Origin: Clostridiaceae bacterium
GTDB lineage: Bacteria > Bacillota > Clostridia > Lachnospirales > Lachnospiraceae
DNA length: 64,000 bases
Reading direction: 5' to 3'
Assembly: GCA_910575795.1 (NCBI GenBank)
Contig: CAJTGE010000002.1
Location: forward strand, 62,001-126,000
Within the stretch, counting starts at the first letter, position 1. Each line of letters starts with the position of its first letter. Below are positions 1 through 64,000 of the stretch, piece by piece. The position numbers and the translations under genes are program-made. A model generated the notes under the pieces. That model was not told where the DNA came from and did not search any database. It saw only the letters and a list, made by a program, of their open reading frames with translations.

Positions 1-255
1 TATATTCCGAGAGTCCTTCCGGTGACGGTGTTCAGGAAGCAGATCAAATCCCGGTTTATCCGTTCGTTTTTAGACTGCATGCCCTATGCAGTGCTGGGAG
101 CCCTGACGTTTCCGGATGTGTTTTTTTCAACCGGACACCTGTACTCCGCCGCGGGCGGGACGCTTGTGGCCGTGTGGCTGGGCTGGAAGGGAAAGAGCCT
201 GGTGGTTGTGGCGCTGGCGGCTATTTTAACCGTATATGTTCTGGAAATGATATAA
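1..255 (+). CDS. azlD: AzlD-family branched-chain amino acid export subunit, C-terminal part
   Basis: The reading frame is open from the first base of the window, so the start lies upstream. The visible 84 residues show the AzlD pattern: an R-x-L-P turn near the start, a P-Y-A-x-L-G-A-L helix and two more hydrophobic helices ending at the C terminus. AzlD is the small membrane partner of AzlC in export of branched-chain amino acids. AzlC would be expected just upstream, outside the window. The family assignment rests on membrane topology and the conserved proline/arginine pattern, so it is good but not certain. Confidence 0.7.
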   Translation, partial: YIPRVLPVTVFRKQIKSRFIRSFLDCMPYAVLGALTFPDVFFSTGHLYSAAGGTLVAVWLGWKGKSLVVVALAAILTVYVLEMI

Positions 256-274
256 CGAGGGGGAATAAAATCAT

Positions 275-1156
275 ATGATTACACTTCGCGGAGCCGGAGT
301 TTCGGCAAAGATAAAGGAAGAGGCGCAGAAAACAGTAAAAACGCTTCGGCAGACGCCAAAGCTTGCGATCGTGCGCGTGGGAGACAATCCGGCGGATATT
401 TCCTATGAGACAGGCGCGTTAAAGAAGACGCGATCCTTTGGCCTTGAGGCAGAGAGCTTCGTGTACCCGGCCGATATCGCGCATGAGGCGTTTAAAGAGC
501 AGTTTCTGAGGCTCAACGCGGATCCGTCGATCCACGGGATCCTGCTGATGCGTCCGCTTCCGAAACAGATCCGCCAGCAGGAGATCGAGCATCTGATTGA
601 TCCGGGAAAGGATCTGGACGGGATATCGCCGGTGAATATTGCAAAGGTATTTTGCGGGGACGAGACGGGTTTTGCGCCCTGCACGGCGGAGGCGGTGATC
701 GCCTGCTTAAAGGCGGAAGGCATTGCGGCAGAGGGGAAACGGGCCGTGGTTGTGGGCCGGAGCATGGTTGTGGGCCGCCCTCTGGCCATGCTGCTTCTGA
801 GGGAAAATGCGACGGTGACCATATGCCATACGCGGACAGCCAATCTGGAGGAAACCTGCCGGGAGGCAGAGATCCTGGCCGTCTGTGCGGGGCGCGCAAA
901 AATGATTGACAGGCGTTTCGTGAGGGACGGGGCGGTGGTCCTGGATGTGGGAATCAATGTGGATGAGGACGGGCGTCTGTGCGGCGATGTGGATTTTGAG
1001 GACATCGCAGATACGGCGGCCTGCGCGACACCGGTTCCGGGCGGGATCGGCGCTGTGACGACGGCCGTCCTGGCCGCCCATCTCGTCCGGGCCGCGGCGC
1101 GGCAGGAGGCGGGCGCTGGTTTGCACACAAAAACGAGCAGGAATGGGGGCGTGTAA
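275..1156 (+). CDS. folD: FolD-like methylenetetrahydrofolate dehydrogenase, variant active site
   Basis: 293 residues, full FolD length. The folate-binding domain is followed by the NADP-binding domain with VVGRSMVVGRP (about 160-170), ICHTRT, VLDVGINV and the C-terminal PVPGGIGAVTT loop. FolD interconverts methylene-, methenyl- and formyl-tetrahydrofolate in the cytoplasm. In ordinary FolD a Tyr is followed four residues later by the catalytic Lys (Tyr50/Lys54 in E. coli numbering). Here Tyr44 is present but the aligned position 48 is Ala, with lysines only at 50 and 51. By family knowledge, loss of that Lys removes cyclohydrolase activity while the dehydrogenase can remain. This looks like the Firmicute side-branch with a YExGAxK pattern, so a bifunctional label should be treated with care. 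A GAGGGGG ribosome site lies upstream. Confidence 0.85.
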   Translation: MITLRGAGVSAKIKEEAQKTVKTLRQTPKLAIVRVGDNPADISYETGALKKTRSFGLEAESFVYPADIAHEAFKEQFLRLNADPSIHGILLMRPLPKQIRQQEIEHLIDPGKDLDGISPVNIAKVFCGDETGFAPCTAEAVIACLKAEGIAAEGKRAVVVGRSMVVGRPLAMLLLRENATVTICHTRTANLEETCREAEILAVCAGRAKMIDRRFVRDGAVVLDVGINVDEDGRLCGDVDFEDIADTAACATPVPGGIGAVTTAVLAAHLVRAAARQEAGAGLHTKTSRNGGV

Positions 1157-1922
1157 ATTGTATACCATATTTCAGAGAACAGAAATATCAGAACCGGCCT
1201 TATTCGGCCCGTCTGACACGACAAAAAAGATCGAGAATTTTCCGGAAATCTGTATTTCCACATTTTCCGACAGCATCATTCAAAAATTTGCCTCTTCGGA
1301 TAAGGCGGAAAGGATAGGAGAACTCTGCTCGGCTAACGGCATACTGCCTGTCTACAAAATCAATTACAGGAATACGGCGATTGCGTTTTACCGTTCGATG
1401 GTAGGCGCGCCTGCCTGTGTTTCATGTTTTGAGGAAATCATTGCCATGGGGGCTAAAAAGTTTGTTTTATTCGGCTCCTGCGGGGTATTGGACGATGATA
1501 AGGTAAAAGACAGCGTCATTATCCCTGTTTCCGCTGTCCGTGATGAAGGCGCGAGCTACCATTATATAGCGCCATCCCCGGAAATCGAAGCAGACGCGCG
1601 TTCTGTGCAGATATTGGAGCGTGTTTTAACAGACTGCGGCTGCTCCTATGTGAAAGGCAAAACATGGACTTCGGACGCCATTTACAGGGAAACCCTGTCC
1701 GCCATCCGCGAACGCCGGCAGCAGGGGTGTCTGGCCGTGGAAATGGAATGCGCTTCTATGCTGGCGGTTTCAAGATACAGGCGGATTCCGTTTATTCAGT
1801 TTTTATATGGAGCGGATAATCTCAGCTCGGAAACATGGGAAATCCGAGATTTAATGTCCTATGGCCTTACCAATGCGGAAAAATATATGGTTCTCGCGTT
1901 TGAATGCGGGCTTGCCATGTAA
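1143..1922 (+). CDS. Nucleoside phosphorylase (PNP/UDP family)
   Basis: About 255 residues with the PNP_UDP_1 fold signature: a G-S-C-G loop (FGSCGVL), a phosphate/nucleoside site around residues 110-120, and the VEMECASM motif that contacts ribose. It should split purine nucleosides or uridine with phosphate, in salvage; the base preference cannot be read from sequence. ATG 1143 overlaps the end of folD by 14 bp and has poor ribosome-site spacing. An in-frame TTG at 1158, 8 bases after a GGGGG run, may be the true start. The overlap suggests co-transcription with folD. A weak hairpin with a T run follows at about 1923-1978. Confidence 0.8.
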   Translation: MGACKLYTIFQRTEISEPALFGPSDTTKKIENFPEICISTFSDSIIQKFASSDKAERIGELCSANGILPVYKINYRNTAIAFYRSMVGAPACVSCFEEIIAMGAKKFVLFGSCGVLDDDKVKDSVIIPVSAVRDEGASYHYIAPSPEIEADARSVQILERVLTDCGCSYVKGKTWTSDAIYRETLSAIRERRQQGCLAVEMECASMLAVSRYRRIPFIQFLYGADNLSSETWEIRDLMSYGLTNAEKYMVLAFECGLAM

Positions 1923-2088
1923 GGAAGCGTTTCCTGAACAGCAGCCTGCCCGGTTCCTGAATCGCTTTTTTCAGAAATAAGATATGGAATGTTAAGGGAA
2001 AAGAAAAGCATCCGGGGTTCCTTTCCGGTATAATGATTCTATCAGTCAAGGTGAAAGGCGGTTATGCCGGGAAAAGGAGAGGATGATT

Positions 2089-2841
2089 ATGAAACGATGG
2101 AAGACGGGGCTGGCGGCGCTCATTCTGGCAGGCGGGGCACTTGCGCTCAGCGGGTGCGCGGCGGGCAATACAGGGGTTCCGGATAAGATTCAGGTAGAGA
2201 GCGCGGACAGCAAGGTGATCAGCGTTACGGCCAGGGAACAGGTAAAGGTGGAGCCGGACATGGCTCAGGTGATATACAGCGTGTATTCGCAGGCGTCGGA
2301 CGCCCAGACGTGCCAGACGCAGAACAATACGGATTTGGAGAAGGTGCTGGCCCTGTTAAAGCAGGAGGGCGTGAGCGACACGTCTGTACAGACCTCCAGC
2401 TACGGCCTGGATCCTATCTATGACTGGGAGAACGGGAAGACAATCAGCGGGTATGAGATGACGACGCGCGTGACTGTGTCCGATATTCCCCTGACGGATG
2501 TGGGAGAGCTTTTATCCCAGTCCGTAGATGCAGGGATCAATTCGATTGATTCGGTTACGTACCTGTCCAGCAGGTACGACGAGGCGTATCAGGAGGCTCT
2601 GGCGGCCGCGGTGGAAGCGGCGAGGATCAAGGCCCAGGCGATGGCAGAGGCGGGCGGCTGTAAGCTGGGGGCGCTGGTGAAGCTGGATGAGTACGCGGAT
2701 TCCCAGGAAGCCCGGTATAATACAAGATTTTCCACGGCAAAGGAAGAGGCGGCGATGGATATGGCCGCCGGGGCGATGGCCGTGATGCCGGGGCAGTTGG
2801 AAATAGAAGCGTTTATTACGGCAGAGTTTGCAATCGAATAA
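2089..2841 (+). CDS. SIMPL-domain (DUF541) lipoprotein
   Basis: 250 residues. The N terminus is a lipoprotein signal: positive start, hydrophobic stretch, then L-S-G-C lipobox with the Cys near residue 23, so the protein is probably anchored outside the membrane. The rest is one SIMPL/DUF541 domain (VISVTAREQVKVEPD at its start). The family is periplasmic or surface-exposed in bacteria with no settled function. ATG 2089 is preferred over ATG 2083 because AGGAGA at 2075-2080 is 8 bases away rather than 2. A TATAAT -10 box lies at 2029-2034 but no good -35. A second SIMPL gene lies at 32822. Confidence 0.8.
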   Translation: MKRWKTGLAALILAGGALALSGCAAGNTGVPDKIQVESADSKVISVTAREQVKVEPDMAQVIYSVYSQASDAQTCQTQNNTDLEKVLALLKQEGVSDTSVQTSSYGLDPIYDWENGKTISGYEMTTRVTVSDIPLTDVGELLSQSVDAGINSIDSVTYLSSRYDEAYQEALAAAVEAARIKAQAMAEAGGCKLGALVKLDEYADSQEARYNTRFSTAKEEAAMDMAAGAMAVMPGQLEIEAFITAEFAIE

Positions 2842-2848
2842 AGAGAAT

Positions 2849-2911
2849 AAAACCTCCGTTTTTCGGGATACTAAGATTAAGGTTGAACGAAGAAGAAACG
2901 GAGGTTTTTTT
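2849..2911 (+). promoter_or_regulatory. Hairpin that is both terminator-like and sequesters the next gene's ribosome site
   Basis: AAAACCTCCGTTT (2849-2861) is a perfect 13-bp inverted repeat of AAACGGAGGTTTT (2896-2908), with a 34-base loop and a U run after the right arm. It sits just after the SIMPL stop codon. The right arm contains the GGAGG ribosome site of the transporter that starts at 2915. In RNA the left arm would hide that site or end transcription, so the transporter should be made only when the hairpin is not formed. Confidence 0.6.
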
Positions 2912-2914
2912 ATT

Positions 2915-3343
2915 ATGTGGGGATTTGTGATTGCTCTGATATCCGGCGCTCTGATGAGCGTGCAGGGTGTTTTTAACACAGCGGTGACCAAGCAGACAAG
3001 CATATGGGTTGCGGCCGGCTGGGTCCAGCTCAGCGCCCTGGCGGCCTGCCTGATCATGTGGCTTATAACAGGACGGCAGGAGATCGGCGCCCTGTTCCAG
3101 GTGGAGCCTAAATATATGCTGGCCGGGGGTATTCTGGGGGCGTTTATCACCTATACCGTGATCCGCAGCGTGGCTTCCTTAGGGCCGGCCAAATCAGCGC
3201 TTCTGATCGTAGTCTCGCAGATCGTCGTAGCCTATGCGATTGAGGTGATGGGCCTGTTCGGCGTAGAGAAAACAGGCTTTGAGTGGAGAAAGGCCATCGG
3301 CGCTCTGATCGCAATCGCGGGAATCATCATTTTTCGATATTAA
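2915..3343 (+). CDS. Small DMT-superfamily (DUF606/YdcZ-like) transporter
   Basis: 142 residues with five hydrophobic helices, beginning WGFVIALISG and including an S-x-Q-G-x-F-N pattern in the first helix, as in the DUF606 family of small drug/metabolite-type membrane proteins. The substrate is unknown. ATG 2915 is chosen because ACGGAGG at 2898-2904 precedes it; the longer open frame upstream (from 2828) covers the hairpin and lacks a membrane character. Expression is probably controlled by that hairpin. Confidence 0.7.
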   Translation: MWGFVIALISGALMSVQGVFNTAVTKQTSIWVAAGWVQLSALAACLIMWLITGRQEIGALFQVEPKYMLAGGILGAFITYTVIRSVASLGPAKSALLIVVSQIVVAYAIEVMGLFGVEKTGFEWRKAIGALIAIAGIIIFRY

Positions 3344-3356
3344 TTTTATTTTGCGC

Positions 3357-3385
3357 TTGTTTTTAGGCGGGTATTTAGTTAGAAT
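3357..3385 (+). promoter_or_regulatory. Sigma-A type promoter for comEA
   Basis: TTGTTT (3357-3362), a spacer of exactly 17, and TAGAAT (3380-3385), about 50 bases before the comEA start. No other gene lies between. Confidence 0.5.
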
Positions 3386-3436
3386 AGAATACAGGCAGAA
3401 CAGTATCTTCCGGATGATTACGGGAGGTACATACAT

Positions 3437-4288
3437 ATGAAACAAAGAGAGATAAAGCATCTGAAAAAAGGCGCGGTCGGCATAGTTTTGCTGGTTTGCG
3501 TCATATGTTATTCTGCAGGGGGATGCAGAGAACAGGACAGGACGAAAGACTACGGAGTGTTCGGCCCGGAGCGCGCGGAAGCGGTAGATTTGGAGACAGA
3601 TGAGAGCGTATCAGCCGGCGGGCAGGAAGCGCATCCGGGGAGTAATCTGAATCCGGATGCGGGCGCTCATCTGGACAGCGCGCTGAATGCGGGCCTTTCC
3701 GGAAATACGGCCGGCTCAGAAAATCCGGGCGTTTACAGCCCGGCCGGGGAAGCAGGAGGCGGGGCGGCGGGAGAGCAGTTTCAGAAAACGGAAGGCTCGC
3801 GCCTGATCTACGTCCACGTCTGCGGCGAGGTAAAGGATCCGGGCGTCTATGGGCTGGCAGAGGGAAGCCGCGTATATCAGGCGGTGGAGGCTGCCGGGGG
3901 CCTGACGGACGAGGCGTCGGAGGAGAGCCTGAATATGGCGCTTCCTCTCGAGGACGGCCTGCAGGTCTATGTGCCGGATCAGGAGGAGGCAAAGGAGCTG
4001 GGAGCCGGCGCTGTCACGGAAGCGGGCGCAGGCTTTCTTTCCCGCGGCCTGATTCCGGGCGCTGCGGCTGCGGCTGTTCCGGGCCCTTTGGAAAAAAGCC
4101 GGGTCAATATCAATACGGCGACCCGGGAAGAGCTGATGACCCTTACGGGGATCGGCGCATCGAGGGCCGACGCGATACTGGCCTACCGGCGCGAGGCGGG
4201 GCCGTTTCAGAAAATTGAAGATATCATGAAGGTTTCCGGCATTAAGGAAGCCGCATTTCAGAAGATAAAAGAGGACATCACAGTTTGA
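3437..4288 (+). CDS. comEA: ComEA-type DNA-binding competence protein
   Basis: 283 residues. A short positively charged start and one membrane helix (about 12-28) are followed by a long low-complexity linker rich in Gly, Ala and Glu, then an SLBB domain (IYVHVCGEVKDPGVY, about 122-180), and a C-terminal helix-hairpin-helix pair (VNINTATREELMTLTGIG and the matching second hairpin). This is the ComEA layout: the SLBB and HhH2 parts bind DNA at the cell surface during uptake or twitching-type import. A ribosome site GGGAGG precedes ATG 3437. The gene is followed after 15 bases by the response regulator, so the two are probably co-transcribed. The linker is GC-rich and longer than in Bacillus ComEA. 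Confidence 0.85.
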   Translation: MKQREIKHLKKGAVGIVLLVCVICYSAGGCREQDRTKDYGVFGPERAEAVDLETDESVSAGGQEAHPGSNLNPDAGAHLDSALNAGLSGNTAGSENPGVYSPAGEAGGGAAGEQFQKTEGSRLIYVHVCGEVKDPGVYGLAEGSRVYQAVEAAGGLTDEASEESLNMALPLEDGLQVYVPDQEEAKELGAGAVTEAGAGFLSRGLIPGAAAAAVPGPLEKSRVNINTATREELMTLTGIGASRADAILAYRREAGPFQKIEDIMKVSGIKEAAFQKIKEDITV

Positions 4289-4303
4289 GGTTGAGGTGGA
4301 GAC

Positions 4304-5005
4304 ATGGTGAAGGTTTTGGTTGTGGATGATGAAAAGCTGATTGTCAAAGGACTCAGATTCAGTTTAGAGCAGGATAATATGGAAGTGGATTGCGCCTACG
4401 ACGGGGAGGAGGCGATCCGGATGGCAAAGGAAAAAGAATATGATATCGTGCTTCTGGACGTGATGCTTCCCAAGCGCGACGGGCTTGAGGTCTGCCAGGC
4501 GATCCGGGAGTTTTCGGAGATGCCGATTATCATGCTGACAGCAAAGGGCGGAGATATGGACAAGATTCTGGGCCTGGAGTACGGCGCGGATGATTATATA
4601 ACAAAGCCGTTCAATATTTTAGAGCTTAAGGCCAGAATCAAGGCTATCATGCGGAGGAATGCGAAGAAGTCAGGAAAAGGAGACAGGGAGAGGACAAAGG
4701 TGTTTGAGGCGGGCGGGCTGAGGCTGGATCGCGACAGCCGCCGGGTGTTTATCGCGCAGAAGGAGATCAATCTGACAGCAAAGGAGTTTGATCTTCTGGA
4801 GCTTCTGGTGTGCCATCCCAACAAGGTGTACAGCAGAGAGGAACTGCTCCGAAGCGTGTGGGGCAACCGGGCGGCGGCCGGGGGCGATGTGCGCACAGTG
4901 GATGTGCATGTGCGGCGCCTGCGGGAAAAGATCGAGCCGAGTCCCAGTGATCCGAGATATGTGCATACAAAATGGGGGGTGGGGTATTATTTCAGGGTTG
5001 TTTAG
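4304..5005 (+). CDS. OmpR/PhoB-family response regulator
   Basis: 233 residues. The receiver domain has the acidic pair D8-D9, phospho-acceptor D52 (LLDVMLP), a conserved Thr in MLTAKG, and Lys in TKPF. The C-terminal half is a winged helix with RTVDVHVRRLREK, the DNA-recognition helix of the OmpR class. It should be a DNA-binding transcription factor activated by a sensor kinase. No kinase gene follows: the next 260 bp hold a repeat element and then an unrelated acyltransferase, so this is an orphan regulator within the window. It sits 15 bases after comEA. Confidence 0.9.
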   Translation: MVKVLVVDDEKLIVKGLRFSLEQDNMEVDCAYDGEEAIRMAKEKEYDIVLLDVMLPKRDGLEVCQAIREFSEMPIIMLTAKGGDMDKILGLEYGADDYITKPFNILELKARIKAIMRRNAKKSGKGDRERTKVFEAGGLRLDRDSRRVFIAQKEINLTAKEFDLLELLVCHPNKVYSREELLRSVWGNRAAAGGDVRTVDVHVRRLREKIEPSPSDPRYVHTKWGVGYYFRVV

Positions 5006-5032
5006 ACGGCTGTTATTCCCGCGGGACATGTT

Positions 5033-5229
5033 ATGATGTCGGGGCCAAAAGATCTTTTGCCCCCTTTGATATCGGATTGCTCCGCACTTTGTGCTCCCGC
5101 AATCCTCAAAAACATTCAAAATTCGCCCTGATCGGGCTCCTTTTTCATGTTTTTGGCGGGTCTCAGGTTCAAAAATCCTCCTGCAAGCGAGCCAGCATCG
5201 GATTTTAGACCTTTTGACCCTGGTATCAT
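5033..5229. repeat. MITE-like intergenic repeat with terminal inverted repeats
   Basis: The left end ATGATGTCGGGGCCAAAAGA (5033-5052) matches the reverse complement of the right end (5210-5229) at 15 of 20 bases. Just inside the left end GGGGCCAAAAGATC pairs with GATCTTTTGCCCC to form a strong palindrome. The 197-bp unit has no credible gene, and fills most of the gap between the response regulator and the acyltransferase. Its form is that of a non-autonomous transposable element; copy number elsewhere cannot be seen here. Confidence 0.5.
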
Positions 5230-5307
5230 GTTATTTATTTAATCAGGCGGCCGGGCCGGACAGACGGGATGCTGCGAATTCTGCCCGGCGCGCTGGAAGA
5301 AGGTCAG

Positions 5308-7317
5308 ATGAAGAGAGAAAAAAAGAGAGTTCATGCTCAGGGTGCAAAATGGAGGAAGCTGGATAATACGGCAAAGCTGTTTGCCGCGGTGGCGGGAGAG
5401 GATTTTGGCCAGGTATTCCGGATTTCGGCGGCGCTTGAGGATGAGGTTTCGCCGGAGCTTTTAAAGCAGGCGCTTGACACGACGCTGCCGGAATTTGAAA
5501 ATTTCCGCGTAAAGCTCCGGAAGGGGTTTTTCTGGAATTATTTTGAGACGAACAACCGGGATCCGGTCGTTGAGCATGAGGAGACGTATCCCTGCAAATT
5601 TATTGATCCGCACGTCAGCGGGCGTTTTCCGTTCCGAGTAAGCTTTTACGGACGCCGTATCAATTTTGAAGTGTTCCACGGTCTGACCGACGGGCTGGGA
5701 GCGCTGAATTTTATGAAGTATCTGACCGAGCGGTATCTGGAGCTGGCGGCGGGGGAACAGTATAAAAAAGAGCGGGAAAGCGGAGAGGGGCAGGCAGGCT
5801 TATCCGGCGGGAAACGGCATGCCCCCGGGGAAGCGAAAGAGGCTGCGGACAGGACGCCGCCGGCGGGGAGAGGGCATGCGGCCTTTAGCGGGCAGAGGAC
5901 GCGTCAGGAGGCGGATCGGCGCATCCGGGAACGGGCCGTGTCCGCAGACAGCTATCTCACGTATTACAGGGAACGGCCGCACAAGCGCTACGAGACGGAG
6001 CGGGCGCTTGCCGTTACCGGAGACTGCCTTCCCCTGGACTGGCAGTCCGTGCTGCACGGCACGGTCGCTCTGGATGACATCAGGGCGCTTGGCAAGCATG
6101 CCGGGGTCAGTATCACCAAATATCTGGCGGCGGCGCTTTTGTGGTCCGTTATCCAGGTTTATACGGACGGACGCACGCTGAAACGGCCTGCGGCCCTGAA
6201 TCTGCCCATCAATCTCCGGACCTTTTTTGAATCGGATACCATGGCCAATTTTTTCTCGGTGGTCAATATTTCCTGGCCGGCCGGGCCTGCGCCGCGTGAT
6301 TTTGAGGAACTGCTCGGCCACGTCAGCCGGCAGATGGACGAGAAGATCGTAAAGGATAAGCTGGAGGAGACGATTTCCTATAATGTCTCAAATGAAAAGA
6401 AATGGTATGTGCGGATCATTCCGCTCTGGATCAAGAATATTGCGCTGAGCGCGATTTTCTTTAAGACCAGCCGCGCCTATACGATGACGCTGTCAAATCT
6501 GGGGCCGGTGGCGTTAAGAGAGGATCTGGCCGGTATGGTAAGGGGCTTTCAGCTTCTTTTGGGCGTGTCGGGAAGGCAGCGGATGAAATGCGGCGTGATC
6601 GCCTGCAATGGAAAGCTGTGTATTACGTTTAACAGCGCGATGGAAGATATGGATCTCCAGGATTATTTCTTCCGCTTTTTGAGAGAGAAAGGCGTAGAGG
6701 CAGAGCTGGAGAGCAACGGCGTGGCGGATAGGGAGCATGATCAGGGAAATTACCCGTCGGTCAGCCATGACAGGGGAAAGCTTAAAAAGATCGTCAATCT
6801 GTTTTATCTGGCGCTTTTGACAGCCGCGGCCCTGATGGGGATCACAAATTACGCAGCCTATGGCTGCCTGAACCGGGGATGGTCCCTGCTCGTGATGGGA
6901 GGGATCGCCTATGCGGCTATGACGGTGCGGTATTCGGTGATGCGCAGGGCCAACATAGCGGGGATACTGGTGCGCCAATCCCTGGGAGCGCAGGCGCTGC
7001 TCGTTTTAATCGACTATATGTACGGGATGAAGGGATGGTCGGTCAACTATGCGATCCCGTGCCTGATCCTGTTTGATGTGATCGCTATAGTGTTTCTGAT
7101 CCTGTTAAACCGTTTGAACTGGCAGAGCTATTTTATGTATCAGATTGCGATCACAGTATTCAGCTTTATCCCGCTTTTCCTCTGGTGGGGAGGCCTGATC
7201 ACGAAGCCGCTTCTGTCCGTGATCGTGGTAATCCTGTCTGTGGCGGTTCTGGCCGGCACGGTGATTCTGGGGGACTGGAGCATAAAAAAGGAGCTGAAGC
7301 GGCGGTTTTATTTTTAA
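5308..7317 (+). CDS. Condensation/acyltransferase-like protein with C-terminal membrane domain (DUF6320-like)
   Basis: 669 residues from ATG 5308, which has GAAGG 6 bases upstream; the frame is open from 5269 but lacks a ribosome site there. Residues about 1-450 resemble the alcohol acetyltransferase/condensation fold: the HxxxD-type motif is seen as FHGLTDG near residue 127. A low-complexity charged insert spans about residues 150-200. From about residue 490 there are six to seven membrane helices. The family is seen next to an alpha/beta hydrolase in Lachnospiraceae, as here. It may transfer an acyl group to a lipid or surface glycan at the membrane, but the substrate is unknown. Stop codon and next ribosome site are separated by under 30 bases, so the two genes form an operon. 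Confidence 0.7.
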   Translation: MKREKKRVHAQGAKWRKLDNTAKLFAAVAGEDFGQVFRISAALEDEVSPELLKQALDTTLPEFENFRVKLRKGFFWNYFETNNRDPVVEHEETYPCKFIDPHVSGRFPFRVSFYGRRINFEVFHGLTDGLGALNFMKYLTERYLELAAGEQYKKERESGEGQAGLSGGKRHAPGEAKEAADRTPPAGRGHAAFSGQRTRQEADRRIRERAVSADSYLTYYRERPHKRYETERALAVTGDCLPLDWQSVLHGTVALDDIRALGKHAGVSITKYLAAALLWSVIQVYTDGRTLKRPAALNLPINLRTFFESDTMANFFSVVNISWPAGPAPRDFEELLGHVSRQMDEKIVKDKLEETISYNVSNEKKWYVRIIPLWIKNIALSAIFFKTSRAYTMTLSNLGPVALREDLAGMVRGFQLLLGVSGRQRMKCGVIACNGKLCITFNSAMEDMDLQDYFFRFLREKGVEAELESNGVADREHDQGNYPSVSHDRGKLKKIVNLFYLALLTAAALMGITNYAAYGCLNRGWSLLVMGGIAYAAMTVRYSVMRRANIAGILVRQSLGAQALLVLIDYMYGMKGWSVNYAIPCLILFDVIAIVFLILLNRLNWQSYFMYQIAITVFSFIPLFLWWGGLITKPLLSVIVVILSVAVLAGTVILGDWSIKKELKRRFYF

Positions 7318-7354
7318 TAAGGCGAACGATAATGACAGCAGGGAGCGAATGAAT

Positions 7355-8383
7355 ATGAGCAAAAAGAACGTCAGTAAAATTGGGATTTTAACGCGGGATA
7401 TGATGAGCGATGTGATGGAAACGGCCTTAAAAAAGCCCATACAGACAGGTGAATTCCGCAGGAATCCAAAGGAGCCGGCCTGGCGCTGTCCGGCTGGGTA
7501 TCTTTATGAGCTGGTGGAGTCGGACGGCTTTGTCATGGAATACTTAAAACCCGTGACGGCCGTGACAGGCCGCGTGATCCTGCAGCTTCACGGAGGCGGC
7601 TATATTGGCCCCATGAAAAATATTTACCGGCGTTTTGCAGTCAAATATTCAAAGATCAGCTACGGGGCGGATGTCCTGACGCCGGATTACCGCGTCGCGC
7701 CGGAGCACCCGTTTCCCGCGGCCCTGGAGGACGCGGTTCACGCCTATGAGTGGCTTTTGAAGGAGCAGGGCTATGAGCCGGAGCACATCGTGGTGGCCGG
7801 GGACTCGGCCGGGGGCGGCCTGGCGCTGGCTCTGTGCCTGTATGCAAAGGATCACGGGCTGCCTCTGCCGGGAGGCATCATCACCATGTCTGCCTGGACG
7901 GACGTCAGCCTCAGCGGCGCTTCGTATGAGACAAACTATGAGATTGATCCCCTGTTTGGAAATTCCAGGGAGAATATGCTGTATCAGTGCAGCTATATCG
8001 GCGGAGCAGATCCGAGGAACCCGTACTTATCCCCCCTGTTTGGCGATTTCAGCGGATTCCCGCCGATGCTGATGCAGGTCGGGAGCTATGAGGTGCTTTT
8101 GGACGATACGGCGGGGGCAGCCGCAAAGGCCAGGGAAGCCGGGGTGAAAGTGCGTTTATCTGTTTATGACGGGATGTTCCATGTGTTCCAGATGGGGCTT
8201 GACCTGATTCCGGAGAGCCGCGAGGCGTGGAACGAGGTAGAGGAATATCTGCGCCGTGTATACAATATCCGCCGCGAGCCGGAGGGAACGATTGTGAAAA
8301 AAGTAAAGACCCGGCGCAAGGAAGCGGAGGACCGCACGAGAAAAACGCTGCTGTCCTTCCTGAAACAGGAGCTTTCCAAATGA
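7355..8383 (+). CDS. Alpha/beta hydrolase, HSL-type esterase/lipase
   Basis: 342 residues. It shows the hormone-sensitive-lipase family set: oxyanion-hole HGGGYIG (about 82), nucleophile elbow GDSAGGG (about 151, Ser in the middle), and the catalytic His in YDGMFHVF (about 275), with an Asp before it. It should hydrolyse short acyl esters in the cytoplasm or at the membrane face. ATG 7355 is preferred over ATG 7349 because GGGAG at 7341-7345 is 9 bases away. The stop overlaps the rlmH start by 4 bases (ATGA), so translation is coupled. The upstream acyltransferase-like gene suggests a make-and-remove pair for one ester, which is inference. Confidence 0.85.
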   Translation: MSKKNVSKIGILTRDMMSDVMETALKKPIQTGEFRRNPKEPAWRCPAGYLYELVESDGFVMEYLKPVTAVTGRVILQLHGGGYIGPMKNIYRRFAVKYSKISYGADVLTPDYRVAPEHPFPAALEDAVHAYEWLLKEQGYEPEHIVVAGDSAGGGLALALCLYAKDHGLPLPGGIITMSAWTDVSLSGASYETNYEIDPLFGNSRENMLYQCSYIGGADPRNPYLSPLFGDFSGFPPMLMQVGSYEVLLDDTAGAAAKAREAGVKVRLSVYDGMFHVFQMGLDLIPESREAWNEVEEYLRRVYNIRREPEGTIVKKVKTRRKEAEDRTRKTLLSFLKQELSK

Positions 8384-8859
8384 AAATTACATTGATAACC
8401 GTGGGGAAAATCAAGGAGAAATACTTAACGGCAGCAGTCGCGGAATATGAAAAGCGGCTGAGCCGTTACTGCAGGCTGGAAATTGTGGAGACGCCGGATG
8501 AGAAGACGCCGGACGGGGCGGGGGAGGCATTAGAGGAGCAGATACGCAGTAAAGAAGGCGCGCGGATTCTGGCGCATGTGAAGGAAAACGCATATGTAGT
8601 GGCATTGGCGATTGAGGGGAATATGCTGTCCTCTGTGGAACTGGCCGGATTTGTGGAACGGCTGGGAGTGCGGGGGGAGAGCCATATCCAGTTTATAATC
8701 GGCGGATCCCTGGGGCTTTCTGCGGAGGTTTTAAAAAGGGCGGATTACAGGCTCAGCTTTTCCAGAATGACGTTTCCTCATCAGTTGATGCGGGTGATTC
8801 TGCTGGAGCAGATTTACCGGAGTTACAGGATTATGAGCGGGGAACCATATCACAAGTAA
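8380..8859 (+). CDS. rlmH: 23S rRNA pseudouridine(1915) N3-methyltransferase RlmH
   Basis: 159 residues, the normal RlmH length. Visible signatures are the N-terminal KITLITVGKIKE strand, the SAM-binding knot FIIGGSLGLS and the C-terminal tail QIYRSYRIMSGEPYHK. RlmH methylates helix 69 of 23S rRNA. The codons for the last residues and stop (8842-8859) form the attachment site used by SCC elements in staphylococci, where the gene is called orfX. Here too a recombinase cassette begins at that point, leaving the reading frame intact. Translation is coupled to the esterase upstream. Confidence 0.95.
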   Translation: MKITLITVGKIKEKYLTAAVAEYEKRLSRYCRLEIVETPDEKTPDGAGEALEEQIRSKEGARILAHVKENAYVVALAIEGNMLSSVELAGFVERLGVRGESHIQFIIGGSLGLSAEVLKRADYRLSFSRMTFPHQLMRVILLEQIYRSYRIMSGEPYHK

Positions 8860-8867
8860 GGGCGAAA
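8842..8867 (+). other. Attachment site 1 (att at rlmH 3' end)
   Basis: GAACCATATCACAAGTAA covers the last rlmH codons (P-Y-H-K-stop), followed by GGGCGAAA. The same core recurs at 20590, 20732 and 32749. In staphylococci the equivalent SCC core encodes the same A/P-Y-H-K-stop tail. Confidence 0.8.
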
Positions 8868-8916
8868 AGGAACGGATGTTCTTGTGAATAAAAGAGAATA
8901 AGAGTTATATTTTTAC

Positions 8917-8950
8917 CCCCATGGGAGTTTGAGGCTTCCATGGGGTTTTT
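8917..8950 (+). terminator. Rho-independent terminator, left end of cassette 1
   Basis: CCCCATGGGAG (8917-8927) pairs with CTTCCATGGGG (8935-8945), followed by TTTTT. It would stop rlmH transcripts, and lies inside the cassette, so each integrated copy brings its own terminator. The same hairpin is at 20817-20839. Confidence 0.8.
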
Positions 8951-8986
8951 ACTGTTCGTGACAATAAAGTTCTTACAATGTAGGTT

Positions 8987-9268
8987 TTATTGCAGAGTCT
9001 GTGTTTCTTCTGGCGGGATATATTCTATCAAATCAGTCAGATTACACTCTAATACATAACACAGGCGTTTCAGAATGTCAATATCCAGACGTTGTATCTT
9101 GTTATCCCTGTAATTTCTTAATTGTGTTCTCTGCATTTCTGTGCGAAAGGATAACTGATTAAGAGAAATGTTTTTTTCTTCTAATATTTCAGCTAAGTGA
9201 ATTTTTATATCGCCATAACCATCTGAACTGACAGGAAGCTGGCGTAAAGGGTTTTCTTTCTTGGGCAT
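8987..9268 (-). CDS. XRE/Cro-type HTH regulator, cassette 1
   Basis: 93 residues. A helix-turn-helix of the short XRE kind spans about residues 24-80 (LAEILEEKNISLNQLSFRT, then a recognition helix with QLRNYR). It ends with the ITDLIEYIPPEE-like tail common to small Cro/YozG regulators. ATG 9268 has GGAGGTG 6 bases upstream. It is divergent from the 538-residue gene and shares a 140-bp intergenic region with its promoter, so it probably controls that operon and itself. It is nearly identical to the copy at 20886-21155. Confidence 0.85.
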   Translation of the reverse strand: MPKKENPLRQLPVSSDGYGDIKIHLAEILEEKNISLNQLSFRTEMQRTQLRNYRDNKIQRLDIDILKRLCYVLECNLTDLIEYIPPEETQTLQ

Positions 9269-9310
9269 GGCGGCACCTCCGGTTTTTATTATATTTTAAC
9301 CAGAATTTAA

Positions 9311-9339
9311 TTGTAAGATTGAGAGTTGTATGGTATATT
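9311..9339 (+). promoter_or_regulatory. Promoter of the cassette 1 left operon
   Basis: TTGTAA (9311-9316), 17-base spacer, TATATT (9334-9339) with an extended -10 TG at 9331-9332. It reads toward the 538-residue gene. AT-rich near-palindromes (ATATATGGGGTATATATAT, about 9341-9359) follow and could be an operator for the divergent XRE protein. The same layout is at 21197-21225. Confidence 0.55.
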
Positions 9340-9410
9340 TATATATGGGGTATATATATGCTCAATATAAAGTAAGAGGTTTACAGGAAAAAGATAAAGG
9401 AGATTTGAGT

Positions 9411-11027
9411 ATGTTAATGAATGAGTTGTTGGAAAAGGAAAGTCATTCCGTGGAATATTCATGTTCTGTTGGGGCTGTCAATATTCCGAAAGAGAGAAAT
9501 CTATATACGGTTCTTCGGAGAAAATACAGCAATCTGGCAAAAGAAGCTGTTTCACAGTTTTCTGCTCTTTATGACAGCTATACGAATTGCGATGATATTC
9601 TGCGGAAATCTTCTTCTGACTTTCAAAAGAGTATCTGTCCTGTGATTGATGAAATCAAGAAAGAGCTTATCAGTATTGAACGTTATGACTGGGACTATGA
9701 CACGATTTATCAGTATGCAAATGAACATGGATATCTGAATCCCTTTTATGAGGCTTCGGATTCTGTCTGTGATAAAATCATTTCTGTAAATGAAGACCTG
9801 GAGGCACAGAAACAATATCGTCAGGAGCGGAAAGATAATCGTGCCAGATGGGAAGGCGGCAGTTTTGGCGGTACGGTTGTAGACAACTATGCACATCAGG
9901 CAGAATTGGGAATGATGAACATTGCAGAAGGTATAGGACACAGTATATGGAACGCCGGAGCAAATTCCGTCAGCAAAATGGTGGCAAATTCAGAACTGAA
10001 ACAGATATTTGCAGACACGAAAACAAGGACAGTTATTGAGAAGGGCGTTTTTGAAGCGGCATTTGCTCTGCATCATGTATTGATAAAACTTATTTCAGAC
10101 GCAAGGCAGGAAACGCTTTGGAGTATACCGTCTGAAAACGATATAGCGACAGCACAAAGACTTTTGAATAACATAAAAAGCGGCGCAGTTCCAAAAGAGA
10201 AAGTAAATCAAATCTATCAGGAAATTTTGGCACTGAATCCATATAATCTGGAACTGTTTGAAAATATGCTTTCTGTATTCGGAGATGAAAGCGGAGAACT
10301 GGGAACACTGGCAGATTATTATGGCGTTGCCCTGCAGGATTCCAAAGACCGTCAGGCACTCCGATATGTAAAAGATATTCAGGGAGAAACCGAAGAAGAT
10401 TCCGTAAAAGCAAAGGAAAAGCTGATTGAATATTGCGGGACTTTAAGTCTGCCTGTTACAGACGAACTGGATTGCATGAAATATATCAATCAAAGACTGG
10501 AAGACTTTGACCTGCAGTATCGGACAGTGGATGGCGTTGTCTGTTCTACCAGAGACTCTGCTGATTTCGCCCGTGAAGAGTTACAGGCATTACAGGCTTT
10601 CTTTGGCGAGATTGCGCCACCTACGTCTGAATCGCTGCTTGACTACGAGGCTGATTTATTGGAAAGAAGAACAGAGTTTGAAGAGCGGTTTTGTTCCGAA
10701 TTAAAGCAGAAGTATTTAGACAAGATAAACGGATACTTATCTGATTTTGACAAAAAATTCTGTACGACAGGACTGCTGAGAAAAGTAGACCGCAAGCAGG
10801 CCGGAAAAGACAGACTGTTAAAGGCAATGAAAAAAGCGGACACTTCATCTCTGGAAAAAATTGAGGAGGTCAGAAAGAGTATGGAGGAGCTATTGCCGAA
10901 ACTTGGGTTAGTCCAGGAGGATACAGCCGAAGCAGTTCAATATCTGGAAAAGCAGAAGGATAAAATCTTAAACCCGAAAAGCGGAATGGATATGATAAAA
11001 GGGCTTGGAAAGCTGTTCAAAAAATAA
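9411..11027 (+). CDS. Unknown 538-residue cassette protein, copy 1
   Basis: No family recognised. ATG 9411 follows AAAGGAGATTTGAGT, a clear ribosome site; the longer open frame from 9330 lacks one. The protein is largely helical and acidic. A central glycine-rich stretch (about residues 142-180, with EGGSFGGTVVDNY and IGHSIWNAGA) could be a membrane-interacting or hinge segment. A tetratricopeptide-like helical part lies at about 245-300 (KVNQIYQEILALNPYN), and long coiled-coil-like helices occupy 380-530 with a basic KLFKK end. It is the first gene of a cargo operon under an XRE regulator and is followed after 23 bases by a membrane micro-protein. The same 538-residue length in copy 2 shows it is maintained. 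A defence or maintenance role is possible but unproven. Confidence 0.75.
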   Translation: MLMNELLEKESHSVEYSCSVGAVNIPKERNLYTVLRRKYSNLAKEAVSQFSALYDSYTNCDDILRKSSSDFQKSICPVIDEIKKELISIERYDWDYDTIYQYANEHGYLNPFYEASDSVCDKIISVNEDLEAQKQYRQERKDNRARWEGGSFGGTVVDNYAHQAELGMMNIAEGIGHSIWNAGANSVSKMVANSELKQIFADTKTRTVIEKGVFEAAFALHHVLIKLISDARQETLWSIPSENDIATAQRLLNNIKSGAVPKEKVNQIYQEILALNPYNLELFENMLSVFGDESGELGTLADYYGVALQDSKDRQALRYVKDIQGETEEDSVKAKEKLIEYCGTLSLPVTDELDCMKYINQRLEDFDLQYRTVDGVVCSTRDSADFAREELQALQAFFGEIAPPTSESLLDYEADLLERRTEFEERFCSELKQKYLDKINGYLSDFDKKFCTTGLLRKVDRKQAGKDRLLKAMKKADTSSLEKIEEVRKSMEELLPKLGLVQEDTAEAVQYLEKQKDKILNPKSGMDMIKGLGKLFKK

Positions 11028-11050
11028 ACTTGCGGACAAAAGGAGAAATC

Positions 11051-11200
11051 ATGAAGAAGATACTGTTGATTCTTGCGGCAGTCGTCGGAATAGTGGTTCT
11101 TGTATGGCTGTTATCTTATGTGATTGGATTTTTATGGGAACTGTTTTGGGTGGTGGCAGCAATTTCCGGCATTGTATATATGGTTAAGAAATTCGGATAA
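11051..11200 (+). CDS. 49-residue membrane micro-protein, copy 1
   Basis: MKKILLILAAVVGIVVLVWL begins it; the rest is a second hydrophobic stretch ending in a basic MVKKFG tail. That gives two membrane helices with hardly any loop. AAAGGAG lies 6 bases before ATG 11051. It follows the 538-residue gene closely, and the peptide is identical in copy 2 although the DNA differs at a few silent sites, so it is a real gene. Function is unknown; a small membrane partner of the 538-residue protein is one possibility. Confidence 0.7.
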   Translation: MKKILLILAAVVGIVVLVWLLSYVIGFLWELFWVVAAISGIVYMVKKFG

Positions 11201-11258
11201 AAGAATTTATATGTATGTCAGTACAGAGAAATAAATATTTGGAAAGGAGGTGAAGGTC

Positions 11259-11387
11259 ATGCGTTGGAAATGTAAAAATTGTGGAAAAACGGCTGTAACA
11301 AATTCGGAAAGTGCAAAACCGACTAATGGAATTTGCAAAAAAGATAAAAACGGAAATGTGAAACAGCATGTTTGGGTGAAGGCTTAA
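11259..11387 (+). CDS. 42-residue Cys-containing micro-protein
   Basis: Starts MRWKCKNCGKTAVTNSESAK and has a further Cys at residue 26, then a KQHVWVKA end. The CxxC pair plus later Cys and His suggests a small zinc ribbon or treble-clef-like knot. The ribosome site AAAGGAGGTGA is nearly perfect. There is no counterpart in copy 2, where a 182-residue membrane-anchored protein stands instead. Too short for family assignment. Confidence 0.6.
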   Translation: MRWKCKNCGKTAVTNSESAKPTNGICKKDKNGNVKQHVWVKA

Positions 11388-11443
11388 TGACATTTTGAAA
11401 TACATATTATTACCCTGAAATCATGTAGAAAGGGGTGATATAT

Positions 11444-11521
11444 ATGCAGGCAGGAATCTTTATCAGTGCATGTGTCATAACAGTAGGCGTACTGGTGGCA
11501 TTAGAGCATGTAACCGCATGA
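11444..11521 (+). CDS. 25-residue hydrophobic micro-protein, copy 1
   Basis: MQAGIFISACVITVGVLVAL is followed by five residues and a stop. AAAGGGGTGAT lies 5 bases upstream. Copy 2 (23865-23942) encodes a 25-residue peptide of the same plan with several replacements that keep hydrophobic character, behind AGGAGGTGAT. Conservation of length, frame and ribosome site in diverged DNA supports a true gene. It resembles a one-helix membrane peptide, perhaps a type I-toxin-like or phage-type peptide; this is a guess. Confidence 0.55.
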   Translation: MQAGIFISACVITVGVLVALEHVTA

Positions 11522-11543
11522 CAACAGAACCACACAATGGAAT

Positions 11544-11582
11544 AAGGGCAATCAGCGTAACAGTTGATTGCCCTTATTTTTT
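11544..11582 (+). terminator. Terminator between the micro-protein and DUF1643 gene
   Basis: AAGGGCAATCA (11544-11554) pairs perfectly with TGATTGCCCTT (11565-11575), then ATTTTTTA. It separates the left operon from the DUF1643 gene that begins 26 bases later, so that gene needs read-through or its own start signal. Confidence 0.8.
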
Positions 11583-11600
11583 ATGCAAAGGAGCAGTCAG

Positions 11601-12245
11601 ATGGAGAAAAACGTAATAGATAAGTTTGTAATGGAACGAAAAACTATTTTCGACAAGACAAGAAAAAAGCGGTTTGAGCTTACTTTTCAGATTCAGGGAG
11701 AGAAAGAGCAGAAAAAAATTCTGGTAATCGGCTTGAATCCGGCCAGTACGGATATAAAAGTGTTGGATACCACAACCACATTTATTTTAAATAATCTGCT
11801 GCCCATGGGTTACACAACGATTACCATATGCAACCTGTATGCAGACCTGTGCAAGAAACTGAAACCCTCCGAGATTGCCAATAACAGTGAAAACCGGGCA
11901 TATCTTCGGGATGTGTTAAAGCGCAAATTTGACACAATCCTTATCGGCTTTGGAAATACATTCACCGGAAATAAATTTGTGTCAGAGGAAAAATGTTATT
12001 TAAAAGAACTTTTAAAGGATTACAAGGACTGCAGCATGGATTTGGTGGATGAAGCTGGAAAATATGCAAGATTAAAGGCAACACATCCGTTAATGGCTGG
12101 AAGGTATTATCCGGGACAATGGAAATTAAGGCCATATCAATTTGAGGAAGTGAAAAAAGAAGCAAAAGAGGAGGCTCCAGGTGGAACAGATAAAGACGGT
12201 GAGAATCAGGAACATCAGCCAGTTGTACCTGCTAAAGCAGATTAA
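11601..12245 (+). CDS. DUF1643-family protein, copy 1
   Basis: 214 residues from ATG 11601, preceded by AAAGGAG at 8 bases. The DUF1643 core is visible: ILVIGLNPAS (about 43-52), TTTFILNNLLPMGY, ICNLY, and a later IGFGNT block and HPLMAGRY motif. The family is common in phages and in staphylococcal SCC elements, where it lies near the recombinase genes. It is related in look to uracil-DNA-glycosylase-like folds (IGLNPAS), but the activity is not established. Its 3' end overlaps the next gene by 65 bases. Copy 2 has the same core with a 40-residue Lys/Glu-rich tail added. Confidence 0.8.
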   Translation: MEKNVIDKFVMERKTIFDKTRKKRFELTFQIQGEKEQKKILVIGLNPASTDIKVLDTTTTFILNNLLPMGYTTITICNLYADLCKKLKPSEIANNSENRAYLRDVLKRKFDTILIGFGNTFTGNKFVSEEKCYLKELLKDYKDCSMDLVDEAGKYARLKATHPLMAGRYYPGQWKLRPYQFEEVKKEAKEEAPGGTDKDGENQEHQPVVPAKAD

Positions 12246-12549
12246 TTCCTACTTAGGAAAACGGGAAATTCCCAAAGAGGTTATTCACAGAATGTTCCGC
12301 ATTGTCCATTCAGGGAAACTTGGAAAAAAGGGCTTTTTGGTTTTGTGCCTGAATAAGATAGAAGATGATTATTATGGCATAGAGGAGGCCGTTGGTATGT
12401 ATCCAGGCCGGATGTGGCTGGATGAGAATATGGGAACTATAGAGGTAAAAAGTGGCTGCCGGAAGAAAGCCGACTGGTACATAGCCTATGCGAAAGTAAA
12501 CGGCCAGAGGATTTATGTTCTTTATCAACCAAAGGAACGGCATAATTAG
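12181..12549 (+). CDS. Unknown 122-residue protein, copy 1
   Basis: Starts at GTG 12181 with GAGGAGG 6 bases upstream, inside the end of the DUF1643 gene in another frame. The protein is basic and mixed alpha/beta, with LLKQINSYLGKREIP near the N terminus, KKGFLVLCLNK and YYGIEEAVGMYP in the middle. The copy 2 homologue (24721-25101) keeps the same blocks at about half identity, so selection acts on it. No domain is recognised. The long overlap with the DUF1643 gene is kept in both copies, suggesting tight coupling. Confidence 0.65.
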   Translation: MEQIKTVRIRNISQLYLLKQINSYLGKREIPKEVIHRMFRIVHSGKLGKKGFLVLCLNKIEDDYYGIEEAVGMYPGRMWLDENMGTIEVKSGCRKKADWYIAYAKVNGQRIYVLYQPKERHN

Positions 12550-12559
12550 GAGGGATTAT

Positions 12560-13297
12560 ATGACGGGTGTAAGATTTAAAGACTGGGAAACATTTTTAAG
12601 ATATGTTGGGAGTCAGGAGAAGATGAAGCATAAGGAAGAATGGAGAAAAGCCGTAGAATTATGGGATATGGACGACCTGGAACCGGGAGAGTGGAAGGGC
12701 ATGGAAAAGATATTGTCACCCTCTAACTATGAGGAATTAGCAATGCGTTTGGGGACTGTGGAAGTAAGGTCATTCCGGTTGCCTTTTGAATCAGACGGAA
12801 TGATTTTCTATGCCGCAGGGAAAGAAGAAGGCGACGGAGGTTATTTCTGTATGGGCTATGGAATTGTGAATGAATCAGATATAGAAGACAAAAATAACCG
12901 GTTTAGGCCAATGCCGGAGGAATCGAACAGGGAGAAGGATTATTATTATATTGGAACGGAACGGGACTACTGGGAAACTTATCCGGTTCTGCAAACGTAT
13001 CTGCCGGAAAAGATACTGGAATACCTTGCTTCACAGGTTGCCATATTGGACAGCAATTATGGAGCGGACAGAGATGTGCAGGGCGGCATGGGCGGCTTCT
13101 GCGCTGTTATCCCGAAACTGGATGAAGCCGCAAAGAAAGCCTACCGGCAGATACTGGAGAAGCATTATATCCAGGAATCTATGTATGAATATCTTGATAC
13201 GGTCACGGTCGGCGGCACAGACTGGGTAGAAGCCCTGTATCTTACCAACAATGACTATGGAATCATATTGATTTACCAGAAAGGAGTCGAAGCATGA
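12560..13297 (+). CDS. Unknown 245-residue cassette protein, copy 1
   Basis: ATG 12560 follows AGGAGGGATTAT. The protein is acidic, rich in Tyr and Trp, with no membrane helix. It resembles the soluble cargo proteins of unknown function found beside antirestriction-type genes in conjugative and SCC elements, but no domain is identified. It overlaps the following 48-residue gene by 4 bases (ATGA). The N-terminal third differs strongly from copy 2, while the part after about residue 105 is almost identical, so a recombination boundary falls inside this gene (near 12870 here, 25410 in copy 2). Confidence 0.65.
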   Translation: MTGVRFKDWETFLRYVGSQEKMKHKEEWRKAVELWDMDDLEPGEWKGMEKILSPSNYEELAMRLGTVEVRSFRLPFESDGMIFYAAGKEEGDGGYFCMGYGIVNESDIEDKNNRFRPMPEESNREKDYYYIGTERDYWETYPVLQTYLPEKILEYLASQVAILDSNYGADRDVQGGMGGFCAVIPKLDEAAKKAYRQILEKHYIQESMYEYLDTVTVGGTDWVEALYLTNNDYGIILIYQKGVEA

Positions 13298-13440
13298 TTT
13301 TAGGATTTTTAGCGGCTGTGGGAAGTACCATAGCATCCACCGTTATTATTGAATCCGTGACAGCAGGCGTTGGACTGGGAATTTCCATCTATACAGCGTC
13401 AAAGTGTGCGAAGCAGAGCGGCAGAACACGGAGAAAGTAG
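13294..13440 (+). CDS. 48-residue small membrane-type protein, copy 1
   Basis: Begins MILGFLAAVGSTIASTVIIE, continues with a Gly-rich hydrophobic segment, and ends in a strongly basic tail (SGRTRRK). One or two membrane helices with a positive tail inside. Start codon overlaps the stop of the previous gene (ATGA), with AAAGGAG upstream. The peptide is unchanged in copy 2. A terminator follows at once. Confidence 0.6.
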   Translation: MILGFLAAVGSTIASTVIIESVTAGVGLGISIYTASKCAKQSGRTRRK

Positions 13441-13446
13441 GGGCAA

Positions 13447-13493
13447 AAAGAATATGTGGGGATTGGCGGTCAATCAACACATATTCTTTTTTT
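13447..13493. terminator. Bidirectional terminator
   Basis: AAAGAATATGTG (13447-13458) pairs perfectly with CACATATTCTTT (13478-13489), followed by TTTT on the plus strand and preceded by an A run for the minus strand. It lies between converging genes (the 48-residue gene and the 203-residue minus-strand gene). Confidence 0.8.
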
Positions 13494-13507
13494 GTTGATT
13501 TAAAATA

Positions 13508-14119
13508 TTACCATAAATTTAATTTGGTATCAAAATCATCTATACTTTTAAAAACCTTGAGATTGTCAAAGTCAATGGATTCTTTGTTCTCATCTAAGAT
13601 ATATAGAAATAATTCTTTTGCTAATTTTTTAAAATCGATATGCTTCATTTTCATTATGTATGGCAAATTGCTTCTTGTGCTAAGTGTACATAGCTTTAAA
13701 AGAATACTGCGAATCTGGAGTATGCGCATTTGCTGTGCCGATGGAAGGTCAGAAATTCCGGCATGAATAATCTGGGCGAAAAAAAACTCCACATCCTGAA
13801 TCGATGAAGAGTCATAATATTTTAAAACGTTTCTGATTTTATTATAGGTAATTTTATCTGAAGTATAATAATTGGCAGTTAAGATAAAAATGTTACAAAA
13901 ATATGGTGGGCATTGATAGCGGAATTTTCCAGGGGGCTGTAAAAAGGATAAATTGTCATTATCTTTTTTTGTGATTTCAAAAAACAACTGGAATAAACTT
14001 TGTTTCCATTTATTATTGCAGCCTTCATCTGCAGTTTTGCTACTATTAACTTTATGGTAAATTTCTGGGCTGTTAAGAAGTTTTTCCTTACTTATAAATT
14101 TTACATTTGGATTGTTCAT
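13508..14119 (-). CDS. Unknown 203-residue protein, copy 1
   Basis: Read on the minus strand from ATG 14119, with AAGGAGGAA 8 bases upstream. The protein is basic, helical, rich in Asn, Lys, Phe and Leu, without an obvious membrane helix. No family recognised. It is the only gene beside the regulator that runs against the others in the cassette, is convergent with the cargo operon and divergent from the primase. The copy 2 version carries two single-base deletions and is a pseudogene. Confidence 0.6.
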   Translation of the reverse strand: MNNPNVKFISKEKLLNSPEIYHKVNSSKTADEGCNNKWKQSLFQLFFEITKKDNDNLSFLQPPGKFRYQCPPYFCNIFILTANYYTSDKITYNKIRNVLKYYDSSSIQDVEFFFAQIIHAGISDLPSAQQMRILQIRSILLKLCTLSTRSNLPYIMKMKHIDFKKLAKELFLYILDENKESIDFDNLKVFKSIDDFDTKLNLW

Positions 14120-14337
14120 CTTCAATCTTCCTCCTTAAAAATGGATAAATTGTTAATGGTGCTATAATGTATTGTTCTGAGATGAGAATTAAATGTTAAA
14201 TGACATGGAATAAAGAACAATAAAGAATGTGTTAGTCAAACCCTTCCCTTTTTTCTATAAAAAAGTGATTTTTGGGTAGAGTATTATGCCTTTGGAGGCT
14301 GTAAAATAAAGCTACAAAAAATAACAGGAGGAAAATA
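14120..14337. promoter_or_regulatory. Divergent promoter region before the primase-helicase
   Basis: TGCTATAAT at 14160-14168 is an extended -10 box reading toward the primase; no clear -35 is seen. ATTGTTC (about 14171) and GAACAAT (about 14216) form an inverted repeat around it, a possible operator. CCTTTGGAGG (14288-14297) and AGGAGGA before ATG 14338 are the only purine-rich sites. The region is 98 percent alike in copy 2. Confidence 0.4.
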
Positions 14338-16851
14338 ATGAAAGATTCTATTATACTTCACAGCGAAGTGAGAAAAACATTTGAAACCCTGATAGAGTCA
14401 GGAGTATTTACAGAAGCTAGAATATTAAACACCAAACAAGGGACTCTTTCAGGCTATTACAATGATGTAGATAAGCTGATTGAGCATATCCAGCGTTATG
14501 ACGGGCAGTACAATATTTACATCACAATGAACGCTTTAAGCGAAGGAATCGAGGCCAGAGGCAAGAACCATCTAAAGAGTTATGCGAAGAATACAACCAG
14601 CGACAAGGAAATCCGCTGCCGTAGATGGATTCTCATTGACTTAGACCCGGAACGTCCGGCCGGAATCTCCAGCACAGAGCAGGAGTTAAAGCTGTCTGAG
14701 GAATTGGGCAGGAAAATTCAGGGTTATTTAACAGACTGTGGATTCCCAGAGCCTGTAACCGCATTAAGCGGAAACGGCTTTCATCTTTTATATCCTGTGG
14801 AACTTCCCAATACACCGGAAATGACAAGTCTGGTAAGGGGCTTTCTTGGCGCATTGGATTCAAGGTTTTCTACAGAGCAGGTAAAGGTCGATACAACAAC
14901 CTATAATGCGGCCAGAATTACAAAGCTTTATGGTACAGTTTCCTGCAAGGGAGACTCCACAGAAGAACGTCCACACAGGCGTTCCAAAATCCTGTATGCA
15001 CCAAAGAAACGAGTGCCGGTAACGATTGAGCTGTTACAGCAGATTGCGGCGCAGTGTGTGGAGAAAGGGAATAAAAAGAAAACAGTGAATAGAAATGAGA
15101 AACGTGAGCCTGCCAGAAGCATATCAGGGAGCAAGATGGAGTTTGATTTGCGTTTATGGCTGGAATCCCATGAGATTCCCGTCGCAAGGGAAAAGCAGGT
15201 AGAGAATGGCATGTGCTATGTTTTGGAGTCCTGCCCATGGAATCAGGAACATTCCAAGGACAATGGGGCTTATGTTATACAGTTTGATGATGGTGGGATT
15301 GCGGCTGGCTGTCACCATGATAGCTGTAAGGAAGAAAACTGGGAAACCCTCTGGCGTATGCTGGAGGGTGAGAAGCCTATGCCGTCAGTGAAAAAAGCAA
15401 AGACAGAGAATCTTCCGTCAGCAGAAAAAGAAAGCCCGGTGGATGTTCTTTTAAGACTGATAGAGGAGCAGGGTCATATTCCGTTCCGAAGCACAGAAGG
15501 GGAGGCTTTTATCCAGATTCCAAACAAGGGCAGTTTTGTGAATTATCCGCTTAAATCGGAATATTATCAGATGTGGCTGAGGAATTTGTATTATCAGACC
15601 TACAACCGGGGCAGCCGGAATGATATGATTCAGGCAGTCATGGAAACTCTTGTGGCAAAAGCGCACTGCCAAGGGAAAGAATACCCGGTATACAATCGGT
15701 TCGCTTTCCATGAGGGCCGCCTGTATTATAACCTGGCGGACAGAGATTCCACAGTGCTTTGCGTTGACGAATCAGGGATAAAGTGCTGCAGTGAGCCGCC
15801 TGTCAGACTGATAACCAGAAAAAATATACGTCCTCAGCCCATGCCGCAAAAGGGAAAGTCATTCAGGAAGCTGATGAATAAATACTACCATTTTGCCAGT
15901 ATGTCAGACCGTATTCTCCATAATGTTATTTTGATTGTCAGACTCATAACAGGGATTGAGCAGCCTATCGTTATCTACAAAGGCAGCAGAGGCTCCTCAA
16001 AGACCACTTCCATGGAAATGGATAAACGCTGTCTGGATATATCCAGCAACAATGTAACGGTCATGCCGAAAAATGAGGAGGACTTTCTGCTTCTTCTGGA
16101 ATCACAGGATATTGTCTGTCTGGACAACATGGATTCCATTACAAAAAGTCAGGCAAATATTTTCTGCCAGGTAGTGACGGGGGCAACAGCGGTTAAGAGA
16201 AAGAAGTATTCAGACAGCGAATTGTGCGAGATTAATATAAAGTCTGTTGTGTATATGAATGGAATCCATCTGCTTTCCGACCGTTCCGATTTCCTTGACC
16301 GCTGTGTATTTCTGAATATGAAAGCCATATCATCAGAAAAACGCAGGAGCAAAAAAGAGGTTATGGAAGAATTTGAAGCGGATAAGCCCTGTATCCTTTA
16401 TAGAATGTTTGAGTGTCTTTCCAGAGCTATGGAAATAGAGCCTTCGATAGAAGTAGATATAGACGACCGACTTCTTGATTTTTTAAAATGGGGGTGTGCC
16501 GTAGCAGAGGCTATGGGGTATGGACAGGAGAAATTTTTAGAGGCATATCAGAAAAACCGTACCCGTCTGAACGAGGAGCTTTTGGAAGAAGATGAGGTTG
16601 CCGGGGCGGTCATGGATTATCTGGAGGAATCCGGGAATTTTGAAGGGGCAATGAGCGAACTAAGCGCAGAATTGTCTGATATGCTCTATGAAAAAGGAAT
16701 GTACGCCAGCAATAAAATCAAACAGGCGAACCACTTATCAAGGAGATTAAAAGAACTGGAGGCCGGACTGCACAATGTTGGGATTTGCGTGGAGATAGGG
16801 AAAAACAACGGAAAACGTTTTGTAAAAATCAGCAGAGAGAATACAGAATAA
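14338..16851 (+). CDS. Primase-helicase replication protein (AEP primase plus P-loop helicase), copy 1
   Basis: 837 residues, ATG 14338 after AACAGGAGGAAAATA. The N-terminal part resembles archaeo-eukaryotic primase folds: ILIDLDPERP gives the metal-binding D101-x-D103 pair and LSGNGFHLLYP gives the nucleotide-binding His149. A Cys/His-containing linker follows (about 290-330: YVLESCPWN, CHHDSC). The C-terminal half has a P-loop (GSRGSSKTT, Lys555), a Walker B-like IVCLDNMDS and an arginine-rich sensor region, in the style of DUF927/Cch-type helicases. In staphylococcal SCC a comparable helicase next to the recombinase is thought to replicate the excised circle. The same job is likely here. 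Copy 2 is broken at two places. Confidence 0.8.
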   Translation: MKDSIILHSEVRKTFETLIESGVFTEARILNTKQGTLSGYYNDVDKLIEHIQRYDGQYNIYITMNALSEGIEARGKNHLKSYAKNTTSDKEIRCRRWILIDLDPERPAGISSTEQELKLSEELGRKIQGYLTDCGFPEPVTALSGNGFHLLYPVELPNTPEMTSLVRGFLGALDSRFSTEQVKVDTTTYNAARITKLYGTVSCKGDSTEERPHRRSKILYAPKKRVPVTIELLQQIAAQCVEKGNKKKTVNRNEKREPARSISGSKMEFDLRLWLESHEIPVAREKQVENGMCYVLESCPWNQEHSKDNGAYVIQFDDGGIAAGCHHDSCKEENWETLWRMLEGEKPMPSVKKAKTENLPSAEKESPVDVLLRLIEEQGHIPFRSTEGEAFIQIPNKGSFVNYPLKSEYYQMWLRNLYYQTYNRGSRNDMIQAVMETLVAKAHCQGKEYPVYNRFAFHEGRLYYNLADRDSTVLCVDESGIKCCSEPPVRLITRKNIRPQPMPQKGKSFRKLMNKYYHFASMSDRILHNVILIVRLITGIEQPIVIYKGSRGSSKTTSMEMDKRCLDISSNNVTVMPKNEEDFLLLLESQDIVCLDNMDSITKSQANIFCQVVTGATAVKRKKYSDSELCEINIKSVVYMNGIHLLSDRSDFLDRCVFLNMKAISSEKRRSKKEVMEEFEADKPCILYRMFECLSRAMEIEPSIEVDIDDRLLDFLKWGCAVAEAMGYGQEKFLEAYQKNRTRLNEELLEEDEVAGAVMDYLEESGNFEGAMSELSAELSDMLYEKGMYASNKIKQANHLSRRLKELEAGLHNVGICVEIGKNNGKRFVKISRENTE

Positions 16852-16978
16852 GACGATAAGGACAGTAAGGACGATAAAAAACAGAAAAAAGGTGGAGAAG
16901 TCTATTGATAAAAAAAGCATTACTTAATATATAAAAAATTTTTTTGATAAAAAAACCGTCCTTACCGTCTTTATTGTC
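16852..16978. repeat. Iteron-like 22-bp inverted repeat beside the primase gene (candidate origin), copy 1
   Basis: Right after the primase stop, GACGATAAGGACAGTAAGGA and the next two bases (16852-16873) match the reverse complement of 16957-16978 at 19 of 22 positions. Each arm holds two TAAGGAC-like heptamers 9 bases apart. Between the arms lies a very AT-rich 80 bp with long A and T runs. Such repeats with AT-rich DNA next to a replication gene are typical of origins, so this is a candidate replication start, but a transcriptional role is not excluded. Copy 2 keeps it at 29387-29514. Confidence 0.45.
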
Positions 16979-17021
16979 CTGCTTAAAAAAATCATGCCTG
17001 TATATTGGAGGAATCTGGAAG

Positions 17022-17117
17022 ATGAATGAGTTAAAACAAGAGGAATGGCTGGAAACGCTTATGTCAATCCTGTCACAGCTTATTGTTGAGTTCTATTTAA
17101 AAGAGAAGGAATCGTAA
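17022..17117 (+). CDS. 31-residue micro-protein before the recombinase, copy 1
   Basis: Begins MNELKQEEWLETLMSILSQL and ends in KEKES. It is amphipathic and acidic. TTGGAGGAA lies about 8 bases before ATG 17022. The peptide is identical in copy 2 (29558-29653). It may be a short leader or a helper of the recombinase or helicase; nothing in the sequence decides. Confidence 0.5.
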   Translation: MNELKQEEWLETLMSILSQLIVEFYLKEKES

Positions 17118-17224
17118 TTACATAAGAAAAATACAGACTGGGAGTTTCAGGCTCCCGGTCTGGAAGGATAGATAGAATATATATTATAGATTTGAAATAT
17201 AAGATAGAAAGGCAGGGACAACAA

Positions 17225-18898
17225 ATGTCTGACACAATGATAAAAAAAGTAGCAATTTATTGTCGTGTATCAACACAGGAACAGGCAGAGGAAGGGTATT
17301 CTCTTGAGGAACAGCAGCGTTTAATCCGTGAATATTGCCAGCAGAAGAATTATGAAGTGGCAATGGTTTATGAAGACGCCGGAATCAGTGGAAAGGATAT
17401 CCGCCACCGACCGGCCATGCAGCAGCTTTTGGAGGACGCCTCTAAAAAGAAGTTCCATCTGGTCATGAGCTGGAAGATAAACCGAATCAGCCGGAAATTA
17501 TCAGATGCCATTAAAATTGTAGAAACGTTAGAGAAATATGGAATTGGCTACCAATCTTATTCAGAACCTTTTGAGTCCAGCACACCAGCGGGGAAAATGC
17601 AGTTTCAGATGATGGCGTTGGTTGGTGAATTTGAACGAAACACCATTGCCCAGAATGTTAAAATGGGCATGAGAGCAAAAGCCATGTCCGGGGAATGGTG
17701 CGGTGGGATTCCACCATTTGGATATTGCTGGGTGACAATGGAGGGGACGGAAAACCATGGAAGAAGAAAGTCAAGACTGGAGGTGGTGGAACGAGAGGCG
17801 GAGGCAGTGCGCCTTATGTTCCAGCTCTATGCCTCCGGAAAGGGATACAAGGCTATTGTGGGACGGATTAACAGGGAAGGCTACCGAACTAAGTTGGATA
17901 ACGCTTTTTCAGTGGCACAGATAAAATCAATTCTCACAAATCCGGTATATATTGGGAAGGTGCGTTATGACGTAAGGAGAGACTGGAATGAAAAACGAAG
18001 GAACAATATCAATCCCAATCCTATTGTTGCAGACGGAAAACATGAAGCAATCATACCGGAGGAGTTATGGGAACAGGTTCAGTTTATGATTTCGCAGAAG
18101 AATGGAAAGCCAGCCAGAATCTACGACGGTGAATATCCGCTGACAGGTATCCTAAAATGCCCTCAATGTGGCGCAGGCATGGTGATTTCCAGGACAACGA
18201 ACCGAAACAAAGACGGCAGCAAACAGAAGCTTACCTATTACGCCTGTGGGAACTGGAAAAATAAAGGAACCACCGTATGCCACAGCAATATGGTCCGGGT
18301 AGAAAAAGCGAACGCGTTTGTGTACAATCAACTGGATAAACTGTTAAGCGACGAGAAATTTTTTAAAGAGGTTGTGGGCAGGGTTAACCGGGAGCATAGA
18401 ATCTTAAAGGAAAACGCCATAAAGGAACGGGGAGTCCAGGAAAAGAGCCTGGAAAAAATCAAGGTTCGCCAGCAGAGAAACCATGAACTCTACGAAGACA
18501 GTGAGATTTCCAGGGAGGAATTTTTAACACGCAGGGAGGAATTAAACCGGCAGCTATGTGAACTCCGTGAAAAACAGACGGAAACATCCATGGTGATTCT
18601 GGAAGAAGGGAAAAAAGAAATTCCCAAAGAAACCATCCGGGAGATATTAAAAAATTTCAGCAGGATTTTGTCCAGCGACATTGACCGTACCATTCGGAAA
18701 CGTCTGTTACATCTTTTGATTTCAGAGATTACAATCGACCAGTACCGGAACATTGATTCCATTAAATTGAAGCTATCAGATGAGCTGATTCAGTTTCTGC
18801 AGGGCTATGGCGGCACACCACCAGACGGTGCGCCGTCTGTTTTTATGTTCCGGGAACTGGGGATTAAGACCATGGATTTGGAGCTTGTGTTATCATAA
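17225..18898 (+). CDS. Large serine recombinase (Ccr-like cassette integrase/excisionase), copy 1
   Basis: 557 residues. The resolvase catalytic domain has AIYCRVSTQEQ with nucleophile Ser16 and conserved Arg14, then the GEFERN helix. The recombinase domain covers about 175-290, the zinc beta-ribbon has CPQCGAGMV and a second Cys pair (about 315-360), followed by a coiled coil (390-450) and a C-terminal region. This is the plan of Ccr/phage large serine integrases. CcrC of staphylococci has about the same length. It should cut and join at the rlmH-end sequence to insert or excise the cassette. ATG 17225 is used; the upstream TTG frame start lacks a ribosome site, and an in-frame ATG 17237 is an alternative. 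Copy 2 carries a nonsense codon and a deletion, so this is the only intact recombinase here. Confidence 0.9.
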   Translation: MSDTMIKKVAIYCRVSTQEQAEEGYSLEEQQRLIREYCQQKNYEVAMVYEDAGISGKDIRHRPAMQQLLEDASKKKFHLVMSWKINRISRKLSDAIKIVETLEKYGIGYQSYSEPFESSTPAGKMQFQMMALVGEFERNTIAQNVKMGMRAKAMSGEWCGGIPPFGYCWVTMEGTENHGRRKSRLEVVEREAEAVRLMFQLYASGKGYKAIVGRINREGYRTKLDNAFSVAQIKSILTNPVYIGKVRYDVRRDWNEKRRNNINPNPIVADGKHEAIIPEELWEQVQFMISQKNGKPARIYDGEYPLTGILKCPQCGAGMVISRTTNRNKDGSKQKLTYYACGNWKNKGTTVCHSNMVRVEKANAFVYNQLDKLLSDEKFFKEVVGRVNREHRILKENAIKERGVQEKSLEKIKVRQQRNHELYEDSEISREEFLTRREELNRQLCELREKQTETSMVILEEGKKEIPKETIREILKNFSRILSSDIDRTIRKRLLHLLISEITIDQYRNIDSIKLKLSDELIQFLQGYGGTPPDGAPSVFMFRELGIKTMDLELVLS

Positions 18899-18931
18899 AT
18901 AAATTTAATCAGAAAGAAGGATGAAAAGGTG

Positions 18932-19501
18932 ATGAAAAACAATTTGAACCGGTATATTGCGGCAGAATATGAAAATTTAAAATCGGAGCTGGAGCAGAGG
19001 GAGTTTGTGGAAAAAATAAGGTTCCTGATGATGGCAAAGGATAAAGATTTTACAGATTATTATTCCACCCATAGCCTGACAAAAGCAGAATTTTATTCAG
19101 TCCTGGATACTTTATATGGAATGAATAATCTGTGGATGTTATCAGGATTTATTCGTCAGAACAGACAGGTCTTGTTCCAGGAAGTCCGAAGTAGCATGAA
19201 CGGCCTGAAAAGTCCGGATTTCACGGAAACGTGCAGATTTGGAAAAGAAACCATGCTGTCAAGAATGTTCCAGGTCATGGAAAGATTTCAGTTAAATAAC
19301 TGTATGGTGGCAGAGGATGCGGGTTCGGGTTATACTGTGGCTACCCGGAGGATGAAAGCATACTCATTTACAACAAGGAATGGGAAAAATGTGCCGCAGA
19401 TTATCCTGCAGGGGAACTGGGTGGAGCAGTGGGGCTTTGAGATTGGCTGCAGCGTGTCTGTGGAGTGTTACCAGAATAAGCTGGTTATTTTAAAAGATTG
19501 A
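18932..19501 (+). CDS. Protein with SymE-like C-terminal domain, copy 1
   Basis: 189 residues. The first two thirds are helical and unrecognised. The last 40 residues (IILQGNWVEQWGFEIG and a V-x-C/V-x-x-x-x-x-L-V-I strand) follow the SymE toxin/AbrB-type swapped-hairpin pattern, where a Gly-x-W-L/V-x-x-x-G-F-x-x-G core is usual. SymE of E. coli is an SOS-induced toxin-like protein. Start is ATG 18932, preceded by AAGGATGAAAAGGTG. It lies between recombinase and Rpn-like genes in the same orientation. In copy 2 a 604-bp deletion removes its first half. Assignment of the C-terminal domain is moderately strong; the role of the N-terminal part is open. Confidence 0.6.
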   Translation: MKNNLNRYIAAEYENLKSELEQREFVEKIRFLMMAKDKDFTDYYSTHSLTKAEFYSVLDTLYGMNNLWMLSGFIRQNRQVLFQEVRSSMNGLKSPDFTETCRFGKETMLSRMFQVMERFQLNNCMVAEDAGSGYTVATRRMKAYSFTTRNGKNVPQIILQGNWVEQWGFEIGCSVSVECYQNKLVILKD

Positions 19502-19564
19502 AAAATTTTGTGGTCTGTTCGTATGAAATATGATAAAATATCAGTAAAAGCAGGAGGTGAGGCC

Positions 19565-20512
19565 ATGAATACAGATACTACCATAGCGAAAAACATCCGT
19601 GTGGCTGATGAGAAAGCCAGCTATGATGCGGCCTGCAAGCGGCTGCTTTCGGAGAAGATTATTCTGGCATGGATTATGAAGAACTGCCTGGAAGAATACC
19701 GTGACTGTGATGTGGAAGAGATTGCGGAAAAATATATTGAAGGTACACCGCAGGTGGGCGAAGTGGCAGTTGCAGCGGATGAAACCAACCGTGTTTCTAT
19801 GATACAGGGAGCTGGAAACGAAGACACTTCTCTGACGGAGGGAACTGTTACCTATGATATCCGCTTTTTTGCGATAGCTCCTGTATCCGGTGAATTGATT
19901 CGTTTGATTATCAATATAGAAGCCCAAAATGATTTTTATCCGGGTTATCCGCTGATAAAGAGGGGAATCTATTACTGCAGCCGGATGATTTCCGCCCAAT
20001 ATGGAACAGAGTTTACAAATTCCCACTATGAGAATATCAAAAAAGTATACAGCATATGGATTTGCATGAATCCGCCAAAGAGCCGTGAAAACAGCATTAC
20101 CCGTTATTACATTGCGGAAGAAAATCTGGTGGGCAGTGTAAAGGAACGGAAAGCGGATTATGATTTGATGGCGGCTGTCATGATTTGTCTTGGGAAAGAG
20201 GGAGATTCGGGTACAGATTTATTGAAATTGTTGAATGTGCTTCTGTCCACGGAGACAGGTTCACAGGACAAGTGCCAGATATTGGAGGAAGATTTTCATA
20301 TCAGAATGACTCAGACATTGGAAAGTGAGGTGTCGCTTATGTGTAATTTAAGTAAGGGTGTGGAGGAGAAAGGAATTCGGAAAGGGATAGTAGCTATGGT
20401 ATCTACATTAAAAGAGTTACAGATAGCGGATGAAATTATCTTGAGTAAGATTCGAGAGAAATTTGGTCTGACAGAAGAAACTGCAGAAACTTACTTGAAA
20501 GAAATAAGTTAA
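19565..20512 (+). CDS. Rpn/PD-(D/E)XK nuclease-family protein, copy 1
   Basis: 315 residues from ATG 19565 after AGGAGGTGAGGCC. The nuclease core is seen as TYDIRFFA (Asp) and IINIEAQNDF (Glu-x-Gln), the catalytic pattern of Rpn/YhgA-like and PD-(D/E)XK transposase-family proteins. The C-terminal 57 residues (after MCNLSKGVEEKG) form a separate helical tail with an internal ATG at 20339 and its own GTGAGGTG ribosome-type site. In studied Rpn systems a short C-terminal protein made from an internal start neutralises the nuclease and the pair acts against phage. The same arrangement is suggested here. It ends the cassette. Confidence 0.8.
   Translation: MNTDTTIAKNIRVADEKASYDAACKRLLSEKIILAWIMKNCLEEYRDCDVEEIAEKYIEGTPQVGEVAVAADETNRVSMIQGAGNEDTSLTEGTVTYDIRFFAIAPVSGELIRLIINIEAQNDFYPGYPLIKRGIYYCSRMISAQYGTEFTNSHYENIKKVYSIWICMNPPKSRENSITRYYIAEENLVGSVKERKADYDLMAAVMICLGKEGDSGTDLLKLLNVLLSTETGSQDKCQILEEDFHIRMTQTLESEVSLMCNLSKGVEEKGIRKGIVAMVSTLKELQIADEIILSKIREKFGLTEETAETYLKEIS
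20339..20512 (+). CDS. Possible internal-start C-terminal protein of the Rpn gene (RpnS-like), copy 1
   Basis: Internal ATG 20339, in frame with the nuclease, is preceded by AAGTGAGGTG with about 6 bases spacing and would give a 57-residue helical protein. Support comes from copy 2, where the same start region (53 bp) is duplicated and drives a free-standing version. The nuclease is predicted to be inhibited by this short form, by analogy with known Rpn loci. Confidence 0.45.
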   Translation: MCNLSKGVEEKGIRKGIVAMVSTLKELQIADEIILSKIREKFGLTEETAETYLKEIS

Positions 20513-20513
20513 A

Positions 20514-20552
20514 TATTTCAGACAGAGCATTTTTGGTGTTCTGTCTGAAATA
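20514..20552. terminator. Hairpin at the right end of cassette 1
   Basis: TATTTCAGACAGA (20514-20526) pairs perfectly with TCTGTCTGAAATA (20540-20552) after the Rpn stop codon. There is a T run in the loop but not after the stem, so termination may be weak or bidirectional. Copy 2 (32673-32711) keeps the stem with a paired base change (ACAGA/TCTGT becomes GCAGA/TCTGC), showing that structure is selected. Confidence 0.65.
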
Positions 20553-20589
20553 ATATTACGAGATTTTTCGCATTTAGGTATGTTATGGA

Positions 20590-20614
20590 CAGCCGTACCA
20601 TAAGTAAAGGCGAA
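20590..20614 (+). other. Attachment site 2 (right end of cassette 1)
   Basis: CAGCCGTACCATAAGTAA then AGGCGAA. It aligns with the rlmH-end core and is preceded by TTTTTCGCATTTAGGTATG (20564-20582), the common right-end sequence also found before sites 3 and 4. Confidence 0.7.
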
Positions 20615-20731
20615 GTTTTCAGGAAGGCCAGAAAGTGCAGGAAAGCTAAGATTTAGGCGGGAAATAGAGAGCTGGCAAAAGTTGTTTTAAGATAATACTA
20701 TGAAAATTTTCGCACTTAGGTGTGTTATGGA
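20615..20731. mobile_element. Footprint of a third cassette between two attachment sites
   Basis: 117 bp lie between sites 2 and 3. They contain no gene. Their last part (ATTTTCGCACTTAGGTGTG, 20706-20724) is the right-end sequence of a cassette, but it differs from those of copies 1 and 2. It therefore looks like the remnant right end of another, mostly lost, element. A short non-coding insertion is the alternative. Confidence 0.45.
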
Positions 20732-20757
20732 GAACCATATCATAAGTAAGGGCGAAA
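20732..20757 (+). other. Attachment site 3 (left end of cassette 2)
   Basis: GAACCATATCATAAGTAA then GGGCGAAA. It differs from the rlmH end at one base in this core. TATGG and CCATA flank four bases as a small dyad at its left part. Confidence 0.75.
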
Positions 20758-20816
20758 GGGCATGGGAGTTCCTGGAAATAAAAGAGAATAAGAGTTGTAT
20801 TTTTAACCCCATGGGA

Positions 20817-20839
20817 GTGTGCGGCTTCCATGGGGTTTT
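20817..20839 (+). terminator. Left-end terminator of cassette 2
   Basis: CCCCATGGGAG pairs with CTTCCATGGGG, followed by TTTT. It is the counterpart of 8917-8950. Confidence 0.65.
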
Positions 20840-20885
20840 ATTCATGGCAATAGAATTTTGCGAAGCAAGGATTTTATTGCAGATT

Positions 20886-21155
20886 TTATATTTCTTCTGG
20901 AGGTATATACTCTATCAAATCAGTCAAACTGCACTCTAACACATAGCACAGGCGTTTCAGAATGTCGATATCCAATCGCTGTATCTTGTTATCCCTGTAA
21001 TTTCTTAATTGGGTTCTCTGCATTTCTGTGCGGAAAGACAACTGATTGAGAGAAATGTTTTTTTCTTCTAATATTTCAGCTAAATGAATTTTAATATCGC
21101 CATAACCATCCGAACTGACAGGAAGCTGGCGTAAAGGGTTTTCTTTCTTGGGCAT
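20886..21155 (-). CDS. XRE/Cro-type HTH regulator, copy 2
   Basis: 89 residues, start ATG 21155 by comparison with copy 1 and because GGAGGTG lies just upstream; an upstream in-frame ATG at 21197 falls inside the divergent promoter and is unlikely. The protein differs from copy 1 at one residue within the helix-turn-helix region and has a shorter C-terminal end (stop after PPEEI). It probably binds the same operator, so the two regulators may cross-act on both cassettes. Confidence 0.8.
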   Translation of the reverse strand: MPKKENPLRQLPVSSDGYGDIKIHLAEILEEKNISLNQLSFRTEMQRTQLRNYRDNKIQRLDIDILKRLCYVLECSLTDLIEYIPPEEI

Positions 21156-21196
21156 GTTGACACCTCCAATATCATTATATTTCATCCATAATTTCA

Positions 21197-21225
21197 TTGT
21201 AAGATTATGAGTTGTATGGTATATT
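21197..21225 (+). promoter_or_regulatory. Promoter of the cassette 2 left operon
   Basis: TTGTAA (21197-21202), 17-base spacer, TATATT (21220-21225) with TG just before it. It is the same arrangement as in copy 1. Confidence 0.5.
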
Positions 21226-21295
21226 TATATATGGGGTATATATATGCTCAATAAAAGATTTCATACATAAATAAAAAGATAAAGGAGATTTGAGT

Positions 21296-22912
21296 ATGTT
21301 AATGAATGAGTTGTTGGAAAAGGAAAGCCATTCCGTGGAATATCCCTGTTCCATTGGAGCAGTCAATATTTCAAAAGAGAGGAATCTTTATACGGTTCTT
21401 CGGAGAAAATACAGCAATCTGGCAAGAGAAGCTGTTTCACAGTTTTCAGCATTTTATGACGGCTATACGAATTGTAATGATATTCTACGGAAATCTTCTT
21501 CTGATTTTCAAAAGAGCATCAGTTCTGTGATAGATGAAATCAAGAAAGAGCTTATCAGTATCGAACGCTATGATTGGGATTATGACACGATTTATCAGTA
21601 TGCAAATGAACATGGATATCTGAATTCTTTTTATGAGGCTTCTGATTCTGTCTGTGATAAAATCATTTCTGTAAATGAAGATCTGGAGGCACAGAAACAA
21701 TATCGTCAGGAGCGGAAGGATAATCGTGCCAGATGGGAAGGTGGCAGTTTTGGCGGTACGGTTGTAGACAACTATGCACATCAGGCAGAACTGGGAATGA
21801 TGAACATTGCAGAAGGTATAGGACACAGTATATGGAACGCCGGAGCAAATTCAGTCAGCAAAATGATGGCAAATTCAGAACTGAAACAGATATTTTCAGA
21901 TTCAAAGACGAGAGAGATTATGGAGAAAGGAGTCCTTGAAGCAGCTTTTGCCTTGCATTATGTACTGATACAGCTTATCTCTGACGCTAAACAAGAGATA
22001 GTATGGAATGTTCCATCTGAAAGCGATATGACAACGGCACAGCGGCTATTGAATAATATAAAAAGCGGTGCAGTTCCCAAAGAGAAAGTAAATCAAATAT
22101 ATCAGAAAATTCTGATATTAAATCCGTACAATCTAGAACTGTTTGAAAATATGCTTGCAGTGTTTGGAGATGAGAACGGAGAACTGGGAGCATTGGCAGA
22201 TTATTATGGTGTTGCTCTGCAGGATTCCAAAGACCGTCAGGCACTCCGATATGTAAAAGATATTCAGGGAGAAACTGAAGAAGATTCCGTAAAAGCAAAG
22301 GAGAAACTGATTGAATATTGCGGGACTTTAAGTCTGCCTGTTACAGAAGAACTGGATTGCATGAAATATATCAATCAAAGACTGGAAGACTTTGATCAGC
22401 AGTACCGGACAGTGGATGGCGTTGTCTGTACGACCAGAGACTCTGCTGATTTTGCTCGTAAAGAGTTACAGGAAATACAGTCTTTCTTTAGAGAAATTGT
22501 GCCGCCTACATCAGAGTCGTTGCTTGACTATGAGGCTGATTTGTTGGAAAAGAAAGCGGAGTTTGAAGAACAGTTCCAGTCAGAATTGAAGCAGAAGTAT
22601 TTAGATAAGATAAACGGATACTTATCTGATTTTGACAAAAAATTCTGTACGACAGGACTGCTGAAAAAAGTAGACCGCAAGCAGGCCGGAAAAGACAGAT
22701 TGTTAAAAGCAATGAAAAAAGCGGACACTTCATCTCTGGAAAAAATTGAGGAGGTCAGAAAGAGTATGGAGGAGCTATTGCCGAAACTTGGGTTAGTCCA
22801 GGAGGATACAGCCGAAGCAGTTCAATATCTGGAAAAGCAGAAGGATAAAGTCTTAAACCCGAAAAGTGGAATGGATATGATAAAAGGGCTTGGAAAGCTG
22901 TTCAAAAAATAA
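21296..22912 (+). CDS. Unknown 538-residue cassette protein, copy 2
   Basis: Same length as the copy 1 protein and roughly 90 percent identical, with differences spread through residues 15-60, 195-230 and 380-430. The glycine-rich centre (EGGSFGGTVVDNY) and the C-terminal 100 residues are unchanged. Start ATG 21296 follows AAAGGAGATTTGAGT. The open frame and the pattern of silent and conservative changes show continued selection, in contrast to the decayed mobility genes of this cassette. Confidence 0.75.
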   Translation: MLMNELLEKESHSVEYPCSIGAVNISKERNLYTVLRRKYSNLAREAVSQFSAFYDGYTNCNDILRKSSSDFQKSISSVIDEIKKELISIERYDWDYDTIYQYANEHGYLNSFYEASDSVCDKIISVNEDLEAQKQYRQERKDNRARWEGGSFGGTVVDNYAHQAELGMMNIAEGIGHSIWNAGANSVSKMMANSELKQIFSDSKTREIMEKGVLEAAFALHYVLIQLISDAKQEIVWNVPSESDMTTAQRLLNNIKSGAVPKEKVNQIYQKILILNPYNLELFENMLAVFGDENGELGALADYYGVALQDSKDRQALRYVKDIQGETEEDSVKAKEKLIEYCGTLSLPVTEELDCMKYINQRLEDFDQQYRTVDGVVCTTRDSADFARKELQEIQSFFREIVPPTSESLLDYEADLLEKKAEFEEQFQSELKQKYLDKINGYLSDFDKKFCTTGLLKKVDRKQAGKDRLLKAMKKADTSSLEKIEEVRKSMEELLPKLGLVQEDTAEAVQYLEKQKDKVLNPKSGMDMIKGLGKLFKK

Positions 22913-22935
22913 ACTTGCGGACAAAAGGAGAAATC

Positions 22936-23085
22936 ATGAAGAAGATACTGTTGATTCTTGCGGCAGTCGTCGGAATAGTGGTTCTTGTATGGCTGTTATC
23001 TTATGTGATTGGATTTTTATGGGAATTGTTCTGGGTGGTGGCAGCAATTTCCGGCATTGTATATATGGTTAAGAAATTCGGGTAA
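22936..23085 (+). CDS. 49-residue membrane micro-protein, copy 2
   Basis: Identical peptide to 11051-11200, with silent DNA changes near its end. AAAGGAG precedes ATG 22936. The similarity between cassettes stops just after this gene. Confidence 0.7.
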   Translation: MKKILLILAAVVGIVVLVWLLSYVIGFLWELFWVVAAISGIVYMVKKFG

Positions 23086-23134
23086 TCTGTTTTGCCGGAA
23101 GTGATACATATAGAACTACGAAAAAGTGAAAAAT

Positions 23135-23171
23135 CAGTATGAAAGTGGCGGCGTTTGCCGCTTTCATACTG
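23135..23171. terminator. Hairpin after the left operon, copy 2
   Basis: CAGTATGAAAG (23135-23145) pairs with CTTTCATACTG (23161-23171), extended inside by GGC/GCC. No T run follows, so it may be an RNA-stability or operator element. It has no counterpart in copy 1. Confidence 0.5.
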
Positions 23172-23241
23172 TAAATATGCCAAAAGATACTATGAATACA
23201 GAGAAGGACATTGTAGATAAAAAACCAAAGGAGAATTTCAT

Positions 23242-23790
23242 ATGAAGAAGATTTTACCCATTGCTGTTGTTGTAGTGATACTTTTATTGATTGGAAAAAT
23301 AATCATGTCGGGAGAGGCCAGTGAGTTAGAAGAAGATATTGTCAGTCGGGTGGAGCAGGGCAATTACTATGCTGCACTGCAGGACGCAAATGAGATAGAG
23401 CTAAAGGGAGAAAAAATATCTAAGGAAATATCCAAACTGATTGAAGATGTCAAACTTTATGAAGCCGCTGAAAAAGAAATGGAAAAGTATTCCCAAATGA
23501 ACCTGGGAAAAATCAAGGCGATTTTGGATGAAATGAATGGGAGCTATAAAAAGTATGATAGATTCAAAGCTGATGTTGAAAATCTAAAAGAAAGGGTGGA
23601 ATCCTTAGAGGAATATGGAAATGAAGGAGCCAAAGTGGCTGAAACAGTAGGGGAACTGATAGAAGACGGAGAGATTGAAGAGGCCAGAGAACGAATCAAT
23701 GAATATATGGCAGATGAAAGATACGAATATATGCCGGACAGCCTGCAGGGTGCATTTTATGATTATATGCTGCAGATAAATTTCAGATAA
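23242..23790 (+). CDS. Membrane-anchored coiled-coil protein, cassette 2 only
   Basis: 182 residues. A single N-terminal membrane helix (about 5-25, PIAVVVVILLLIGKIIM) is followed by an entirely helical, strongly acidic domain with heptad-like spacing (YKKYDRFKADVENLKERVES, about 110-130). AAAGGAG precedes ATG 23242. No family recognised. It replaces the 42-residue Cys protein of copy 1 at the same place, so this position is a cargo-exchange slot. It may sit at the membrane facing outward with its helical part. Confidence 0.65.
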   Translation: MKKILPIAVVVVILLLIGKIIMSGEASELEEDIVSRVEQGNYYAALQDANEIELKGEKISKEISKLIEDVKLYEAAEKEMEKYSQMNLGKIKAILDEMNGSYKKYDRFKADVENLKERVESLEEYGNEGAKVAETVGELIEDGEIEEARERINEYMADERYEYMPDSLQGAFYDYMLQINFR

Positions 23791-23864
23791 GCGGATTTTA
23801 AGAAAATAAAATAGTGTAAATATATATTATCTCTATGTATAAAACCTGACAGGAGGTGATAGAT

Positions 23865-23942
23865 ATGCACGCAGGAATCTTTTTGAGCGCATGTGTCATA
23901 ACAGTGGGCATACTGGCGGCACTGGAAACACTGTCGGCATAA
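23865..23942 (+). CDS. 25-residue hydrophobic micro-protein, copy 2
   Basis: Begins MHAGIFLSACVITVGILAAL; same length and plan as 11444-11521 with conservative changes. AGGAGGTGAT lies 5 bases upstream. The surrounding DNA has diverged, which argues that the peptide itself is kept. Confidence 0.55.
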   Translation: MHAGIFLSACVITVGILAALETLSA

Positions 23943-23970
23943 CAGAAAAAGCGTGGCAGTTTCCGAAAAC

Positions 23971-24004
23971 GGCGGATAGCAGAAATGTTATCTGCCTTAT
24001 TTTT
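23971..24004 (+). terminator. Terminator before the DUF1643 gene, copy 2
   Basis: GGCGGATA (23971-23978) pairs with TATCTGCC (23989-23996, one G-T pair), then TTATTTTT. The primary sequence differs from the copy 1 terminator, but position and form are the same. Confidence 0.6.
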
Positions 24005-24023
24005 GTGCAAGAAGGAGCATAAG

Positions 24024-24782
24024 ATGGAACGATATACAACCAACACAATGACAGTAGAACGAAAAGGCGTATTTGACAAGAGCCGGAAAAAGCGGTTTGA
24101 GCTGACTTTCACCTGCAAAGACAGCAGACAGAAGAAAAGTATTCTGGTAATCGGTCTGAATCCGGCCAGTGATGACATCAGCATAATAGATACCACAACC
24201 ACATTTATTCTGAATAATTTAATTCCTATGGGCTACACCACCGTAACAATCTGCAATCTTTACGGAGAACTGTTTAAGCAGCGTCTAAAGCCCTCAGAGG
24301 TGCCAAACAATACAGAGAACAGGAAATATCTGGAAGAGGTATTAAAGCGTGGATTTGACACGATTCTGCTTGGATATGGCAATACATTCCTGACAAATAA
24401 ATTTGTGAAAGAGGAAAAGGCATATCTGAGGAAACTTCTGAGCGGCTATAAAGATAAAGTGGTGGATATTGTGGATGATAAGGGGGAATATGAGAGACTG
24501 ACAGCAATCCATCCCCTGATGGCCGGAAGATATTTTTCCTGCAGATGGAAGTTACGTTCGTTTGTATTTGAGAAGGAAAAAACGAGTGATGAAAAGATGC
24601 CAGACGGCATGAAAAAAGCGGATGGAGAAAAAGTGCCGGAAAAAACAGCAAAGGCCAGAGATGGAAAGCAGTCAGAGAAAATAAGAAAACCCATAAAAGA
24701 GGAAGGAGAAAAGAAAACAGATGAAGAAAGCGATTCGAATCAGAACAGTGAGCCAGTGGCGCCTGCTGAAGCAACTGAATGA
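24024..24782 (+). CDS. DUF1643-family protein, copy 2, with charged C-terminal tail
   Basis: 252 residues from ATG 24024 (GAAGGAG 6 bases upstream). The DUF1643 core (ILVIGLNPAS, TTTFILNN, GYGNTF, HPLMAGRYF) is kept at about 65-70 percent identity to copy 1. After the core there is an extra 40-residue Lys/Glu/Asp-rich tail, probably unstructured, that copy 1 lacks. It overlaps the next gene by 62 bases. Confidence 0.8.
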   Translation: MERYTTNTMTVERKGVFDKSRKKRFELTFTCKDSRQKKSILVIGLNPASDDISIIDTTTTFILNNLIPMGYTTVTICNLYGELFKQRLKPSEVPNNTENRKYLEEVLKRGFDTILLGYGNTFLTNKFVKEEKAYLRKLLSGYKDKVVDIVDDKGEYERLTAIHPLMAGRYFSCRWKLRSFVFEKEKTSDEKMPDGMKKADGEKVPEKTAKARDGKQSEKIRKPIKEEGEKKTDEESDSNQNSEPVAPAEATE

Positions 24783-25101
24783 TTATTTAGGAAAACGGAA
24801 AGTCCCGGAAGAAGTGATGAGGAAGATTTATCATATCCTTTGTTCTAAGGAACTGGGGAAAAAAGGTTTTCTCGTTCTGTGCCTGGATAAGCTCAAAGAC
24901 GATTGGTATGGAATAGAAGAGGCGGTCGGAATGTACCCCAACAAGATAAAAATGAAGGAAGATATCGATGAGATACGGACAAGAAGCAAAAGGGGAAAGT
25001 TCCGAAGCTGGTATGTGTCATACATAAAAATAGGCAGCCAGAAGATTCCGTTAATCTATACAACAAAAAAACAGAGCGATTACAGGAGGAATGAAGCGTG
25101 A
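24721..25101 (+). CDS. Unknown 126-residue protein, copy 2
   Basis: Homologue of 12181-12549 with the same blocks (LLKQLNDYLGKRKVPEE, KKGFLVLCL, WYGIEEAVGMYP) at about half identity. Starts at ATG 24721 behind GAAGGAG, inside the DUF1643 gene end. It overlaps the next start by 4 bases (GTGA). No domain recognised. Confidence 0.65.
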   Translation: MKKAIRIRTVSQWRLLKQLNDYLGKRKVPEEVMRKIYHILCSKELGKKGFLVLCLDKLKDDWYGIEEAVGMYPNKIKMKEDIDEIRTRSKRGKFRSWYVSYIKIGSQKIPLIYTTKKQSDYRRNEA

Positions 25102-25835
25102 CAGGGATTCGATTTCATAGTTGGGAACATTTTCTGTACTATGTGCAGAACAGAGAAGGCATTGCACCGGGGGCAGGATGGAGCAATGTTTCCATACTGT
25201 CTGACGCAGACTATCTGGAGGCAGATGAATGGGAAGGGCTTCAGAAGATGCTGTCTGCTGCCGATTACGAAGAATTGACAGGGAAGAAACATACCATAGA
25301 GGTGAGGTCATTCCGTATGCCGGAAGAAAGTGGACGGATGATTTTCTATGCGGTTGGCGAAGAAGACGGAGACGGCGGCTATCTGTGCGGAGGTTATGGA
25401 ATTGTGGATGAATCAGATATAGAAGACAAAAATAACCGGTTCAGGCCAATGCCGGAGGAATCGGACAGGGAGAAGGATTATCATTATATTGGAACGGAAC
25501 AGGACTACTGGGAAACTTATCCGGTTCTGCAAACGTATCTGCCGGAAAAGATACTGGAATACCTTGCTTCACAGGTTGCCATATTGGACAGCAATTATGG
25601 AGCGGACAGAGATGTGCAGGGCGGCATGGGCGGCTTCTGCGCTGTTATCCCGAAACTGGATGAAGCCGCAAAGAAAGCCTGCCGGCAGATACTGGAGAAG
25701 CATTATATCCAGGAATCTATGTATGAATATCTTGATACGGTCACGGTCAGCGGCACAGAGTGGGTAGAAGCCCTGTATCTTACCAACAATGATTATGGAA
25801 TCATATTGATTTACCGGAAAGGAGTCGAAGCATGA
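25098..25835 (+). CDS. Unknown 245-residue cassette protein, copy 2
   Basis: Same length as the copy 1 protein, starting at GTG 25098 with AGGAGGAATGAAGC upstream. Residues 1 to about 100 differ widely from copy 1; from about 105 onward (ESDIEDKNNRFRPMPEES) the two are nearly identical in DNA and protein. The gene is therefore a hybrid, made by recombination or gene conversion between cassettes. It overlaps the 48-residue gene by ATGA. Confidence 0.65.
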   Translation: MTGIRFHSWEHFLYYVQNREGIAPGAGWSNVSILSDADYLEADEWEGLQKMLSAADYEELTGKKHTIEVRSFRMPEESGRMIFYAVGEEDGDGGYLCGGYGIVDESDIEDKNNRFRPMPEESDREKDYHYIGTEQDYWETYPVLQTYLPEKILEYLASQVAILDSNYGADRDVQGGMGGFCAVIPKLDEAAKKACRQILEKHYIQESMYEYLDTVTVSGTEWVEALYLTNNDYGIILIYRKGVEA

Positions 25836-25978
25836 TTTTAGGATTTTTAGCGGCTGTGGGAAGTACCATAGCATCCACCGTTATTATTGAATCCGTGACG
25901 GCAGGCGTTGGACTGGGAATTTCCATCTATACAGCGTCAAAGTGTGCGAAGCAGAGCGGCAGAACACGGAGAAAGTAG
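25832..25978 (+). CDS. 48-residue small membrane-type protein, copy 2
   Basis: Peptide identical to 13294-13440. Start overlaps the previous stop codon; a bidirectional terminator follows. Confidence 0.6.
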   Translation: MILGFLAAVGSTIASTVIIESVTAGVGLGISIYTASKCAKQSGRTRRK

Positions 25979-25984
25979 GGGCAA

Positions 25985-26031
25985 AAAGAATATGTGGGGA
26001 TTGGCGGTCAATCAACACATATTCTTTTTTT
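25985..26031. terminator. Bidirectional terminator, copy 2
   Basis: AAAGAATATGTG pairs with CACATATTCTTT around a 19-base loop, then a T run. It is the counterpart of 13447-13493. Confidence 0.8.
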
Positions 26032-26045
26032 GTTGATTTAAAATA

Positions 26046-26655
26046 TTACCATAAATTTAATTTGGTATCAAAATCATCTATACTTTTAAAAACCTTGAGA
26101 TTGTCAAAGTCAATGGATTCTTTGTTCTCATCTAAGATATATAGAAATAATTCTTTTGCTAATTTTTTAAAATCGATATGCTTCATTTTCATTATGTATG
26201 GAAAATTGATTCTTGTGCTAAGTGTACATAGCTTTAAAAGAATACTGCGAATCTGGAGTATGCGCATTTGCTGTGCCGATGGAAAGTCAGAAATTCCGGC
26301 ATGAATAATCTGGGCGAAAAAAACTTCACATCCTGAATCGATGAAGAGTCATAATATTTTAAAACGTTTCTGATTTTATTATAGGTAATTTTATCTGAAG
26401 TATAATAATTGGCAGTTAAGATAAAAATGTTACAAAAATATGGTGGGCATTGATAGCGGAATTTTCCAGGGGCTGTAAAAAGGATAAATTGTCATTATCT
26501 TTTTTTGTGATTTCAAAAAACAACTGGAATAAACTTTGTTTCCATTTATTATTGCAGCCTTCATCTGCAGTTTTGCTACTATTAACTTTATGGTAAATTT
26601 CTGGGCTGTTAAGAAGTTTTTCCTTACTTATAAATTTTACATTTGGATTGTTCAT
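26046..26655 (-). pseudogene. Broken copy of the 203-residue minus-strand gene
   Basis: Compared with 13508-14119 two single bases are missing: one A in the A run near 26320 (7 A instead of 8) and one G in the G run near 26470 (4 instead of 5). Each shifts the frame, leaving fragments 26046-26267 and 26416-26655. The rest is almost identical, so the loss is recent. Start ATG 26655 and its AAGGAGGAA site are intact. Confidence 0.75.
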
Positions 26656-26873
26656 CTTCAATCTTCCTCCTTAAAAATGGATAAATTGTTAATGGTGCTA
26701 TAATGTATTGTTCTGAGATGAGAATTAAATGTTAAATGACATGGAATAAAGAACAATAAAGAACGTGTTAGTCAAACCTTCCCCTTTTTTCTATAAAAAA
26801 GTGATTTTTGGGTAGAGTATTATGCCTTTGGAGGCTGTAAAATAAAGCTACAAAAAATAACAGGAGGAAAATA

Positions 26874-29386
26874 ATGAAAGATTCTAATATACTTCACAGC
26901 GAAGTGAGAAAAACATTTGAAACCCTGATAGAGTCAGGAGTATTTACAGAAGTGAGAATATTAAACACCAAACAAGGGACTCTTTCAGGCTATTACAATG
27001 ATGTAGATAAGCTGATTTAGCATATCCAGCGTTATGACAGGCAGTACAATATTTACGTCACAATGAACGCTTTAAGCGATGGAATTGAGGCCAGAGGCAA
27101 GAACCATCTAAAAAGTTATGCGAAGAATACAACCAGCGACAAGGAAATCCGCTGCCGCAGATGGATTCTCATTGACTTAGACCCGGAACGTCCGGCCGGA
27201 ATCTCCAGCACAGAGCAGGAGTTAAAGCTGTCTGAGGAATTGGGTAGGAAAATTCAGGGTTATTTAACAGACTGTGGATTCCCGGAGCCTGTAACCGCAT
27301 TAAGCGGAAACGGCTTTTATCTTTTATATCCTGTGGAACTTCCCAATACACCGGAAATGACAAGTCTGGCAAAGGGCTTTCTTGGCGCATTGGATTCAAG
27401 GTTTTCTACAGAGCAGGTAAAGGTCGATACAACAACCTATAATGCGGCCAGAATTACAAAGCTTTATGGTACAGTTTCCTGCAAGGGAGACTCCACAGAA
27501 GAACGTCCACACAGGCGTTCCAAAATCCTGTACGCACCAAAGAAACGAGTGCCGGCAGCGATTGAGCTGTTACAGCAGATTGCGGCGCAGTGTGTGGAGA
27601 AAGGGAATAAAAAGAAAACAGTGAATAGAAATGAGAAACGTGAGCCTGCCAGAAGCATATCAGGGAGCAGGATGGAGTTTGATTTGCGTTTATGGCTGGA
27701 ATCCCAAGAGATTCCCGTCGCAAGGGAAAAGCAGGTAGAGAATGGTATGTGCTATGTTTTGGAATCCTGCCCATGGAATCAGGAACATTCCAAGGACAAT
27801 GGGGCTTATGTCATACAGTTTGATGATGGTGGGATTGCGGCTGGCTGTCACCATGATAGCTGTAAGGAAGAAAACTGGGAAACCCTCTGGCGTATGCTGG
27901 AGGGTGAGAAGCCTATGCCGTCAGCAAAAAAAGCAAAGACAGAGAATCTTCCGTCAGCAGAAAAAGAAAGCCCGGTGGATGTTCTTTTAAGACTGATAGA
28001 GGAGCAGGGGCATATTCCGTTCCGAAGCACAGAAGGGGAGGCTTTTATCCAGATTCTAAACAAGGGCGGTTTTGTGAATTATCCGCTTAAATCGGAATAT
28101 TACCAGATGTGGCTGAGGAATTTGTATTATCAGACCTACAACCGGGGCGGCCGGAATGATATGATTCAGGCAGTCATGGAAACTCTTGTGGCAAAAGCGC
28201 ACTGCCAGGGAAAGGAATATCCGGTATACAATCGGTTTGCTTTCCATGAGGGCCGCCTGTATTATAACCTGGCGAACGAAGATTCCGCTGTGCTTTGTAT
28301 TGACGAGTCGGGAACGAAATGCTGCAATGAGCCGCCGGTCAGGTTGATAACAAGAAAAACCTTACGCCCACAGCCTATGCCGCAAAAGGGGAATCGTTTA
28401 GGAAACTGATGAGTAAATATTACCATTTTGCCAGTAAGTCAGACCGGATTCTTCATAACGTTATATTGGTTGTCAGGCTCATAACAGGGATTGAGCAGCC
28501 TATCGTTATCTACAAAGGCGGCAAAGGCTCCTCAAAGACCACTTCCATGGAAATGGATAAACGCTGTCTGGATATATCCAGCAACAATGTAACGGTCATG
28601 CCGAAAAATGAGGAGGACTTTCTGCTTCTTCTGGAATCACAGGATATCGTCTGTCTGGACAACATGGATTCCATTACAAAAAGCCAGGCAAATATTTTCT
28701 GCCAGGCAGTGACGGGGGCAACAGCGGTTAAGAGAAAGAAGTATTCAGACAGCGAATTGTGCGAGATTAATATAAAGTCTGTTGTGTATATGAATGGAAT
28801 CCATCTGCTTTCCGACCGTTCCGATTTCGTTGACCGCTGTGTATTTCTGAATATGAAAGCCATATCATCAGAAAAACGCAGGAGCAAAAAAGACGTCATG
28901 GAAGAATTTGAAGCGGATAAGCCCTGTATCCTTTATAGAATGTTTGAGTGTCTTTCCAGAGCTATGGAAACCCAGCCTTTGATAGAAGTGAATATAGACG
29001 ACCGACTTCTTGATTTTTTAAAATGGGGCTGTGCCGTAGCAGAGGCTATGGGGTATGGACAGGAGAAATTTTTAGAGGCATATCAGAAAAACCGTACCCG
29101 TCTGAACGAGGGGCTTTTGGAAGAAGATGAGGTTGCCGGGGCGGTCATGGATTATCTGGAGGAATCCGGGAATTTTGAAGGGGAAATGAGCGAACTGAGC
29201 GCAAAATTGTCTGATATGCTCTATGAAAAAGGAATGCATGCCAGCAATAAAATCAAACAGGCAAACCACTTATCAAGGAGATTAAAAGAACTGGAGGCCG
29301 GACTGCACAATGTTGGGATTTCCGTGGAGATAGGGAAGAACAACGGAAAACGTTTTGTAAAAATCAGCAGAGAGAACACAGAATAA
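26874..29386 (+). pseudogene. Broken primase-helicase, copy 2
   Basis: Aligned with 14338-16851. Codon 49 is TAG (27018-27020) where copy 1 has GAG. Near 28389-28397 one G is missing from a G run, shifting the frame and ending the upstream part at 28409. The nucleotide-site His149 is Tyr here (SGNGFYLLYP). Two open fragments remain: 27063-28409 and 28409-29386, the second with an intact P-loop (GGKGSSKTT). Three independent lesions make function very unlikely, though the helicase part might still be translated from ATG 28409. Confidence 0.85.
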
Positions 29387-29514
29387 GACGATAAGGACAG
29401 TAAGGACGATAAAAAACAGAAAAAAGGTGGAGAAGTCTGTTGATAAAAAAAGCAGCATTACTTAATATATAAAATTTTTTTTGATAAAAGACCGTCCTTA
29501 CCGTCTTTATTGTC
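29387..29514. repeat. Iteron-like inverted repeat beside the primase gene (candidate origin), copy 2
   Basis: The left arm 29387-29408 and right arm 29493-29514 are unchanged from copy 1 although the gene before them is broken. The AT-rich centre differs by a few bases in its A/T runs. Confidence 0.4.
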
Positions 29515-29557
29515 CCGCTTAAAAAAATCATGCCTGTATATTGGAGAAATCTGGAAG

Positions 29558-29653
29558 ATGAATGAGTTAAAACAGGAGGAATGGCTGGAAACGCTTATGT
29601 CAATCCTGTCACAGCTTATTGTTGAGTTCTATTTAAAAGAGAAGGAATCGTAA
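29558..29653 (+). CDS. 31-residue micro-protein before the recombinase, copy 2
   Basis: Peptide identical to 17022-17117. The ribosome site is one base weaker (TTGGAGAAA). Confidence 0.45.
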   Translation: MNELKQEEWLETLMSILSQLIVEFYLKEKES

Positions 29654-29760
29654 TTACATAAGAAAAATACAGACTGGGAGTTTCAGGCTCCCGGTCTGGA
29701 AGGATAGATAGAATATATATTATAGATTTGAAATATAAGATAGAAAGGCAGGGACAACAA

Positions 29761-31150
29761 ATGTCTGACACAATGATAAAAAAAGCAGCAATTTATTGTC
29801 GTGTATCAACACAGGAACAGGCAGAAGAAGGGTATTCTCTTGAGGAACAGCAGCGTTTAATCCGTGAATACTGCCAGCAGAAGAATTATGAAGTGGCAAT
29901 GGTTTATGAAGACGCCGGAATCAGTGGAAAGGATATCCGCCACCGACCGGCCATGCAGCAGCTTTTGGAGGACGCCTCTAAAAAGAAGTTCCATCTGGTC
30001 ATGAGCTGGAAGATAAACCGAATCAGCCGGAAATTATCGGATGCCATTAAAATTGTAGAAACGTTAGAGAAATATGGAATCGGCTACCAATCTTATTCAG
30101 AACCTTTTGAGTCCAGCACGCCAGCCGGGAAAATGCAGTTTCAGATGATGGCGTTGGTTGGCGAATTTGAACGAAATACCATTGCCCAGAATGTTAAAAT
30201 GGGCATGAGAGCAAAAGCCATGTCCGGGGAATGGTGCGGTGGGATTCCACCATTTGGATATTGCTGGGTGACAATGGAGGGTACGGAAAACCATGGAAGA
30301 AGAAAGTCAAGACTGGAGGTGGTGGAACGAGAGGCGGAGGCAGTGCGCCTTATGTTCCAGCTCTATGCCTCCGGAAAGGGATACAAGGCTATTGTGGGAC
30401 GGATTAACAGGGAAGGCTATCGAACTAAGCTGGATAACGCTTTTTCAGTGGCATAGATAAAATCAATTCTCACAAATCCGGTATATATTGGGAAGGTGCG
30501 TTATGACGTAAGGAGAGACTGGAATGAAAAACGAAGGAACAATATCAATCCCAATCCTATTGTTGCAGACGGAAAACATGAAGCAATCATACCGGAGGAG
30601 TTATGGGAACAGGTTCAGTTTATGATTTCCCAAAAGAATGGAAAGCCAGCCAGAATCTACGACGGGGAATATCCGCTGACAGGTATCCTAAAATGTCCTC
30701 AATGTGGCGCAGGCATGGTGATTTCCAGGACAACGAACCGAAACAAAGACGGCAGCAAACAGAAGCTTACCTATTACGCCTGTGGGAACTGGAAAAATAA
30801 AGGAACCACCGTATGCCACAGCAATATGGTACGGGTAGAAAAAGCGAACACGTTTGTGTACAATCAACTGGATAAACTGTTAAGCGACGAGAAATTCTTT
30901 AAAGAGGTTGTGGGCAGGGTTAACCGGGAGCATAGAATCTTAAAGGAAAACGCCATAAAGGAACGGGAAGTCCAGGAAAAGAACCTGCAAAAAATCAAGG
31001 TTCGCCAACAGAGAAACCATGAACTTTACGAAGACAGCGAGATTTCCAGGGAGGAATTTTTAACACGCAGGGAGGAATTAAACCGGAAGCTATGTGAACT
31101 TCGTGGAAAACAGACGGAAACATCCATGGTGATTCTGGAAGAAGGGAAAA
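29761..31150 (+). pseudogene. Broken large serine recombinase, copy 2
   Basis: It matches copy 1 closely from ATG 29761, but codon 232 is TAG (30454-30456) in place of CAG, stopping the protein inside the recombinase domain. The zinc-ribbon and coiled-coil parts continue open to 31150, where a 604-bp deletion joins the sequence (equivalent of 18614) directly to the middle of the SymE-like gene (equivalent of 19219). The N-terminal 231 residues hold the catalytic Ser but not the DNA-binding parts. Confidence 0.9.
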
Positions 31151-31433
31151 TTTCACGGAAACGTGCAGATTTGGAAAGGAAACCATGCTGTCAAGAATGT
31201 TCCAGGTCATGGAACGATTTCAGTTAAATAACTGTATGGTGGCAGAGGATGGGGGTTCGGGTTATACCGTGGCTACACGGAGGATGAAAGCATACTCATT
31301 TACAACAAGGAATGGGAAAAATGTGCCGCAGATTATCCTGCAGGGGAACTGGGTGGAGCAGTGGGGCTTTGAAATTGGCTGCAGCGTGTCTGTGGAGTGC
31401 TATCAGAATAAGCTGGTTATTTTAAAAGACTGA
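31151..31433 (+). pseudogene. C-terminal remnant of the SymE-like gene, copy 2
   Basis: Only the second half of the 189-residue gene remains after the deletion; the recombinase frame does not continue into it. An ATG at 31185 could start an 82-residue product containing the whole SymE-like domain (NWVEQWGFEIG), but no ribosome site is seen before it. Confidence 0.7.
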
Positions 31434-31496
31434 AAAATTTTGTGGTCTGTTCGTATGAAATATGATAAAATATCAGTAAAAGCAGGAGGTGAGGCC

Positions 31497-32441
31497 ATAA
31501 ATACAGATACTACCATAGCAAAAAACATCCGTGTGGCTGATGAGAAAGCCAGCTATGATGCGGCCTGCAAGCGGCTGCTTTCGGAGAAGATTATTCTGGC
31601 ATGGATTATGAAGAACTGCCTGGAAGAATACCGTGACTGTGATGTGGAAGAGATTGCGGAAAAATATATTGAAGGTACACCGCAGGTGGGCGAAGTGGCA
31701 GTTGCAGCGGATGAAACCAACCGTGTTTCTATGATACAGGGAGCCGGAAACGAGGACACTTCTCTGACGGAGGGAACTGTTACCTATGATATCCGCTTTT
31801 TCGCGATAGCTCCTGTATCCGGTGAATTGATTCGTTTGATTATCAATATAGAAGCCCAAAATGATTTTTATCCGGGTTATCCATTGATAAAAAGGGGAAT
31901 CTATTACTGCAGCCGGATGATTTCCGCCCAATATGGAACAGAGTTTACAAATTCCCACTATGAGAATATCAAAAAAGTATACAGCATATGGATTTGTATG
32001 AATCCGCCAAAGAGCCGTGAAAACAGCATTACCCGTTATTACATTGCGGAAGAAAATCTGGTGGGCAGTGTAAAGGAACAGAAAGCGGATTATGATTTGA
32101 TGGCGGCTGTCATGATTTGTCTTGGGAAAGAGAGAGATTCGGGCACGGATTTATTGAAATTGTTGAATGTGCTTCTGTCCACGGAGACAGCTTCACAGGA
32201 CAAGTGCCAGATATTGGAGGAAGATTTTCATATCAGAATGACTCAGACATTGGAAAGTGAGGTGTCGCTTATGTGTAATTTAAGTAAGGGTGTGGAGGAG
32301 AAAGGGAAGATTTATGGAGCCATTACTGCTTACAAAGATGTAATGTTATCAGAAGATGTAATAATAAAAAAGTTAAAGGAAAAATTTCGAGTAACAGAAG
32401 AAGCAGCAAAAATATACTTGAAAGAAGTGGAAAAGGCGTAG
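31497..32441 (+). pseudogene. Rpn-like nuclease, copy 2, start codon lost and tail exchanged
   Basis: The position of the copy 1 start reads ATA (31497-31499), still 6 bases after AGGAGGTGAG. An upstream in-frame ATG (31455) has no ribosome site, so nuclease output should be very low. The catalytic Asp and Glu-x-Gln are kept. After the KGVEEKG block the tail differs from copy 1 (KIYGAITAYKDVMLSEDVII and onward) and is 56 residues long from the internal ATG 32271. The homologue of the copy 1 tail lies separately at 32486-32671. Loss of the toxin start with the tails kept fits a toxin-antitoxin reading. Confidence 0.6.
32253..32305 (+). repeat. 53-bp direct repeat, first unit (Rpn tail start)
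   Basis: Perfectly repeated at 32468-32520. It contains GTGAGGTG, the internal ATG and the first 12 codons of the tail. It is thus a portable start module for tails and a substrate for tail exchange by homologous recombination. Confidence 0.85.
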
Positions 32442-32467
32442 CCTTCATCTTTTAACTGATATTCTCA

Positions 32468-32520
32468 GAAAGTGAGGTGTCGCTTATGTGTAATTTAAGT
32501 AAGGGTGTGGAGGAGAAAGG
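32468..32520 (+). repeat. 53-bp direct repeat, second unit
   Basis: Second perfect copy of 32253-32305, starting 26 bases after the Rpn stop codon. Confidence 0.85.
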
Positions 32521-32671
32521 AATTCAAAAGGGAATTGATAAAGGAATAACAGCTATGATTTTAACACTGAAAGAGCTACAAATATCAAGTGACGTTATTC
32601 TGAAACAAATCTGTGAAAAGTTTGATCTGACAGAAGAAACAGCAGAAACGTACTTAAAAGAAATATGTTAA
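32486..32671 (+). CDS. Free-standing Rpn C-terminal tail (putative antitoxin or spare tail)
   Basis: 61 residues from ATG 32486, behind GTGAGGTG. It begins with the same MCNLSKGVEEKG block as the Rpn tails, then KGIDKGITAM and a helical end with DLTEETAETYLKEI. It resembles the copy 1 tail (20339-20512) more than the tail now fused to the copy 2 nuclease. It stands alone with its own ribosome site and is followed by the cassette-end hairpin. Likely a short Rpn-inhibitor homologue, or a silent tail that can replace the present one. Confidence 0.55.
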   Translation: MCNLSKGVEEKGIQKGIDKGITAMILTLKELQISSDVILKQICEKFDLTEETAETYLKEIC

Positions 32672-32672
32672 A

Positions 32673-32711
32673 TATTTCAAGCAGAGCATTTTTTGCGTTC
32701 TGCCTGAAATA
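32673..32711. terminator. Hairpin at the right end of cassette 2
   Basis: TATTTCAAGCAGA pairs with TCTGCCTGAAATA with one mismatch; see the copy 1 hairpin for the paired base change. Confidence 0.6.
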
Positions 32712-32748
32712 ATATTATGAGATTTTTCGCACTTAGGTATGATATGGA

Positions 32749-32773
32749 GAGCCATATCATAAATAAAGGAAAA
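32749..32773 (+). other. Attachment site 4 (right end of the composite element)
   Basis: GAGCCATATCATAAATAA then AGGAAAA, after the right-end sequence TTTTTCGCACTTAGG (32723-32737). GATATGG and CCATATC make a perfect 7-bp dyad around AGAG. This is the junction to the chromosome; beyond it the SIMPL gene follows. Confidence 0.75.
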
Positions 32774-32821
32774 GGTAAATCACAGGCAAACGTCAGCGGT
32801 AAATGGAGGTAAACGTTAAAA

Positions 32822-33571
32822 ATGAAAGCATATAAATCCGTGATTATCACCTGCATTGCAGGTATCTGCGCGATTATCTGCGTGATGATCGGCACAAACG
32901 GCTTAAAAGAAGCAAAGCTTGGCAAAGCGGGAGAGGGCCTGTCGGCTACCGGCTCCGCCAGTGTGGATTTTGAATCTGATCTGGCAGTTTGGCGGGGAAA
33001 TTTTTCTGTGCGTGGAGATACGTCCAGGGAGGCGTACCGGGAAATTGAGAAAAATGCGGATATAGTAAAAAAATACTTTGAGGAAAAGGGCGTATCCGGG
33101 GATGAAATGACATTTTACGCCATATATATCAGCGAACTGACCAAAGAAGTCTATAATACCGAAGGGGAATGCATAGGCTACGAGGATGACGGGTATGAGC
33201 TGACCCAGTCCTTTGAGGTGAGTTCTCCGGATGTGGAGAAGATTACTGCTATATCCAATGAGTGCACGGAGCTGATCGATTCGGGAGTGGAGATTATGTC
33301 CGATGCGCCGGAATATTATTATACGAAGCTGGATGAGCTGAAGCTGCAGCTTATTGAGGAAGCGACGAAAAATGCAAAAGAGCGGATAGACATCATGGCG
33401 CAGAATGCGGGGTGCGAGGCAGGAGAACTGCTGACTGCAAACCTGGGTGTATTTCAGATTACAGGCGCTTATTCCAGCACGGAGGAATACAGTTATGGGG
33501 GAACGTTTAACACCAGCGCAAAGGATAAGACGGCGTCTATTACGGTGCGTTTAAATTATACGGTAAAGTAG
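32822..33571 (+). CDS. SIMPL-domain (DUF541) protein
   Basis: 249 residues. An N-terminal membrane helix (about 5-24, IITCIAGICAIICVMIG) without a clear lipobox is followed by one SIMPL domain (LSATGSASVDFESDLAVWRG at its start). Surface-exposed or anchored. GGAGG lies 13 bases before ATG 32822, rather far. Before the cassettes arrived this gene would have followed rlmH directly. It is the second SIMPL gene in the window, about 30 percent alike to 2089-2841. Confidence 0.8.
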   Translation: MKAYKSVIITCIAGICAIICVMIGTNGLKEAKLGKAGEGLSATGSASVDFESDLAVWRGNFSVRGDTSREAYREIEKNADIVKKYFEEKGVSGDEMTFYAIYISELTKEVYNTEGECIGYEDDGYELTQSFEVSSPDVEKITAISNECTELIDSGVEIMSDAPEYYYTKLDELKLQLIEEATKNAKERIDIMAQNAGCEAGELLTANLGVFQITGAYSSTEEYSYGGTFNTSAKDKTASITVRLNYTVK

Positions 33572-33671
33572 GATGCAGCGCGGGATGGATGCTGTGCCGG
33601 GGGATATGTGAGATACATAGGATGGGGGCAGGACAGAGTGTCCGGAACGCTTATATCGCATTGACGATACC

Positions 33672-33730
33672 GCCGCGGCCGCCGATAACCGTTCAGATGA
33701 TTGGGACGGTTACCGGCGGCCGCGGCTTTT
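33672..33730 (+). terminator. GC-rich terminator
   Basis: GCCGCGGCCGCCGATAACCG (33672-33691) pairs with CGGTTACCGGCGGCCGCGGC (33707-33726) at all but one base, followed by TTTT. A very stable stem that ends SIMPL-gene transcription. Confidence 0.85.
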
Positions 33731-33870
33731 GCTGTCACTGTGTTACTGTTTTTTGTCGTTGATATTTGAAAATAAAAGGTAGATATATGGCGGAATATGT
33801 ATTATAATGGAACAAATGGTTGTGCATTTTTAGTGCAGTTGCATAAAAACAATAAGCCCCCATTTCATTT

Positions 33871-33898
33871 TTGACAGAAAAACAGAGCGCTCTATTAG
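33871..33898 (+). promoter_or_regulatory. Promoter of the TIR-SLOG gene
   Basis: Consensus -35 TTGACA (33871-33876), 16-base spacer, TATTAG (33893-33898), 30 bases before the start codon. The spacer carries the palindrome AGAGCGCTCT, a possible operator. Confidence 0.5.
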
Positions 33899-33927
33899 GG
33901 CAGGAGTAATATACCTGAGGAGAAATC

Positions 33928-35766
33928 ATGAACGTTATTTTTTGTGATCCAAAATTGACAATAGGAAATCATAAGGATGCCGCCGGATTTTTTCAGTCAT
34001 GCCGCGAAATTTTAGATGAATATGTCACGGATATGACCTATATTTCAACATCGTTTCATATCAATCGGTTATTGTCAGGAGAGATAGACAGAAATGATAT
34101 TCTTATATTTTTCAACGCATTGGATGGCAGGTACTGCGACCTGTTTCTTAAGTTGGTAAAAAAATGTAATGATGCGAAGTGCAGAGTGTGGGCAATCGCA
34201 ATGGAGAGGAATCCGGAGTGCAGGCGTCCCCCCGGGCCGGTGTCAGACAGGCAGAGCTTTGACGTGTCGTGCCGCAATGAAAACAGAAGTCCGATGAAGA
34301 ACAATATGCGGGCAATCGCCCAGATCTTTGCGCGAAAGATTGTCGCTCAGACATTATCTCCGCTATACCGCGATGAAGTTCTGTATTTCATCAGCCACCG
34401 CCGCACAGACGGGGAGCACATCACGGCAAAGCTTGCCGATGAGCTGAAGCTTTTGACAAGAGAACGGAATGTATACAGGGATGTCGTCAATGTCGAAGTC
34501 GGGGAGGACGCGCAGCACGATATTGATAATAAATTATCACTGAGTGATGTGCTGATATTTTTGCAGACAGAAGAGGCGCATCAATCCTGTTATATTATGA
34601 AAGAATTGTGCTATGCCCTTATCAATGACATCCCCGTTTTGTGGATTCAAATTGACAATGCATCGTACAGGGATATGCCGATTCATCCGGGAGAGAAGCC
34701 GGCGCTGCATTACAGAAGTGAAGAATTCGACTGCCAGGAACGGCTGATCGAAATAGCGGATGAGATAGAGGAAAAATGCTTTCAGCTTATGATGCATTCA
34801 TCAAACCAGGTATTTTCGTACGTCGAATATTTAAATGAATTAAAATATGATAATAAAATCAAACTGATGGCGGACAGGGATTCCATACTGGCGTATGAAA
34901 TAGAGTACAGAGAAACGATGAAGGATATTTACGCCAGCGGAATCAGAAAACATTACATCCAATGCTTTGGAAGAAATCCGAAAGAGGCGGACGTCGCGGC
35001 ATTTCTGGAAAAGGTTAGGAAAAAAGACGCCTATGAAAAAAATGACCGGCTGTTTTTGTTATCAAACCATGGGCGGAGGGAAAAACGATGCAGCGACAGT
35101 AAAGTGACAGAAGAAAATTTCGACGATTATATTACGAACCTTGAAAACGTATCCGGGATAAAAAGGCAGAGGCGCAATAAACGGATTATTCTCTCAGGCG
35201 CATTTCCGGACGGCGACGAGATATATAAAAATTCGCTGATAGAAGCTGTGATGATCTACGCCAGAGAAATTATAAAGGGCGGTTATACCCTGGTATTTGG
35301 GGCGCATCCGACTTTTCAGAAGCTGATTTTTGATATAGGTAAATTATATGCTTCAGACATGAAATATTCGATTGAGATGCACATGGACAGGGCGTACGCT
35401 GGAGGCTATGATTTGGAGGAGCTGCAGGAGCAATGCACGCTTATATTATCAGACGGGCTGCAGGAGATGCGGGAACGGATGATTTGTGTGGAGAAAAGCG
35501 AGCTGTTAATCTGTCTGGGAGGGAAGATAAAAGTCGATAAAACACAACAGGGAGTGGATGCGGAGGCAGCGCTGGCCAGGAATGTAAACGTGCCGGTGGC
35601 GCTGGTCGGCACGGTGGGAGGGCGCTCCAGCGAGTACGCGTTTGAGAGGATTACCGGGAATGGATGGTCGGATCTGAATCCCTGGGGGAAGGAGCTGAAT
35701 GAGGGACTGTTTTATAATGTGAATCACAGGCTGATGGTTAGGCGGCTGCTGGGGGCGATTGAGTGA
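33928..35766 (+). CDS. TIR-SLOG domain protein, probable defence protein
   Basis: 612 residues, GAGGAG 6 bases before ATG 33928. Residues 1-140 form an unrecognised alpha/beta domain. A TIR domain follows (about 149-245: VLYFISHRRTDGEH, a serine-rich DVLIFL strand and the expected catalytic Glu226 in the MKELCYAL helix). A helical linker leads to a SLOG/Rossmann domain (about 418-605: IILSGAFPDGDE, GYTLVFGAHPTF, and LICLGGKI). TIR domains make or break NAD-derived signals and SLOG domains bind such nucleotides; in Thoeris defence the two sit in separate proteins. Here both are joined in one chain. No Thoeris effector domain (SIR2, membrane) is present. Anti-phage function is inference from domain content and from the neighbour at 37878-40724. 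Confidence 0.75.
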   Translation: MNVIFCDPKLTIGNHKDAAGFFQSCREILDEYVTDMTYISTSFHINRLLSGEIDRNDILIFFNALDGRYCDLFLKLVKKCNDAKCRVWAIAMERNPECRRPPGPVSDRQSFDVSCRNENRSPMKNNMRAIAQIFARKIVAQTLSPLYRDEVLYFISHRRTDGEHITAKLADELKLLTRERNVYRDVVNVEVGEDAQHDIDNKLSLSDVLIFLQTEEAHQSCYIMKELCYALINDIPVLWIQIDNASYRDMPIHPGEKPALHYRSEEFDCQERLIEIADEIEEKCFQLMMHSSNQVFSYVEYLNELKYDNKIKLMADRDSILAYEIEYRETMKDIYASGIRKHYIQCFGRNPKEADVAAFLEKVRKKDAYEKNDRLFLLSNHGRREKRCSDSKVTEENFDDYITNLENVSGIKRQRRNKRIILSGAFPDGDEIYKNSLIEAVMIYAREIIKGGYTLVFGAHPTFQKLIFDIGKLYASDMKYSIEMHMDRAYAGGYDLEELQEQCTLILSDGLQEMRERMICVEKSELLICLGGKIKVDKTQQGVDAEAALARNVNVPVALVGTVGGRSSEYAFERITGNGWSDLNPWGKELNEGLFYNVNHRLMVRRLLGAIE

Positions 35767-35795
35767 GAGGGGGAGCGGGGGATAGGTGGATTTGT

Positions 35796-35877
35796 GATGG
35801 ATAATATATGATTATCCACAATATATGGACTATATGGGGGATTAAATGAAAAAAGATAACTTTGAATATGAAGTAGC
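35796..35877 (+). repeat. 82-bp inverted repeat, left arm
   Basis: Perfect reverse complement of 40693-40774. It contains the whole upstream region, ribosome site and first ten to eleven codons of the TIR-STAND gene. Here these codons run into a stop (35846-35887, 13 codons), so this arm is a truncated duplicate of the gene start facing inward. Confidence 0.95.
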
Positions 35878-36837
35878 AATAGTATAACAGATAGTTCGTC
35901 TATCTACGAGCGAAAGCTCTATTTGTCCCCGTACATGGACGAATTAATAAAAAGAACACATAGCGCGGCTCTTCAAAAACAATTTATCCCACAGCTTTCG
36001 TCGTACGATTTTCAGTTTTCAGATGATTATCTGCGTGAAGATGAATATATGCCTATTCCCAATCTTATTCACAGATATGAAAGCAAGGCTCTCATAATAG
36101 CAACAAATCAATGTGCATGTTATTGCCAGTTCTGCACAAGACAGCGTATTACCCGTAAAGATGATAACAGTCCTGATAATTTTAAAAACATACTGAACTA
36201 TATAAGAAAACACTCTGAGATAATGGACGTTCTGATAACAGGCGGCGACCCATTCATTTTGAGTACCAGAAAAATTATCAATCTGTTAAAAGAAATAGAA
36301 AAAATAAACAGTGTAAAAATCATAAGAATTGGAACCAGAATTCCTGTCACTCTCCCTCAAAGAATTAATGAAGAATTAATTGGGGCTTTAAAAACAGTTA
36401 ATCATTTGTACATAAACATACACGTAAATCACCCTGACGAGCTCACTTCAGAAAGTAAAAATGCTATTTTATCACTGGCGAATGCCGGGATTCCATTGGG
36501 AAGTCAGTCAGTTTTACTAAAAGGTATTAATGATGATTATGATGTTTTAAAGAAACTATTTCTTCAATTAATTCAGCTAAAAGTAAAGCCATATTATTTG
36601 TACCAGTGTGATAAAGTCCATGGATGCGAAAATTTTATGGTCGATATCCGAAAAGGTATTAGCATGATTAATAAATTATGCAATCAAATCAGTGGTTTTG
36701 CTGTTCCAAAGTTTGTTGTGGATACACCTGAAATGGGAAAAATGGTATTAGCGCCAGGTTCTATAGTTAAAACAGACGGAGATATTTTTTACCTTTCTAA
36801 CAGAAACGGGCTGTGTTCTTATAAAAATATAAAATAA
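35878..36837 (+). pseudogene. KamA-family radical SAM aminomutase-like gene, 5'-truncated
   Basis: The open part from TTG 35923 gives 304 residues. The reading frame has coding character back to 35878, exactly where the inverted repeat arm ends, and stops there. The Cys triad C-x3-C-x2-C is present (QCACYCQFC), with HRYESKALIIATNQ before it and the GGDPF motif after, as in lysine/glutamate 2,3-aminomutases and EpmB. Family members have a further 60-90 N-terminal residues, missing here. No ribosome site precedes TTG 35923 or ATG 35935. The gene appears to have been cut by the rearrangement that made the repeat. A shortened but working form is less likely. The ATP-grasp gene 28 bases downstream suggests an original two-gene pathway. 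Confidence 0.65.
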
Positions 36838-36865
36838 ATCACAAAAAACTACGACAGGAGGATTT

Positions 36866-37864
36866 ATGAGAAAAAAATTATGTATTGGAATTGCTTATGA
36901 TGTGAAAGAGGATTATAGCATATCTGCAGAAGGCTTTCTGCATTGTGATTTTAGTATGTTGTTTGAAATTAAAATGATAAAGGAACTTCTTGAAGAACGG
37001 GGACATTCTGTATATCTATTAGGCAATTATCAAAAGATAAATAAAATGTTATTGGACGGAGAATTTCCGAAAATAGATATCGTCATGAACACTGCGGAAG
37101 GAATACTCAGTCGAAACAGAGAAGGCTGGCTTCCTTCTTTGTTTGAAATAAATAATATTCCCTATTCAGGTTCAGATGCATATGCATTAAATCTCACACT
37201 GAATAAATTACATACAAAAATCATAGCGGAATATCTGAATATTCCAACACCTTCATACTGCAAGATAGATTGCATTGATGATATTAAAATAGCAGTCAAA
37301 TCTGTAAAAGGCCCATGGATATTAAAGCCTAATTATGAAGGAAGCAGCTCTGGTGTAATGTTTGTAAATTCAGAGGAAGAGCTGAAGCAGACTTTTCAGA
37401 AATTAAGCGCTGAATATCAGCAGCCGTTATTGTGTGAGACTTATATTGAAGGAAGAGAATTTACAGTTGCTCTGTTGTATGATGGCAAAAATACAAAAAC
37501 ACTCGGTACAGTTGAAATTATCCGAAAGGGGGAATCACAGATTGGCATTTTTAGTGCGGAAGATAAATATTCCGATACTTGTACCAAAATCCCGGCTGTA
37601 CTTCCTGGGAAAATTATAGAAGATATGCAAGAGAGCGCCCAAAAACTTCATCAATTTTTAGGATGTAAAGACTATAGCCGTACAGATTATCGCGTAGATA
37701 TGAACGGACAGTATTATTTTCTGGAAATCACTCCACTTCCGAATGTAGACTATGAAAGCGGATTTGCAAAATGCTGCGAATATAGTAAATATAATCTTGG
37801 AAAAGTGCTAGAAGAAATACTCTATAATGCTTTGAAACGCTATAAAAACGGGCAGGACCGATAA
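36866..37864 (+). CDS. ATP-grasp ligase, D-Ala-D-Ala ligase-like
   Basis: 332 residues, GGAGG 7 bases before ATG 36866. It has the N-terminal Rossmann-like part, then the ATP-grasp fold: GPWILKPNYEGSSSGV (ATP-binding loop), ETYIEGREFTVALL and the metal-binding end YYFLEITPLPN. The fold matches D-alanine-D-alanine ligases, but the substrate loops differ from Ddl (EITPLPN in place of EVNTLPG), so another amino-acid pair is likely. Next to an aminomutase that makes beta-amino acids, it may join a beta-amino acid to a partner. AT-rich compared with the flanking chromosome. Confidence 0.75.
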   Translation: MRKKLCIGIAYDVKEDYSISAEGFLHCDFSMLFEIKMIKELLEERGHSVYLLGNYQKINKMLLDGEFPKIDIVMNTAEGILSRNREGWLPSLFEINNIPYSGSDAYALNLTLNKLHTKIIAEYLNIPTPSYCKIDCIDDIKIAVKSVKGPWILKPNYEGSSSGVMFVNSEEELKQTFQKLSAEYQQPLLCETYIEGREFTVALLYDGKNTKTLGTVEIIRKGESQIGIFSAEDKYSDTCTKIPAVLPGKIIEDMQESAQKLHQFLGCKDYSRTDYRVDMNGQYYFLEITPLPNVDYESGFAKCCEYSKYNLGKVLEEILYNALKRYKNGQDR

Positions 37865-37877
37865 ATGGTCCTGCTGT

Positions 37878-40724
37878 TTAAAGGCTTTCATAAAAACGAA
37901 GTGTTGTAAAATAAAATCCATTCTCCACACACTTTTTATATACCCTTTTAGGAGCTGTTCCTGCCATGTTACGGGTTTTAAGACCCATTACCTTTTTGGT
38001 TCTAAAAGCTAACGCCTTATATATATACTTAAAGCGTGGCTCCATATAGTCCAGTTTGGAACATACATTCAGCTTTTGCAGACATTTTTTGTGATCTTTC
38101 ATATGAAAATAATAAAATGCCCAATTTAGATTTTGATATATAGCATAAGTGGGGATATGTTGCGGCTCCTGTAGCTTAATTAACTCATCGATCCGCTCCA
38201 ACTGCTTCAATGCTTCGCCAGGCTTACCCAGAACATTCATACAGTTTAGGACGTTTGTCCGGATAGTAATTTCCGAATAAGGCTCCATTTCGTACTGCAA
38301 CGCCTGTTCAAAAATAGTAATAGCAGATTCATAATCGCTATCCAAAACCATTTTTAATATTCCCTTTGTATTTAATGGATAATAAACAGCAAGGCTTCCA
38401 AAAGAATCAAACAAATCGATAGATTCATTTATCGGCTTAGAGACATTTGCTAATTTGTCAATATATAAATTATCCGTAGCAATATTGTGAAGAACTTCTG
38501 CCAAATATTTTATGGAATGCCGTTCCCGAAAAAACGCCTCTGCTCTTTCTTCCATGCTGATTGCAATTTCCTCGGGAAAAATCATACTTGCCATGCGGAG
38601 CAAAACATAATACTCCTGTTCATATTTATTATTTTTGTAAAAATCTATTGCCTTTATATAATACTTTTCCTGGCTTTTTGCATCGCCTGTTACATCACAG
38701 GCAGATGCCAGCAGAGATACTATTTTTATATACGAGTAATTACAGACATTTTCTTTTTCAAAATCTTTTTTCATGCGGTTTAGAATCTTTAATGCGCCTT
38801 CTACCTCGCCGCTCATATACAGGCAGTAAGACTGCTGGTAAAGAAGTTCTACTACCTGTTCTGAAAATTTGCCAATGTCAAAATAGCTTAAACATTCTTC
38901 ATAAGCCCTGCATGCTTTCGGAAAGTTCCCCATATTTCTATAACAATCAGCCTCTGCTTTAAAAATATCATATTCTAAAGAGTCCAAATGCAGCTTATCC
39001 AAATCCACATATTCCAGCATATATTTAATGTTCTGAATTGCATCCAGCTCATGTATATAGTCCGATATTCTTTCATATTTTGCAACTAATTCAACATAGT
39101 AAATTATTGCAGTATCATAATTTTGCGCATATTTATAATGCTTCGCAATCGGATATAATGCAGTAATTTCGCGGTCAATTGCTTTTATACCCTTGCGCCG
39201 CTGTTCCTTTTTCAATAGCTTTTTATAATAATTTGCCAGAACTTCGTGCCACTCCTTTTGTAGTTCTGGTGATATACTGTCTTTTATAAAATGATATACA
39301 TCATCATTTTCAAAAGAGTAAGATATATCGTCCGGATGAATAATCAACTGAGAGATCTTTCCTATTTTTTGCAACATATCGTCTGCGTTAATAATTTGAA
39401 ATGGTTTAGAGAGCAGCTCAACATTAAAGACATTTCCTATAATAGATGATTTTGAAAGCACTTCTTTGAGCGTATTATCAAGCCGATTATAGCGCTGCAA
39501 AATAAAATCTTTTAAAACGTCTGTCAAAATGCTGGAAGGTAGCTTATCACATATGTATTTCCCCTTTTCAAACCGGATATAATGTTCGCCCTTCAAAAAG
39601 TTTATTGCTATATTCAAATACATAATATTTCCAAATGAAGAATCCAAAATATATGCAAGATTATCATTAGATATCTCTATGTCGCCCAAAATATCAAAAA
39701 AATAACATTTTAATTCATCAAACAATAGTCTTTTAAAACATATGAAATCCGTATGGCCTGGAGACAGTTTATAAAATGGAATAAGCAAATTTGTATCTTC
39801 CTCAATATCAAATTCAAATATAATAAAGGTCTGGCAATGTGGGAACCGACTCAATAACATTTCTGTTGTTTCAAGAAGAAACGTGGATGTCTGAGAATCC
39901 AAATATTGAAACTGTTCAACGTAAATGATCATTGGCTCCTTTTTACAAATAGCAAAAAATTCTCTTTTTGTTTGTTCTTCAAAACTTAGATCGGAATCCA
40001 GGGACAGACAATCTATATCCAACTGCAACGCATGTAATACTGGTTCAAGTTGGAATCGATTTTCTGTATCAGGAGAAATTTTTATTATTTTTTTCTTGTT
40101 TTGTAAAAAATATTGGGTGCAGCTCCGCTTTCCCAATCCTTTTTCTCCATAAACAACAACTACATGCGATTTAGTCTGAAGCTTATAAATGTTTTCCATA
40201 GCTTCCAACTTCTCCACATTAATTTTAATATTATAGTTTGCAGGAAGAGGTTCAGGGATTTCTTTTTTCTTATAAGCCTCTGTTACATGTTTGGCACCCT
40301 TTACCTTTTCAAATATCATCTGTGCGATTTCCTGAGGTTTCTTTTTTCTTGCGTCAATATCAGCAATGCTTCCTGCAATGCCAGGGACTCTCGTGTCATC
40401 AAACCGAACCGGAAGAATATATTGCTGGAAATCAGGACGCGATTCGAGCATATTTCTTTCCAAAGCAGATTTGACTTCCAGGTTTGTCCATACTTTTTTA
40501 ACATATTCTTCTGAAATAAACGGGACGAAATACATGGCTTTTTCAAAATAGACACTATCCAAATACTGAGTAAGGTTTTTGCCCCATATATTAACTTGTT
40601 CATTATAATCATAAAAGTGCCTGACATTAAGCTTTGTCAACGCCTCCGATACTTTTTTGACATAATCGCGTTGTTCTCCCGCAAATGAAAGCGCTACTTC
40701 ATATTCAAAGTTATCTTTTTTCAT
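37878..40724 (-). CDS. TIR-STAND-TPR protein (NLR-like defence ATPase)
   Basis: 948 residues on the minus strand from ATG 40724. An N-terminal TIR domain (about 8-115, YEVALSFAGEQRDYV) has its expected catalytic Glu83 in NLEVKSAL. A STAND/AAA-like NTPase follows with Walker A GEKGLGKR (193-200) and a Walker B-like MIIYVEQFQYLD. Winged-helix and then a long run of helical TPR-type repeats fill residues 520-900. This is the plan of bacterial NLR-like anti-phage sensors, in which the repeats sense an invader protein and the TIR domain destroys NAD. Its promoter and first codons lie within the right arm of the 82-bp repeat. AT-rich, likely horizontally gained. Confidence 0.85.
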   Translation of the reverse strand: MKKDNFEYEVALSFAGEQRDYVKKVSEALTKLNVRHFYDYNEQVNIWGKNLTQYLDSVYFEKAMYFVPFISEEYVKKVWTNLEVKSALERNMLESRPDFQQYILPVRFDDTRVPGIAGSIADIDARKKKPQEIAQMIFEKVKGAKHVTEAYKKKEIPEPLPANYNIKINVEKLEAMENIYKLQTKSHVVVVYGEKGLGKRSCTQYFLQNKKKIIKISPDTENRFQLEPVLHALQLDIDCLSLDSDLSFEEQTKREFFAICKKEPMIIYVEQFQYLDSQTSTFLLETTEMLLSRFPHCQTFIIFEFDIEEDTNLLIPFYKLSPGHTDFICFKRLLFDELKCYFFDILGDIEISNDNLAYILDSSFGNIMYLNIAINFLKGEHYIRFEKGKYICDKLPSSILTDVLKDFILQRYNRLDNTLKEVLSKSSIIGNVFNVELLSKPFQIINADDMLQKIGKISQLIIHPDDISYSFENDDVYHFIKDSISPELQKEWHEVLANYYKKLLKKEQRRKGIKAIDREITALYPIAKHYKYAQNYDTAIIYYVELVAKYERISDYIHELDAIQNIKYMLEYVDLDKLHLDSLEYDIFKAEADCYRNMGNFPKACRAYEECLSYFDIGKFSEQVVELLYQQSYCLYMSGEVEGALKILNRMKKDFEKENVCNYSYIKIVSLLASACDVTGDAKSQEKYYIKAIDFYKNNKYEQEYYVLLRMASMIFPEEIAISMEERAEAFFRERHSIKYLAEVLHNIATDNLYIDKLANVSKPINESIDLFDSFGSLAVYYPLNTKGILKMVLDSDYESAITIFEQALQYEMEPYSEITIRTNVLNCMNVLGKPGEALKQLERIDELIKLQEPQHIPTYAIYQNLNWAFYYFHMKDHKKCLQKLNVCSKLDYMEPRFKYIYKALAFRTKKVMGLKTRNMAGTAPKRVYKKCVENGFYFTTLRFYESL

Positions 40725-40774
40725 TTAATCCCCCATATAGTCCATATATTGTGGATAATCATATATTATCCATC
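40693..40774 (-). repeat. 82-bp inverted repeat, right arm
   Basis: Covers the first codons, GGGGGATTAA region and upstream DNA of the TIR-STAND gene; perfect inverse of 35796-35877. Recombination between the arms would invert the 4.8 kb between them yet rebuild the same TIR-STAND gene start on the other side. Confidence 0.95.
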
Positions 40775-40848
40775 TTTTTCATCAGTTAGCTTCTTTGATG
40801 TCAAGTATATAAGATGTCCGTTCGCTTTATATTTGGCACATTCAATTC

Positions 40849-41025
40849 AAAAAGCGCTATGGTCTCACTACGAAATCACAGCGCTCAAGTTAATTATTCA
40901 GTTAGTTTCCCCACCCCGTGAAAAGTAACACACTATTTAATTTTAAAAAGCGCTATGGTTCCAATATGAAATCACAGCGCTCAAGTTAATTATTCAGTTA
41001 GTTTCCCCATCCCGTGAAAAGTAAC
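40849..41025. repeat. Two direct repeats of 81 bp
   Basis: Unit 1 is 40849-40929 and unit 2 is 40945-41025, period 96, about 93 percent identical. Each begins AAAAAGCGCTATGG and holds an AGCGCT pair 34 bases apart that can form a hairpin, and ends GTGAAAAGTAAC. No gene is inside. The rest of the gap 40775-41049 shows only the ribosome site of the next gene. Confidence 0.8.
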
Positions 41026-41049
41026 CAGTCTTCCAGGAGGTGAGGGCTT

Positions 41050-41587
41050 ATGGAAGAGAAAAACTGGTTAGAGCTGATGGCAAAGCAGACGCAGACAGCG
41101 CAGATTCTTGGAAACAAACCGCTATACGGAAGCATACGGCCTTGTATTGAGCAGGGAGGACGCACAAGTTTTAGCGCAGGAACGGGCGGACGCGCTGAAA
41201 CGGGAGCGCAGGGTGGAGTTTGGGCAGAGTATACTGCCTGCGGTTATCTATGCATTCTGTGATTCGCCCTATATCATGCAGGAAAATTATCGCGACGCGC
41301 TGATCCGTCTCCAGAATATTTTTTATCTGTACAAAAATGAAATGTTGGACGAGATTACGGATGACGAGCTCCTGGAATATATGCGGGAGCAGTTTGACGG
41401 CGCGTGCTGCGGGGATTTTGATTATCTGGAGGGGACGTGTCTGGATCTGTTTGCCCAGGCGATCCGGGCAGGCTATTCGGGGTATACGGGGACAGGGGGA
41501 AGGGGAGAATTTGAAAAATTCGACATTGTAACGCGCTGGGACAGGGAATTATATCTGGAAGTCCTGAGAGAACTGGCCTGGAGGTGA
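41050..41587 (+). pseudogene. DUF6323-like gene with a frameshift
   Basis: ATG 41050 follows CCAGGAGGTGAGGGCTT and reads MEEKNWLELMAKQTQTAQIL in one frame. From about 41106 the family-like sequence (TNRYTEAYGLVLS) goes on in the next frame up to 41587 (159 residues from TTG 41108). Removing one T at 41106-41108 would join them as a single protein of about 178 residues. So either a real single-base insertion or a sequence error is present. Family name is given with moderate certainty; function unknown. It is followed by the next gene without a gap. Confidence 0.55.
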
Positions 41588-41592
41588 TTGAA

Positions 41593-42423
41593 ATGGAGCA
41601 TATGGATTATCCGTTAGAGGAGCTCATCCCGCTCGCAGCCGAACTTGCATCCCGGTATTCCGGATATGAGCATACCTCTGTGACATATGAAACGGCCCAG
41701 AGGCTGATGGACGCGGTTCTGTATTGCATAAATGAAGGCATAAACGGACAAAACCATGACTGCTGTGACGGCGCCGCGCTTTGGATAAAGGATATTTCCG
41801 CTAAGGACGCGTATCTGTCCGGCCGGAATATCGTGGAAGAAAAAGTCAGGGAACTCCGGGAGGTTTACAACCGGCTCATACCTGACTTCGAGGATTATAA
41901 CTGCGAATGCCTGCGGCGGACGGTTGCCAGGGAAATTCCCCGGTTTCTGTCAAAATACGATTTTATATATGCCCCGCAGGAGACGCTTCTGACCTTTGAT
42001 TATCCGGTTCTTGGAAATACAGGGATATTGTGCGGCATCGGCGCGGTTTTGGAGTACGTCAGGCGCGTGGAACTGGAGCAGCGTTTTTTAAAAAAATTTG
42101 CCCGCGAATACGTCATAGAGACCCTTCAGATGTACTGCCATGACTATCGTCTTCTCTTTGAAAATATCAGCAGTATCATCCTTCAAAATATCATCATGCA
42201 CAGGCTTGCCGGCAGGCCGGTAAGCTCTGGAGGATTCCGTCCGGAGGAGACAGAGCGTATCAGAACGGTTTTGGGAAAAATGCCGGGCAGAGAGGCAGAG
42301 GAGCGCATTGCGGGTATGATACTGCGCCTGGTGGAACATTACTATGATAATGACAGGCGGTTGTCGGAGTATCTGCAGTGCGCCGCGCCGGATATAGCAT
42401 GGAAAATCCGGCAGGGGATGTGA
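41593..42423 (+). CDS. Unknown protein, DUF6179-like
   Basis: 276 residues. ATG 41593 follows GGAGGTGATTGAA, which begins at the end of the previous gene; GTG 41584 is an alternative. Mostly helical, acidic, with LEELIPLAAELASRYSGYEH at the start and a conserved-looking YDFIYAPQETLLTFDYP in the middle. It pairs with the DUF6323-like gene upstream, an arrangement seen in Lachnospiraceae. No function known. Confidence 0.6.
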   Translation: MEHMDYPLEELIPLAAELASRYSGYEHTSVTYETAQRLMDAVLYCINEGINGQNHDCCDGAALWIKDISAKDAYLSGRNIVEEKVRELREVYNRLIPDFEDYNCECLRRTVAREIPRFLSKYDFIYAPQETLLTFDYPVLGNTGILCGIGAVLEYVRRVELEQRFLKKFAREYVIETLQMYCHDYRLLFENISSIILQNIIMHRLAGRPVSSGGFRPEETERIRTVLGKMPGREAEERIAGMILRLVEHYYDNDRRLSEYLQCAAPDIAWKIRQGM

Positions 42424-42453
42424 GGCGCGGCGATGGATCATTTCACTGGTTTG

Positions 42454-42462
42454 TGTTATGAT
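42454..42462 (+). promoter_or_regulatory. Extended -10 promoter for the fic gene
   Basis: TGTTATGAT has the TG-n-TATGAT form about 85 bases before fic. The -35 is poor. Confidence 0.4.
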
Positions 42463-42474
42463 AGAGGAGAACTC

Positions 42475-42564
42475 ATGAAAGACCATACGGCGGACGGAGA
42501 AGGATGCAGGGTTTTGGGACGCCGCCGGCGCGCAGGAGAGAACAGACATGACATTGAAAAATAA
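42475..42564 (+). CDS. Possible 29-residue leader peptide overlapping fic
   Basis: ATG 42475 lies 5 bases after GAGGAG and opens 29 basic, Arg-rich codons ending at 42564, which overlaps the fic start by 17 bases. The ribosome site is better than that of fic. It could couple translation to fic. The composition is unlike that of a stable protein, so it is only a candidate. Confidence 0.25.
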   Translation: MKDHTADGEGCRVLGRRRRAGENRHDIEK

Positions 42565-43153
42565 ATTAAATATCACTGAATCCGCGGAGCTTGCAAGGGC
42601 AGAGGAACAGATAAGTAAAAAAAAGGCTGTCGAATTATATGAAAAAAGCCTTTTGAATGATTGGGAGGCGGGTACATTTTCAGGACTTGCAAAAATTCAT
42701 AAGTACCTTTTTGAGGATATTTATGATTTTGCGGGAAAACTCAGAGATGTGAACCTCGCAAAAGGAAATTTCAGGTTTGCTCCTGTCATGTATCTGGAAG
42801 CCGCTTTGCGGCATATAGATCAGATGCCCCAGGCGGCCTATGATGAAATTGTAGAAAAATATGTGGAAATGAATAGTGCTCATCCTTTCAGGGAGGGGAA
42901 TGGGAGAAGCGCCCGTATATGGCTTGATTTTATTTTGAAAAAAGAATTAAAGCTTGTAGTAGACTGGGGGAGAGTTGATAAGGAAGATTATCTTCTTGCC
43001 ATGGAGAGAAGCCCGATCAGGGATGTTGAAATTAAGGTTCTTCTTAAAAATGCGCTGACCGATAAAATCAATGACAGAGAAATTTATATGAAGGGCATAG
43101 ACGCAAGCTATTTTTATGAAGGGTACAACGCCTTCAAATCAGGCGATTTATAA
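42548..43153 (+). CDS. fic: Fic-domain AMPylase, self-inhibited class III type
   Basis: 201 residues. The Fic active-site motif HPFREGNGRSAR (about 116-127) is complete, with the IHKYLFEDIYDFAGKLRDVN region before it. Fic proteins transfer AMP to hydroxyl groups of target proteins. The C-terminal helix contains S-Y-F-Y-E-G, matching the S/T-x3-E-G/N inhibition motif that in class III Fic proteins lies at the C terminus and blocks ATP placement. Regulation by the protein's own tail is therefore expected, with no antitoxin gene needed. A terminator follows. Confidence 0.9.
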   Translation: MTLKNKLNITESAELARAEEQISKKKAVELYEKSLLNDWEAGTFSGLAKIHKYLFEDIYDFAGKLRDVNLAKGNFRFAPVMYLEAALRHIDQMPQAAYDEIVEKYVEMNSAHPFREGNGRSARIWLDFILKKELKLVVDWGRVDKEDYLLAMERSPIRDVEIKVLLKNALTDKINDREIYMKGIDASYFYEGYNAFKSGDL

Positions 43154-43195
43154 AATGAATACAAATTATCAATCATACTCACAGAGTAAAGAAGA

Positions 43196-43238
43196 AGCAG
43201 GAAAATGACGGAGGACCTGATCGTTTTCCTGCTTTTTG
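43196..43238 (+). terminator. Terminator after fic
   Basis: AGCAGGAAAA (43196-43205) pairs with TTTTCCTGCT (43224-43233), followed by TTTT. Confidence 0.85.
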
Positions 43239-43290
43239 GCGTTTTATCCGCCTGAAATTTTTGACATATGACAGGAAGGAGAGAGGATTT

Positions 43291-44157
43291 ATGGATGAAA
43301 TCAGGCTGCTGAGAGAAGAGGAAGTAAAAAGATTTGAGAAATATCTAAAAGAAATGGAGCGCGCCCCCGCGACAATTTCCAAGTATCTGCACGATATCCG
43401 CAGCTTTATGCGGTACCGCTTAGGGCAAAATCCGTATTCCTGCGCGGAACCGGTCTCAAAGGAGGATGCGCTGGGCTTTAAGGCATTTCTGATCCGGGAC
43501 TATCAGCCTCAGAGCGTCAATTCCATGCTGGCCGCGCTCAACAGCTTTTTTTCCTGCATGGGCTGGAGCGATTTGCGGGTGAAGCTGATGAAAATACAGC
43601 GGCAGATGTTCTGCGAGGAGGAGAAGGAGCTTTCGAGGGAGGAATATTACCGTCTTGTGAACACAGCCGGAAAATGCGGAAAGGAACGGCTCTCTCTGGC
43701 GATCCAGACGCTGTGCGGCCTGGGTCTTCGGATCAGCGAGCTTAAGGCCGTGACCGCGGAAGCCGTCCGCGCCGGGCGGATCCGCATTTGGAATAAAGGG
43801 AAAAACAGGACGGTATTTATGGGGAAAAAACTCCAGAAGCAGCTCCTGGGGTATATGAAAAAAAGGCGGATCAAAGCAGGCGAGGTCTTTACCACGCGAT
43901 CCGGAAAAGGAATCAACAGGAGTAATCTTTGGAGGGAGATGAAAGCGCTCTGCGAAAAGGCGGAGGTTTCCTGGGGTAAGATATTTCCCCATAATCTGCG
44001 CCACCTGTTTGCGAGAACCTTTTATGCGGCGCAAAAGGATGTGGTGAGGCTGGCTGACATCATGGGGCACAGCAGCATTGAGACGACGAGGATTTATACC
44101 GCCGCGTCGGTGAGAGAATGCAGGAGGAAGATCGAAGCCCTGGGGCTGGTGCTCTGA
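43291..44157 (+). CDS. Tyrosine site-specific recombinase (Xer/invertase type)
   Basis: 288 residues from ATG 43291, behind GGAAGGAGAGG. The SAM-like N-terminal DNA-binding domain (KYLKEMERAPATISKYLHDI) is followed by the catalytic domain with Arg in GLGLRISELK, Lys in the beta-hairpin, H-x-x-R in HNLRHLFART, His in GHSSIETT and nucleophile Tyr in TRIYTAAS. It stands alone, 120 bp before a segment bounded by matching 26-bp inverted repeats. That position and size fit an invertase that flips the neighbouring promoter, as FimB/FimE-type recombinases do. A housekeeping XerD is less likely because of this context. Confidence 0.85.
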   Translation: MDEIRLLREEEVKRFEKYLKEMERAPATISKYLHDIRSFMRYRLGQNPYSCAEPVSKEDALGFKAFLIRDYQPQSVNSMLAALNSFFSCMGWSDLRVKLMKIQRQMFCEEEKELSREEYYRLVNTAGKCGKERLSLAIQTLCGLGLRISELKAVTAEAVRAGRIRIWNKGKNRTVFMGKKLQKQLLGYMKKRRIKAGEVFTTRSGKGINRSNLWREMKALCEKAEVSWGKIFPHNLRHLFARTFYAAQKDVVRLADIMGHSSIETTRIYTAASVRECRRKIEALGLVL

Positions 44158-44279
44158 GGAGGGCTGCAAACCTCCTCATGCGGGCCTGTACAATCGGGCA
44201 GGAGAGATTTCGCCCCCTGCCCGCGCGCCCGTCAGCTCTGGCTGACATAGTTACTATGGGCGTCCGTGTGCATAAAAAA

Positions 44280-44305
44280 TACAACATAATAAGTATTATG
44301 TTGTA
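44280..44305 (+). repeat. Left inverted repeat of the switch
   Basis: 26-bp near-perfect palindrome with AG centre; exact reverse complement of 44574-44599. Confidence 0.95.
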
Positions 44306-44336
44306 CAAATCTCACATGCCACTCAAGGCTGTAACC

Positions 44337-44365
44337 ATCTTACCACATGTTTTAGGGGCTTTCAA
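44337..44365 (-). promoter_or_regulatory. Promoter inside the switch, facing away from the locus (OFF)
   Basis: On the minus strand TTGAAA (44365-44360), a spacer of exactly 17, and TAAGAT (44342-44337), with TG one base before the -10. This is the best promoter in the segment. It reads left toward the recombinase gene end. After inversion it would read right and start about 25 bases before the right repeat, toward the gene at 44619. No comparable promoter is seen on the plus strand. Confidence 0.75.
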
Positions 44366-44573
44366 CCGGAATTTTTTACAAAAATCTTAATTAAAAGGAA
44401 GAAAGCCAAAAATAGATTCTGAAAAGGGCAGGCAGTTCTTTTTATCATGTCCCATTATCCCATCGTATTTCCATGTCCCTGAGAAAGATGATCAAACTGA
44501 ATAACATATGCCGGGAATGGTTTGGCCATGGGAAAGAGCCGGGAAAAGGGCTTTCGGATGATCCGAGTTTTTC

Positions 44574-44599
44574 TACAACATAATACTTATTATGTTGTA
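44574..44599 (-). repeat. Right inverted repeat of the switch
   Basis: 26-bp near-perfect palindrome with CT centre, 19 bases before the start of the first antiterminator gene. Confidence 0.95.
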
Positions 44600-44618
44600 A
44601 AAGAAAGGGGCGTTTTAA

Positions 44619-45119
44619 GTGAGCTGGTACGCGCTCACCTGTGAACCGGGGCGGGAGGAGTGGGTGAAGGACTCCTGCAAACGGCATTTGCCAGCGCCGG
44701 CTCTTGAAGATGCGTTCCTGTTTTCTTACGAAAGAATGAAGAAATATCTGGGACAGTGGCATGCGGATACATGCCGGATGTTTCCGGGATATGTGTTCCT
44801 TCAAAGCAGTTGTCCGGAGCTCCTCCCGGAGGCGGTGGTTCACCTCCAACGGATGTCTTTTATTTCCGGGCGCGGGATGCAGCTTATTCCCGTGGAAGAA
44901 GGGACAAAAAAGCAGATCCGGGCGCTGTGCGGGGAGTGCCGCCATATGGCGTTATCGCGCGGGAATGTGAGGGACGGAAGGTTTTTTGCCGTTTCCGGGC
45001 CGTTGGCCGGGCGGGAGAACCTGATAGCGAGGGTGGATCTCCATAAACGGGTGGCGGTTCTTAATCTGCGGCTGGCAGAAAGCGGCCTGCCGGCGTGGGC
45101 CGGGATTGACATTGGGTAA
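44619..45119 (+). CDS. NusG-family specialised antiterminator, first
   Basis: 166 residues from GTG 44619, with GAAAGGGG upstream. The NGN domain starts WYALTCEPGREEW and has the FPGYVFLQ strand; a KOW domain follows (SGPLAGRENLIARVDLHKRVAVLNL). NusG paralogues of the LoaP/UpxY/RfaH type bind RNA polymerase and let it read through terminators in long polysaccharide operons. As first gene after the switch, it would be made only in the ON orientation. GC-rich compared with the second paralogue. Confidence 0.85.
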   Translation: MSWYALTCEPGREEWVKDSCKRHLPAPALEDAFLFSYERMKKYLGQWHADTCRMFPGYVFLQSSCPELLPEAVVHLQRMSFISGRGMQLIPVEEGTKKQIRALCGECRHMALSRGNVRDGRFFAVSGPLAGRENLIARVDLHKRVAVLNLRLAESGLPAWAGIDIG

Positions 45120-45337
45120 AAAGTGATTGTGTGCTTAAAAAAATTACGCAGCGTTCATAAAGCTAGTGGGGCATATGAGGGCGAGGTAAGGACATAGGGT
45201 ATAAGGATGGGTTCAGAGCGTTCGTTTGCTGTGAATATAGCGAAGCATGCGAAAAAACAGAATTCATGATCCCTGTTTGTTTTAGTTTAGACGGCTCCAG
45301 ACTGCCTTCTTTGCGGTTTGTATGTATCGCGAAGCGT

Positions 45338-45391
45338 GACAGTTCCTTACCGGGCGCGGCCCGGCGGGGATGGGAACAGTAAGGAACTGTC
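45338..45391 (+). promoter_or_regulatory. Hairpin that competes with the adjacent long stem
   Basis: GACAGTTCCTTAC (45338-45350) pairs perfectly with GTAAGGAACTGTC (45379-45391) around a GC-rich 28-base loop. The right arm is also the outer left arm of the 45383-45538 stem, so the two structures exclude each other. This resembles an attenuation or antitermination leader. Confidence 0.5.
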
Positions 45392-45538
45392 TCGAAATAA
45401 CTTCCCATATTCCTTGTCTTTTTCTCCGACAGCACTGCTCAAAAATCAGTTACATAGCCCGCTATGCGCCTGATTTTTGAGTAGCACTCTCGAAGAAAAA
45501 TCCTGCGGACTAATGGGAAGTTATTTCGGGACAGTTCC
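45383..45538. repeat. MITE-like element with 26-bp inverted ends and TAA duplication
   Basis: GGAACTGTCTCGAAATAACT with the following six bases (45383-45408) matches the reverse complement of 45513-45538 at 25 of 26 positions. TAA stands on both sides (45380-45382, 45539-45541) like a target duplication. Inside, CTCAAAAATCAG and CTGATTTTTGAG form a second, inner stem. The whole 156 bp folds as a long hairpin ending 16 bases before the second antiterminator gene. Confidence 0.6.
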
Positions 45539-45554
45539 TAAGGAGAATCGGGAT

Positions 45555-46094
45555 ATGTGGTATGTCATACAGACGACGACAGGAAAAGAACAGGAGCTGG
45601 TGGCGATGATTCATAAGACGCTGCCGGCTTCTGTGTATGAGAGATGCTTTTTTATGAAGCGCCAGCTTATGAAACGGCTGGGAGGCGAATGGCTGGAAGT
45701 AACGGAGACGTTATTTCCGGCCTATGTTTTTTTAGAGACGGATTCCGTGGAGGAGATATTTTATGGGCTGAAGGGGATTCCGGAGTTTACAAGGCTTTTG
45801 GGAGATAAGGAGGGGGAGATTATTCCGCTGGAGAGGGAGGAAGAGCTGTTCTTTAGAAAGCTTTGCAGAGGAGAGACGGGGTATCTGGTAAAAAATACAA
45901 CGGTTTATCTGGATGAGGACAAAGGGATTACAAGGCTGGAAGGGCCGCTGGAGGAATTTAAGGACAGGATTTTGCGGGTCAATTTAAGGAAGCGGTATGC
46001 GATTATTGAAATCAGCATGCGCGGGGAAAAGGGGACGGCGATGCTGGGGATACGGCTGGAGAAGGACAATGTATGGAACAAAGACCGTAAATAG
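45555..46094 (+). CDS. loaP: LoaP-like NusG-family antiterminator, second
   Basis: 179 residues. ATG 45555 (MWYVIQTTTGKEQELV) is chosen since AAGGAGAA lies upstream and NGN domains begin W-Y; the frame is open further upstream only through the repeat element. NGN domain has LFPAYVFLET; the KOW part has RLEGPLEEFKDRILRVNLRKRYAIIEI. In Firmicutes LoaP supports transcription of long polysaccharide and natural-product operons and recognises RNA hairpins in the leader. The hairpins just upstream may be that signal or regulate this gene. The true biosynthetic operon begins right after it. Confidence 0.85.
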   Translation: MWYVIQTTTGKEQELVAMIHKTLPASVYERCFFMKRQLMKRLGGEWLEVTETLFPAYVFLETDSVEEIFYGLKGIPEFTRLLGDKEGEIIPLEREEELFFRKLCRGETGYLVKNTTVYLDEDKGITRLEGPLEEFKDRILRVNLRKRYAIIEISMRGEKGTAMLGIRLEKDNVWNKDRK

Positions 46095-46108
46095 AGGGAG
46101 AAAATGAG

Positions 46109-46360
46109 GTGGAGGAAACAAAAATAAAATATAGGTTTAAACAAACAACGATGATAGAAAAAAATAGAAACAGGGAAAATAGCCAGTGTAGTGACAAAAA
46201 GTATGAGCAATGTATTTGTTGCCATAAAACATTGAATATACCGTTGGATGTGGAAATTGAGTTCAGGCCGTTTTATATAGAGGGAGCAGGGCAGCTTTGC
46301 TATGACTGCTACCAGGAATTATATGTACGGAATATAAAAAATATACGAAATAGAAGTTAA
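46109..46360 (+). CDS. Small Cys-rich protein between antiterminator and sugar transferase
   Basis: 83 residues from GTG 46109 after AGGGAGAAAATGAG. Two Cys pairs (CICC about 36-39, CYDC about 64-67) spaced 25 apart suggest a zinc-binding knuckle. No family recognised. It is 14 bases after loaP and shares its orientation, so it is probably co-transcribed. It may be a small regulator of the locus. Confidence 0.55.
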   Translation: MEETKIKYRFKQTTMIEKNRNRENSQCSDKKYEQCICCHKTLNIPLDVEIEFRPFYIEGAGQLCYDCYQELYVRNIKNIRNRS

Positions 46361-46394
46361 ATGAGTAGAAAAATAAAAATAGGAGTTGTCACTA

Positions 46395-47810
46395 ATGAGA
46401 AATCAGGAACAATTTAAGCGGCTCATACGGGCTGCTTTTTGTTTTATACTGCTTTTATTCCATGGTGGGATGTTTTGGAATGTGTGGAGGCAATTTTACA
46501 GTCCAATGATGGAAATCCAGTATTGGATGAGGGGGCATCTTATGATTCTTGCCTTCTATCTGTTCTGGGTTTTTTTGCTGCCCAGGATATATGGGGGCTG
46601 GAGAGTGGGATATCTGAAAATTTTCCATATCGTATATTCCCAGAGCCTTGGAGCTGCAATGGCGGATATACTGATTTACTGCCTGATCGTATTGCTGACC
46701 AAACATTTTGTAAATCCGGGACCATTATTATTGATGTATGTGCTTCAGCTTGTATCCGCGCTTTTGTGGGGTGCAGCGTGTACAAAAATGTACATTTATA
46801 TCTATCCTCCACGTTCTGTTCTTTTAGTATATGGAGGCCGGCCGGCTATAGGGCTGATGAAAAAAATAAGTACGCGTTCTGATAGATTTGTTGTTGGTGA
46901 AACAATACATATTTCAGAGGGGCTGAACAAAGTTAAGGAAAGAATCAATAATTATCAGGGTGTTGTTATCTGTGATATAGCAAGCCAGGAAAGGAATGCC
47001 GTCCTGAAATATTGCTATGGAAGAGGGATCAGAAGTTATACGACTCCTAAGATATCAGATTTAATTATCAGGAGTGCGGAAAGTCAACATATGTTTGATA
47101 CACCCCTCCTTCTTTCGAGAAACACTGGTCTTACGATAGAACAGAGATTTGTTAAACGTTTCATAGATATTGTTCTTTCCGGGCTTGCACTGATTCCGGC
47201 TCTTCCGGTTATGGGAATTGTTGCTTTGTGTATTAAGTTAGAAGATGGCGGCAGCATTATTTATAAGCAGAGACGGCTCACCATGTGTGGAAAGGAGTTT
47301 TTTGTGTATAAATTCCGAAGTATGCGGGAGGATGCGGAAATTGATGGAGTTGCCAGGCTGGCAGGCGAAAAGGACGATCGTATAACAAAAACTGGAAGAG
47401 TAATACGGGCTATTCGGTTTGATGAGTTACCTCAGCTTTTTAATATAATAAAAGGCGACATGAGCATTGTTGGGCCAAGGCCGGAACGCCCGGAGATCGC
47501 AGCTGAATATGAAAAGGCGATACCGGAGTTTATTTATCGATTGAAGGTAAAAGCCGGCCTGACAGGGTACGCACAAGTTTATGGAAAATATAATACGACC
47601 GCTTATGATAAGCTTAAATTGGACTTAATGTATATTCAGAGCTATAGTCTGCGTCTGGATTTTGAAATTATGTTACGGACTGTACAGATTTTGTTTATGA
47701 AGGAAAGCACAGAGGGAATGGCAGAAGGGCAATTTACAGCCAGAGGTGAGGAAGAACCAGTAAAAAGGATAGTCACTATATGTGAAAATAAATGTGACGG
47801 TATGAAGTAA
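46395..47810 (+). CDS. Initiating polyprenyl glycosylphosphotransferase (WbaP/EpsE type)
   Basis: 471 residues; ATG 46395 has AGGAG 9 bases before it. Four membrane helices at the N terminus, a Rossmann-like cytoplasmic part, a fifth helix near residue 260, then the C-terminal catalytic domain with KRFIDIVLSGLALIP, YKFRSMR, TKTGRVIRAIRFDELPQ and GDMSIVGPRPERP. It transfers a sugar phosphate from a nucleotide sugar to undecaprenyl phosphate in the membrane, beginning the repeat unit. The donor sugar cannot be told from sequence. First of an AT-rich gene block. Confidence 0.9.
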   Translation: MRNQEQFKRLIRAAFCFILLLFHGGMFWNVWRQFYSPMMEIQYWMRGHLMILAFYLFWVFLLPRIYGGWRVGYLKIFHIVYSQSLGAAMADILIYCLIVLLTKHFVNPGPLLLMYVLQLVSALLWGAACTKMYIYIYPPRSVLLVYGGRPAIGLMKKISTRSDRFVVGETIHISEGLNKVKERINNYQGVVICDIASQERNAVLKYCYGRGIRSYTTPKISDLIIRSAESQHMFDTPLLLSRNTGLTIEQRFVKRFIDIVLSGLALIPALPVMGIVALCIKLEDGGSIIYKQRRLTMCGKEFFVYKFRSMREDAEIDGVARLAGEKDDRITKTGRVIRAIRFDELPQLFNIIKGDMSIVGPRPERPEIAAEYEKAIPEFIYRLKVKAGLTGYAQVYGKYNTTAYDKLKLDLMYIQSYSLRLDFEIMLRTVQILFMKESTEGMAEGQFTARGEEEPVKRIVTICENKCDGMK

Positions 47811-47823
47811 AGGACGGTTATAG

Positions 47824-48882
47824 ATGGAAAATATAAAAATCAGTATTATTATGCCTGTATATAAAGTTGAAAAATATGTGGCTAAGGCTATTAGGAGTAT
47901 ACAGGCCCAAACATTGCATGAATTTGAATTTTTGATCGTGGATGACGGTTCTCCGGATAAAAGTGGCGCTATATGTGATCAATATGCAAGGCGGGATCCG
48001 AGAATAAAAGTTATTCATAAAGAAAACGGGGGCGCTCCAGGCGCGCGTAACATTGCGATTGATATGGCAACAGGAAAATATATTTATTTTCTTGATGCGG
48101 ATGACTGGACAGAGCCTATGATGTTGAAGAAAATGTATAATCTGGCTGAGAGGGAGAAAGCTCAGCTTGTGATAGCCGGTTTTTATATTGATACTTATTA
48201 TAAACCCAATAAATTTATAACAACAAACTATATTCCGCAAAATAATGTCTATAAATCAAAAGAGGAGTTTCGTAAGGATGCTTATAAACTTTTTGATAAA
48301 AATATGCTATATTCGCCGTGGAATAAATTATATTTGGCCAGTTATATAAAGGAAAACAAATTTTATTTTCCGGACACCCTGTGGGATGATTTTCCGTTTA
48401 ATTTACGTATTATACGGGATATTGAGCGTGTGGTCGTGACATCTGAGCAGTATTATCACTTTCTCCGCGCAAGATCTGAATCAGAGACTGCGAAATATAT
48501 ACCCCAGATGTATGAAAAGAGGGAAGAGGAACATGACTGGATATTAGAACTGTATCGTTACTGGAGGGTACAGGATACTGCGAGCAAAGAGATGATCGCG
48601 CGCAGATATATAGATCGTCTGATTGGATGTGTTGAGAATATGATGAATCCGAAATGTGCTTTAACAAAAATACAAAAGGAAGAACAGATCAAAGAGATGC
48701 TTAACAGCAAGAGAACACAAAAATGTATACGGGTGGCCAGGCCTAAGTCCATATATACACGAATAATGTATTTGCCCGTTAAAATGAAAAAAACCGATGG
48801 CGTTATTGCGGAAGCAAAAGTGATATCATTCGTTAAGAAAAGGTTGTTGAGGCTATTTGTGATTTTGAAAACAAACAGATAG
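47824..48882 (+). CDS. Family 2 glycosyltransferase
   Basis: 352 residues with the GT-A start ISIIMPVYKVEKYV, the DDGSPDKSG loop and the metal-binding DADDWTEP. C-terminal 100 residues are helical and basic (RIMYLPVKMKKTDG), likely membrane-facing. It adds one sugar to the lipid-linked repeat unit at the cytoplasmic face. GGACGG lies 8 bases before ATG 47824. Confidence 0.9.
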   Translation: MENIKISIIMPVYKVEKYVAKAIRSIQAQTLHEFEFLIVDDGSPDKSGAICDQYARRDPRIKVIHKENGGAPGARNIAIDMATGKYIYFLDADDWTEPMMLKKMYNLAEREKAQLVIAGFYIDTYYKPNKFITTNYIPQNNVYKSKEEFRKDAYKLFDKNMLYSPWNKLYLASYIKENKFYFPDTLWDDFPFNLRIIRDIERVVVTSEQYYHFLRARSESETAKYIPQMYEKREEEHDWILELYRYWRVQDTASKEMIARRYIDRLIGCVENMMNPKCALTKIQKEEQIKEMLNSKRTQKCIRVARPKSIYTRIMYLPVKMKKTDGVIAEAKVISFVKKRLLRLFVILKTNR

Positions 48883-48898
48883 AAAAGGAAACTTTGGC

Positions 48899-50359
48899 AT
48901 GTCAACAAGATTAAGAAATTTTTTAAAAAGACGCTCTGCATTCAAAGTTACATACTTTATTTTTTTGAGCCTTAACATGGTACAGATATTTAATATTTCA
49001 ATTTTTTCGAGATTTTTTCTGGCGCTTTTTTCTGTATGGGGAATGATAATTGTTCTCCAGGAATGCCTGGTAAAACGGAATAGTAATTATTTTCATAATC
49101 ATATAGGAATCTTACTTTGCTTTTTATTTTGCTGTGCATGTTCATTTGTATATAATTGGGACAGCAGAGGTCCGTATAATATAATGGCGTTGTTTTATTA
49201 TTGTATATGTATAATGGTTTTATATATAAATGATCATGAAGTAAATTCCTGGCATAATCGGAATGAAATAGTTTTAGCAGCTAAATTATATGTGTTGTTA
49301 TCTATGGTAATTTCTTATATTTGCGTTTATACATTTCTGGTTCAAATGAATTTGGATTTAAATGGGCGTAATGGGAGGACAATTCATATAGGGGTTTGGG
49401 AGAATCGATTATTTGGCTTATTTTCCAGTCCCAATGTCGGCGGGACATTTTTTGCAATTGGCATTTTTTTAAGTGTTTATGTGTTGTATTGTATTAAACA
49501 GCTCCACATAGTTTCAGGATACTGGAAATTCGTCTGCTGGCTGAATCAGTTGGGGGCAATATGGTATATAACCCTTTCTCTTTCAAGAGGAACATGGCTT
49601 TCTTTCTGTGTATCGTCAGCCATTGCATTTATGTTATATAAAGTTCCATCTCAAAGGCATGAATCAATGTTTAATCGTTTTTTAAAGAAAACAGGTTTGT
49701 TTTTGACAGCGGCTGTGGTAATAGTTCTGTGCTGCAAAATATTAAAAGCTGGTTCGATATACATAGTGAACATAAAGAATGCCCATGAGGTTGTATCCCA
49801 GAGGATCGAATATAGGGATGAGAGCGCGGCCAGTGAAAGTAACTCCGGTAATGAGAATATTTCTCCCGGTAATGAAGTCACATCAGGAATTGATATTTCA
49901 AATAAAAGGTTTGGGATTTGGCAGGCATCGGTTAAATTAGCATTGCAGACGCCAGTCACAGGCGTGGGCAACAGTTATTATAAATTTAATAATATGCCTG
50001 AAGAAGTAAAGTCTATGTTTTTACCAAATGAACGAATTATGATTGAGTGGTCTAAAGGAGAAATACATAATGGGTATTTGCAAATTTTTGTCTGCTGCGG
50101 AGTAGCGGCGTTTTTACTTTATATTCTTTTTTTAATTTTGTCGCTTTATAAAATAATCAAATTTTTTAGAAGCAGACCGTGCATGCATCATCGCAATGAA
50201 TGTGTTTGCCTGTTTACGATTGTACTGTATATTTTAATAAATAATCTTTTTGAGACAAACATGGCATTGATGGGAGCAAACTCATTTCAGGCTGCATTTT
50301 GGCTTTGTTCGGGTTATGTGGTTTCAATATGTAATATTAAAAAAAAGGATTTAAAATAA
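48899..50359 (+). CDS. Wzy-like polysaccharide polymerase / O-antigen ligase family
   Basis: 486 residues with about eleven membrane helices and one large outer loop (about 290-400) containing GVGNSYYKFN and the HNGYLQIFVCCG motif, typical of O-antigen ligase/Wzy proteins. It should join lipid-linked repeat units into chains outside the membrane. The loop has a Ser/Asn/Glu-rich stretch of low complexity (about 305-330). AT-rich. The stop overlaps the start of the next gene by one base. Confidence 0.8.
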   Translation: MSTRLRNFLKRRSAFKVTYFIFLSLNMVQIFNISIFSRFFLALFSVWGMIIVLQECLVKRNSNYFHNHIGILLCFLFCCACSFVYNWDSRGPYNIMALFYYCICIMVLYINDHEVNSWHNRNEIVLAAKLYVLLSMVISYICVYTFLVQMNLDLNGRNGRTIHIGVWENRLFGLFSSPNVGGTFFAIGIFLSVYVLYCIKQLHIVSGYWKFVCWLNQLGAIWYITLSLSRGTWLSFCVSSAIAFMLYKVPSQRHESMFNRFLKKTGLFLTAAVVIVLCCKILKAGSIYIVNIKNAHEVVSQRIEYRDESAASESNSGNENISPGNEVTSGIDISNKRFGIWQASVKLALQTPVTGVGNSYYKFNNMPEEVKSMFLPNERIMIEWSKGEIHNGYLQIFVCCGVAAFLLYILFLILSLYKIIKFFRSRPCMHHRNECVCLFTIVLYILINNLFETNMALMGANSFQAAFWLCSGYVVSICNIKKKDLK

Positions 50360-51438
50360 TGACATGCTTTTTTTGTGCGACCCCGTATCATGTATTGTTG
50401 GCGACTATAATGAAAATAACGAGTTTAAAAGAGGAAACGGCAGATTTGGTTTTATATAATCATTTTAAAGATGCATATGCTTTATATGAAAATCTGAAAC
50501 GAACCACTCTGTTTTCAAATGTTTATTTTATCAACGAGAATAACTATACGCTGTTTAACAAGCTAAAACGGGCATTACATATCGTTGTTCCGGATCGTGT
50601 AGTCAATAGAATTGCAAAACGATGTGCTTATAATGAAATTGTATTTTTTGCAATGGATTTTCTCAATGCCTCTTATATTATTGGAGAGTATAATAGACGG
50701 GATTTGAAATGTACATTTTCATATGGGGAGGATGGAATTGGAACATACATGGATCGCAGTGTATATTCTCCGTCTCGTAAAACAGAGTTGTTACTCAAAA
50801 ATACGGGGAGGATAAAATGGCTTGATGAAATTCATAATATTTATGTATTAGAGCCTAAATTGTTGCAGATTAATTTTAATAAACAGATACGGTTGATTTC
50901 CCTGCCGCCGTGTTTGGATTTTGAGGAATATTTGGATATACTTTGGCCGGAAAGAAGGAAAGACAAAATAGGAAGGGTTGTATATTTGCAGGAACCATTT
51001 GTTGAAGATCTCAATCAGAAAAAGAGTACAGAGGAAAAGAGAGTAGTAGAAATCTGTCAGGCATTAGCTGGTGAATCTGAATTTACAGTTAAGTTGCACC
51101 CAAGAACACGGAATCACAGCGTTAATAGCAAGTATATTATAAAAACATCGGTTCCATTTGAGTGTTTGCTGACATCGGAAGAACTTGATAATAAAATTAT
51201 AATTTCAATCCTGAGCACGGCTGCAATTACTCCGGGCCTATTATATAAGAGGAAGCCATATATTGTTTTCCTTTATAAACTTTTTCCTGAAATACCACTT
51301 GATTCAAAAACACAGGAATTTATAGGCTGTTTAACAAGTCTGCCTTTATATTCAGGAAGAGTATTTATTCCTCATGATCTAAATGAAATGGTTCATATTT
51401 TAAAGGAATTAAAGAGCAAGCAAAAAATAAATCAATAA
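50359..51438 (+). CDS. GT52-like sialyltransferase-type glycosyltransferase
   Basis: 359 residues. The N terminus FFCATPYHVLLAT and the CTFSYGEDGIGTY, VVYLQEPF and FTVKLHPRT blocks resemble GT52/polysialyltransferase-type enzymes, which use CMP-activated nonulosonic acids. The later genes of this locus make such a donor (LegF-like CMP-sugar synthetase at 59214), so it may add a legionaminic-acid-type sugar. Family level is fairly supported; exact linkage is unknown. Confidence 0.65.
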   Translation: MTCFFCATPYHVLLATIMKITSLKEETADLVLYNHFKDAYALYENLKRTTLFSNVYFINENNYTLFNKLKRALHIVVPDRVVNRIAKRCAYNEIVFFAMDFLNASYIIGEYNRRDLKCTFSYGEDGIGTYMDRSVYSPSRKTELLLKNTGRIKWLDEIHNIYVLEPKLLQINFNKQIRLISLPPCLDFEEYLDILWPERRKDKIGRVVYLQEPFVEDLNQKKSTEEKRVVEICQALAGESEFTVKLHPRTRNHSVNSKYIIKTSVPFECLLTSEELDNKIIISILSTAAITPGLLYKRKPYIVFLYKLFPEIPLDSKTQEFIGCLTSLPLYSGRVFIPHDLNEMVHILKELKSKQKINQ

Positions 51439-51457
51439 AATTAAGAGGGGGATAGAC

Positions 51458-52846
51458 TTGGAGAAGAATCAGAATGCAATTATTTCGCTAAATGTAGCGA
51501 GTACGATAATCTTACAAGGATTAACCTTCTTTACAACGCCTGTTTTTTCGAGAATGCTGGGCACAGAAAATTATGGAATTGCTTCGTTATGTTATACTTG
51601 GGCGATAATAACAGCAACTATATTCGGGCTGAAAACAGAGTCCACATTATCGGTTGCGCGAATTGATTTTTTAGAGGAACAACACATTAGATACCAATCG
51701 AGTGTGCTGTCACTATCTGTGTTGTTTTTTGTGATTTGTATAGCTGGGGCCGCAGTATTTTCAAATAGATTGGCGGAACTGATGGATCTTCCAGTTATAT
51801 TAATATATTTAATTACAATACAGGCATTTGGCATTTTTTGCACCAATTTTATTAATGCAAAATTTGTGTGTGAATTCAAAGCAGGAAAAAATTTTTTACT
51901 TTCAACGGCCTTTTCTTTGTTTAATATTATTTTATCATTTATTTTAATTCAACTGACGCCTTCCGATATAAATTATCTTGGAAGGGTTTGGGGACAAGCT
52001 ATTGCGTATTTGCTCTTTGCATTGGTAATATGTTCTTTCATTTTTAGGAAGGGTAAGACTTTTATAAATAAGGAGTATTATAGATATTGTCTTCCTCTGG
52101 CGCTTCCTATGATTTTTCATAGTTTATCAAATATACTTTTAAATCATAGCGATAAACTGATGCTGCAAATGATGACAAGTACATCAAATGTCGGAATATA
52201 TAGCCTGGCATGTAGCTTTAGTGGGGTGATTTCAACCATTTGGAATGCCCTTAACAATAGCTGGGTAGCATTTTATTATGAATTGTCAAAAGAAAAATTA
52301 TATAAGGAGACAAAAAGACGGGCTCAAAATTATATTGAGCTTTTTACTGTTTTGGCAACAGGCTTTGTTTTACTGGGGACCGAGGTATATCATATTTATT
52401 CGCATCGGATGTATTGGGCAGGAACAAATTTAATACCACTTTTTGCCGTCGGATATTATTTGGTTTTTATGTATAGTTTTCCTGTCAATTTTGAGTTTTA
52501 TCATAAGCGTTCTAAGACAATAGCAGCAGGTACAATTGGGGCTGCGGTTTGTAATATTGTACTAAATTATTTTATGATAAAGCAATGGGGAATGGCAGGG
52601 GCTGCGGCTGCTACAGTAATTGCTCACGGAATGCAGTTTGGTTTTCATCATATAATTGCAAGATATGTTATAAGAAAGGATTATCCGTTTGATTTGAAAA
52701 TGTTTACACCATATTTTGTCATATTTTTAATAGTTTCAATCTTATGCAGTTATGGTGAGGTATCATGGAAGTTCCGTTGGGGGACAGGGATTTTAATTGG
52801 AATTTTTGAGATAACACGTATGTTAAAAAGGCATTCTATTTTTTAA
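51458..52846 (+). CDS. Wzx-like polysaccharide flippase (MOP superfamily)
   Basis: 462 residues from TTG 51458, with GAGGGGGAT upstream. Twelve to fourteen membrane helices, with TPVFSRMLGTENYGIASLCY in the first loop, typical of RfbX/Wzx exporters. It flips the lipid-linked repeat unit across the membrane for the Wzy-like polymerase at 48899. AT-rich like its neighbours. Confidence 0.9.
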   Translation: MEKNQNAIISLNVASTIILQGLTFFTTPVFSRMLGTENYGIASLCYTWAIITATIFGLKTESTLSVARIDFLEEQHIRYQSSVLSLSVLFFVICIAGAAVFSNRLAELMDLPVILIYLITIQAFGIFCTNFINAKFVCEFKAGKNFLLSTAFSLFNIILSFILIQLTPSDINYLGRVWGQAIAYLLFALVICSFIFRKGKTFINKEYYRYCLPLALPMIFHSLSNILLNHSDKLMLQMMTSTSNVGIYSLACSFSGVISTIWNALNNSWVAFYYELSKEKLYKETKRRAQNYIELFTVLATGFVLLGTEVYHIYSHRMYWAGTNLIPLFAVGYYLVFMYSFPVNFEFYHKRSKTIAAGTIGAAVCNIVLNYFMIKQWGMAGAAAATVIAHGMQFGFHHIIARYVIRKDYPFDLKMFTPYFVIFLIVSILCSYGEVSWKFRWGTGILIGIFEITRMLKRHSIF

Positions 52847-52893
52847 TAGATGTAAATCTAATAAATTGTATTGAAAACAGGAGCGGGAGTAAA

Positions 52894-53874
52894 ATGTGTA
52901 AAATATTGATAACAGGTTCAGATGGTTTTATTGGCAGTCATTTAACAGAGGAAATGGTAAGGCTGGGATATGAGGTAAAAGCATTTGTATATTATAATTC
53001 CTTTAATCAGTGGGGATGGCTGGATACATTACCAAAAGAAATTATGCGGCATATAGAAGTGTTCCAGGGAGATGTAAGAGATCCGCATGGTGTGAAGGAA
53101 GCGATGAAAGGATGTAACGCCGTATTCCATTTGGCTGCATTAATCGCTATTCCTTTTAGTTACCATTCTCCGGATGCATATGTGGAGACAAATATAAAGG
53201 GGACTTTAAATGTTCTTCAGGCCGCCAGAGAATTGGAAATCGAACGGGTTCTGGTCACTTCAACCTCAGAAGTGTACGGTACAGCACAATACGTACCAAT
53301 TGATGAAAAGCATCCTTATCAGGGCCAGTCTCCATATTCAGCAACAAAAATAGGAGCAGACAGGCTCGCGGAGGCTTTTTATCGTTCGTTTAATCTTCCT
53401 GTAACAATTGTGCGCCCCTTTAATACGTATGGGCCAAGACAGTCGGCCAGGGCAGTTATACCTACTATTATAATGCAATTACTTTCAGGAATGAAAGAAA
53501 TCCGGTTAGGCTCCCTGACACCTACCAGAGACTTTAATTATGTAAAAGATACAGTAAATGGTTTTATCGCCATATACAAATCAGAAAGGGCCGTTGGAGA
53601 GGAAATTAATATAGCAACACAAAGTGAAGTATCGATTGGCCAATTAGCAGAAGAATTAATCAAGCGAATAAATCCATGCGCTACGATCGTTTGCGATGAA
53701 CAGCGCTTGCGGCCGGAAAAAAGTGAGGTAAACCGGTTATTAGGATCAAATATTAAAATAAAGGAATTGACTGCATGGAGTCCCAGGTATAGTTTTGAGG
53801 AGGGATTAGAAGAAACAATTAAGTTTATCAGAGATAACTTAGACAAGTATAAGACAGATATATATAATATTTAA
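52894..53874 (+). CDS. legB: NAD-dependent sugar 4,6-dehydratase LegB-like
   Basis: 326 residues, extended SDR fold: GSDGFIGSHL (NAD loop), the catalytic YSATK (Tyr and Lys) and STSEVYGT. The early motif YYNSFNQWGWLD is the hallmark of the LegB subgroup that turns a nucleotide-bound N-acetylglucosamine into its 4-keto-6-deoxy form, first committed step of legionaminic acid synthesis. CAGGAGCGG precedes ATG 52894. The pathway partners follow in order. Confidence 0.85.
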   Translation: MCKILITGSDGFIGSHLTEEMVRLGYEVKAFVYYNSFNQWGWLDTLPKEIMRHIEVFQGDVRDPHGVKEAMKGCNAVFHLAALIAIPFSYHSPDAYVETNIKGTLNVLQAARELEIERVLVTSTSEVYGTAQYVPIDEKHPYQGQSPYSATKIGADRLAEAFYRSFNLPVTIVRPFNTYGPRQSARAVIPTIIMQLLSGMKEIRLGSLTPTRDFNYVKDTVNGFIAIYKSERAVGEEINIATQSEVSIGQLAEELIKRINPCATIVCDEQRLRPEKSEVNRLLGSNIKIKELTAWSPRYSFEEGLEETIKFIRDNLDKYKTDIYNI

Positions 53875-53891
53875 TAAGAGGAGGATTAGAA

Positions 53892-55010
53892 ATGAAATAT
53901 TGTAAAAAATGTGTAATGCCTGATACCAGGCCGGGAATATCATTTGATGAAAATGGGATATGCTGCGGCTGTATTAACCATGCCAAAAAAGCAGGTATTG
54001 ATTATGAAGCGCGTATGGGTGAACTGAAAAAGTTATGTGATAAATATCGTGGTATGAATGGTAATGGCTATGATTGCGCTATTGCAGTGAGCGGGGGAAA
54101 GGACAGCCATTTTCAGGTTCATATTATGAAGGAGGTTATGGGAATGAATCCCATCCTGTTTTCTGTTGAGGATAACTTTCCTATGACAGAAGCGGGAAGA
54201 CATAATCTGCAAAATATTTCGGAGGAATTTGGCTGTCCGATTATTTCTCTGAAACCAAACCGCAGGCTCCAGAAGAGAATCATGAGAAAGACATTTGAAA
54301 AGTATGGAAAACCCACATGGCTGGTAGATCGCTTAATTTATACATATCCTTTATTAATGGCATTAAAGTTTAATACTCCATTTCTGATATATGGCGAGAA
54401 TGTCAGTTATGAATACGGCGGAGCAGATGCAAAGGATACGTGGTCAGCAAAGGAAATTCTTTTGAATGGAGTGGCTTCTGACATTCCAATGGAGGAACTC
54501 CTGGATGAAGGAATAACGGAACAGGATTTATGTATGACGGTTGCGCCGACAGAAAAAGAGCTTGAAAGGCTGGAACCTATATACTTAAGTTATTTTGTTG
54601 AGTGGAACAGCTACAAAAATTATATATTTGCCAGGAAAAGAGGATTTCACGATTTGAACGGAGAGTGGGACAGGAGCATGATGGCCGAGAATTTTGATCA
54701 GGTGGACAGCGCTGCGTACCTGGTTCATGCATGGCTGAAATATCCAAAGTTCGGGCACGCCTGCGCTACGGATTATACGTCGCGTTTTGTCCGTTATGGA
54801 ATGATGAGCCGGGATAAAGCAATTCAGATCGTGAAGGAAAAGGATCATAATCTGGATCCGAAATGCGTAAGGGAATTTTGCGATTTCTGCGGTTATAGTG
54901 AGTCGGAATTTTGGAAGATAATTGATTCTTTGTACAATCGGGAGTTGTTTATAAAAGATGAATATGGCCAATGGGTTCTGAAATGCCCGGTGTGGAAAGA
55001 GACAGAATAA
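53892..55010 (+). CDS. N-acetyl sugar amidotransferase (PseA/PtmG/WbuX type)
   Basis: 372 residues. N-terminal CKKCVMPDTRPGISFDENGI with paired Cys, then the PP-loop ATP site AVSGGKDSHFQ, and a C-terminal Cys pair (CDFCG). The family converts an acetamido group into an acetamidino group on nonulosonic acids or their precursors, with ammonia from a glutaminase partner; none is seen here. In Campylobacter the PtmG homologue acts on legionaminic acid. GAGGAGG lies 8 bases before ATG 53892. Confidence 0.85.
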   Translation: MKYCKKCVMPDTRPGISFDENGICCGCINHAKKAGIDYEARMGELKKLCDKYRGMNGNGYDCAIAVSGGKDSHFQVHIMKEVMGMNPILFSVEDNFPMTEAGRHNLQNISEEFGCPIISLKPNRRLQKRIMRKTFEKYGKPTWLVDRLIYTYPLLMALKFNTPFLIYGENVSYEYGGADAKDTWSAKEILLNGVASDIPMEELLDEGITEQDLCMTVAPTEKELERLEPIYLSYFVEWNSYKNYIFARKRGFHDLNGEWDRSMMAENFDQVDSAAYLVHAWLKYPKFGHACATDYTSRFVRYGMMSRDKAIQIVKEKDHNLDPKCVREFCDFCGYSESEFWKIIDSLYNRELFIKDEYGQWVLKCPVWKETE

Positions 55011-55024
55011 AGGGGGAGAGAAAA

Positions 55025-56164
55025 ATGGCGGATGTAAAAATACCTCTTTCTGTTCCAAACCTTACAGGGAGGGAATTGGAGTATGTAACAAGCGCAGTAC
55101 GGGCAGAGTGGGTCTCAACTGCAGGCCCTTATATCGCGGATTTTGAAAGGACGGTTGCAAAATATGTAAAGGTTCCGACAGCCGCCGCCTGTCAAAGCGG
55201 TACTGCCGGCCTGCATCTGGCTCTGATGGCTTTAGGAGTACAGGCGGGAGAGGAAGTGATTGTTCCCACTGTAACGTTTATCGCTGCTGTAAATCCGGTT
55301 CATTATATTGGAGCAGAGCCGGTTTTTATGGATTGTGATGATTCACTGACTATAGATGTTAATAAGCTCAGGAAATTCTGCAAAGAGGAATGCTTATTTG
55401 ACGGTGAAACCTTAATAAATAAAACAAGTGGAAGAAAAATATCTTCTATAATCGTAGTTCATGTATTTGGCAATCTGGCAGATATGGAAAACGTTATGGA
55501 GATTGCAAATACCTATCATCTTAAGGTGCTGGAAGATGCGACAGAAGCATTAGGGAGTTACTATTTGTCGGGAAAATACAAAGGGTATTATGCCGGTACT
55601 ATAGGGGATATGGGAGTATATTCCTTTAACGGGAATAAAATTATTACAACTGGGGGAGGCGGAATGATAGTTTCTCATCAGGAGGAGCTGGTAGAACGAA
55701 GCCGCTTTTTATCCACTCAGGCGAAAAAGGATCTATTGTATTTTGTACATGAAGAGATCGGATATAATTATCGTATGACAAACCTTCAGGCCGCTTTGGG
55801 GCTTGCGCAGATGGAGCAATTGGAAGCTTTTATTAAGGTAAAAAAGAAAAATTATGACGCCTATTGCTCATCGGGAGTGCAGCTCCTTCCGTTTAAAGAG
55901 GAGATAAGAAGCAATTACTGGTTTTACAGTTACCTGACAAAAAAGCGGGATGGCCTGATAGGATTTCTGAATGATAATGGTATTCAGAGCCGGCCGATAT
56001 GGATGCTGATTCACACATTGAAACCTTATAGAAACAATCAGGCTTACCAGATAGAAAAGGCTTTGTGGTACTATGATCGGGTGGTAAATATTCCATGTAG
56101 TACCAGTCTGACGGAGGAGGAGGTAGCTTATGTATCTAAGGCAATAAAAGACTATGAAGCTTAA
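55025..56164 (+). CDS. legC: LegC-family PLP aminotransferase
   Basis: 379 residues from ATG 55025 (AGGGGGAGAG upstream; the open frame before it runs back into the previous gene). DegT/DnrJ/EryC1 fold with SGTAGLHLALMALG, VVHVFGN, EDATEALGS and the PLP lysine in YSFNGNKIITTGGGG. It aminates the 4-keto sugar made by LegB. Sequence after residue 300 is complete. Confidence 0.85.
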   Translation: MADVKIPLSVPNLTGRELEYVTSAVRAEWVSTAGPYIADFERTVAKYVKVPTAAACQSGTAGLHLALMALGVQAGEEVIVPTVTFIAAVNPVHYIGAEPVFMDCDDSLTIDVNKLRKFCKEECLFDGETLINKTSGRKISSIIVVHVFGNLADMENVMEIANTYHLKVLEDATEALGSYYLSGKYKGYYAGTIGDMGVYSFNGNKIITTGGGGMIVSHQEELVERSRFLSTQAKKDLLYFVHEEIGYNYRMTNLQAALGLAQMEQLEAFIKVKKKNYDAYCSSGVQLLPFKEEIRSNYWFYSYLTKKRDGLIGFLNDNGIQSRPIWMLIHTLKPYRNNQAYQIEKALWYYDRVVNIPCSTSLTEEEVAYVSKAIKDYEA

Positions 56165-56210
56165 ATTATCCGCCCTGTCTGATGCATACACATAATAACA
56201 GGAGACTACC

Positions 56211-57248
56211 ATGAAAAATGCTGACTATATTATAACTCCAGATCTTCCGGTGATTAAAGCAATCGAGCAGATTAACCGCAATTCTCAGGGCATTGTTTAT
56301 CTGTGCGAAGCCGGCCGTCTCGTGGGCGTGGTAACGGACGGGGATATCCGGCGTTATATCCTGAAGGGCGGAGATTTACAGGAACGTGTGTGGGAGATGG
56401 CCAATAAAAGCCCTAAATATATCATGTCAGAGGAGCGGCAAAGAGCGGATTTGGTGATGGCCAGGTATCGGATCCGCTCTCTTCCGATCGTAAACCGGCA
56501 GATGGAAGTGATAGAAATTCATTTTCAGCAAAAGCCGGCGGCTCATATGGAACAACTGGGCCTTCCGGTGGCGATTATGGCGGGCGGAAAAGGAGCAAGG
56601 CTTTATCCGTATACGCAGATACTGCCCAAGCCTCTGATCCCGATTGGTGAAAAGACAATAACAGAGCATATCATGGATCGCTTCAGTGAGTATGGATGCA
56701 CTCATTTTGATATGATTATTAATTACAAGAAAAACTTTATAAAATCCTATTTCCTGGACAATGAGATATCGAGGGATGTCGTGTTTATTGAAGAAAAGAA
56801 ATTTATGGGAACAGGCGGAGGTTTAAAGCTTCTGGAAGGAAGATATGCCTCCACTTTTTTCATGAGCAATTGTGATATTCTGATCGAAGCGGATTACGGG
56901 GAGATTGTGCGGTTTCACAGGGAAAATAAAAATCTGGCCACTATGGTCTGCGCTATGAAACATGTGACGATTCCGTATGGGACGGTTGAGGTTTCGTCCG
57001 AGGGCCGGGCGCAGCGCCTGAAGGAGAAACCGGAGCTTTCATTTATTACCAATACAGGCTTCTATGTACTGGAACCGGACTTTCTGGAGGGGATACCGGC
57101 TGATACATTTATTCATATCACGGATATCATGCAGAAATACATTGATGGGGGAAAACAGATCGGGGTATATCCCATTGCGGAAGAACGATGGCTGGATATG
57201 GGGCAGATGGACGAGCTGGAGAGAATGAAGAAACGGCTGTGCCAGTAG
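56211..57248 (+). CDS. ptmE: PtmE-like nucleotidyltransferase with CBS pair
   Basis: 345 residues. Two CBS motifs come first (about 1-110, GVVTDGDIRRYIL and RSLPIVNR), then a sugar nucleotidyltransferase domain with GGKGARLYPYT and LPKPLIPIG. This fusion is the form of PtmE, which in Campylobacter makes GDP-glucosamine as the entry to the GDP route of legionaminic acid. The same route is likely here, in line with LegB and LegC nearby. The CBS part may sense an adenine nucleotide. AGGAG lies before ATG 56211. Confidence 0.85.
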   Translation: MKNADYIITPDLPVIKAIEQINRNSQGIVYLCEAGRLVGVVTDGDIRRYILKGGDLQERVWEMANKSPKYIMSEERQRADLVMARYRIRSLPIVNRQMEVIEIHFQQKPAAHMEQLGLPVAIMAGGKGARLYPYTQILPKPLIPIGEKTITEHIMDRFSEYGCTHFDMIINYKKNFIKSYFLDNEISRDVVFIEEKKFMGTGGGLKLLEGRYASTFFMSNCDILIEADYGEIVRFHRENKNLATMVCAMKHVTIPYGTVEVSSEGRAQRLKEKPELSFITNTGFYVLEPDFLEGIPADTFIHITDIMQKYIDGGKQIGVYPIAEERWLDMGQMDELERMKKRLCQ

Positions 57249-57284
57249 AAGGGCCGGGCGGGAAGAAATGGAGAGATGCATGAT

Positions 57285-58289
57285 ATGAATATTGTCGTAA
57301 TTGGCCTGGGTTCGATGGGGAAACGGAGAATCCGCCTGTTAAAACGATACATAGAAGAGAATGGCCTGGAACAAGGGGAATGGCGGCTGGCGGGTGTTGA
57401 CTCCAGTCCGCAGCGCTGTCAGGAGGCTCAGGAGATATATGGAATCGAAACATATCGTGATATAGAGACAGCAATGGAGGAAAGGCGGTTTGACTGTTCC
57501 GTGATTTCCACATCCCCATTGTCCCATGCCGGCCTGATTCGGGAGTGTCTTGAAAAGAATCTTCATGTTTTTACAGAACTGAATCTGGTTATGGATGGAT
57601 ACGAAGAAAATACAGCGTTAGCCAGAGGCAAAAATCGTATTCTTTTTTTATCGTCCACTTTTTTATACCGAAAAGAGATGGAATATATAAAAGATGCGGT
57701 TGCCAGTCAGACATTTTGCGGCTGTTACCGTTACCATATCGGACAGTATCTGCCGGACTGGCATCCATGGGAGGATTATCAAAAATTTTTTATCAGCAAG
57801 AAAAGGACAAATGGCTGCCGGGAAATTTTGGCTATTGAGCTTCCATGGCTGACAGATGTATTCGGCGGTATAAAGCACATCCATACCGTGCATAAAAAAG
57901 CATCGAAGCTGAATATTCCATATGATGATATGTACCATCTGCTGCTGGAGCATGAATCCGGCGTGACAGGAAATCTGGCCGTTGATGTGGTGTGTCCCAA
58001 AACCGGGCGTGATCTGGAGCTGTGGGATGAGATGTTTTATATTGAGTGGAAGGGGACGCCGGACAGTCTTAAGATATACGATAAGCGTACGAAGGAGATT
58101 CTTCCCGTGCGCCTGTATGAACATATTGACCATATGGAGGGCTATTCCGGCTTTGTCGTGGAAAATGCCTATTATGATGAGCTTGTCAGTTTTCTGGAAG
58201 CAGTAAAGGGGACCGGAAAGCCGCGGTATTCCTTTGAGCGGGATCAGGAGATATTATCCTGGATAGACAGGATTGAGGGGATAAAATGA
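57285..58289 (+). CDS. Gfo/Idh/MocA-family oxidoreductase, first (PtmF-like position)
   Basis: 334 residues. NAD(P)-binding start VVIGLGSMGKRRIRLL and the family's TELN (in place of the usual EKP) near residue 92. ATG 57285 is preferred over ATG 57276 as GGAGAG at 57270-57275 then has a 9-base spacing. In Campylobacter a protein of this family (PtmF) stands between ptmE and the CMP-sugar synthetase gene; the order is the same here. The reaction is not established. It overlaps the next gene by ATGA. Confidence 0.8.
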   Translation: MNIVVIGLGSMGKRRIRLLKRYIEENGLEQGEWRLAGVDSSPQRCQEAQEIYGIETYRDIETAMEERRFDCSVISTSPLSHAGLIRECLEKNLHVFTELNLVMDGYEENTALARGKNRILFLSSTFLYRKEMEYIKDAVASQTFCGCYRYHIGQYLPDWHPWEDYQKFFISKKRTNGCREILAIELPWLTDVFGGIKHIHTVHKKASKLNIPYDDMYHLLLEHESGVTGNLAVDVVCPKTGRDLELWDEMFYIEWKGTPDSLKIYDKRTKEILPVRLYEHIDHMEGYSGFVVENAYYDELVSFLEAVKGTGKPRYSFERDQEILSWIDRIEGIK

Positions 58290-59212
58290 AGGTCTGCTTT
58301 ATCGGATTTGGCTCAATCGCCAAAAGGCATATCAAAAATATAAAAGAGCTGTACAGAGAAAGCGTGCAGATCGATCTGTTCCGGAGCAAACGGGGAGAGC
58401 AGGATGGAAATTCTGCGGGAGAAATGATCCATGCGGTTTATTATGACAGGGACAGACTCCCCTGTGATTATGATGTGATATTTATTACCAACCCGACAAG
58501 ACTGCATTACAACACACTGGAGGCGTTCCACAGCCATGGACGCCATTTTTTTATTGAAAAGCCGGTATTTGAGACAGGGAGAGAGGACATAAAACACTTA
58601 GGGCTTCGGCCGGAAAGCGTATATTATGTGGCATGTCCGCTCAGATATACGAATGTGATACAGTATTTGAAAAAACATGTGGACTTTTCAGAGATTTACA
58701 GCGTCCGCTGTATTTCTTCCAGCTATCTTCCGGACTGGCGCCCCGGAACCGATTACAGGGATTCTTACAGCGCAAAGAGGGAACTGGGCGGAGGGGTTTC
58801 GATTGATCTGATCCATGAGTGGGATTACCTGTGCTATCTGCTGGGGGAACCGGAGCGCGTGAAAAGTATGATAGCTAAGAAATCAGATTTGGAGATTGAC
58901 AGCGACGATATTGCCGTATATGTGGCAGAGTACAGGGATAAGCTTGTGGAACTCCATCTGGACTATTTTGGCCGGGTTCCGGTAAGAAAGATGGAATTAT
59001 TTGGCCGTGAGGAAGTCATAGAGGCGGATCTGATTCAGGAAAGAGTCTGGTATCGGAAATCGGGAAGAACGATAGAGCTGGCTGAGGAGAGGGACGCCTA
59101 TCAGAAGAGAGAGATGGAATATTTCTTTAAGCTGCTCGGGCAGGCGGCGGCAAATCCAAATCCGATTGGCCGGGCCTGCCGCACATTACAGATTGCGGGG
59201 GGAGAATGGTAA
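58286..59212 (+). CDS. Gfo/Idh/MocA-family oxidoreductase, second
   Basis: 308 residues with FIGFGSIAKRHIKNI at the N terminus, FITNPTRLHYN and the EKP motif (FIEKPVFE, Lys probably catalytic). Related to but clearly different from the gene before it; both share the YLPDWRPGTDY/YLPDWHPWEDY substrate-side block, so they may act on related sugars or together. Starts inside the previous stop codon (ATGA). Confidence 0.8.
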   Translation: MKVCFIGFGSIAKRHIKNIKELYRESVQIDLFRSKRGEQDGNSAGEMIHAVYYDRDRLPCDYDVIFITNPTRLHYNTLEAFHSHGRHFFIEKPVFETGREDIKHLGLRPESVYYVACPLRYTNVIQYLKKHVDFSEIYSVRCISSSYLPDWRPGTDYRDSYSAKRELGGGVSIDLIHEWDYLCYLLGEPERVKSMIAKKSDLEIDSDDIAVYVAEYRDKLVELHLDYFGRVPVRKMELFGREEVIEADLIQERVWYRKSGRTIELAEERDAYQKREMEYFFKLLGQAAANPNPIGRACRTLQIAGGEW

Positions 59213-59213
59213 C

Positions 59214-60005
59214 ATGCGCGTGTTATTTACGATCTGTGCACGGGCCGGATCAAAGGGCGTGAAAAACAAGAATATAAGATGTATGAAGGGAATTCCGCTG
59301 TCATATTACACGCTGGCGGCAATCGAATTGTACAAAAGAAAACATCCCGGGGTCACGGTTTCTGTGGCAGTCAATACAGACAGCAGAGAGCTTCAGGAAC
59401 AGATACAGTCTCAGGATGCGGTACGCGATATCCTCTTTGTTCCCAGGAAAGAGAGCCTGGCAGGGGATGAGACGGCGAAGGTGGATGTGATACGGGACTG
59501 CATGGAGCAGTGCGGAGGGAAAACGGCTTATGACGCGGTAGTGGATCTGGATGTAACCTCGCCGATGCGCAGAGTAAAGGATATTGAGGCGGCGATTCAG
59601 GCTCTGATTGACGATGAGAATGCGGATCTCGTATTCAGCGCAGTGGCCGGGAGACGGAATCCCTATTTTAATATGGTCGAGGAAAGAAACGGTTATTTTA
59701 GAAAGGTATGCGCCGCCGCATATACGGCCAGGCAGCAGGCTCCGCGTACCTATGAGCTGAATGCCAGTATCTATGTATACCGTCCGGCATTTTTAGCGGG
59801 CAGGATTGAGAAAAGTATACTGGATTACAACGGAACGATCGCCATAATGCCGGATTATCTGGTGCTGGATATTGATTCAGAGGAGGATTTTCGGCAAATG
59901 GAATTCATGATGGATTATTTCGGGAAACAGGATTCAGAGCTTGCAGAAGTGATGGCCCAGGCAGGACGCATCCAGGCGGCGGGCCGGTATGCGGCAGACA
60001 GATAA
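59214..60005 (+). CDS. legF: CMP-nonulosonic acid synthetase (LegF/NeuA-like)
   Basis: 263 residues. ATG 59214 is chosen from the family start (MRVLFTICARAGSKGVKNKN); GGGGGAGAA lies upstream. The NeuA-type nucleotide loop ARAGSKG-K-x-K and the DLDVTSPMRR and SASIYVYR-like ends are present. It activates legionaminic or a similar nonulosonic acid with CTP, giving the donor for the GT52-like transferase. The synthase (NeuB/LegI) and LegG are not in the window and may follow beyond 64 kb. Confidence 0.85.
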   Translation: MRVLFTICARAGSKGVKNKNIRCMKGIPLSYYTLAAIELYKRKHPGVTVSVAVNTDSRELQEQIQSQDAVRDILFVPRKESLAGDETAKVDVIRDCMEQCGGKTAYDAVVDLDVTSPMRRVKDIEAAIQALIDDENADLVFSAVAGRRNPYFNMVEERNGYFRKVCAAAYTARQQAPRTYELNASIYVYRPAFLAGRIEKSILDYNGTIAIMPDYLVLDIDSEEDFRQMEFMMDYFGKQDSELAEVMAQAGRIQAAGRYAADR

Positions 60006-60025
60006 GACTCAGGAAAGGATAAGGT

Positions 60026-61160
60026 ATGGTATATTTTAATGTTCCTCCCTGTACGGGAGATGAGATGGAGTTTATCGGGCAGGCAATTCAGAACCATAAA
60101 ATCTGCGGCGACGGGCCTTTTACGAAAAAGTGCAATGCCTGGCTGGAACAACAATTTTCCGCTCAGAAGGCGCTGCTGACGACCAGCGGGACAACGGCGC
60201 TGGATATGGCGCTTTTATTATGCGATTTAAAGCCCGGGGATGAGGTGATACTTCCAAGCTATACATTTTCGAGTACAGCGACCGCGCCGGTTTTAGCCGG
60301 CGCGAATCTTGTTTTTGTGGATATCCGTCCGGATACCATGAATATGGATGAGACAAAACTGGAGGCGGCGATAACGGATAAGACAAAGGCAGTTATCGTT
60401 ATGCATTATGCGGGCGTGGCATGTGAAATGGATACGATCATGGATATTGCGAAGCGCCATCATCTGATCGTCGTGGAAGACGCGGCTCAGGGGGTTATGA
60501 GCACGTATAAGGGAAAGGCGCTGGGGACAATCGGGGATTTTGGCTGTTACAGCTTTCATGAGACAAAGAACTATTCGATGGGCGAAGGTGGGGCTCTTGT
60601 CATCCGCGACAAAATGTATAATGAACGCGCGGAAATCCTGCGCGAAAAGGGAACGGACCGATCCAAATTTTACCGCGGGCAGATTGATAAGTACACCTGG
60701 GTGGACATAGGGGACAGTTATCTGCCCAGTGAGCTGAATGCGGCGTATTTGTGGGCGCAGCTTCTTAAGGCGGATGAGATCAATGAAAACCGCATGGATT
60801 CCTGGAATCGGTACTATGAGGAGTTAAGCCCCCTGGCAGAGCAAGGAAAAATGGCACTCCCGACGGTTCCGGACGGGTGTGTACATAATGCGCATATGTT
60901 CTGGATCAAATGCAGGGATCTGAAGGAACGGACGGAGCTGATCGATTTTCTGAAGTCAGGGGGGGGTGTCTTCCGTATTTCATTATATTCCGCTGCACAG
61001 CGCTCCGGCAGGGAAAAAGTACGGGCGTTTCAGCGGAAGCGATCAATATACAACCAGAGAAAGCGAGCGGCTGCTGCGGCTTCCGCTGTATTATGGCATG
61101 GCGCGGGAGGATCATCAAAGAGTCTGTGATAAGGTTAAGGAGTTCTATCAGTCAGTATGA
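60026..61160 (+). pseudogene. RffA/WecE-like sugar aminotransferase with out-of-frame poly-G tract (phase OFF)
   Basis: DegT/DnrJ family with TTSGTTALDMALLL, LPSYTFSSTA and the PLP lysine in FHETKNYSMGEGG. The frame holds to the 8-G tract at 60959-60966, then runs on as unrelated residues to 61129. With 7 G the reading continues as SSVFHYIPLHSAPAGKKYG, an exact RffA-type C terminus, and ends at TGA 61158-61160, overlapping the next start by ATGA. That coupling shows the 7-G form is the native one. As given, the protein loses its last 64 residues, including substrate-site residues. It probably aminates a dTDP-4-keto-6-deoxy sugar for a side branch. A sequencing error in the G run is the alternative. 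Confidence 0.8.
60959..60966 (+). repeat. Poly-G tract 1 (8 G)
   Basis: Inside the aminotransferase gene. 7 G (or 10) give the full protein; 8 G truncate it. Confidence 0.9.
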
Positions 61161-62193
61161 AACGGATTGGCACAATTGATTTGCTGAAATTTGTGCTTGC
61201 AGTCGTGATTGTGTTGCATCATTACCAGCAGGTGACAGGAGTACGATTTTCAGGATGGAATTTCTACGGCGGAACCATTTATTTTGGCTATGCGGTAGAA
61301 TTCTTTTTTATTATATCAGGATTTTTCTCTGTATCGGGAATCCTGGCCCATCCGGACGAGCGCTTTAAGAGCTACTTTATGAGGAAGGCGGTACGGCTGT
61401 ATCCGATGACGGTACTCAGTGTCCTTGCGACAGCCGGTCTGATGGTGATTTACAGGACGGTCAGAGGGGGATGGTTTCTGGATATCGCCCCCGGATTGTG
61501 GAGAATGCTAAACAGTATGCTCCTGACACACACGGGGGGGGGATTTCTGATCTGGGCCTGGCGGTTAATAATCCCACATGGTATCTCTGTGTCCTGCTTA
61601 TCTGCTATGTGTTACTCTGGCAGATTGTATGGGTATGCAGGAGGATGAAAGTCAATCCGTTTTATTGGTTTGCCGCTGCATCGGCCGCAGGCGTGGGTAT
61701 CGTTAAATATGGCATCCGGCTTCCGTTTGTGAATTATTATACCGGAAGAGGATATGCAGCGTTTTTTCTGGGAGCGCTGCTGTGGTATGCCTGGCAAACG
61801 GCAGCGCGCGGCAGGCTGCTGGCAGCGTCTGTGTTCACGCTGATCCTGTGCGGGGCGGCTGGTTTCACAGGCGGGGCGGAGCTTTTTGACGATCAGTGGG
61901 GAATACTTACTTTTATTATTTTTCCCTGTGTCCTGCTGTCTGCGCTCTGCCTGAAGGATTGTGCAGCGGGAAAATGGTGTAACGCGCTGGGCGGGATTTC
62001 TTTTGAAATGTATCTGTGGCATTTCCCCATGCTGATTTTGTGGGATTTTGTAAAGGACAGGGTTTGCATGGAGGAGAGGATATGGATGGCTGTATTTACA
62101 GTTTTGGTCTTTATTTTATCCGCGATTCTGTATGTTGCGGCAGAGATTCCGCTGACCAGGCGGCTTGACAGGTTGAGGGATAAAGATGCTTAG
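61157..62193 (+). pseudogene. Acyltransferase-3 family membrane protein with out-of-frame poly-G tract (phase OFF)
   Basis: The first frame (61157-61648) begins MKRIGTIDLLKFVLAVVIVL with the H-H-Y catalytic-type pair in VLHHYQQ and the FFFIISGFF helix, as in OafA/acyltransferase-3 proteins. After the 9-G tract at 61534-61542 the membrane-helix sequence goes on in another frame (NPTWYLCVLLICYVLLW) to TAG 62191-62193. With 7 or 10 G the two parts join into one protein of about 345 residues with ten helices. It should acetylate a surface sugar. In the state shown only the first 125 residues are native. Confidence 0.8.
61534..61542 (+). repeat. Poly-G tract 2 (9 G)
   Basis: Inside the acyltransferase gene. 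7 or 10 G restore the frame. Confidence 0.9.
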
Positions 62194-62524
62194 AAATTAT
62201 ATCAGTCTGCACGGCCTGATGCTTTTATATTCATTCGGGGCGGTATGTTCAAAATTTGCGTCCCGATATCGTTTTTTTTCTGCGGGTTTTTGTTTTTATT
62301 ATGGGCTTGCCGTTGCTGTTCTGGTTGTCTATGCAATCGTATGGCAGCAGTTATTAAAAAAAATCCCGCTGGTTACAGGATATGCCAATAAGGCCGTTAC
62401 AGTGGTTTGGGGCTTATTATGGGGCCGGCTGTTTTTTGGAGAGGCAATTACAGTAAAAAGCATGCTGGGCGCGATGTTCATTATGTTTGGCATTTATATA
62501 GTGGTAAAATCAGATGGGCAATAA
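62186..62524 (+). CDS. Small EamA/SMR-type membrane protein (ArnE-like)
   Basis: 112 residues with four membrane helices and the GLLWGRLFFGEAIT helix typical of the EamA/SMR fold. Start overlaps the end of the acyltransferase gene; its own stop overlaps the next gene by 11 bases. In ArnE/ArnF pairs two such proteins flip a sugar-phosphoundecaprenol. The GT2 gene that follows fits that role. Confidence 0.75.
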   Translation: MLRNYISLHGLMLLYSFGAVCSKFASRYRFFSAGFCFYYGLAVAVLVVYAIVWQQLLKKIPLVTGYANKAVTVVWGLLWGRLFFGEAITVKSMLGAMFIMFGIYIVVKSDGQ

Positions 62525-62870
62525 AGGAATTTATCGTTTTTTCTTTCTGGCTGCGGTGTTTCTGTCTTCCGTCTGCCAGATCATTTTAAAGAAAAATGCG
62601 GGAAAAGAATATAAAAACAGAATCAGAGAGTACATGAATCTTCCGGTGGCAGCGGCTTACAGCCTGTTTTTTCTGTCAACCCTGCTGACACTGACCGCTT
62701 ATAAATATGTTCCGCTCTCAATGGGCCCTATACTGGAAGCGACAGGTTATGTGTGGGTTGCAGGATTGGGGGCCGTTTTTTTAAAAGAGAAGCTGAACCG
62801 GCAGAAGCTGATAGGGCTTATGCTGATTATTACAGGAATGATTGTGTTTAACTGGGGGATGTTCGGATGA
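62514..62870 (+). CDS. Small EamA/SMR-type membrane protein (ArnF-like)
   Basis: 118 residues, four membrane helices, with LEATGYVWVAGLGAVFLKEKL, the conserved E and K-E-K-L pattern of SMR/EamA half-transporters. It probably pairs with the protein before it. Stop overlaps the next start by 4 bases (ATGA). Confidence 0.75.
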   Translation: MGNKGIYRFFFLAAVFLSSVCQIILKKNAGKEYKNRIREYMNLPVAAAYSLFFLSTLLTLTAYKYVPLSMGPILEATGYVWVAGLGAVFLKEKLNRQKLIGLMLIITGMIVFNWGMFG

Positions 62871-63811
62871 AACTGTTAAGCTTTGTAATACCGTGTTACA
62901 GGAGCGAACATACGATTGAAAAAGTGACGGATGAAATTATGGATGTTGTATCAGGGCGGGATGGATATGATTATGAGATTATTGCCGTAAATGACGCTTC
63001 CCCGGATCACGTATATGACACGCTTCGCAGGCTGGCGCATCAGAACCCTAAAATCAAAGTGGTGGATCTCGCCAGAAATATGGGTAAGCATTCGGCGGTG
63101 CTGGCCGGATATTCGATCGCAGAGGGCGATTACATTGTGAACCTTGACGACGATTTTCAGAGCCCGGTGTACGAGCTCTGGAACATGTTGGGACCGATCG
63201 AGAGGGATGAATGCGATGTGACAACCGCGAAGTACAGAAAAAAGAAGGAATCCATGCTGAAACGGTTCGGAAGCAATTTTAATCTGTGGATATCGGAGAT
63301 GATGCTTGATAAGCCTAAGGGGCTGCGGTTTGAAAATTTAAGCGTTATGAAACGGTTTGTCCGTGATGAAGTCATAAAATACCAGAACCCGTATCCGTAT
63401 CTTGAGGGTCTGATCGTAAGGGTAACAAAGCGGATTCAGGCGGTTCCCATGGAAAACCGGGAGCGCGCGGATGATCAGACGTCCGGGTTTTCTTTTAGAA
63501 AGTCCCTCTCGCTTTTTGTAAATGGCTTTACTTCATTTTCCGTTAAGCCGCTGCGGATCGCGACGGTTCTGGGATTCCTGTTTGCGCTGTTTGGCTTTTT
63601 ATTTGGCATGTATATTGTCATAAAGAAAATACTGATTCCGGAAGTGCCGGTGGGCTACAGCTCGCTTATGGCGGTCATGCTTTTTTCCAGCGGCCTGATC
63701 ATGCTGGTGCTGGGGATGATTGGCGAATATGTAGGCCGTATTTTTATATGCATCAATCATTCGCCGCAGTTTGTTATAAAAGAGACAATCAATGTGGAAA
63801 GGAAGCTGTGA
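62867..63811 (+). CDS. Polyprenyl-phosphate glycosyltransferase (GtrB/ArnC/DPM type)
   Basis: 314 residues. GT-A domain with VIPCYRSEHTIEKV, NDASPDHV and NLDDDFQSP, then two C-terminal membrane helices (about 228-290), as in GtrB/ArnC. It loads one sugar on undecaprenyl phosphate; the two small membrane proteins before it would flip it, for decoration of the finished polysaccharide outside. The aminotransferase and acyltransferase genes upstream may make and modify this sugar. Confidence 0.85.
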   Translation: MKLLSFVIPCYRSEHTIEKVTDEIMDVVSGRDGYDYEIIAVNDASPDHVYDTLRRLAHQNPKIKVVDLARNMGKHSAVLAGYSIAEGDYIVNLDDDFQSPVYELWNMLGPIERDECDVTTAKYRKKKESMLKRFGSNFNLWISEMMLDKPKGLRFENLSVMKRFVRDEVIKYQNPYPYLEGLIVRVTKRIQAVPMENRERADDQTSGFSFRKSLSLFVNGFTSFSVKPLRIATVLGFLFALFGFLFGMYIVIKKILIPEVPVGYSSLMAVMLFSSGLIMLVLGMIGEYVGRIFICINHSPQFVIKETINVERKL

Positions 63812-63814
63812 CAT

Positions 63815-64000
63815 ATGGCGGATATTATAATCTTTGGAATGGAGCAATTTGCCGGGCAGATGTTTGAGCTGTTGAAAAGGGAAGCGGAGATGAATGTGAA
63901 GGCATTTTGCGCTGACAGGTCGTATTTACCGGAAAAAAGTGAATGGGGGGGGACAGATTGTTGCCTTTGAAGATTTGGAAAAGTATTTTGCGCCGGACAA
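63815..64000 (+). CDS. Start of a NeuD/PglD-like sugar acyltransferase, poly-G frameshifted, cut by window end
   Basis: ATG 63815 opens MADIIIFGMEQFAGQMFELL, a Rossmann-like start seen in PglD/NeuD-type sugar acetyltransferases. An 8-G tract at 63945-63952 sends the frame to a stop at about 63970. With 7 G it continues as GGQIVAFEDLEKYFAPD to the window edge, the expected family sequence. So this gene too is OFF as given. AAAGGAAG lies 9 bases upstream. Confidence 0.6.
63945..63952 (+). repeat. Poly-G tract 3 (8 G)
   Basis: Inside the last gene of the window; 7 G restores the reading frame. Confidence 0.9.

Follow-up and report, generated by a model that had tools for sequence, protein, structure and literature searches.

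Poly-G tracts in three glycan genes of a probable gut Firmicute as likely phase-variation switches

Switching of genes by length changes in homopolymeric tracts is a kind of mechanism already known from Campylobacter, Neisseria and Bifidobacterium. In the passages of the literature that bear most directly on our locus, the Campylobacter jejuni glycan gene cgtB is described as having a poly-G tract of 8-9 in which one letter shifts the frame (PMC6437147), and strain NCTC 11168 as having 29 loci with poly-G/C tracts of seven or more (PMC4965091). For Bifidobacterium breve pili there is an account of an intragenic G tract that joins two ORFs, with slippage measured by maximum-depth sequencing, and the authors mention other G tracts, both in genes and in promoter spacers (PMC9187656). 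Hypermutable homopolymeric runs in coding sequence have been discussed by Orsi (2010) as a means of reversible inactivation, with an excess of poly-A and poly-T at the 5' ends of genes (PMC2831843).

The locus described here is at the end of the window, by which we mean the whole 64-kb stretch of DNA that was analysed (Table 1). There are exactly three G or C runs of seven or more in the window (G8, G9 and G8), one to each of three glycan genes, and the shorter runs counted over the whole window include three of G6 and two of C6. The sequence-only reading that drew attention to the locus had placed runs of 8, 9 and 8 G in three glycan genes, with no further G or C run of eight or more, and its positions are exact. 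It also had all three genes out of frame, and this is confirmed by frame comparison: at each tract the two halves of the family protein are in different frames, they would share one frame at a run length of 7 or 10, and in all three cases a length change alters the product. The stop of gene 1 as sequenced is at 61127-61129, but in the other frame its TGA is at 61158-61160 and overlaps the ATG of gene 2 at 61157-61159 (ATGA), so that the coupling proposed for these two genes is found in the restored frame only.

Table 1. Features of the locus, with positions in the window
Feature	Position	Strand	Support or remark
Upstream nonulosonic (legionaminic-type) acid genes	52894..60005	+	TIGR04180, TIGR03573, TIGR04181 above cut-off
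Aminotransferase ORF as sequenced, 367 aa, end out of frame (gene 1)	60026..61129	+	NF008687, 528 bits against cut-off of 375
Tract 1, G8	60959..60966	+	within WecE/RffA-type aminotransferase gene
Aminotransferase C-terminal part, other frame, TGA overlapping next ATG	60966..61160	+	dN/dS 0.033, 63 codons
Acyltransferase-3 N-terminal part, stop at 61648 as sequenced (gene 2)	61157..61648	+	PF01757, E 7.6e-10
Tract 2, G9	61534..61542	+	within acyltransferase-3 gene
Acyltransferase-3 C-terminal part, another frame	61543..62193	+	PF01757, E 1.8e-16 (ORF 61471-62193); dN/dS 0.188
Two EamA-type small membrane proteins, flippase-like by position	62186-62524, 62514-62870	+	Pfam; first below its cut-off
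Intact family-2 glycosyltransferase between tracts 2 and 3	62867..63811	+	polyprenyl-phosphate sugar transferase type, below NCBIfam cut-offs
NeuD-type N-terminal part as sequenced, stop 63968-63970 (gene 3)	63815..63970	+	frame comparison
Tract 3, G8	63945..63952	+	within NeuD/PglD-type sugar acyltransferase gene, which extends past window end
NeuD-type C-terminal part	beyond window (L130:7945-8472)		TIGR03570, E 2.5e-31, 108.9 bits, below cut-off of 160.8; Hexapep

The first 311 amino acids of the aminotransferase match dTDP-4-amino-4,6-dideoxygalactose transaminase (NF008687). The upstream genes encode LegB, a WbuX-type amidotransferase, LegC, a nucleotidyltransferase, two oxidoreductases and a cytidylyltransferase; the nucleotidyltransferase, oxidoreductases and cytidylyltransferase have matches below NCBIfam cut-offs only, and it is the scores of LegB and LegC, over those cut-offs, that bear out the legionaminic context attributed to the locus. 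With the locus as query a plasmid search gave 30 records, none spanning 80% of the query, and the best 5 of the 30 match the aminotransferase region only.

We consider it very probable that the three G runs are slipped-strand (simple-sequence-repeat) phase-variation switches that would act within the population. This reading best accounts for the genome-wide excess of G9+ runs over chance, the conservation of the sites in a second species in which two of the genes are open, the purifying selection past the breaks and the frequency of glycan genes among the tract genes, and the earlier description of the tracts as slipped-strand contingency loci is upheld on the same evidence. A tract would gain or lose one letter in replication and its gene would move reversibly between open and broken frame, the sequenced cell line having all three genes broken. 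The aminotransferase of gene 1 is expected to make a 4-amino-4,6-dideoxyhexose nucleotide and the NeuD-type acyltransferase of gene 3 to N-acylate an amino sugar, while gene 2 would provide a further acyltransferase; with all three broken, the surface glycan is predicted to be without one amino sugar and its acyl groups. A break in gene 1 would also abolish the stop-start overlap with gene 2. Three independent binary switches would allow eight glycan states, and selection by phage, immunity or niche may be the reason for them.

The likeness to the poly-G glycan genes of C. jejuni is in the presence of 8-9 G inside a glycan gene and in the single-letter change of frame. However the bacterium is of another phylum (probably Firmicutes), its genus has MutS in 8 of 8 genomes, and the glycan genes are different ones. 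B. breve is likewise a gut commensal with a G tract within a gene, but it is of another lineage and its targets are sortase pili, as against 34 G9+ tracts here with glycan genes common among them. In both comparisons the switching on our side is one that we infer from sequence, whereas in B. breve it was measured. The pattern also departs from that of Orsi, as the excess here is of long poly-G and extends beyond the 5' ends of genes.

In the second species, with 86% DNA identity, each of the three sites carries a tract. Gene 1 has G8 and is out of frame, as in this genome; gene 2 has G9 with an additional T after it and is in frame, the tract being of the same length in both species and the neighbouring base different; and gene 3 has G9 and is in frame. 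Open and broken states thus vary between relatives for genes 2 and 3, and in these two species we saw no open tract-bearing copy of gene 1. Plain decay, in which the three genes would be frameshifted pseudogenes, fits the broken state of all three in this genome and of tract 1 in both species. Uniform frameshifts in all relatives were given in the sequence-only reading as the sign of such decay; of the two species compared here, gene 1 is frameshifted in both, but genes 2 and 3 in this genome only. Moreover the three breaks are all exactly at G runs, the sole runs of seven or more in 64 kb, and past tract 1 dN/dS is 0.033 in the correct frame, whereas the other two frames give 3.3 and 3.5. Past tract 2 the correct frame gives 0.188, and past tract 3 the translations of the two species were only compared by eye. 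That the correct frame is under strong purifying selection past a tract broken in both species argues against decay, which we regard as the least credible of the alternatives.

Sequencing or assembly error would mean that the true lengths are in frame and that the drafts are off by one. The part of the B. breve study that deals with this describes Illumina reads through the G tract as ending in repeated G, and lengths as able to depart from the annotation (PMC9187656), and in the draft assemblies used here exact tract lengths may indeed be off by one. However the runs are found at matching sites in two separate assemblies, and 31 homologues lack them: at the tract-1 position all 31 examined (79 were fetched) read through, with a longest G run of at most 5. 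The G9 excess is also far over the model. Error could thus change a length, but not create the tracts, and we think it very improbable. The frames, G9 excess, dN/dS values and comparison with homologues together lead us to reject both decay and sequencing error as main explanations.

Of the 49 G8+ tracts in the genome, 12 have a counterpart in the second species (among 35 fetched stretches), and at 7 of these 12 sites the length differs between the two draft assemblies; an edge substitution accounts for one of the seven differences (L122), and another (L092) involves edge substitutions. These data bear on recoding, in which the runs would be fixed and some full-length protein would be made through transcriptional slippage at the G run or ribosomal frameshifting there, so that expression would be graded and not on/off. 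Tract 1 taken on its own, as G8 and broken in both species with strong purifying selection past it, would fit a fixed recoding site as well. But the shift needed is +1 (one base skipped) in genes 1 and 3 and -1 (one base repeated) in gene 2, the second species has open copies of genes 2 and 3, and in place of the fixed length and one consistent shift of a programmed frameshift, lengths and needed shifts differ among genes 1-3. Recoding is also impossible for the tracts in promoter spacers discussed below, and we think it unlikely.

A genome-wide count of long G tracts had been proposed earlier, and gave the 49 of G8+ (15 of G8 and 34 of G9+), with 52 of G7. The chance model was an order-5 Markov model built from 178 kb of unselected DNA of the same genome, for which contamination is 6.88%. 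It predicts the G7 count correctly (49 expected), and expects 4.7 G8 runs and 0.5 of G9+, both well under the counts observed. Orders 2-4 fit G7 poorly (148-255 expected). Their expectation for G8+ is 33-76 runs, which leaves no excess in the 49 counted, but for G9+ it is 6-17, short of the 34 found. Loss of mismatch repair as a cause of the many tracts is ruled out by the MutS in the 8 genus genomes, which is over its cut-off and covers model positions 1-839. The presence of MutS suggests that slippage may be slower than in Campylobacter, which is not known to have mismatch repair.

The tracts elsewhere in the genome are in glycosyltransferases, acyltransferases and other genes. Glycan families, by our own classing, account for 11 of 26 scanned tract genes and 0 of 19 random genes (Fisher p 0.001), with the caveat that genes of one cluster are not independent. 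With the window genes left out the figures are 8 of 23 and 0 of 19 (Fisher p 0.005), and with two repeat-end tract genes (L091 and L112) left out 10 of 24; it is this share that marks surface/antigen structures as targets. Two FkbH-type paralogues in the same genome are in opposite states, L098 being G9 and open and L100 G10 and broken. The remainder of the 49 tracts comprises 5 promoter tracts for which the next gene was scanned (L089, L092, L097, L113 and L127) and 18 without a scanned gene (L093, L095, L101, L104, the G9 of L106, L108, L111, L114, L115, three in L116, L117, L120, L121, L123 and two in L128). Among the 26, L094, L125 and L129 have the tract just upstream of the likely start. 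The proteins scanned include both L124 ORFs, L125, L126:8171-10105 and L129, and those left out include L126:9898-10623, L120, L095, L104:5232-5522 and one L117 piece. For the control 20 genes were drawn and 19 scanned, L184:224-3961 being left out, and the window's own glycosyltransferase is not counted among the 19. A Pfam scan of second-species proteins gave no match in 7 of 20; it left out short ORFs and the counterparts of scanned genes in L146:8775-11108, L152, L159, L162 and L166.

A second form of tract, outside the window, is the G run between the -35 and -10 promoter boxes, found at 36 sites spread over 22 of 250 family genomes; as controls in the same 250 genomes, C runs gave 2 sites and the reversed pattern 0. 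These are of the same class as the tract in the Neisseria meningitidis porA promoter, with a putative effect on expression. At least one G9 run occurs in each of the 8 genus genomes and in 153 of 250 sampled family genomes. The genus figure, together with the family figure and the promoter form, rules out a pattern special to this locus, which corrects the earlier reading on this point. The dozens of similar runs in this genome and in relatives suggest that random poly-G switching may be widespread in the bacterium's family.

On balance we lean towards a broader interpretation, in which the family (probably Lachnospiraceae, gut Firmicutes) would have a genome-wide poly-G phasome acting on two levels, that of reading frames and that of promoter spacers. 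It would set at random in each cell the surface sugars, cell-wall-binding proteins, a flagellar rod/hook-type gene and possibly a fused DNA methyltransferase (a phasevarion), with a repeat element that settles at G runs adding less reversible switching. Our impression is that work on phase variation in gut Firmicutes has dealt mainly with DNA inversion. The passages seen of a phase-variation review do not use the word Firmicutes, and for Clostridioides give the invertible promoters pdcB and pdcC (PMC11868660). Among the matches listed, all open-licence PMC papers, there is no report of poly-G phase variation in Lachnospiraceae. Should dozens of G tracts switch surface genes across a large gut family, genes entered as broken in reference genomes would in other cells be on, and strain-level metagenomics would take switching for mutation.

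Seven of the 34 G9+ tracts adjoin a repeat end and may be a separate class, leaving 27 without them. The 'TTCGGACAGTCT' G tracts at contig ends, at one stage considered as a third class of switch, adjoin a repeat end and are not counted as switches. The repeat is presumably an insertion element; no transposase was found for it, and the ORF upstream of the repeat-end site L104, which had been a candidate, is a DegT aminotransferase.

The sequence-only reading reported runs of 8, 9 and 8 G in three glycan genes, all out of frame. Their exact positions and frames (see table) were confirmed, and a search of the whole window found no other G or C run even of 7, where the reading had claimed none of 8 or more. 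The first 311 aa of the aminotransferase match NF008687 (528 bits, cut-off 375), both halves of the acyltransferase-3 protein match PF01757, and the second half of the NeuD-type protein matches TIGR03570 (E 2.5e-31, under the cut-off) and also Hexapep. In each gene the halves are in different frames and a run of 7 or 10 would put them in agreement, as proposed. The suggested ATGA coupling is also there, as in its alternative frame gene 1, the aminotransferase gene, has a terminal TGA that overlaps the ATG of gene 2. Upstream of the tracts LegB and LegC genes both score over their cut-offs, which supports the legionaminic context that had been recognised.

G tracts and associated features (L-numbers are fetched DNA stretches; coordinates given with them are those of the gene or ORF at the tract)
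Feature	Position	Context
Tract 1, G8	60959-60966	in WecE/RffA-type aminotransferase gene
Tract 2, G9	61534-61542	in acyltransferase-3 protein gene
Tract 3, G8	63945-63952	in NeuD-type acyltransferase gene; second half past window end
G9	L161:13252-14991 (minus)	one ORF, joins partial D12-type adenine methyltransferase match and C5 cytosine methyltransferase
G9	L103:8801-11134; L146:8775-11108	within 778-codon ORF, both species
G8	L125:5676-9980	just before start, near ribosome-binding region; 1430-aa kinase/TPR gene
G8	L129:9510-9947	just before start, near ribosome-binding region; 141-aa ORF
Repeat-end copies	L219-L229; L144, L161	mostly at contig ends of window's genome; in second species

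The closest locus (L009) is in a second species, strain 1XD21-72, which is G003 of our genus search as the tract coordinates are identical. Its aminotransferase has 92% protein identity, and the aligned 10 kb have 86% DNA identity to the window, with G8, G9 and G9 tracts in the corresponding places. There gene 1 is broken (frame shifted at the tract), and genes 2 and 3 are open. Tract 2 is of equal length in both species, and the window is without one T after the run.

Plain decay was considered and rejected, given the open genes 2 and 3 in the second species and the dN/dS values between the two genomes. For tract 1 dN/dS falls from 0.08 before the run to 0.033 after it when the correct frame is read (63 codons), the two wrong frames giving 3.3 and 3.5; had the gene been dead in both lineages, 0.033 would not be seen. 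Upstream and downstream of tract 2 the values are 0.154 and 0.188, and the 42 codons ahead of tract 3 give 0.244. Of 79 other homologues fetched 31 were examined; all have an uninterrupted aminotransferase ORF of 364-383 aa and none has a G run longer than 5 at the tract-1 position, indicating that tract 1 is a derived feature. Runs of G9-G10 in other species (L084 from Roseburia sp. 1XD42-69, L033 and L034) lie close to related aminotransferase loci, away from the tract-1 position.

The tracts have all those features of the contingency-locus class that sequence can test, and their mode of action would resemble that of poly-G contingency genes in Campylobacter (part of PMC6437147) and that of pilus switches with G tracts in Bifidobacterium breve (likewise part of PMC9187656). 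Sequence supplies the anatomy of a putative switch. Replication slippage would be the cause of length change, and the protein families predict loss of a 4-amino-4,6-dideoxyhexose, its N-acyl group and an O-acyl group, singly or jointly. MutS is present in all 8 genus genomes. Neisseria is phase-variable in any case, and loss of mismatch repair there raises mononucleotide switching 100- to 1,000-fold (extract of PMC3639595), so intact repair is no argument against switching. Poly-G switching itself is already known; what appears to be new is its probable occurrence in Lachnospiraceae, for which we found no report in the open-licence PMC literature among the matches listed.

The genome-wide count that had been suggested gave 49 tracts of at least G8 in the 6.23-Mb genome, a draft like the other assemblies and with 6.88% contamination. 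There are 52 exact G7, 15 exact G8 and 34 runs of at least G9, for which an order-5 Markov model, trained on 178 kb of unselected DNA of this genome, expects 49, 4.7 and 0.5. Models of order 2-4 predict too many G7 (148-255); they put the number of runs of at least G8 at 33-76, giving no excess at that length, but that of runs of at least G9 at just 6 to 17. At least one G9 is present in 153 of 250 sampled family genomes. The 47 G9 matches of the window's genome (overlapping windows counted) are exceeded in 5 of the other 249 (G154 149, G204 117, G156 112, G068 66, G115 54), and by hand count about a dozen have a higher density per megabase.

Comparison with 35 fetched G003 stretches gave counterparts for 12 of the 49 tracts; for the rest these particular stretches contained none. 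Lengths differ in 7 of the 12, the difference being an edge substitution in L122 and including edge substitutions in L092. Some G003 tracts align to shorter or interrupted runs of the window's genome, such as GGGAGGGG, so tracts also arise and vanish.

Tract genes of the window's genome include glycosyltransferases, GtrA and GtrII types, PglD, FkbH, acyltransferase-3 and GNAT, and also an OppC permease, an AMP-binding enzyme and LysR and LytTR regulators. By our own classing glycan families account for 11 of 26 tract genes scanned and 0 of 19 random genes, no gene being scanned for 18 of the 49 tracts. By frame L096, L098, L102, L103, L107, L110, L118 and L122 are open, and L100, L106 (its G8) and L109 are broken like the window's three. 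In G003 there are GT2, GtrA, formyltransferase, LicD, hexapeptide acyltransferase and manganese catalase genes, DUF6020 proteins at three places and an EAL/GGDEF protein with a tract at or before its start; 7 of 20 tract proteins scanned had no family match. The D12 and C5 ORF, also of G003, is a candidate phase-variable methyltransferase. The L103 G9 spans two glycosyltransferase parts. Around it the two species share 99.5% DNA identity, compared with the 86% of the window locus, a hint of recent transfer and of a fusion switch. The G8 runs near ribosome-binding regions are possibly a third switching mode.

Several of the tracts between genes read TTGACA-N-G(9-10)-TATAAT or nearly so, the arrangement of Neisseria porA (part of PMC3639595); the B. 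breve authors also mention promoter-spacer tracts (part of PMC9187656). In the window's genome the genes that follow them encode choline-binding-repeat proteins, whose N-termini look signal-like (repeats over the Pfam cut-off in L097, under it in L089 and L092), and a flagellar FlgE/F/G-type protein (L113). The pattern TTGACA N5-12 G7 N0-5 TANAAT has 36 sites in 22 of the 250 family genomes, against none when reversed and 2 sites in 2 genomes with C7 for G7. In the phylum sample it is in 7 of 398 genomes, the window's genome and 6 of 393 outside the family. Spacers are 13 to 20, mostly 18-19. A next ORF was callable at 22 of 30 fetched sites, 13 having (by eye) a signal peptide or lipobox start. 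Among those fetched from other family genomes (L189-L218), G084 and G220 each contribute three sites, those of G220 being identical.

Finally, of 12 copies of a repeat end (ending TTTTCGGACAGTCT) 11 adjoin a G run of 7-11, in two cases after extra letters; 7 of the 34 runs of at least G9 have a repeat end as neighbour. The repeat is presumably an insertion element, with no transposase seen for it. Three partial matches (L230-L232) adjoin C5. At two repeat sites the second species has an unbroken G10 tract and no repeat, and thus the repeat appears to insert in G runs.
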